Assembly (NCBI GenBank): GCA_030612405.1
Contig: JAUWNY010000003.1
Location: forward strand, 1 to 35,600
Source of the DNA: Candidatus Methanophagales archaeon
Lineage (GTDB): Archaea > Halobacteriota > Syntropharchaeia > Alkanophagales > Methanospirareceae
DNA length: 35,600 nt
Direction: 5' to 3'
Made by a program: the position numbers and the translations under genes. The notes beneath the pieces are model-generated. The model saw only the letters and a program-made list of their open reading frames with translations. It had not been told where the DNA came from and searched no databases. Positions within the stretch are counted from its first letter, which is position 1. Each line of letters begins with the position of its first letter. Positions 1 through 35,600 of the stretch are shown one piece after another.

Positions 1-5
1 ATATA

Positions 6-25
6 TGTAGTGTATATACACTACA
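6..25. promoter_or_regulatory. 20-nt perfect palindrome TGTAGTGTATATACACTACA, operator-like
   Basis: TGTAGTGTAT is followed directly by its exact reverse complement ATACACTACA, 110 nt upstream of the ORF at 135. Confidence 0.55.
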
Positions 26-134
26 CATATAAAGTTTTCGTTTTATTGTTTATGGATTTTTTTCGGGCATTGGCTCGTTTTCCGACCTGGGAGAAACTGC
101 ATTATTTATGGCTTCACAAGACTAACTTGACGCT

Positions 135-617
135 ATGGGTAAGTATCATTATTTCGACAAAAACTTCCACGTCTCTGATTCTGATGTAGTATTAGATGGT
201 TTGTATTACGTTGAGGGAAATGTAAAGCTCAGTAGTAGCAATATCAGCGGAGTGTTCACAATTGTAGCAGAGAAAAAGATTGAAGTTAAAGGCTCCAAGC
301 ACAATTGCACCGCGTATTCTTCTAATTTACTATTATTGTCAGGAAAGGACAAAGAAAAAGGTAAGGATAAAGGTGAAAAAATCAAGATAGGCGGGGATAA
401 TAGCAATTTTTGCGGGTTCATCTACACAGAAAAGGGGGAAATCGAATTATCGGGCTCTGAGAACACGATAAATGGTGGTCTCTTTGCAGACACCGTCAAG
501 CTATCAGCTTCGGAATCGAATATAAATGCAGCACACCCCACCGTAGGAACAACACAAACGTCAGGAGATAATATATTCATTAAAGCATTAGAAGCGATAC
601 TGGTTTTTTTCAGGTGA
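135..617 (+). CDS. Small beta-rich (polymer-forming/bactofilin-like) hypothetical protein
   Basis: 160-aa ORF with regular short beta-strand pattern (VKLSSSNISGVFTIVAEKKIEVKGS, IELSGSENTINGGLFADTVKLSASESNINA). Family assignment is by pattern only. Confidence 0.6.
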   Translation: MGKYHYFDKNFHVSDSDVVLDGLYYVEGNVKLSSSNISGVFTIVAEKKIEVKGSKHNCTAYSSNLLLLSGKDKEKGKDKGEKIKIGGDNSNFCGFIYTEKGEIELSGSENTINGGLFADTVKLSASESNINAAHPTVGTTQTSGDNIFIKALEAILVFFR

Positions 618-660
618 AATAGGCTTTGGGAGAGAAAAAGCAATAACTCTTGCCTGGCTA

Positions 661-969
661 TTATGACTTCTTAGCTTTTAGCAAGGATTCTAACCTTGAT
701 TCTATCTTCCCAAGTCTTTCTCTCACTCCTCTTAGATCAGACCCCAATTCCTTAATATCACCCCTCATATCTGACTCCAACCGCCTCATGTCTGCAAATA
801 GCGCAATCAAGCCAGCTACGAGTAATTCCTCGACCCCGGGAGAGGAAATAATCCCTATTTTATGGAGGATAAAGGCTAAGATACAGAATATAATTATGCC
901 CTCTGCCGCTATCCTTACTGCCAGATTTATGAGATTCACACTCCCATATCTATGCTTATACACTACCAT
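661..969 (-). CDS. Small membrane protein with C-terminal coiled-coil-like tail
   Basis: 102 aa with two hydrophobic segments followed by a charged heptad-like region RRLESDMRGDIKELGSDLRGVRERLGKIESRLESLL; adjacent to the upstream ORF on the same strand. Confidence 0.6.
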   Translation of the reverse strand: MVVYKHRYGSVNLINLAVRIAAEGIIIFCILAFILHKIGIISSPGVEELLVAGLIALFADMRRLESDMRGDIKELGSDLRGVRERLGKIESRLESLLKAKKS

Positions 970-972
970 TTC

Positions 973-1233
973 TCATCCCAGTTTATCATATATGATTCCT
1001 GCCGATACGCCAATTATTGAGGCTATAAGTAAAGTAATCCACCAACCCATATCAAGGAAAAAGTATACTAAAGACGCTATCGCTACAAACACGCTTATTC
1101 CCACCAGGGAATCCTTATCATATTTAGATACTTCCATAAATACATATAGAATCGATGGTATATAAATAACTTCTATTATTCCTCCTGCACTTTGACCTTT
1201 TTGTGTGCGCCCCGCCCGCCTCATTTTATTCAC
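973..1233 (-). CDS. Small membrane protein, hypothetical
   Basis: 86 aa with two or three hydrophobic helices; ends 3 nt before the start of 661..969 (-), so a likely operon. Confidence 0.5.
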   Translation of the reverse strand: MNKMRRAGRTQKGQSAGGIIEVIYIPSILYVFMEVSKYDKDSLVGISVFVAIASLVYFFLDMGWWITLLIASIIGVSAGIIYDKLG

Positions 1234-1234
1234 A

Positions 1235-1404
1235 TCATTGTAGATATTTTTTATATCCCGTCTCCTTAACCTTTTCCCCTAATCGCAATGCATCTTCATC
1301 GGTAAGTTCGCTGTGTTCGAAAATCTTGTCGAGTTTCCGTAGCAGAACCTGTCTTTTAACCTCTTGCAAAAACGTTTCCTTCGCTATTTCAGACCACTCC
1401 ACTT
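1235..1404 (-). pseudogene. VapB-like antitoxin C-terminal remnant
   Basis: EVEWSEIAKETFLQEVKRQVLLRKLDKIFEHSELTDEDALRLGEKVKE resembles archaeal VapB-type antitoxins. The first ~31 aa of the called ORF (1405-1498) are antisense to leader-repeat DNA, so the native N-terminus is missing. Confidence 0.55.
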
Positions 1405-1412
1405 CCGGGGTC

Positions 1413-1429
1413 GTGGGGCAGAGCCCCAC
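1413..1429. repeat. Perfect hairpin GTGGGGC-AGA-GCCCCAC
   Basis: 7-bp perfect inverted repeat with a 3-nt loop at the junction between the antitoxin remnant and the leader repeat. Confidence 0.7.
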
Positions 1430-1430
1430 A

Positions 1431-1726
1431 GTGCTAAAAGAAAAACCATTCTCTAAAGAAAAGGGTTCACATCTATAACCATAATTTTTATACTTCATAC
1501 TATTAATACCAAAAAGCTTATAAAGAGTATCAACAAAATATATTGATTATCTTACATGAAGGGTAAGATAAAGGGTAAGATAAGAGCGATGGGGATAAAA
1601 GCTCGGAATCGGTAATGGCATCCATTGCGTGGTTAGAATCTGAGGGGGATAAAAGGTGAAGGGAAAGACGAAGGAAATGGTAGAAGAAACGGATGGGCTA
1701 AGGAATGCGGGATTTGGCGGTGATGT
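1431..1726 (+). repeat. Leader module copy A
   Basis: Shares ...GTGCTAAAAGAAAAACC..., ...TTCACATC(T/A)ATAAC..TAATTTTTATACTTCAT..., CTTACAT.AAG, GGAATCGGTAA(T/C)GGC..C.ATTGCGTGGTTAGAATC.GA.GGGGATAAAA and GAAATGGTAGAAGAA.CGGATGGG with 29670-30002; a shorter copy lies at 3371-3600. Confidence 0.75.
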
Positions 1727-1729
1727 GGT

Positions 1730-1957
1730 TCAAAGCCCTTTACGGTTTTTGAAATCCGCCCAGAGTAATCCCAACTTCACTCGCATCTCAATTAACAGTA
1801 TCAGGATACCCGTTGTTAGCACGGTATCCAGGGTTATTTCTTGCGGTGAGTGGATTACACCCAATACTTTAAGTAGAACAAAGAATATCGCAGCTCCTAT
1901 TAAGCCCCAACCTATTATTTCTAACGCTAAAGTGGCACTGTCTAAAAATATAGTGAT
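1730..1957 (-). pseudogene. Remnant of a small membrane protein, 5' end missing
   Basis: Minus-strand frame reads DSATLALEIIGWGLIGAAIFFVLLKVLGVIHSPQEITLDTVLTTGILILLIEMRVKLGLLWADFKNRKGL*, resembling the 661..969 protein (GIISSPGVEELLVAGLIALFADMR). No ATG before an in-frame stop at the repeat boundary near 1958. Confidence 0.5.
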
Positions 1958-1960
1958 TTA

Positions 1961-2058
1961 TCACCGCGGAGAGCGCCGAGTACGCAGAGTTTTTAGACGG
2001 TTTCATTCATTGTTTAGGTTTTCTGGTGCCTTTGCGTTCTCCGTGTGCTCTGCGGTGA
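1961..2058. repeat. Imperfect inverted repeat (dispersed TCACCGCGGAGAGCGC...TGCGGTGA element)
   Basis: TCACCGCGGAGAGCGCCGAGTACGCAGAG (1961-1989) is near-complementary to TTTGCGTTCTCCGTGTGCTCTGCGGTGA (2031-2058). Confidence 0.75.
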
Positions 2059-2092
2059 ATTTTAAGGATTTAAAGTATAACTTCTACCTATT

Positions 2093-2220
2093 TAGGACAC
2101 AGATTTACGCGGATTTACGCAGAAAACTATTTCCTCAAATTATCAAATCGTTTAACTTCCTGTTTAGTGCCAAAATTAAGTTTAAAATCCTGATTATCCG
2201 CGTTCATCTGCGTCCGATTA
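2093..2220. repeat. Second imperfect inverted repeat (TAGGACACAGATTTACGCGGATTTACGCAG...CCGCGTTCATCTGCGTCCGATTA)
   Basis: The arms at 2093-2122 and about 2190-2220 are imperfect reverse complements. Confidence 0.7.
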
Positions 2221-2277
2221 TCAAAAATTATTCTTTCTTGTCTTTTGTTGGGGTTCTCATAAATGGTAAAAAGATAA

Positions 2278-2600
2278 AAATCGAAAGTCTTTTATATAGT
2301 ATATCATAAATCTTTTATATTCATGTTATCAAGCATATACATAAAAAGTGAAAGCGATAAAAAAAAAAGCGGAAGAAAAACGAAAAAGAATGTCCCCTAT
2401 GAGTTGCTCAAACAACACTTTCTTTCTTTTTCAAAGAAAGAACCTGTGCTAAGAAAGAAAATGAGAGAAAAAAATGCCCCCTCAAGAAGAAAAAAAAGAT
2501 GTGGTTTGAATCCACGAGGGGGCTGAATCTAAAATAAAAGGAGGTAAGAAGGAAAGAAAGAATAGGAAAAGAAGCCCGAAACTAAAGCAAACTTTCTTCT
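2278..2600 (+). repeat. Leader module, second part, copy A (upstream of gene 2683)
   Basis: Near-colinear with 30090-30375: CGAAAGTCTTTTATAT.GT.TATCATAAA.CTTTTATATT, GCGATAAAAAAA..GCGGAAGAAAAACGAAAAAGAATG, GAATCCACGAGGGGGC, GGAAAGAAAGAATAGGAAAAGAAGCCCGAAACTAAAGCAAACTTTCTT. Confidence 0.8.
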
Positions 2601-2682
2601 AAGGAAGTTTGTTGGCGAACCTTTTTTTTTCAAGAAAAGGTTTGGGGTAAAGTAAGAGCAAAATAGGAATAAAAATGGAAAA

Positions 2683-3360
2683 ATGAACATAATGGAAAGT
2701 AAAAAGAACAAAATGATGATCCTCGCAGTTGCAGCGGCAGTATGCATAGTGATTGGGATAGTGACTACATCGGGGTCTGCGACTGCAAGTGCAGTGAGTT
2801 TACCATTTGAAATCTCCGGCTACGTATTTAACGCCGATGGCTCTGCATGCAATGGTCCCACGATAAGCATAACCAATTTGAACACCGGTGAAACGTTCTC
2901 TACAATGACGTTGGCATCGAGCAATTATTATCGTGCGAAACCCGCGCCGTCACTGGATGATGTAAGTGCGGGAGACGTGCTGCAGTTTGAGGTCTCTGCC
3001 GGAACTGAATCAGGTGTTATAGACCATCACATATCTGCGTCAGACCTTAATCGTGGTGCACTGCAATTCAATATCACGTTTAGTGAAAGAGAAGGCGAAA
3101 TTAAAGGAGAGGTTAGCATTGCAGAAGAGGAACAAACACCAGACCAAACGCCACTGATGCCACCACTGCCGGGGGGACCAATCGCAACGCCAACTCCTGA
3201 GGGAGGGCAAACACCTGCGCCAACGGCAACACCAATGCCAGCAGTGCCACCATCAGAAGAGGGGAAGGGTAAAGGGATACAGGGATTCGAAGCTGCGTAT
3301 GCAATAATAGGGTCTATTGCGATATCCTATAAATTAATATTGAGGAGAAAAAAAGGATGA
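2683..3360 (+). CDS. Secreted membrane-anchored protein with shared N-terminal module and Pro/Thr-rich linker
   Basis: Signal peptide; PFEISGYVFNADGSACNGPTISITNLNTGETFS module; PTPEGGQTPAPTATPMP linker; C-terminal TM helix plus RRKKG. Confidence 0.8.
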   Translation: MNIMESKKNKMMILAVAAAVCIVIGIVTTSGSATASAVSLPFEISGYVFNADGSACNGPTISITNLNTGETFSTMTLASSNYYRAKPAPSLDDVSAGDVLQFEVSAGTESGVIDHHISASDLNRGALQFNITFSEREGEIKGEVSIAEEEQTPDQTPLMPPLPGGPIATPTPEGGQTPAPTATPMPAVPPSEEGKGKGIQGFEAAYAIIGSIAISYKLILRRKKG

Positions 3361-3370
3361 AGAAAAAAAA

Positions 3371-3600
3371 TTGTTCATACCTCATGCGATAAAAACCGAA
3401 AATCATTTTATTAACTTCGACCAAATATATTTATCATCTTACATTAAGGGGATAAAAAAAGGGGGAAGATGTGACGATGGAAAGTAAAGGAAAAAGTTTG
3501 AAATGGGTAACGGCGCCTCTCAAGTGGTTAGAATCAGAGGGGGAGGATAAAAAGGGGGAAAGCGAAGGCAAAGGCGAAGGTAAAAGAAAGGGGGGTTCAT
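3371..3600 (+). repeat. Leader module copy C (short)
   Basis: CATGCGATAAAAACCGAAAATCATTTTATTAAC is identical to 29787-29819; followed by GGTAACGGCGCCT...GTGGTTAGAATC.GAGGGGGA.GATAAAAA. Confidence 0.75.
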
Positions 3601-3602
3601 AA
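3477..3602 (+). CDS. Possible 41-aa leader small ORF
   Basis: ATG...TAA reads MESKGKSLKWVTAPLKWLESEGEDKKGESEGKGEGKRKGGS and ends 3 nt before the ATG of gene 3606; related residues VTAPIAWLESEGDKKG can be read in leader copy B. Confidence 0.3.
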   Translation: MESKGKSLKWVTAPLKWLESEGEDKKGESEGKGEGKRKGGS

Positions 3603-3605
3603 AAA

Positions 3606-4391
3606 ATGAAACCGAAAGGATTGTCTATTTTAGTCATAATAGTTGCGATGTGTGCACTTGTAGCGTCTGCATCTGCGCCGCCAACTCCGTTCATGATTCA
3701 GGGATATGTTTTTTATGAAGATGGTAGTGAATGCAATAATCCAACGGTGAATATAAACAATACGAACACGAGCAATAACTGGAGTGCTGATACGAATGCA
3801 AGTTATAACTATTATCAACTTATACTTGCAAATGGTACTGACCTTGACCTGAACGGAAGTGAATTGCGGTTCGACGTTAAAAGCCCTGACAAGACACAGT
3901 CAAATGTCACAGAGATTATAGTGACCATGGAAAATATAAGTTGGGGGGGGATATTTGACTTCAATATCACACTTGCACCAACGGCAATAATATTTGACAC
4001 AGGTCATGGCACGTATCCAAGCATCATGGGCGTCCATACGGGCAACTTCACGCCCAAATGCAATATTACCGTCCACCAGATATACACGTATCCATGCGCA
4101 GGAACAGGCGGGCACAGCGAACGCATTATTTTCTATAACGAGACAGGTGATACAAAAATAGATGTGAACTGGACCGGCTACCAGGGTGACTACCACAACA
4201 TAACAGTGCCGTCTGTCATGTTGCAGGTAGGCAAAAAATACCGTTACGAAATAATAACCGGCTCATATCCGCAGATAATCCATAATCAAACTACCTGTGG
4301 GAACGGATTCGGAACAATGGAATGCACCGGGTTTGTGGATGCGAATGGGCGGGAATATGATAACTGGATACCCGCGATCAGGTTGGGGTAA
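3606..4391 (+). CDS. Secreted protein: shared N-terminal module plus FDTG...YPSIMGVHTG-type domain
   Basis: Signal peptide, PPTPFMIQGYVFYEDGSECNNPTVNINNTNT, then IIFDTGHGTYPSIMGVHTGNFTPKCNITVHQIYTYPCAGTGGHSE...DNWIPAIRLG, an extracellular domain I recognise from methanogen-related archaea. Confidence 0.85.
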   Translation: MKPKGLSILVIIVAMCALVASASAPPTPFMIQGYVFYEDGSECNNPTVNINNTNTSNNWSADTNASYNYYQLILANGTDLDLNGSELRFDVKSPDKTQSNVTEIIVTMENISWGGIFDFNITLAPTAIIFDTGHGTYPSIMGVHTGNFTPKCNITVHQIYTYPCAGTGGHSERIIFYNETGDTKIDVNWTGYQGDYHNITVPSVMLQVGKKYRYEIITGSYPQIIHNQTTCGNGFGTMECTGFVDANGREYDNWIPAIRLG

Positions 4392-4423
4392 AAGGTAGAA
4401 AAAAAAGGAGGAGTGAAAAAAAT

Positions 4424-5443
4424 ATGAAAACGAAAGCAAAAGCAAAAGGATTGACCGTTTTGGTCATAATGGTGGCGATGTGTGCACTTGTAGCACCAGT
4501 GGCAGCGCAGTCAACGCCATTCATGATTTACGGATATGTGTCTTACGAAAATGGCACTGCGTGCAACAATCCAACGGTGAACATAACAAATTTGAATACG
4601 AACGGGGAATGGAGTGCTGATACGGATGCAGGTTATAACTACTATCAGCTCATACTTGCGAATGGAACTGACGTGAATGAGAGTGAGGTATTGCAGTTCA
4701 GTGTCACGGATGGAAGCCAGTCAAAAGTGTTTAATCATACTGTAACTTCGGGAGAGGTAAATAATGGCGGGATTTTTAATTTTAATATTACGCTTGTGGC
4801 TCTGACACCAGGTCAGCAGGTGTGGTATCTTACAGCCGATACTAAACCCGATGATGCACCAACGGCAAACGATAGTCTGAATCATAGCAAAGATAACCTG
4901 TTGCATAAAGGTGAAAACACTGGCACAGGTACGTGGTTTTATTTGCCTCATGACGATGTCGCATGGTTTTATGCAGATACCGGTGCAGAATGTGGTCTTA
5001 GTTTCGGAGTGCATAGCTGGACTGCATATATTCGCACAGAAAAAATAGATGGTGCCGAAGTGGGTCGTAACCTTACCGTTGAAATTTGTAAATTAGATAA
5101 AACCACTGGAAACATAACGGTCCTGGCTGGTAATACTACAAGTTTAAACGCAACAACAGATACTGAACATCTCTGGATTATAACGTGCGAAGATAATGAA
5201 ACTACAACACAAGATTTCAGTACTGGCGACTGGCTGGCTGTTAGATTGTCGTGGGACTGTTCAACAGATTCACTTCGTATACACTACAAATCCGACGGAA
5301 GCAGTGACTCCTACATTAAAAGCCCGTCCTCAGACCCCGGCTATCCGGTTCCGGAACTACCCACGCTGATTTTGTTCTCTTCTGGTTTGATTATACTCGT
5401 CGGCTACGTTTTGTTAAAAAGGAGGAATACCAGCAGCGATTAG
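4424..5443 (+). CDS. Secreted protein with shared N-terminal module and PEF-CTERM-like C-terminus
   Basis: Signal peptide, STPFMIYGYVSYENGTACNNPTVNITNLNT, C-terminal VPELPTLILFSSGLIILVGYVLLKRR. Confidence 0.85.
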   Translation: MKTKAKAKGLTVLVIMVAMCALVAPVAAQSTPFMIYGYVSYENGTACNNPTVNITNLNTNGEWSADTDAGYNYYQLILANGTDVNESEVLQFSVTDGSQSKVFNHTVTSGEVNNGGIFNFNITLVALTPGQQVWYLTADTKPDDAPTANDSLNHSKDNLLHKGENTGTGTWFYLPHDDVAWFYADTGAECGLSFGVHSWTAYIRTEKIDGAEVGRNLTVEICKLDKTTGNITVLAGNTTSLNATTDTEHLWIITCEDNETTTQDFSTGDWLAVRLSWDCSTDSLRIHYKSDGSSDSYIKSPSSDPGYPVPELPTLILFSSGLIILVGYVLLKRRNTSSD

Positions 5444-5486
5444 GTTGGAATGATCCACCAAAGCCCTAAAAAGAGAAGTGAAAAAT

Positions 5487-7040
5487 ATGGAAACAAAAGG
5501 CTTGACCGTTTTGGCCATAATGGTGATGTGCATACTTATGGTGCAAGTATCAGCGCAGCCCACGCCATTTATGATTTACGGATATGTGTCTTACGAAGAT
5601 GGCACTGCGTGCAATGATCCAACGGTGAATATAAATAATACGAATACAGGCAATAACTGGAGTACGGAGATAAAGACAAATGCAGGTTATAACTACTATC
5701 AACTCATGCTTGCTAATGGGACTGACGTGAATGCAAGTGAGGTATTGCGGTTCAATGTTACAAGTCCAGATGGGAGTCCGTCAAATGTTACAGAACACGC
5801 GGTGACGCAAGAAAATATAAGCGATGGAGGGATTTTTAACTTTAACATTACACTTGAAGCACCAGCGCCAACTCCAACACTTGTTGTATATACTATAAGC
5901 AACCGAACAATCATACCACCACAGACAACTGAGATTGATGTGGAGTTCTCTGAAAGAGTAGAAGCATGGATGAAAATCGAAGATGTGAACAGAAACCTTG
6001 TAAATGAGTTGTATCATAGCACCAGTGTCATAGATCCAAACCCTAGGACATGGGATGGAACATACACAAATGACTCAGTTGTGCCAGCGGGTGTTTACTA
6101 CGTGAACGTAACGGGAACGAACACGACAACGGGATTAAGTGTAGTTAATAACACCGAGACGATAACTGTAGTCACAGAGGCAGTGGGAGCGCCAACAGCG
6201 GACAGTTTAGGAGTAGAGGATACGAGTGGGAGGTCTGGAACTTACGTTGTGGTGCCTGTTAACATCACGAATGTTATGAATGGTCCAGTTCAAGGCATAC
6301 GCCTCGAAGTGGATTACAATGAGAGCGTTTTGAACCTGACGAACATCGGCAATGGTGATTTAACATCGGCGTGGACAACCCTGCAATTAGGTGAAGATAG
6401 ACATACCATAGTCATAGCAACAGGACATCTTGGAGATGCGATACCAGATGGAAGCAGTGGCTCGGTCATTCGGCTTAACTTCAGTGTGACTGGCTCATCG
6501 GGAGACATGAGCCCAATGAACTTCTCTCTTATAGAGCTCTCCAATCCTGAAGGCATTGTTGGGACAGCGCCAGCAAAGAACGGGACATTTGTAGTATCAA
6601 AACTTGGCATAATCGTTGGCAGAATCACTTACGCATGCAACGGGACTGGAATAGCAGGTGCGGTAGTCAATTTGACAATAGCAGGTGCTATTGTAAACAC
6701 AACAGTGGCAAATGAGTCTGGTTATTACATCTTCACGGATGTCATTCCCGGTAGCTACTTCGTAAACGCCTCAAAGTCACGGTTCTGGGACAACTCGACA
6801 GAAGTAACGGTAATTGCTGGTGAGACCACAACCGCAGATATGACGCTATGGCTGAAGGGTGATTTGAACAATAATTGTGAAATCGCAGATGCGGGTGATG
6901 TAGTGCTGATGTTACGAGCGTCGGTAGGAGATATTTCTGGTGATATGCATTATGATTTGAACGAAAACGACATCATTGCAGATCCAGGCGATGTAGTATT
7001 GATGTTAAGAGCATCAGTGAGGGACATAGAACTCCTGTAA
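5487..7040 (+). CDS. Secreted protein: shared N-terminal module, FlgD-Ig-like, cohesin-like, carboxypeptidase-regulatory-like and dockerin type I domains
   Basis: Cohesin-like APTADSLGVEDTSGRSGTYVVVPVNITNVMNGPVQGIRLEVDYNESVLNL...; dockerin GDLNNNCEIADAGDVVLMLRASVG / DLNENDIIADPGDVVLMLRASV. The ORF call at 5478 uses GTG; ATG at 5487 is more likely. Confidence 0.85.
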   Translation: METKGLTVLAIMVMCILMVQVSAQPTPFMIYGYVSYEDGTACNDPTVNINNTNTGNNWSTEIKTNAGYNYYQLMLANGTDVNASEVLRFNVTSPDGSPSNVTEHAVTQENISDGGIFNFNITLEAPAPTPTLVVYTISNRTIIPPQTTEIDVEFSERVEAWMKIEDVNRNLVNELYHSTSVIDPNPRTWDGTYTNDSVVPAGVYYVNVTGTNTTTGLSVVNNTETITVVTEAVGAPTADSLGVEDTSGRSGTYVVVPVNITNVMNGPVQGIRLEVDYNESVLNLTNIGNGDLTSAWTTLQLGEDRHTIVIATGHLGDAIPDGSSGSVIRLNFSVTGSSGDMSPMNFSLIELSNPEGIVGTAPAKNGTFVVSKLGIIVGRITYACNGTGIAGAVVNLTIAGAIVNTTVANESGYYIFTDVIPGSYFVNASKSRFWDNSTEVTVIAGETTTADMTLWLKGDLNNNCEIADAGDVVLMLRASVGDISGDMHYDLNENDIIADPGDVVLMLRASVRDIELL

Positions 7041-8697
7041 TGAAGCCAGAAGAAATGAAGAAAAAATATATTGTGACCTTTCTGGTCACCCTTTTTTTAA
7101 TTCTGACATTTTTGATAATCGCTTTGGCTCAGCCAACAGCGGACAGTTTTGGGATAGAAGATGCGTGTGGACGGTTTGGAACTCACGTTGAGGTGCTTGT
7201 TAACATCATAAACGTTACGAACGGTCCAGTTCAAGGCATGCGCCTCAGAGTAGGTTACACTGATAGCGTTCTAAATCTGACATGTATTAGTAAAGGTGAT
7301 TTGACATCAAATTGGACAAACCTGCAATTAGGTGAGGATAGACCTACCATAGTTATAGCAACGACAGAATCTGAATATGTAATACTAAATGGATCCAGTG
7401 GCTCGGTCGTGCTGCTGAATTTCAGTGTGATTGGGTCACAGGGGGACACGAGTCCAATGAATATGACACTTATAGAGCTCTCCAATCCTGAAGGCATTGT
7501 TGGGACAGCGCCAGCAAGGAATGGGACATTCACCATCATATCCCCCGGAGCCGACATCACTCCACCCGAAATCACCATTACATCCCCCAAAAACGGTTCC
7601 ACACTTGGAATTCTTAACAACTCGGTCATTGGTAGCATCACGGATGAAAGCGCACTCGAAACTGCATATCTAACACTCAATGATGAATCCGTGACGAACT
7701 TAAGCAAAGGACACTTTAACGTAAAAGTAAACTATACAGCAAACGAAACGAATAAAATAGAAGTTTTCGCAAGAGATGTAGCAGGAAATGCAAACTCCAC
7801 TCAGGTACTGGTTAATGTGCTGCCAAATATCGTTGTTGTAAATAAGACCACCGTGCCAAATCAAACCATAGAGATAACCGAGGCAAAAAACGCTACGAGC
7901 ACTGTAATCAAACTTAATGCAACTATAGCAGCCAATGTAACGGTAACAATAAACGCAAACACAGACGCATCTGCATTGAATGCGAAACCAGCGACGAGTT
8001 CTTACGGACTTGCGCAAAACCAGCATTCACTTGGAAAATACATTGATGTAAATGTAACAGGTATTGACAAGGCTAACCTCACCTTTGTTTCTCTCACACT
8101 CTACTATACTATTGCCGACCTCGACAGAAATGGAGACGGAGACGCTGACGACCCCGGCGATTTAAACGAGCAAACGCTAAAAATATACTGGTTCAATCCT
8201 AATCCAAATGAAAAACTGTGGATGCCACTGGGACCAGGACATGATGCTGATGGAAAACCCGATATTATACTGACTGGGGAGGACCGAAAGTTATAGATGA
8301 TGAGCGAAATACAAATAAAAAATACCTAAAAGTAACTCTAAACCACTTCTCAACTTTTGCTCTGGTTGCTGAGGAGAAGCCAGCACCTGTAACACCTACC
8401 CCAACACCATCAAATGGTAGAAGCAGCGGAGGTGGCGACGGTTATGTGCCTCCTGCCACACCAACCGAAAAAACGCCAGCAGCGGAAAAGGTAGAGGTGG
8501 CTGCAACACCATCACCAACGCTTGCTCCAACCTTCACGCCCTCCGCTTCACCTACACCAACTCAAACCCCCTCTTCAACCATACCGCCGCCAACCACGGA
8601 CGACCAGAAACAGACATTGATGTTGGTAATAGGATTAATGGCGGGTTCAATCATGGCAATAATAATTTACACCGCGTTCAAACTCAGGAAAAAATAG
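7040..8697 (+). pseudogene. Cohesin-like secreted protein, single gene split by a G-run frameshift at ~8276-8279
   Basis: Frame 2 runs from 7040 to TAG at 8296. From ~8281 frame 1 continues as GGPKVIDDERNTNKKYLKVTLNHFSTFALVAEEKPAPVTPTPTPSN...TLMLVIGLMAGSIMAIIIYTAFKLRKK* (8697), supplying the linker and TM anchor. Confidence 0.75.
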
Positions 8698-8768
8698 GTT
8701 CTAAGAAAATCTTTCTTTTGATCAAACTTTTCAAAAGTTTGAATTTTGACTTTTGCACTTTGCATTTT

Positions 8769-9475
8769 TCACTGTTTACTATTATGCCTCCTCCGCTCCA
8801 GCAAATACCCTGCACCAACGAGAGAGAGCGCCGCTGCAAGCATCACAAGCTGCATTAAAAACCTAACGAGCGAGAACTCGCCTTTGCCACCTCCACCTGC
8901 TTCCTTGCCCGAGACCGCACTCCCTTTCATCAACCGTCCCCGGATGGTTTTGCCACCGCTTTCTCCTGCTCCACCTTCTCCGGTGCCGCCTGCAACGCCT
9001 TTGCCCGCACCACTGCCTGAACCTTCACCTGTGCCGGTTCCCTCGCCCCAGCCGCCACCGGTGCCGCCACCTCCGCCAGGACCCCGTTCAGGGCCCGGTG
9101 GGTTGACAAAGACCGTTACAGTATCGTTCCAGATGTTGTTTCCCTCTCCATTGCCATGCATATTATTTATTAACTCCTTCACTTTATCCTCCTGGTCCAC
9201 ATCAACCGTGACATTGAACTTAATAATACCTCCTATGGATGGTGCTTTCTTTGTAATTGTCAAAGGTATGCTACCGCCATCTTGTACACCTTTTATTTCC
9301 CCAATGGTTTCATTTAAGACCTCCACTCCATCAATAGATACGGTCACATTGAAATTCCTCGCGTCACTCCTTCCTCTGTTATAAATAACCACCGGTATAT
9401 CATACGAATTCCATATTACTAATGGAGGCACTTTCTCCAACGACGGCTCGAGGTCGGGTGGGTATGTCAAATAAG
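8769..9475 (-). pseudogene. C-terminal stub 1 of a giant CARDB protein
   Basis: TYPPDLEPSLEKVPPL...Gly-rich...GKTIRGRLMKGSAVSGKEAGGGGKGEFSLVRFLMQLVMLAAALSLVGAGYLLERRR matches the last ~240 aa of the 3742-aa protein; no signal peptide. Confidence 0.75.
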
Positions 9476-9478
9476 CAA

Positions 9479-9892
9479 TTATAATCGCTCAAGCACGTTC
9501 ATGAGTTCCTCTTTATCCATTTCCTGTCTGTGCTTTTGGTCTTTCCATATCTTTCGGTAAAAGTAGAAATACTCGTAAAGCCCTGGTAAATCCCTGCAAA
9601 ATACTACTTTGTGATTCTCGATAACTTGAAACTTCATATACAGCGGAAACTCTTCAAATAGCCATACATCATATCTTTTCCCTACTACATCGAGGTTTAC
9701 ATAGATCTTTTTCAAAAGCGACCGCATCCCAGCTCTATCTCGTATCTCAGGTGCGACGACACAGAAATCTCGATCACTTCTGGTACTTAGTTGGTCTTTT
9801 GCTCCTGAGCCGAACAAAAGGACCGCAAGAACATTCTCATCCTTTTCTAAAAACGCAAAATCTATTCTATATCCATATTCCTTCTCATCCAT
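9479..9892 (-). CDS. MNT-type minimal nucleotidyltransferase
   Basis: VLLFGSGAKDQLSTRSDRDFCVV (GSxxK...SDxDF) plus downstream helical region; follows and overlaps the HEPN gene. Start set at MDEKEYGY. Confidence 0.85.
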   Translation of the reverse strand: MDEKEYGYRIDFAFLEKDENVLAVLLFGSGAKDQLSTRSDRDFCVVAPEIRDRAGMRSLLKKIYVNLDVVGKRYDVWLFEEFPLYMKFQVIENHKVVFCRDLPGLYEYFYFYRKIWKDQKHRQEMDKEELMNVLERL

Positions 9893-10299
9893 CTCTTCGC
9901 AGCCTCCAAAAAGTTGTCCAGTGGTTCTAAAAGGCACTGTATGGACTCCAAAGCCACATCGTCACTCAGCATGTTGTATTCATGGACTAACCGATTTCTC
10001 AAACCGTTAGCTTCGTTCAAAGCTTCTTTTATGCTTTTATCAACCACTTCCAACTCAAATATTTCCTCTACGTTTGTATAATCGTCTTTTGGCAGCTTCC
10101 CTTCGTCTTTTAAAATCATAGCTACTATATCCATTGAAGCTTCCGATGCTTCCTGCATGGCTTTGTAAACTGCAAGCCTCGTTTTCTTCTCCACTTCTTT
10201 TACGTCTTCCTCTTCAACCAACCAGGTTTTTATATCCCCAACTCTCTCTTCTATGTGTTCTATCTTCTCAAGATATCTCTGTAACCTTGATTTGTCCAT
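9862..10299 (-). CDS. HEPN domain protein (DUF86-like), putative RNase toxin
   Basis: All-helical 145-aa protein with R-x4-H motif GLRNRLVHEYN, adjacent to the MNT gene. Confidence 0.85.
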   Translation of the reverse strand: MDKSRLQRYLEKIEHIEERVGDIKTWLVEEEDVKEVEKKTRLAVYKAMQEASEASMDIVAMILKDEGKLPKDDYTNVEEIFELEVVDKSIKEALNEANGLRNRLVHEYNMLSDDVALESIQCLLEPLDNFLEAAKRWMRRNMDIE

Positions 10300-10612
10300 G
10301 ATATTTATTTAAGCTACCATACATATATAATATAATTTTTAATAACCACCGATTACACAGATTTCCACAAGAAACCTTTTCTTAGAAAAGAAAAGCTTTA
10401 CCAAAAGAACTTATTTATTTTTCTTTTAGCACAGGTTTTCTGCGAAGCGAATTTCCGCGAAGCGTTTTTGATAAAACTTTTCCCAAAAGTTTTGTAAAGG
10501 CTTTTGCTCGCAAAAGGGTTTTTTGTAAAAAAGAAAAAGTGTTGTGTCTATCTCGTGAAATCTCGTGGTTTTTTATTGCACTTTGCAATTTCCATTTTGC
10601 AATTTTTATTTT

Positions 10613-10777
10613 TCACTGTTTATGGTTCTGCCTCCTCCTCTCCAGCAAATAGCCTGCACACACGAGAGCCACAGCCGCTGCTAACATCACAAGCTGCATC
10701 AAAAACCTGACGAATGAGAATTCGCCTTTGCCACCTCCGCCTGCTTCTTTGCCTGACACCTACACTACCTTTCATCA
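10613..10777 (-). pseudogene. C-terminal stub 2 of a giant CARDB protein, frameshifted
   Basis: Minus strand reads LMKGSV(+1)VSGKEAGGGGKGEFSFVRFLMQLVMLAAAVALVCAGYLLERRRQNHKQ*, homologous to the other stubs; homology stops at ~10777. Confidence 0.7.
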
Positions 10778-10814
10778 GCATTCCAATCTTCACGCATGAT
10801 GTCTATCGGAAAAC

Positions 10815-11462
10815 TTATAATTTTTCCAACTTATTCCTTAATTCGCTTGTAACAAGTCCAAAATCTGGCAATTCTTTTACCAAGTCCTTTAGTCCAACTT
10901 CCCAAAATCTGCTCGCATCTCTTAATTTATCTTCATCGAAAATCGATTCCAATTTAAATTCTATCCCTTTGAGTTTGCATTTCTCTATCAGCAACTCCCT
11001 TATTTCATTAAAATCGAATTTTTCCACCTTTAACAGTATCCAGACATCATAGTAATCTCTACTTTTGCCTCTCTGCAAAATGCTTCTTATCTTTTCAGCC
11101 AGGATTTCATTAAGAGAATATGCGTTGACATGATAATGCGCAATATCGGGATATTGAGACGCTACTATTTTAAAAACAGGCTCTGTAATAACATTCTCAT
11201 CGAAACTTATGTCAACTCTTAGCCTGTTTTTTGCATTCAACGGGCCCGAAAACTGAACATTTGCAATTATGCTGCCAGGAGTGAGATGAAAAGATTTAAA
11301 AACAAGTTTTATGGCGGATTTTCCTTCAATGCCTCTGAAAACATCTTCTAATTGATTCCTTGCATTCTTAATGTCTGAGTTTAAAGCGGTAAAATCCAGG
11401 TCATGGGAGAATCTCCACGTTTCTTGAAAATATCTTCGCTTACATTTATCAATAGTTTCCAT
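10815..11462 (-). CDS. AbiEii-family nucleotidyltransferase (toxin), probably 5'-truncated
   Basis: RYFQETWRFSHDLDFTAL...NAYSLNEILAEKIRSILQRGKSRDYYDVWILL is typical of AbiEii/AbiGii; the usual N-terminal VFKGGTxLxK segment is missing. Confidence 0.7.
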   Translation of the reverse strand: METIDKCKRRYFQETWRFSHDLDFTALNSDIKNARNQLEDVFRGIEGKSAIKLVFKSFHLTPGSIIANVQFSGPLNAKNRLRVDISFDENVITEPVFKIVASQYPDIAHYHVNAYSLNEILAEKIRSILQRGKSRDYYDVWILLKVEKFDFNEIRELLIEKCKLKGIEFKLESIFDEDKLRDASRFWEVGLKDLVKELPDFGLVTSELRNKLEKL

Positions 11463-11513
11463 TTTGAATGGTATTTCCCTTTTTTTTCTTTTGTTGGGTC
11501 TAAAACAGAATAA

Positions 11514-11735
11514 CTATAATTTCTCAATCTCAATCTCTTCTTTTGCAAAATAAGCAGATTTTACGATTTCTTCTATACCTCCGCAGTAACCAGGTTTATC
11601 TAAGCAATCAATAATTGTTTTTTCGTTGTCCGAAATCTCAACGTTAACGTTTGAAATTAAAAATATTTTTCCTGTTTTCTGCCAAATAGGATAGGAGATA
11701 ACTTTCCTTTTTTGACAACCCCTTTCTTCTTTCAT
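11514..11735 (-). pseudogene. AbiEi-like antitoxin fragment
   Basis: VNVEISDNEKTIIDCLDKPGYCGGIEEIVKSA matches the AbiEi/COG5340 signature; only 73 aa remain. Confidence 0.7.
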
Positions 11736-11835
11736 CCAAAGTAACAGATTCTGTCACCATAAATACAATTAATATATTTATGGTTTATATACTTTATTTT
11801 GACTTCTGACTTTTGCACTTTGCATTTTTCATTGA

Positions 11836-12565
11836 TTAAACTTTCTTTTCCAAAGAAAGTTTATTGTTTTGCCTCCTCTTCTCCAGCCAATAACCAACAC
11901 CAACGAGAACAACAGCCGCTGCAAGCATCACAAGCTGCATTAAAAACCTGACAAATGAGAATTCACCTTTGCCACCACCACCTGCTTCTTTACCCGACAC
12001 CACGCTGCCTTTCATCAACCGTCCCCTGATGGTTTTGCCACCGCTTTCTCCTGCTCCACCTTCTCCACTACCGCCTGCTACGCCTTTACCCGCGCCACTG
12101 CCTGAACCTTCGCCGGTGCCGTTTCCCTCGCCCAAGCCATCGCCGGTGCCGCCACCTCTGCCAGGACCCCCAGGGCCAGGTGGGTTGACCACAACTGTTA
12201 CCGACCATGTCTTATTGTTGTTCGTCTCGCCATCAGGATGTTGATCATTTATTAACTCCGTTACGGTATCCTCTGTGTCCACCTTCACCGTAACATTGAA
12301 ACTGAGGACTTTTTCTGTGAGCGGAGCTTTCCTTGTGAATGTCAAATCAGTGTTACTACCCCCACTGGCTATTTCCGTAATATTTACTGTTTTTTCGTGC
12401 ACTTCCTCTACATAGACGCTGGCATTGAATCCTTTCGCCTTACTTTTTCCAAGGTTTTTTATAACCACCGGAATCTCATAACTCTTGTCCCACAGTCGCA
12501 CTCAAAGGTGTTTTCACCCACGGAACGAGGTCTGGTGGGTATCTCACGACCAAGATGGCATTTGT
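11836..12565 (-). pseudogene. C-terminal stub 3 of a giant CARDB protein, one frameshift
   Basis: TNAILVVRYPPDLVPWVKTPLSATVGQ (12476-12565) continues after a 1-nt shift near 12490 as SYEIPVVIKNLGKSKAKGFNASV...[66 protein letters not shown]. Confidence 0.75.
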
Positions 12566-12712
12566 TGGCATCAAGAGAATAGAAGTGGATAAGCCATTAT
12601 CACCAAATTCACCGGTAACGATTAACGTGGGTCTGTTCGATATTATAGGACTCAAGATAGAAGAATGGGGGACTTGTGCCGTATGATGGTTATGATTACG
12701 CGCGCAGCTCAA
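12566..12712 (+). pseudogene. Fragment of a subtilase-family gene
   Basis: GIKRIEVDKPLSPNSPVTINVGLFDIIGLKIEEWG(fs)LVPYDGYDYARS matches GIWRIKVDKPLSHSAPVTVDAGLVELKIEEWGLVPYGSYEYAHA in the 12883 ORF (~14520-14650). GGGGG here versus GGGG there breaks the frame. Confidence 0.7.
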
Positions 12713-12882
12713 GATATAACATATTTATATAGAGAAACTTATTAAAATTATCAACAAAAATTTTTATTGTGTTGTCTTTTCCTTTATAAGTAGGGCGAGG
12801 GAAAAGTAGTAGATGAACCAAAATGAGGGGAATGGAAAGGGAGAAGAAGGATAGAAAAATAAAAAGGAGGTGATATGGAAAA

Positions 12883-15800
12883 ATGAACAAAAGAACCATA
12901 TTGGCATTGTCCGCAGTAGTTTTTGTTGCTGTGGCACTGGTTGGTTTTGTAGCAATGGCGGGCTATCAGCAATGGGTATCGGATCATGGGATTGAAGAGA
13001 ATAATACGACACTGGCGACTCCAGGCGAGGATGATTTGCTCGAAAGACCTGAAGCAAGTGATGAACAGTCCGAAGCTAATAGGTCTGTGGCGATTGAGGA
13101 GATGATTGCCAATGACACAGGTACAAATACACAAGACAACCAATCAGAAATCATAGTGGGAAAACCATTTTATCATGCTCCCACAGCAGAGTATGTCCCA
13201 GGTGAATTCATCGTCCAGTTCAAGCCAGGTGTCAGAGAGGATGCAATAAACATGATAAATTCCAAATATGGAGTTTCTGTGAAGTCTACCCTACCCTCAG
13301 GGATTAGACCTATAGGGCCTAAAGTGCTAAACGTCCCCGCTGATAAAACAGTCGAGGAGATGGTCGAAATATACTCGAATCTATCTGAAGTTGAATATGC
13401 AGAACCGAACAGTATAGGGCAGCTTTTTATGGTTCCCAATGACCCCTTTTATGACCCTTATCAGTGGCATCTCGATAACGATGACTATGGAGGAATCAAC
13501 ATGGAATCTGCTTGGGATACATCCACGGGAAACGGTGTTGTAGTGGCGGTGCTGGACAGCGGAGTGGCATATGAAAATTATGGTCCATATTGTCAAGCGC
13601 CGGATTTAGCTGGTACCACTTTTGTGCAGGGTTACGACTTTGTCAATGATGATGCACATCCAAATGACGATAATACTCATGGCACACATGTCGCTGGCAC
13701 TATCGCACAAACGACCAACAATGACTACGGTGTTGCTGGCGTGGCATTCGACTGCTCAATAATGCCCATAAAAGTAGCGAATGATACTCGTTTATGGACT
13801 GCTAAAGATTTTTATAATGGCACCCATTACGCTGTTGATCACGGTGCGGATATCATTTGTTTTGCAGGAGGCAGGAATACATCTCACAGTCTCGTAAAAG
13901 ACGCTGTTGAATATGCCTATAACAACGGAGTTACTGTCATCGCTGCTGCCGGTGAAGAAGGATATCCACCACAATATCCTGCTGCATATGATGATTATGT
14001 CATTGCAGTTGGTGCCACCCGATACGATGAAACTCGTGCATATTACTCCCCAACGGGTAGTTATCTGGATTTAGTTGCTCCTGGTGGTGACCTGAATGTA
14101 GATCAAAACGGAGATGAAAATAAGGATGGAGTTGTCCAGCAAACTTTTCCTGAAGGAGGAGATCCATGTGACTTCAACTTTACCTTGTACCAGGGAACTT
14201 CAATGGCAACAGCTCACGTTGCTGGAGTGGCAGCACTTGCAGTCGCTACCGGGGTAACGGGTCCTGATAATGTCAGAGATATATTACAGAGGTCAGCAGA
14301 AGACAAAGGGGCTCCGGGTTGGGATGAAGAATATGGCTGGGGGATCGTGGATGCAAGACTGAGCATACCAAGACCAACAACAACCATAGGCTTCTCTTCC
14401 TATGCTGACTCCGACTACTGGTATCACATATACGGTTTTGAAGTATATGGTATAGGTGCAAGCATAACACTCAGAGTATCAAAGGCTGATAAGATACTCA
14501 GTGTGCATGAGGTACTCATTGGCATCTGGAGAATAAAAGTGGATAAGCCATTATCGCATAGTGCACCGGTAACGGTTGACGCAGGTCTTGTAGAACTCAA
14601 GATAGAAGAATGGGGACTTGTGCCGTATGGTAGTTACGAGTACGCTCATGCAGCAACCGTTCACTTTCACTGCTGGCCATTCGACGATACAGACTGGACT
14701 TTTTTAGACGTTTATGGCTCCGGGTTTACCAAAATATTTGATTGGGAATTTTCTGACGGCATAAGCGAAGCGGAAAAGAATGCCGCAATGACTGCTTTTG
14801 AGCGCGGTGAGATTCCACAGCGATTATACAGTTTCATCCTGAACGGGCATGCCGGCACGAACGACATTTACGAGCCGGATGACGACTGGCACGAGTTAAC
14901 GGAAGATACCATCGGGATTGGTGAAACGCAAACACACAGCCTTCTTCCCGCTGTCGAAACCGATTGGCTGAGGTTCTCATTACCGGAAGAATCCGCGGTT
15001 ACGATGGGCATTCGCTCGCACAGTTACGCGCTCCGTGTGGAGTTATATGACTCGGCGCAGAATTATAAAGTCGGTATGACCGGCGTTACTCAGGATGTAA
15101 CGACAGAAGTCCTTCAGCCCGGCACGTATTACGTTAAGATTACGAGCGCTGCGGGTGATGACCCTGTGGACCAATATGAGTTCTTCGTTTACGTGCCTGA
15201 GCCGCCTGCTGATTGGACTGATGCACGGCATTTGGCTGATATAGAAGCGGAAGTGTGTGTTCACGATACGGATGAAATCCTGCCGCCAGCGGATACGGAC
15301 TGGTATAACTTCACGTTGTTGGCTGCGTTTGACGTTGAGATTGAAATTCGCGGCGATGAGAATAGGGATGCGGAGATGTGGTTGTATGATTCAAGCGGAG
15401 TTGCAGCAGGGACAAGCATAGCGTATGACGATAACAGTGGCGAGGGTTTGTTACCAAAAATAACAGCGCAGAGTCTTGAATCAGACACATATTATTTCAA
15501 GCTGAACTCAAAGGATGATAAATCGCTGCAATATAGTATTGTATTAAAAGCAGCAACACCCGGACAGCTCGGTGATTCTTATGAGGATGACGATACCTAC
15601 GATAAAGCCAGGCTCATAACGGATGGCGAGTTGCAAACGCATAGTTTTTACCCTGCGGGTGACCTCGATTGGGTGACTTTCACTCTGGATTCCGCAGCAG
15701 AGGTTACGGTTGAGACTTCGGGTCCCGGTGATGCGGATACGGAGATGTGGTTGTATAATTTGGAAAATTATGTTTTTGTAACCAAATGGGGTAGCGAGGG

Positions 15801-18075
15801 AAGTGGTGATGGACAATTTAACGACCCTCATGGCATAGCCGTAGATGCGGATGGCTATGTATATGTAGCTGATACCGATAATCATAGGGTGCAGAAGTTT
15901 ACCTCCTCTGGAGGATTTGTAACCAAATGGGGTAGCTATGGAAGTGGTGATGGACAATTTAAATATCCCGAAGGCGTAGCTGTGAGTGCGGATGGCTGTG
16001 TATATGTATCTGATTCCAGTAATCATAGAGTGCAGAAGTTTACTTCATCGGGAACATTTGTAACCAACTGGGGTAGCGAGGGCACCGGTGATGGACAATT
16101 TGACTATCCGTGGGGCATAGCTGTGGATGCGTATGGCTATGTATATGTAACTGAACGTAGCTTAAGCAATCATAGGGTGCAGAAGTTTACTTCATCAGGA
16201 ACATTTGTAACCAAATGGGGTAGCTATGGAAGTGGTGATGGACAATTTACATATCCCGAAGGCGTAGCTGTGAGTGCGGATGGCTGTGTATATGTAGTTG
16301 ACCGTTACAATCGTAGGGTGCAGAAGTTTACATCATCGGGAGCATTTGTAACCAAATGGGGTAGCTATGGAAGTGGTGATGGACAATTTGACTATTCGTC
16401 TGGCGTAGCTGTGGATGCGGATGGGTATGTATATGTAATTGACGCTCTTAATCGTAGGGTGCAGAAGTTTACTTCATCAGGAACATTTGTAACCAAATGG
16501 GGTAGCTATGGAAGTGGTGATGGACAATTTGACTATCCACGTGGCATAGCTGTGGATGCGGATGGCTATGTATATGTAACTGACGAGTATGATCATAGGG
16601 CGCAGAAGTTTGTACGCAGCGGGCTTAATCAAATCGCATACGACGATAACAGCGGTTCAGGTTCATACTCAAAAATAACGGAAACGCTCAATCCAGGCAC
16701 ATACAATGTCAAAGTAAAAGAAAAGAATGGTATTACGGCGGACAGTTACAATATCAAACTTCTTGTCGGAACAAGTCCGTACGCATCCTTTACCTATACG
16801 CCATCGCTTGGACTGACAACAGGAAATATTACGTTCAATGCAAGCGATTCCTACGACCCGGAGGGTAGTATCAGTTCGTATTCGTGGGACTTTAACGCAT
16901 CAGACGGTATTCAAGAAGATGCAACGGGTGTGGAGGTTACGCATCAGTACACCACTGCTGGAAACTATACGGTAACGCTAACGGTGACAGGCACGAGCGG
17001 AACGGACACGGTAAGTAAAAACGTTACGGTGAAGGCGCCGCCGGTTGCTAATTTCTCGTACTCGGGTTCCGGTACTGAAATAAGTTTCACAGATACGTCA
17101 ACTGACCCAGACGGTGGTGAGATTATAGGCTGGTACTGGGATTTTGAGGATGGAACAACAAACGGCACACAGAACCCTACGCATGTGTTCGAGCAGGGCG
17201 AGATGGATTATGTGGTAACGTTGGTAGTGATGGATAACGACAGTTTGGTGAGCAGGACAATAATGGCGGTTCATGCGGGCTCGGGTCCGGTGAACGAGCC
17301 ACCGGATGCTGACTTTACGTATTCGATTATACCGCTTGAGAATGATACGTTTCAGGTTCAGTTCAACAGCACGTCCACGGATACCGATGGCAGCGTAACA
17401 GGCTGGCTGTGGGAGTTCGGTGACGGTACTCTGAGCTTGTTGGAGAATGTGACGCATAATTATACTTCCGCAGGCACGTACACGGTAAACCTGACGGTTA
17501 CGGATGACGATGGTGCGACAGATAGCATGTCAAAGGTTACAAATGTATCTGCTTCCGTCATCTATGTCAATACAAGCGGGTGGTGGTATGAGGGTGAACC
17601 GTTTAACCCAAGTTCTACGCCAATACAAGATGCGGTAAACAACGCAAGTGCGGGCTGCTGTAATATCACCGTAAAAGATGGCATTTATAGCGAAAACGTA
17701 AACGTGAATAAAAGATTAGTGATTCAGTCTGAGAATGGTTCAGCTAACTGCATTATTAACGCAGCAAATCCAAACGACCATGTCTTCGAAGTGACCACAG
17801 ATTATGTGAACATATCAGGATTCACGGTTAAAGATGCAACTGGTTTGAATAAGACGGGAATCTATCTTTACAACGCAGACCATTGCATTATATCAAATAA
17901 CATCGCAGCAAACAACTACTATGGCATCGAACTGATAGGGCACAAATGCACCGTGAAGGACAATATCGTCCAGAACAACACGGAATATGGAATATACGTA
18001 CTCGGGAACTACAACAAGATATACTACAATGTCCTAAAATACAACGGTGATTATGGAATAAAGGTGGGTATATAA
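12883..18075 (+). CDS. Large secreted subtilisin-like (S8) protease with PPC, NHL, PKD and beta-helix domains
   Basis: Signal peptide; propeptide YVPGEFIVQFKPG; VVVAVLDSGV, HGTHVAGTIA, GTSMATAHVAG; PPC-like domains; six NHL repeats; three PKD domains (WDF.DG); C-terminal NosD-like beta-helix. Confidence 0.9.
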   Translation: MNKRTILALSAVVFVAVALVGFVAMAGYQQWVSDHGIEENNTTLATPGEDDLLERPEASDEQSEANRSVAIEEMIANDTGTNTQDNQSEIIVGKPFYHAPTAEYVPGEFIVQFKPGVREDAINMINSKYGVSVKSTLPSGIRPIGPKVLNVPADKTVEEMVEIYSNLSEVEYAEPNSIGQLFMVPNDPFYDPYQWHLDNDDYGGINMESAWDTSTGNGVVVAVLDSGVAYENYGPYCQAPDLAGTTFVQGYDFVNDDAHPNDDNTHGTHVAGTIAQTTNNDYGVAGVAFDCSIMPIKVANDTRLWTAKDFYNGTHYAVDHGADIICFAGGRNTSHSLVKDAVEYAYNNGVTVIAAAGEEGYPPQYPAAYDDYVIAVGATRYDETRAYYSPTGSYLDLVAPGGDLNVDQNGDENKDGVVQQTFPEGGDPCDFNFTLYQGTSMATAHVAGVAALAVATGVTGPDNVRDILQRSAEDKGAPGWDEEYGWGIVDARLSIPRPTTTIGFSSYADSDYWYHIYGFEVYGIGASITLRVSKADKILSVHEVLIGIWRIKVDKPLSHSAPVTVDAGLVELKIEEWGLVPYGSYEYAHAATVHFHCWPFDDTDWTFLDVYGSGFTKIFDWEFSDGISEAEKNAAMTAFERGEIPQRLYSFILNGHAGTNDIYEPDDDWHELTEDTIGIGETQTHSLLPAVETDWLRFSLPEESAVTMGIRSHSYALRVELYDSAQNYKVGMTGVTQDVTTEVLQPGTYYVKITSAAGDDPVDQYEFFVYVPEPPADWTDARHLADIEAEVCVHDTDEILPPADTDWYNFTLLAAFDVEIEIRGDENRDAEMWLYDSSGVAAGTSIAYDDNSGEGLLPKITAQSLESDTYYFKLNSKDDKSLQYSIVLKAATPGQLGDSYEDDDTYDKARLITDGELQTHSFYPAGDLDWVTFTLDSAAEVTVETSGPGDADTEMWLYNLENYVFVTKWGSEGSGDGQFNDPHGIAVDADGYVYVADTDNHRVQKFTSSGGFVTKWGSYGSGDGQFKYPEGVAVSADGCVYVSDSSNHRVQKFTSSGTFVTNWGSEGTGDGQFDYPWGIAVDAYGYVYVTERSLSNHRVQKFTSSGTFVTKWGSYGSGDGQFTYPEGVAVSADGCVYVVDRYNRRVQKFTSSGAFVTKWGSYGSGDGQFDYSSGVAVDADGYVYVIDALNRRVQKFTSSGTFVTKWGSYGSGDGQFDYPRGIAVDADGYVYVTDEYDHRAQKFVRSGLNQIAYDDNSGSGSYSKITETLNPGTYNVKVKEKNGITADSYNIKLLVGTSPYASFTYTPSLGLTTGNITFNASDSYDPEGSISSYSWDFNASDGIQEDATGVEVTHQYTTAGNYTVTLTVTGTSGTDTVSKNVTVKAPPVANFSYSGSGTEISFTDTSTDPDGGEIIGWYWDFEDGTTNGTQNPTHVFEQGEMDYVVTLVVMDNDSLVSRTIMAVHAGSGPVNEPPDADFTYSIIPLENDTFQVQFNSTSTDTDGSVTGWLWEFGDGTLSLLENVTHNYTSAGTYTVNLTVTDDDGATDSMSKVTNVSASVIYVNTSGWWYEGEPFNPSSTPIQDAVNNASAGCCNITVKDGIYSENVNVNKRLVIQSENGSANCIINAANPNDHVFEVTTDYVNISGFTVKDATGLNKTGIYLYNADHCIISNNIAANNYYGIELIGHKCTVKDNIVQNNTEYGIYVLGNYNKIYYNVLKYNGDYGIKVGI
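15775..16614 (+). repeat. Six tandem NHL repeats (about 126-141 nt units)
   Basis: FVTKWGSYGSGDGQFxYPxGVAVDADGYVYVxDxxNHRVQKFTSSG x6; the DNA string ACCAAATGGGGTAGCTATGGAAGTGGTGATGGACAATTT recurs four times. Confidence 0.9.
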
Positions 18076-18364
18076 CAGTTTTGGAGATACTGCATACCAC
18101 ATTGATGGCTAAGAGAATTTAGCTCCTTTTAATAACCACAGATTACACAGATTCTCACACAAACTTTCTTTCACAAAGAAAGTTTGATCAAAGAAACAAC
18201 TATTTTTTATTTTCCGTAAACGCTTTTTCTAAAAGGGTTTATTAGTAAAGGTTTTTGCGAAGCAAAAAAGTTTTTTGTAAAAAAGAAAAAGTGTTGTGTC
18301 CCTCTCGTGAAATCTCGTGGTTTTTTATTGACTTTTGCACTTTGCACTTTTCATTTTTCATTGA

Positions 18365-21300
18365 TTAAACTTTCTTTTCCAAAGAAAGTTTATTGTTTTG
18401 CCTCCTCCTCTCGTGCAAATACCCAACCCCAACGAGAGCCCCAGCCGCGGCAAGCATCACTAAACGAAGCAACCACGCAACCAATGAGAACTCACCTCTT
18501 CCTCCTCCTTCCTCTTCACTCCACGCTGCTGTGCCTTTCATCAACCGCCCGGTAATCGTCTCACCTCCTGTTCCACCCACAGCACCTCCTGCTCCACCCG
18601 TTGTCCCTCCTCCGCCACTTCCACTTCCACTTCCTTCACCACTGCCTGTTCCCTCTCCCTCGCCATCACCATCTCCGTCTCCGCTTAGACGTCCCCAACT
18701 TGGTTTAACCTCGACTGTTACCGTCTTGTTAATAATCTCGTTATTCTCCTCTCCATTGCTTTTCCCTTGCTTACCACGACCATGTTTATTTATCAACTCC
18801 TTCACACTATCCCTCGTGTCCACCTTAACCGTGACATTGTGCTGGACAGTGGTTTCCACAAGTTGTGCTTTCTTTGTGAAAGTCAAAGTTTTACTACCGG
18901 GTTGTTGTTGATATCCTACAGCACCTTCTATTTCGTCAATGGTTTCGTTATACTCCTCTCCATCAATAGATACGCTCACGTTAAAATCTTTCGCCTTGCT
19001 CAGTCCCCAATTGTTTATATCTATGGGTATCTCATACGGGTTCCCTACTGTCGCTTTCAATTGTGTTTCTACATACGGCTCGAGATCTGGCCACCACGTT
19101 ACATTCAAAATTGCGTTTGTCAAGAAGAAATAACTGCCTCTGCTCTGTATCGCTGCCCAATTATTCGCTTCCACATCCACATATTCCCCCCGTTCACCCC
19201 GTTCTTCATCCCATATCAGAGCTATATCTCCTGCTGTATGATACTTCCAGAAATGACCTTCGCCACTTTGTTCAAATATCGGTTCTCCTACCCTCTCGTT
19301 ATTAAATAGAAGAAGATCACAGAAAGGATCTCCATAATAATCATCAATTGGAGGATAATACTGATATTGTGATAAAACAGTTATCAAAGTTGCATTCGCC
19401 AATTGCGGGTCCTCTACACCTTTAAATTCAACTATGCTTGTGCATTCATCATATTCAAAGCCCGTAGGCCATGCATTATTCTTTGCCATTATTATGTCGC
19501 CCCCTTCTCCGGTATAATACTCCGTTAATAAACCATCGCCATCATTATAAGCTACAAAAAGCCCCATTCCTGCTACACCATACAAAAAATCTACTCCTGT
19601 TCCGTTAAATGATGCTCTCGCCTCCAAGCTATCATTTGCACCAGTGGTATTGAGGATGCTTTGAGGAATATCATACGCGTATGTCGCATAAGTATAATTA
19701 TCTCGAGTTGCATCAGGAAACTCTTCACTTATCGGCGATACAGAGCTACCAACTGATTCCGGCGGATGCTCGCTAACAATAAATTCCATATCGTCGACTT
19801 CTGGAAGTTTTCCGAGGAAATAATTAGCGTGATCAGGGTCTTCTTCTCGACCCCATAGGTAAAGATACAAACGAGCATAAACAGGTGTCGCACCAACTGG
19901 AATCCTGTTCTCGAAAGTAGTTTGATAACTTCCGCTGGCATTGTAGGTTCGTTGGGGTCCGCTGGCATCGAAATATACTCCACCATCTACCGTCCCTGGA
20001 GGAAGAAGTACAGTAAGCGTTTTTGTCGCCTTATAGTTTGGCTCTGCTACTTTCACTAAGGTTGGAGGTAGTCTATTATTATCCTCACCGTCTTTCTTCC
20101 ATGTTTCATTAACAACATTATCAGGAATGTCCACCGTAGCACTCACGTTATAAAATCCTCTCTGTGGCATTGCCCAGTTGAAGAGTTCCACTGGCTCTTC
20201 TTCACCTCCCGGAAGGCATGTAACCTTCGTAGAGGAGACTGTCACGTTTGACACGTTTATTGCAACACTGAAGTTCTTAGCACCAACTTTACCTGCATTC
20301 TCTACCATTATCTTCACTGTAAGGTTCTCCCTCACAACAAGTTTATCCCATGCTACTTTGTTTCCATTTTTAAAATAGAATATCATATATTTTGGTGTCA
20401 AATCCGGTCCTATCGTTTCAGGATTTGGCTCATGCTCATTATTCCCCTCATTCAATTCCTCTACTCTGCCTCTTGGATGCTTTGAATCTGTAGGGTCCAC
20501 AATCACCGTCACATTATAAATCCTGTTTGGGTCAAGTATTTCATAAGGATACTTCTGAAATGTCCAATTTATCGAACTGTTTGGACCTAACGATGGAATC
20601 GTCTCATCCCACGTTTCATTCCCGCTCGTGCTGTTCAATATCAATCTCACATCGAAATCAGTAGCAGGCCGATTACCTTCATTCTTTATAACCGCTCCCA
20701 CTTTGCAGTTGCAATCGCCCGCAGGTTCAGTATATATCTCACCCACACTCAAGTCCGGACCCGCTGTTACTGGATACTCGTTGTTGCCTTCCTTTATCTC
20801 CTCTATCTCACCCCACGAATACTCCTGCTTCGAATCCGCAACCACGGTGAAATTACATGTTTTATTTTCTAATCCCAATGTTCGAAGCTCGCTTTCATTT
20901 ATATCAAATGTAACATTCCGCTCCTCACCACCGTATATCGTCTGATTTTCGTCAATCCGCTTCGATTCCTCATACACTACGGTATCATTGTTCCATGGTC
21001 TTACCTCAAGCGAGACATTGAAATCATATACCGGATACACTATCCCCTCATCTTCACTCAGTGTCTTATCATTCGCTATTGTTGCTGTAACGGTTTTTAA
21101 CTGCCCTCCATCGGTATAATCCAGGTTCATCGCTTTCGGTATCAAATCCGCATAAATCAATGCCGTCCCGGTGTTGTTATCTTCTCGCTGCTCTATCACA
21201 CCACCATAAAGATGCTCAACATCAGGTGGGTCAACCGATACGTTTAAATTCATCAGCCTCTCGTATTTCCCACCCTCTAATAACGTGATGTTCGTGCTAT

Positions 21301-24300
21301 CACTCGCATTCAGCTCCTCTATCATCCTTATAGCCTCATCCTTCCACCATAACTCCTTCACATCGTAAAACGCATTCGCATAATCTATTATCGTTGTGTT
21401 ACCATCCACCCAGGGTGTGCATACGTATCCTGTTTCTTCGTTACGGTATGTTTTTACCCTATTGCCTTCTCCATCCTGGATGTCTATATAAGAATTCACA
21501 CCTGTGGTATCGAGCGAATTGAAACAGATGCGTATTTTTGATGCACCCTCCTTACTATATACATTACCACATCCGTATCCGTCAATGTAAAAATTCGCAT
21601 TTGTATACTCTATGCTTATGGTGTCACCATCCCACCATGATGTCCACACATTCTCCTTTTTCTTGCCCGCGTATGTCTCTACATGATGCAGTTTCCCATC
21701 TTCATCTATACCCCTTATCTCTATGTATGAATTTGCACCCGCGGTATCAAGGGAAGCGAAATGAACTCTTATCTTTGATGCTCCTTTCATCGTTATAACA
21801 ATGGGTGGTTCCGAAGCATTGGAGATGTTCAAACTGCCCGTTTTCAATGTCCGATATTCATGTTTAATCATCTCAAGACTGACATTGAAATTCTCTGATG
21901 CATTCTTAACTCCTTCATTCGCTATTTCCACCGATGCATTCGTATCTTCACGGGTGGGTGAATGGAACTTCAGGACGGTGAGGTCTGGATAGTTCAACCG
22001 GATTTCCCTCTCCATATCATTATTGCTCTCGTTCTTCTCCCGTATTTCGCCCAGCGGGTCTACTATCGCCTTCACCACATATTCCGGATTGCCATCAACG
22101 CTTATGTTCGCCCACGTGGCGTTCACAGGTTTGCTTTCGCCAGGGGCAAGCGACAATTCAGTATGATTTAGCAGTTTTATGTATTTTATTCGTTTCACAT
22201 TCACGGTTTCTTCTCCTACGGGTATGCTTCTCTCTCCTAAGGAAATGTTCCAGTCGTTTGGTGGAGCAGAGGAGATATTATCTCTTATCACTTCCATCCA
22301 CAAATCCACCGAGAAGTTCGCAGTTGCAGTTCCGCTGTTACGCACAACCGCAGTAATCGTCACGTTGTCGCCATGACCAGGATGCCAGGGGTCCTGTCCC
22401 GGAGCCGGATTCTGAACACTGTAATTTAAATCTACAATTCCCAGCTCTTTCGTTGCATTTACGCTCAATGTGCGAACATAAGTGTTGTTCGTTTCGTTTA
22501 TCTCGCTTGTTTCATCATACGGGTCTATTGTAACGGTGATGTTATGTGTTCCGGTAGACGCGTTCCATAACGCAGGGATATTCTTTGACTCGCCGCACAG
22601 GTCTGTAATATTCCCTGACTCATCCCACGCAACACTCGCATTCAATGTGACATCGGTCTCACGGAACTCCTTCATAGTGGTATATCCACGGAGATTGAAA
22701 TTCGTGTTTATTGTGTAAATGTAAGCGGTATCCCCGGGACAGAGATTTTTATTTACTATTGATAACAAACTCTCAGTCGGTCCTAATTTATGGTATTCCC
22801 AGGTATCTCCATTAGAAACATTTACTTCTTTGTTAACGTTAGCCCACAATATCTCTACACCAGTTTTATTAAAAACGTGTATCTCCGGAAGAGGCAGCTT
22901 ACCTATATCAAAAGCTATCGAACTGAAATTTAGCTTTATCGCATCCACTCCCGGGCGATATATTATTGTCAAGTTCTTGTGAGAATCTAATAAAGTTTCA
23001 CCCGGCGATACCGGTAGATATGACAGATTATCAGATAGGCGCAAAAATCCGGGCAAACTGTTATTTAAATAAAATTTGTGAATGCGTGTTTCGGTTTCAT
23101 AATCCACGAACCGCACTTTTGTCGTGCCATTTCTGTAAACCTTTGCTGTGCCATTCCGGCATGATAAATTTATACTCTTATTTGATAATTTCTCTGCTAT
23201 CTCTTTCAATCCTATATTGGTTACGTTTGCGGTTATATTTATCTTCTCAACGTCAGAAATGTTTTCTGTTTCCGGAATTACTTCCGTAACGGTGAAATCC
23301 ATCGTTGGCAGTACCTGCATCTCTCTTGTCACGATATTATCGCTCTTGTTGTCCACATCCTCTGGCACTTTGCCCCCAGGGTCGATGAGCAGAAAGACCG
23401 AGTGATTGCCTGCTGTTACGTTTCGCACGGTTATTGAAACATCTGTTGAAGAATTGGTGTTCAACGTTAGATTCTCATCACGGGTTAGATTAGATTTATA
23501 AACCGGATAAAAGGAGATATCATACGGAAATAGCTCATTAACCTCATATCTTTTTATCTTTACTGTATCCCCGGGAACATGAACCCAGCATGTTTCGTCA
23601 GTTCTCGCTACTTCCGTATCATTTTTATCATATACCGTAAGCACCTGGTGCCAGGTCACATGACCGTATGCGTCTTTTTCCAAAAGTGTCTTATTATGCG
23701 TGTCTATGTAGACATATATGGAGATGGCATTGCCATAGGATATGGTATTGTTTGTTTTAAGACCGAAGAATGAATTCTGTAACTGATTATTTATTGTAAC
23801 TGGTGGATATGTATCCGCAGGCTTATAATCAAACAGCAATGCGACACTGAAATTCGTTGCGTTCACTTCTCCTGAATTGTTTATCACTGCGCTGATGTTC
23901 ACATTGTCCTCATCGTAAGGTTGCGCGGGGTCAAACAGTATTGTTCCGGTAAGTCCGTGAAGCCCTTCGGATTTCCAGGTTGCGTTTCCACTGACTTCCG
24001 CACCGTGAACATATATCTCCATCGCCGCTATGTTGTTCGTCTCGTTCGTCTCGTCTATTTCATTCCCGTAATCCACCTCCGCCTTCAGCACATGCTTGCC
24101 CACTGTTGCAGTCCAATTCGCAGTCTCGTTGAGCAACTCATCATCATCAATGAGCATCCGCACACTGAAATTCTCCGTTTCATTCACGCCTATATTCGTG
24201 ATATTTGCAACTATTCTCACGGTGTCATTATCTCTTACGGTATCATTTTCTCCTATTTGCGTGCCGTTTAACCATAATCCTATATCTTTGACTGAGAGGT

Positions 24301-27300
24301 CCGGAGTATTATTGTTCACCGTTATGTATCTTGCAAAAGTGTTATTCAATTCGTTATATTCCTGAATTTTATTTTCAGGGTCTATCGTAGCAACGATAAG
24401 GCGTTCACCAACCGTTGGTGCAGTCCAGTTATCAAAAATAGGAATAATCTTTTCCTCTGTTCTGTTAACCGACAGGTTATAAATGGTGTTAGTTGCGTCT
24501 TCGCTCGGCTCCAGATAATAAACCTTGCTCACCCGTGCCGAAGCATTGCCCATCGCCTCTATCGTGACATCATTGCCAATTATCCATGGCGTCCATCCGT
24601 GGAAATTCTCATAATAACTTAACTCATCCTTGAATATCACACCGCTACCTCCTATCACTTCTATCTGATTGCTACTGCCATTGCGAATAGAGACCTTACC
24701 CATGTCTATGTCCGTATCCAGATATAGACGCATAGCAGTTGCATTTTCCCTTTTTATCTGTGCCTTATCCTGGCCGGGATGTAAAGAACCATATACTCTG
24801 CTGTCCGTGTTCTCAATGTGCCTGTTCGCACAGTCATAGACGACCAGAGAGACATTTGTGGCATTCTTATCTCCATAGTTCGCAACACCAACGCTAATAT
24901 TCATGTTCACGCTCTCGTTTATCTCCTTCTTATCAGGTTCAGGTTCAAAAGTAATATTTGTGATGGTCAGTTCTGGCGCATTCACGTGTATCGGCTGGAT
25001 ATACGTGTTGTTCGATTCGTTGAGTTCATCTATGTTATTCTCGGGGTCCGCAACCACGATTATAGTATGATTGCCACCGATTCGCACATCGTCAAAATCC
25101 CACACGTACCATGTAATCTCTGCATACCCTGTTCCGTTACCAGCCGCGAAATCCACACTGTCGTTCCCTATCTCATGCACATTATCAACCCTGTCAACGT
25201 AGAAACTCACATCTGTTTCGCCACCCCGATTCGCAAGGTTTGTTATGTTCAGCGTAGCGTTCACTGTTACGTTGATGCCAGATGTTAAATGAGCCGCATC
25301 AAGCGTTTCATTATTCATAGCGAACGACAAATTCTGGATGGAGAAGTAGAAGTCGCGAGCGCGTTTCACATGCACATCCTTCTCCTTTAAATTGTTATTC
25401 GTTTTCTCCTCGTATTTTTTGTTGTTTAGCGAATTGATTTTTACTTCTATTGTGTAATCCTGTCGCCCTCGTCTGCTTGCATTTAATGTCCAATTCACGG
25501 GGAGAACATCTTCATATTCGCTTGCATTAAGACCGTTAATAAATATTGGTTTGGTTTCAACAATCACTTTGTTACCAACAGTATTGATGTAGTATTCTGT
25601 TAAGTTTACCCAGAACTCTGTGGCATTCTTCAACCCTAAATTCTCTATTACCGCGGTGATGTTCACCTCGTCTCCGTCAAAGTATGTGTTATTAACCTCC
25701 AAATCAGTTACCGCAAGGTCTGTCCCATATAAATATGTTTCATTTGTCGCCACTTCATCCTCCACATTCGCAATGAGCGTGTGATTCTCTCCAATCAGGC
25801 TCCTCTCAATGGTTGTATAACTGGTGCCTACCAGATCGTTATAACTTACTTTTAGTGGTAAACTCGCATTCCACGTTGCGTTATATGATGCGTTGCTGTT
25901 AGCAGGTAATGTAAAAGTTTCATTACCCAGTTGAACCTGATATTTATCTATTAAAAACCCAAAAGTGCAGTGCTTAATCTTTTGTTTAGCTTTTACTTCT
26001 ATGGTCTTCCCCACTGTCCATTCAGTCCATACATCTTCCCAACGCCTCTCAGTGCAGATACCATTTGCGTTATGGACCTTACAATCACCACAGGGACTGT
26101 CGAAATTAATCTCGGACACTTTTATTGGTTGTCCTTTTGCCACATCTATGCTCTTAACAATAAAATTCACGAGCTTGGCATCGACATAAGCATTTATGCT
26201 TACGGATGGATTTCTACTTACATCTATATCTATATATTTTAAATGAACTCTTATCGGTAGATCCTCAGGTTGAGATATTAGACAATCCCAATCGTAAGTT
26301 GCATACTGCTTACCACGAATACCCAAATTTTTCGCCACATAGAACCCCACGGTGCTGTTCACCGTTTCATTCCCCTTATTCTCTATCACTGCTGTTACAT
26401 TAACCTTATTCTCAATTACTGGCTTTGAGGGGTCGAGCGTGAGGTTTGTAATGTGCAACTGTGGAGAGAGGACATGCAATACGCAGCTCTTCACATTGTT
26501 CCCGGCTTTAGCAGGGTCTTTGAGGATGATGGATTCACCTATTTTCGTGAGGTCACAGGGCCATTCCGCTACTTTGTTATCAGGGTCAACCACCACATAT
26601 ATAAGATGGTCTCCGCCGGTTATGTTCGCTCTCCACGTAATGGGAACACTTTTATTTTTATCCGATTCCACATCCACATGTCCAGTTCTTCCAATTTCAA
26701 TATATCTCTCGTCCTTAGAACCAACAAAATCGGTGCTGTTCACATAAAAACTTACGTTCACACTACCGTCTTTCAAGCCTAAATTGGCTATTGTCGCATT
26801 TATCGTCACATTCCCGCCTTCTTTTATATACACTGGAGAAACTCTCACATCTTCTACTGCAAAGTCATACTCCGGCTTCACCGATATGTTTTCAAACAGC
26901 TTATTATTCGTCTCGTTATTATCCGTATTATCAAAAGGAATGCTTATGGTTATCGTGTGCTTGCCAAACTCTCCGGGAGCCCATGTCACGTTGATGTCCT
27001 TGCTCTCACTGCTGTTCAGACGCGGAATGGTCTTGCTGAAGAATACAGTACCGCTTGTGTTACCTTCACCGAGCCCATCGCTGAGCATTACAGTAAAGTT
27101 GGAGGCATCACGTGCACCAAGGTTCGCTATTGTCACTGTTATGGTCTCATTCTTATCACGATAGCAACGCCTGCCACCGAACTGCCCACAGGGTATTTCT
27201 AAACTCAGGACTGCTAAATCGGTGCCGTTAACGAATATCTCTTGGGGCGGTAACGTGTTGTTTGTTTCGTTAAGCTCGACAAATACATTGTCCGGGTCTA

Positions 27301-29593
27301 TCTCGACAGATATGTTATGACGTCCCGCACCTCCATCGGTTATATTTGCCACCCACCACATATCTACAACTCTCGGCAGGTCCGTGAAATTCAACGGCAC
27401 TGCGGTTTCGTTGACTATTATATCATCACAATAGGCTCTTACTGTAGCGGTTCCATTCCTGACACCGTAGTTTGCAACTGTTGCATTTAACTCAACTGTT
27501 TCATTAAGCAACGGGTCATTAAAAGAGATGTTAGTGACTGTGAAATCAAGTGATGGATTTACCGTCACCTGTTCAGTTAAGGTGTTATTTTTTTCATTGG
27601 ACTCGGTTATTTGATTGGATGGGTCAACCATGACGGTTATATTATGCTCTCCAGAGGTTGCCCAGCCCATGTATTGGTCTGACAAATTCCATTTCACGGG
27701 ATCGGAAGGAATAGTGGTATGGTTCCCTGCGTCTATGGGTACAGTCACATTAGCAAGCAACGCTTCGTATCTGTCAACCGTGAATTCAGCCGATTGTGAT
27801 TCTATCCTGATGGTATCGTCAGATGCCCAGTCTGTCCAATCACTTAATAACTCAACTCTCGAATCATTTTTATCATAAATCATGACCCAACCGCTGATAT
27901 AAGAGAAATGAACCCTTATTTTGAGAGCTTCTGGGAGTATGAGCGTATCGTTAATTGACTGCCCCCACAAATATTCATCCCAGGTTCTTGTTATTTCTAT
28001 ACTCTTACTATCATAAAATTCCACATTGGTTGTTCCTTCTTTATCTCCTGTGTTAGCTATCGTTGCGTTTATCTCCACTATGTCGCCAATCAACAGTGGT
28101 TCAGTTCGATTGAAAGTTATATTATTTACTGCGAAATCAGGCACGCCCACGAATACAGGTATGGTAAGGTTGTTATTCAGTTCGTTCGATTCATTGATTT
28201 CGTGATTGGAATCTGCGGAGGCGGTGATGTTGTAACTTCCTTCTGAAGGAGGTTTCCAAGGGAATGGTATGTTTATGTATGACCCAAGTTCCAAGCCAGG
28301 AATTCGTGTTCCGTTCTCATATCCGGTTTCATTCTCCCTGCTTACGGAGAAAGAGACGTTAAACGTTCCTGAAGCACAAGTGCCGTTATTCCATACGGTA
28401 ACATTTATCACGTTCGTTTTATTCACTAATAGCGGTGGTATAGATATTCCTGATTCGGGTATAACCAAATCAGGCATGCCTGTGTTGATGTCCTCTACGA
28501 TTATGCCACGTTCAATCTCCGTTTGATTTACAATATGAGCGACAGTTCCAATCGAAGTTCCGTTCTTGCTTGCGTTTATTTGCAGTACATCACCTGCATT
28601 CACAAATGTAGAACTCGTTACGACTTGATAGAAATCGGATTCGGTGCGATTATCGGCGACGAGTTCTTCAGAAGTATTCAAATTGGTTATGACCACAAAA
28701 GGTGCCGTGCATGCACTGCTATTTTCAATGGAGAAAACAAAACCGAAGATATGAAAGGGCGATGGCGGTGTGAGATCTGAAGACAGGATGAGTAAAGGAG
28801 TTGGAGATGGTGTAGGCGTGGTTATCGGTGAAGGACTTGGTGTTGGACCTGGTGTAGGAGTGGGCGTTGGTGATACTTGAAGTGATACATTCCAACGCCA
28901 TGTTTGCATGGCGGTTCCGTTTTCATTCGTGACAACTGCTGACACGTTCCATGTGCCAACTGAGGGACTTGTATTCGTGTAGGATGCTTCTGTCACGCTT
29001 TCGGTTGTCTGAACTTCTGTTCCATTTATCTGCCAGCTAACGTTCACTAGCTGGTCTGTTGTGATATTGAAGGTTCTTGTTTCTCCTCCGGTATCGCAAA
29101 CAGGCGAAGAAGGAGCGAAAGATGTGATGTTGGGTGGTGCTGTTGGTGCTGGAGATGGTGTTGGAGTAGGTGAGGGGATTGGCGTTAAAGTTGGCGTGGG
29201 ACACGGAGTTGGTGTTGGTGAGGGTGAAGGAGTAGGAGTAGGCGATGGACCTGGCGATGGTGATTGTGTGGGGGTGGGCGTAGGAGAAGGCAAAGGCAAA
29301 GGCAAAGGCAAAGGCAAAGGGGTAGACGTCAAAGTTGGTGAAGGGGGAGGTGTCGGTGTTGGTGAAGGTGTTAGGGATTGAGTGGGGGAAGGGGAAGGAG
29401 TTGGAGTAGTAGCAGGAGCGGAGTCGGGAATTTCTCCATTCGTGGCATTGCTTGCATCACTAAATAGGGAAAGAGATGACTGCGGCATCGCAGGGCTCAT
29501 CACACTCACTAAACATACTGTTATCACCACTAAAGTGCCGATTCCCCGCCAGTTACACTTCTCTTTCAGTGTTATCTTATTCGCTTTTTTCAT
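18365..29593 (-). CDS. Giant 3742-aa CARDB-repeat surface protein with DUF3344-like region, Gly-rich linker and C-terminal TM anchor
   Basis: Uninterrupted ORF; N-terminal TM/signal, Pro/Ser/Thr-rich linker, shared [31 protein letters not shown] module, about 17 or more CARDB units, [16 protein letters not shown]... (DUF3344-like), Gly/Glu linker, GRLMKG...[31 protein letters not shown]. Confidence 0.9.
29286..29317. repeat. Hexanucleotide (GGCAAA)n tandem repeat encoding Leu-Pro on the minus strand
   Basis: GAAGGCAAAGGCAAAGGCAAAGGCAAAGGCAAAGG; encodes [10 protein letters not shown] in the giant protein linker. Confidence 0.85.
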
Positions 29594-29669
29594 AAAAAGT
29601 TGTTCTTAAATTTAAATTTAAATGTATGATAATAAAAAGTTTTCTATACCCTTTTTCTTTTTTGTGAAA

Positions 29670-30435
29670 AAAGAAAACCTGTGCTAAAAGAAAAAACCGC
29701 GAAGATATTTTTAGTCACGGTTTTTACCGAAGGTAAAAGGTTATTGGTAAAGCTTTCACATCAATAACAGTAATTTTTATACTTCATGCGATAAAAACCG
29801 AAAATCATTTTATTAACATTGATATATAATATTTAATATCTTACATAAAGTAAGATGAAAGGCGAAGATATGAGCGAGGGGAAAGGAACCAAAAAGCTCG
29901 GAATCGGTAACGGCGCCTATTGCGTGGTTAGAATCCGAAGGGGATAAAAAGGGGACGGGGGAGGAAATGGTAGAAGAACCGGATGGGCCAAGGAATGTGG
30001 GATTTAAACCCGATACTTTAACTAGAACAAAGAATATCGCAACTCCTAAAAATGTCTGTGCCAGGGTTCTCAAAAATGAGAAAGAAATAAAAACCGAAAG
30101 TCTTTTATATGGTTTATCATAAAACTTTTATATTTATGCTATCATGCATATACATAAGAAGCGAAAGCGATAAAAAAAGCGGAAGAAAAACGAAAAAGAA
30201 TGCCCCCCATAGGTTGCTCAAGCTTTCCTGAAGTTTGACGCGAAGCGTTTTGGTCAAGCTTACCTAAAGCTTGATGCGTGGTGCGAATCCACGAGGGGGC
30301 GAAAGCTAAAAGAAGAGGAGGCAAGAAGGAAAGAAAGAATAGGAAAAGAAGCCCGAAACTAAAGCAAACTTTCTTTCTTTAGTAAAGGTTTCTTTCGCAG
30401 AAAGAAAAGTTTTAGGAGGTGAAAAAGAAAAAAAA
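29670..30435 (+). repeat. Leader module copy B (upstream of gene 30436)
   Basis: Colinear with 1431-1726 and 2278-2600, without the 1961-2220 inverted repeats. Confidence 0.75.
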
Positions 30436-32439
30436 ATGAAAACAAGAATAAATGGTATAGTAATATTATCTTTGACAGCGCTGATAGTTGCAACGGCTAC
30501 GCTTGCATTGGCACAACCGCCAACACCATTCTATATCGCAGGCGAGGTCAACTACGATACTGGAGAGCCTGTTCCGAACCCAACGGTCACTGTTGAGAAC
30601 ACGAACACGGGCGAAATCTTTGATGTAAACATCTCTGGGAACACATACCAGGTTACTACTTCATCGGACAATGTGAGTGCAGATGATGTATTGCACTTCA
30701 ATGCGAGCAACGATAACGTGACTGAATTCAATCACACTGTCACACTGGGTGAGATGAACGCAGGAGGATTCGTGCAGAACATTACCATCGTTCATCCCGC
30801 AGCTTTAATGCCAGACTTAATCGTAACGGGCATCAACGCATACCACAACAACACCGGCTGCCCGGCATGGTTCAACCTCTCAAACGAGATAGACGTTACG
30901 GTAAAGAACAATGGTAGTGCAACAGCGAATGCGTCAAATGTCAGCCTTTACATCGAGGGTGATTACGGTGATACTGCGATGTACTACTTTGGCAAGCTGC
31001 CAGTATCGAGCCTGACTGCTGGTGCGAGTGAAACCGTGACGTTCGAGAACTGGAAGCCGATTGGCGATGATTGTCTGCAACCGCCATGTGATTTCGAGCT
31101 GTTAGCCAAATATTACAACTTCACTGCCGTAGCAGATTGCGACGGTGTTGTGTCAGAATCTAACGAGACGAACAACGAGACAACGGTAGTGGATAAAGCA
31201 TGCTACAATGGATACATGGCAGACGAGCCATTGGAGAACGTGGCACACGGAAAGCTTCACGGGCATATGATCTACACGACTGGAGACGGCGCATACACGG
31301 GATTGTATTCCGTAGGTGATACTCAGGTTACGAACTACGACATAACAATACCAGCAGGAGCATCTGTAAAAGTCGCAAACCTGAACGTTTACTACACCTG
31401 GACCAAACCTCAGGGGACGTGCCCGGAGATGGAGGTCAGCATAGAAAACGGAACAGGAGGAACGTATGTTTTACCACTGGAAAAGGCATACAACGACGTG
31501 AAATGCACCTGTCCAGGAGCTTCGTGGATATTAACCTGGGGCAACTACGTCTATGACCTGACAGATTACATTGACGGCAGTGGCACTTACACGGTGACTG
31601 TGAAGAACAACTGCACTACTTGTTACTACTTCTGCCCCGCTGCACCGGGCATCGTGCTCGTGTACGAGGATGCGAACGCACCGATGATGGAATACTGGAT
31701 AAACAAGGGCGCAGACGTACTGATGGGTGGCAGAAGATACCCAACGAGTTCGAACCTTGCATGGTGGGAAAACATAAACAATGCGACGTTCCCGGCAAGC
31801 AATTCAACGGAAAAGGTGGAGAGTGCAACGCTCGGTGTTGTCGCACCATGGGGTGACAGTGTTCTGGATGACATACTGTTCCTTAACGACGTAGAACTTG
31901 GACGTGGTGTGTACAATGGATATAGCAGCCTATACAACAAAACAATAGACAGCCTATCGATGTATGTGGGCGCGAGCGGCAATGCGCAGGTGGGTGCGAA
32001 CGTTAGCGACGTAACGGCACAGTATCTCAAGGGCAGCGATAACGTGGTTGGTCAGGCAGATGACGGCGACAACATAATGGCTGCGAATGCGTTCCTTGTG
32101 GTGCAATACAAAGAACCTGGCCCAGACCTCAATATCACCGATATTTGGTGTAAGATAGGCAGCAAAGGAAACACCTACGATATCTTTTACAACATAACAA
32201 ACAATGGCGATGCAAATGCACCTAAAAGCGTCAGTAACTTGACTATTGATGGTGGTCGGATGAAAAGAGATAGTGTGAAGCTATTAGCAGCCGGAGTGAC
32301 CAGAACCGAGTCGTTCACATACCGAAGCAAAACGGCACCAACTACAATAAAGGTGTGTGCAGACTTCAAGGATAGTATAGCAGAGAGCGACGAGACAAAT
32401 AACTGCCTGGAAAAGACTGTGACCTGCACATCGCCATAA
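30436..32439 (+). CDS. Secreted protein: shared N-terminal module, CARDB and DUF3344-like domain
   Basis: Signal peptide; PPTPFYIAGEVNYDTGEPVPNPTVTVENTNT; MPDLIVTGINAYHN...AVADCDGVVSESNETNNET; MMEYWINKGADVLMGG...NAFLVVQYK; second CARDB. RBS TTAGGAGGTGAAAAAG. Confidence 0.88.
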   Translation: MKTRINGIVILSLTALIVATATLALAQPPTPFYIAGEVNYDTGEPVPNPTVTVENTNTGEIFDVNISGNTYQVTTSSDNVSADDVLHFNASNDNVTEFNHTVTLGEMNAGGFVQNITIVHPAALMPDLIVTGINAYHNNTGCPAWFNLSNEIDVTVKNNGSATANASNVSLYIEGDYGDTAMYYFGKLPVSSLTAGASETVTFENWKPIGDDCLQPPCDFELLAKYYNFTAVADCDGVVSESNETNNETTVVDKACYNGYMADEPLENVAHGKLHGHMIYTTGDGAYTGLYSVGDTQVTNYDITIPAGASVKVANLNVYYTWTKPQGTCPEMEVSIENGTGGTYVLPLEKAYNDVKCTCPGASWILTWGNYVYDLTDYIDGSGTYTVTVKNNCTTCYYFCPAAPGIVLVYEDANAPMMEYWINKGADVLMGGRRYPTSSNLAWWENINNATFPASNSTEKVESATLGVVAPWGDSVLDDILFLNDVELGRGVYNGYSSLYNKTIDSLSMYVGASGNAQVGANVSDVTAQYLKGSDNVVGQADDGDNIMAANAFLVVQYKEPGPDLNITDIWCKIGSKGNTYDIFYNITNNGDANAPKSVSNLTIDGGRMKRDSVKLLAAGVTRTESFTYRSKTAPTTIKVCADFKDSIAESDETNNCLEKTVTCTSP

Positions 32440-32493
32440 ACTGAAGACAAAAGAAAAATGTGCAAAGTGCAAATAAATAAAAAAGTAAAAATT

Positions 32494-32521
32494 GGGAACC
32501 GTTTCTTTTTTTCCGGTTCCC
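32494..32521 (+). terminator. Terminator-like hairpin GGGAACCG-(TTTCTTTTTTTC)-CGGTTCCC
   Basis: Perfect 8-bp inverted repeat with pyrimidine loop, 55 nt after the stop codon of 30436..32439. Confidence 0.55.
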
Positions 32522-32685
32522 TAACACTTTCTTTCTAAAGAAAGAACCGGGGGCTAAGAAAGAAATGAAACGCATCGCGGAAAAGAAAAAGGAGGTGAGA
32601 TAGGAAGAAGAGGTTCTTTTAATAAACTTTTTCTTCCAAAGAAAAATTTTAGGGTGAAAGCCAAGGCTAAATTTTTTAGTCAAGG

Positions 32686-32706
32686 TTTTTTACCGAAGGT
32701 AAAAAA
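32686..32706 (+). promoter_or_regulatory. Leader hairpin TTTTTTACC-GAA-GGTAAAAAA immediately upstream of the SD
   Basis: Perfect 9-bp inverted repeat with 3-nt loop, followed by GTTGTTAGGAGGTGA; same arrangement at 35418-35438. Confidence 0.65.
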
Positions 32707-32735
32707 AGTTGTTAGGAGGTGAAAAAGAAAAAAAA

Positions 32736-35234
32736 ATGGAAAACAAAAAGAAAATAACACCAATAGTAATAGCAGCGATGGTAGCAATAGTAGCATTAGC
32801 AGCATTCAGCACTCCGGTCAGTGCACCGGGAAATCCAGGTGCCGGATGCACGTGCGATACCAAACTTTACGGCAACACCACTGGCGGCGTTTACTTCGAG
32901 CAGCAGGGTTGGGCGCAATTCAACTCAATGACAAAGACATTTAACAACGTGCCTTCGGGAATAAAAGAAGCAAGGGTGTATACCGGTTTCTGGCAGGGCA
33001 GTCCGGGTAAAGGGGGATACTTCAACATAACCGTTAATGGGCATACCACCGATACGTATAGAGCATGCGACCCGTGTCCCACTGCAACCGGTTGTGCTCC
33101 GTATCAGCCCTGCCGCTGTGACGCACTTAACGCATCACCTGGCGTTGGCACCTGCCCCAATCAGGCATGCATCGACAATCTGGCATACAATCTGGATTTC
33201 GATAGAGTAAACATAACTAACCGTATCGTAGGCTGCGGCGTTCAGTTCGTCAGTTACAACGCAACGCCATACATAACCCCGGGCACGAACACGATAACCG
33301 TGAAAACCAAGCCATGTGCGGATTGCTGTCGTGGAGGCTGGGACGGCAGGATATATCTCATCGCTCTTCTGGTCGTGTATGAGAACGATACCATGCCGGA
33401 GATAACGTACTGGGTAAACGAAGGCGCGCTGTATCTGGAGAAAGGGAGCGATTGCGATGGACCACAAGACCATCTCGATGCTTCTAAATACTTCAACGGC
33501 ACGCACGTGAGCAGTCCCACGAATGTGAAGCTGTGGTCGCTCGGCTGGCCGCATGTGATTAATGCTACGGTATTGCCGGCATATACGCAGTTTAACGACT
33601 GCTACCTTGGCATTCCCGACATTACAGAGAGCTATGCTGGTGGTTATAACGAGGTCTTACTCAGATGGCAGGATATACCAACCAGTTGTTTAAACGACAC
33701 GAACAATTCCCTCGAGTATCATGACCCTGAGCCGCTCTATGAACGCGCATTTGCAGAAGTGCTTATCGTTCAGGGACCTTCAGATAAACCTGACCTTACA
33801 GTCACCGACATCAAATTCCCAACCGTGATGCGACCAGGCCAGTCTTATACGATAACAGCAACGGTGAAGAATCAGGGCACTGTAGCTGCCGGACCGTTCA
33901 ACGTGAGTCTGGATGCTGAAAAAGGAGGTACTAACTATTACAGTAGCAAAGTACACCGTACGGGGCTGGGCATAGGTGCGAGTACAGACGTTGACTTTAC
34001 GAATGTGAATCTTCCAGAGGGCTGCTACAACTTCACGGCTGTGGCTGACTGCGACGGTCAAGTGGATGAATTAGATGAGAGCAACAACGAAAAAGAGGAG
34101 TGTTATCAAGTCGATAATGTCATCGTAGTTGATGGCAACAGCGAGCTTATGAGTCATCCAGATTTTACAGAACGTGACGGCGTCTATTATCTGGAAGGCT
34201 TGACTATAACTAATTGCGCAGGTGATGGCATCAGTATAAAGAACACGAACGTACCTTTTGTGATAAGCGACTGCGTAGTTTATGACTGCGGCGTCCCCGA
34301 ATGTTGCAACAACCCGGGCAATGGTATGCTCTTCAATAACGTCACAAACGGAAAGGTCAATGACAGCGAGGTCCGGGGCAATATACTGAAGGGCATAAAG
34401 ATGGCGAATTGCAGCTATATGGTCATTGATGACAACTACGTGCATGATAATCTCAAATACGGGATAGATGTGTATATGGAAACAATGCCATATCTCGACA
34501 GCCATGACATCACCATAACGAACAACATGCTCGTGAGAAACTTATATGGCATCGAATTGATGGGTTTCAACTGCACCGTGCGTGACAACGTCATACTGAA
34601 CACCACTGCGTATGGCGGTGGTGAATCAGGCTGGGGGATCTATGTTGCCGGCAACAACAGCAAGATATACAACAACACGATTAAATACAGCGACAGTTAT
34701 GCAATGTACGTGGATTACGACAGGGACTGCCTGCCAACGGTAGGTAACTGCATCTTCGGTAATACGTTCATTGACAATAACCAGTCGCACTTGCCACATA
34801 ACTCACAGGCGTATGACAGTGGCGATAACTACTGGAACAGCACGGTGGAACTTTGTTATTTCAATGACACTGGTGTGTGCTGCACTAATTACATAGGCAA
34901 CAACTGGGGTCCATGCACGGATGCGAACAACGATTTAATTTGCGATGATTGGTACCCCATCGATGATCATACACCTGTGCTACACCCGCCATCAGAGAAT
35001 GACACCGCTCCGCTGGTGCAAAACTGGACGGATTACGACCGTGTGCTGTGCGGTGATGTGGATGGTGATAATATACCTGGAACCATGAGTGATGCAAGAG
35101 CCATAATACGTTACGACATTGGCACATGTAACTGGGCAGCGGATGTTGACTGTGATCGTGCAGTGGCTATGAGTGATGCAAGGGCCATAATACGCTATGA
35201 CCTAAATTGTTGCGACCCTTGCTGTGTCAGGTAA
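32736..35234 (+). CDS. Cys-rich secreted protein: DUF3344-like, CARDB, right-handed beta-helix (NosD-like) and dockerin-like domains
   Basis: Signal peptide; TGGVYFEQQGWAQF; CARDB KPDLTVTDIKFPTVMRPGQSYTITATV; beta-helix ISDCVVYDCG...; tail DVDGDNIPGTMSDARAIIRYDI / DVDCDRAVAMSDARAIIRYDL. The ORF call begins at TTG 32709; ATG 32736 after AGGAGGTGA is preferred. Confidence 0.88.
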   Translation: MENKKKITPIVIAAMVAIVALAAFSTPVSAPGNPGAGCTCDTKLYGNTTGGVYFEQQGWAQFNSMTKTFNNVPSGIKEARVYTGFWQGSPGKGGYFNITVNGHTTDTYRACDPCPTATGCAPYQPCRCDALNASPGVGTCPNQACIDNLAYNLDFDRVNITNRIVGCGVQFVSYNATPYITPGTNTITVKTKPCADCCRGGWDGRIYLIALLVVYENDTMPEITYWVNEGALYLEKGSDCDGPQDHLDASKYFNGTHVSSPTNVKLWSLGWPHVINATVLPAYTQFNDCYLGIPDITESYAGGYNEVLLRWQDIPTSCLNDTNNSLEYHDPEPLYERAFAEVLIVQGPSDKPDLTVTDIKFPTVMRPGQSYTITATVKNQGTVAAGPFNVSLDAEKGGTNYYSSKVHRTGLGIGASTDVDFTNVNLPEGCYNFTAVADCDGQVDELDESNNEKEECYQVDNVIVVDGNSELMSHPDFTERDGVYYLEGLTITNCAGDGISIKNTNVPFVISDCVVYDCGVPECCNNPGNGMLFNNVTNGKVNDSEVRGNILKGIKMANCSYMVIDDNYVHDNLKYGIDVYMETMPYLDSHDITITNNMLVRNLYGIELMGFNCTVRDNVILNTTAYGGGESGWGIYVAGNNSKIYNNTIKYSDSYAMYVDYDRDCLPTVGNCIFGNTFIDNNQSHLPHNSQAYDSGDNYWNSTVELCYFNDTGVCCTNYIGNNWGPCTDANNDLICDDWYPIDDHTPVLHPPSENDTAPLVQNWTDYDRVLCGDVDGDNIPGTMSDARAIIRYDIGTCNWAADVDCDRAVAMSDARAIIRYDLNCCDPCCVR

Positions 35235-35277
35235 AAGAGCTATGAGCTATGCAAACTAAGAAAAAAAAACAAAATTT

Positions 35278-35300
35278 TCCCTTTTTTCTTTTTTAAGGGA
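35278..35300 (+). terminator. Terminator-like hairpin TCCCTT-(pyrimidine loop)-AAGGGA
   Basis: 6-bp stem with T-rich loop, in the same position relative to the stop codon as 32494-32521. Confidence 0.45.
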
Positions 35301-35417
35301 CACTTTTTTTTTCAGAAAAAAGAAAACCGGGGGCTAAAAGAAAAACAGGAAAAGGAGATCAAGGACGAAAAGAAGAAAAGAAAAAACGAGGGCTAAAATA
35401 AAAGTTTTTAGTCAAGG

Positions 35418-35438
35418 TTTTTTACCGCAGGTAAAAAA
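35418..35438 (+). promoter_or_regulatory. Leader hairpin TTTTTTACC-GCA-GGTAAAAAA
   Basis: Second copy of the 9-bp hairpin followed by GTTGTTAGGAGGTGAAAAAGAAAAAAATG. Confidence 0.65.
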
Positions 35439-35465
35439 AGTTGTTAGGAGGTGAAAAAGAAAAAA

Positions 35466-35600
35466 ATGAACAAAACAAAAACGAAAATAGCATTCGGAAT
35501 AGGAATAGTGGCATTGCTCGCAGTTCTTTCAGTATCGACAGCATCAGCGAACGTAACCGTGTATTTCGTTCCACAGGACAGCAGTGTGCCAGAAGGTGAG
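35466..35600 (+). CDS. Start of a secreted protein, truncated by the window edge
   Basis: ATG after AGGAGGTGA; MNKTKTKIAFGIGIVALLAVLSVSTASANVTVYFVPQDSSVPEGE has a signal peptide. Confidence 0.75.
   Translation, partial: MNKTKTKIAFGIGIVALLAVLSVSTASANVTVYFVPQDSSVPEGE

Follow-up and report, generated by a model that had tools for sequence, protein, structure and literature searches.

A subtilase domain with an intact triad and an altered oxyanion hole and substrate cleft in an archaeal surface protein: a candidate pseudoprotease

Pseudoproteases are usually spotted by a missing residue of the catalytic triad, and a subtilase that has a perfect triad, yet lacks the oxyanion asparagine and Ser125 and carries an altered cleft, would pass for an active protease in annotation. 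Such a domain is encoded in the first 35,600 nt of a Candidatus Methanophagales contig (hereafter the window), and the locus raises the question of whether the domain still hydrolyzes proteins. The source is one metagenome-assembled genome of 2.2 Mb in 183 contigs.

The domain and its active site

The gene occupies nt 12883–18075 of the forward strand, with all 1730 codons open, and its product is predicted to be secreted. A profile search lays out the protein, from the N to the C terminus, as a hydrophobic segment, a prodomain, an S8 domain, a linker with repeats, NHL repeats, PKD domains, and a short NosD/beta-helix stretch. The prodomain is of the fervidolysin N-terminal type (nt 13177–13410, forward strand; residues 99–176; PF22148, E 1e-16), and the catalytic domain is a Peptidase_S8 domain (nt 13528–14343, forward strand; residues 216–487; PF00082, E 5e-49). 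An AlphaFold2 model of the two, produced from a 59-sequence alignment, has a mean pLDDT of 93, and its best fold match is thermitase (1thm), with a TM score of 0.94 on the target and an identity of only 34%. Thermitase is a canonical active protease of S8A, and the profile and fold matches place the window domain in the same fold family. When the catalytic domain is modelled from the single sequence the pLDDT falls to 35; the high confidence of the first model thus comes from the family alignment on which it depends, and does not by itself prove that the variant folds.

The initial annotation had reported an intact triad, which is borne out. Asp32 lies in VLDSG (nt 13549–13563; codon GAC 13555–13557), His64 in HGTHVAG (nt 13678–13698; CAT 13678–13680), and Ser221 in GTSMATAHVAG (nt 14194–14226; TCA 14200–14202), all on the forward strand and within the DSG, HGTH, and GTS motifs of S8A. 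The two unusual residues that it described are also in place. In AAAGEEGYP (nt 13942–13968, forward strand), glutamate (GAA 13954–13956) directly follows AAAG at the position of the oxyanion Asn155, and in GTSMATAHVAG, alanine (GCT 14212–14214) stands at the position of Pro225.

Three further features had gone unnoticed: a 9-nt deletion beside the oxyanion position, and changes in both of the strands, 100–102 and 125–127, that sandwich the substrate in the subtilisin structure. The first strand (nt 13789–13797, forward strand) reads Arg-Leu-Trp where most relatives have Gly-Ser/x-Gly; GSG has become RLW, with Gly100 (conserved at 98% or more among relatives) replaced by Arg and Gly102 (at 90% or more) by Trp. 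In L012, the nearest relative, these positions already read Gly-Ser-Tyr. The second strand reads I-C-F-A-G-G-R (nt 13855–13875, forward strand), and in an ungapped alignment the SLGG of relatives at 125–128 is replaced by AGGR, with Ser125 changed to Ala (GCA 13864–13866) and Leu126 to Gly. Asp32, His64, Ser125, Asn155, and Ser221 are the five key residues of subtilisin (PMC11593635), and two of them, Ser125 and Asn155, are lost in the window domain. It therefore departs from active S8A enzymes in the oxyanion residue, in Ser125, and in both substrate strands.

The rarity of these changes was assessed in an alignment of S8 domains from the family-genome loci, 80 loci of a species-genome collection, and 13 viral loci. 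All 123 homologue rows with a letter at position 155 have Asn there, position 125 is Ser in 123 of 123, and position 225 is Pro in 118 of 119, the sole exception being Ser. A pattern scan across 397 genomes of the phylum (Ser as TCN) finds GTSMAxAHV once, in the window, while GTSMAxPHV is matched in 127 of them. The survey thus rejects Glu155 and Ala225 as common natural variants. A misaligned oxyanion asparagine is likewise rejected; an alternative was looked for in the AAAGEEGYPPQYPAAY loop, and none was found. The loop, at 8 residues before PA, is as long as in other family members. Among the 25 columns conserved at 98% or more, four deviate in the window domain (Gly100, Ser125, Asn155, and Pro225), which is the joint highest count among full-length rows and is equalled by L034 alone; L012 scores above it solely because its C-terminal piece forms a separate row. 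L034 (genome G015) has an S8 domain with the odd motifs HGTAV and GTSFSTPLAAG and is possibly a second degenerate subtilase. A single-sequence query returned no close viral relatives of the window protein.

Descent, selection, and the origin of Glu155

The closest relatives of the S8 domain share 66–72% identity with it and are canonical. Orthologues L013 (G024), L014 (G035), L012 (G037), and L041 (Methanocellales MAG STD1_76) have the same prodomain and S8 domain as the window protein, at 65–71% identity, and share with it an inserted DQNGD segment, which reads DQNND in L041. All four have AAAGN or ACAGN, Ser125, and GTSMATPHV, whereas the window differs at each. A maximum-likelihood tree places the window beside L012 with support of 100/97, in a group consisting otherwise of L012, L013, L014, and L041, each canonical at 155 and 225. 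Since the relatives at 66–72% identity and the enclosing clade are canonical, all or nearly all of the active-site changes are derived on the window branch. The altered form occurs in one genome only, and a search of five further genomes of the genus found no close orthologue. The window protein and its canonical orthologues make a clear pair for asking which part of the subtilisin machinery goes first, and whether a protease that no longer cuts other proteins may go on processing itself.

By the Nei-Gojobori method, the catalytic domain gives a dN of 0.128 and a dS of 0.774 against L012, and a dN of 0.163 and a dS of 0.884 against L013. The resulting dN/dS of about 0.17–0.18 indicates that the fold is still under constraint. 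Lineage-specific changes, counted at sites that are identical in the other four orthologues, fall on 8 of 28 active-site positions of the window domain versus 5 of 144 elsewhere (odds ratio 11, P = 1.4e-4, a value to be taken as indicative, the active-site segments having been picked after the motifs were seen). The corresponding active-site counts are 0–2 in 20–22 for L013, L014, and L041, and 5 in 25 for L012. Outside the active site, the window domain has fewer such changes than any sister. The pattern points to an active site that was rebuilt or lost while the fold was held.

The glutamate had been described as a replacement of Asn by Glu. Its presence at position 155 stands, but a simple swap does not describe the event, since the loop has also lost three codons. 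Comparison of AAAGNEYEKGNTPQYP in L013 with AAAGEEGYPPQYP in the window reveals an in-frame 9-nt deletion beside the Asn, where the orthologue sequence is AAAGNEYEKGN. Against L013, L014, and L041, deletion of NEY/NNY costs 1–2 fewer mismatches; this placement removes Asn-Glu or Asn-Tyr and brings a loop Glu next to Gly. With L012, L015, and L042 as the reference, the placement that is cheaper, by one mismatch, deletes YLN/YQK and adds an Asn-to-Glu substitution. The margins between the placements are thus 1–2 nucleotides, and the deletion possibly took the Asn codon itself. Under either placement, the alignment puts Glu at structural position 155 in a loop of ordinary length. Although the form comes from one MAG, a sequencing error is unlikely to account for several in-frame codon-level changes together with an exact 9-nt deletion.

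Function of the S8 domain

We favor, with a probability of roughly 0.55, the reading that this large cell-surface protein contains, in its S8 domain, a pseudoprotease of recent origin or a near-dead protease. Judged from the sequence, what has most likely been lost, or become extremely slow, is the normal hydrolysis of other proteins. A carboxylate in the position of Asn155 would stabilize the tetrahedral intermediate poorly, and with Arg and Trp in the 100–102 strand and an altered 125–127 strand, peptides would no longer dock in the S2–S4 sites. The domain, possibly with its prodomain still attached, would then be a folded module for binding or structure that adjoins the NHL, PKD, and beta-helix parts, and it probably acts as one, with an effect like that of known pseudoproteases. 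The initial annotation had left three outcomes side by side, a slow protease, a ligase, and an inactive scaffold; the last is now favored, a slow or self-only protease is the runner-up, and the ligase finds no support.

The intact triad and the retained prodomain speak against a pseudoprotease. Nevertheless, the intact triad is weak evidence either way, since a random choice of four of the 25 conserved columns for loss would spare the whole triad with a probability of 58%. Subtilases with a replaced oxyanion Asn are informative here. PC1/3 with Asn changed to Lys (N309K) is secreted and removes its own prodomain slowly, and has no activity in trans; kex2 with Asn changed to Asp is markedly impaired; PC2 (PCSK2) naturally carries Asp and is active, which counts against the pseudoprotease reading (PMC4182778). 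PC2 had been offered in the initial annotation as a precedent, and it does provide an acidic oxyanion residue, but PC2 and PC1/3 N309K have a single replacement, whereas in the window domain Glu is accompanied by a loop deletion and further active-site changes, with at least four near-invariant positions altered together.

The CspC and CspA pseudoproteases of C. difficile have kept the subtilase fold while losing catalysis, and in CspC the prodomain is not removed (PMC6636752). These proteins lost two triad residues, whereas the window domain keeps its triad and has its losses in the oxyanion hole and the substrate strands. With no triad residue replaced it is not of the CspC type by that definition, and yet it may work like one. 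A more specific proposal, which we regard as tentative, is that this is a natural archaeal subtilase selected for a non-hydrolytic role, either as a module for binding at the surface or as a domain that processes itself a single time, and that it has shed its oxyanion hole and substrate cleft and kept the full triad and prodomain.

The main rival to the pseudoprotease reading is early decay, in which a protease that has become dispensable still has an open reading frame but a drifting active site; we consider it unlikely, yet the strongest of the alternatives. Several observations accord with decay. Orthologue L012 has an in-frame TGA, as does L015, a partial match. A frameshifted remnant (GIKRIEVDKPLSPNSPVTINVGL...) of this subtilase's own post-catalytic region lies just upstream of the start, at about nt 12525–12711 on the forward strand, which suggests a decayed tandem copy. 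The NosD-like part stops early relative to L012, the gene is patchy within the genus, and among the other S8 genes of the genome at least one is canonical. Against decay, every codon of the gene is open, the changes outside the active site number only 5 in 144, the dN/dS of the catalytic domain is about 0.17, and changes would not cluster in the active site under plain decay, although relaxation shows first at functional sites.

A less probable alternative is a protease that acts only in cis, slowly cutting off its own prodomain once with the intact triad and leaving other proteins uncut. In its favor, the triad and prodomain have been kept, and PC1/3 N309K sets an example of a subtilase that removes its own prodomain and is inactive on other substrates (PMC4182778). 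However, the prodomain tail would be held by strands that are themselves altered, and the prodomain junction reads EPNSIGQL instead of the usual EPNYxxxA, with Tyr changed to Ser and the P1-region Ala to Leu.

An active protease with unusual chemistry, for instance one that acts at low pH, where its oxyanion Glu would be protonated, seems slightly less probable still. Sedolisins, which belong to the same clan, also use Asp at the oxyanion position, and the loop around Glu155 has a length within the range of other family members. Active PC2 is a further case in its favor (PMC4182778). Nevertheless, a mechanism based on an oxyanion acid leaves the changes at Ser125, Gly100, Gly102, and Pro225 unexplained. 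A natural peptide ligase or transpeptidase resembling the engineered subtiligase (S221C/P225A), which the initial annotation raised on account of Ala225, is very improbable and was rejected: although Ala at 225 is one half of the pair, subtiligase needs Cys221 and P225A mainly gives space for this bulkier residue (PMC7921005), while the nucleophile of the window domain is a natural Ser, and its substrate strands and oxyanion hole are disrupted.

Surface proteins and other features around the locus

The neighborhood of the gene is rich in surface proteins. A giant protein of 3742 aa with 13 CARDB stretches is encoded at nt 18365–29593 on the reverse strand. Two shorter CARDB ORFs on the same strand (nt 8769–9470 and 11836–12501), which have no evident signal peptide and are 86% alike over 300 nt, have 3′ sequence in common with the giant gene and look like fragments of genes of that type. 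Between them, also on the reverse strand, lie a HepT-like/nucleotidyltransferase pair of the toxin-antitoxin type (nt 9479–10299) and an AbiEii-type gene (nt 10815–11462). An intergenic stretch occurs in two copies about 28 kb apart, at about nt 1460–2600 and 29750–30375, which are 74–92% identical in pieces.

At locus L014, a 182-aa ORF upstream of the subtilase has a signal peptide and a free-standing subtilase prodomain and stops before any catalytic domain; its product may resemble an inhibitor, or the ORF may be a remnant. Downstream of the same subtilase, a 282-aa ORF encodes what is, judged by eye, an exosortase/archaeosortase-like membrane protein. Proteins with a PELP motif, a transmembrane segment, and a basic tail, as in sorted surface proteins, are found both at L014 and in the window (nt 4424–5443, forward strand).
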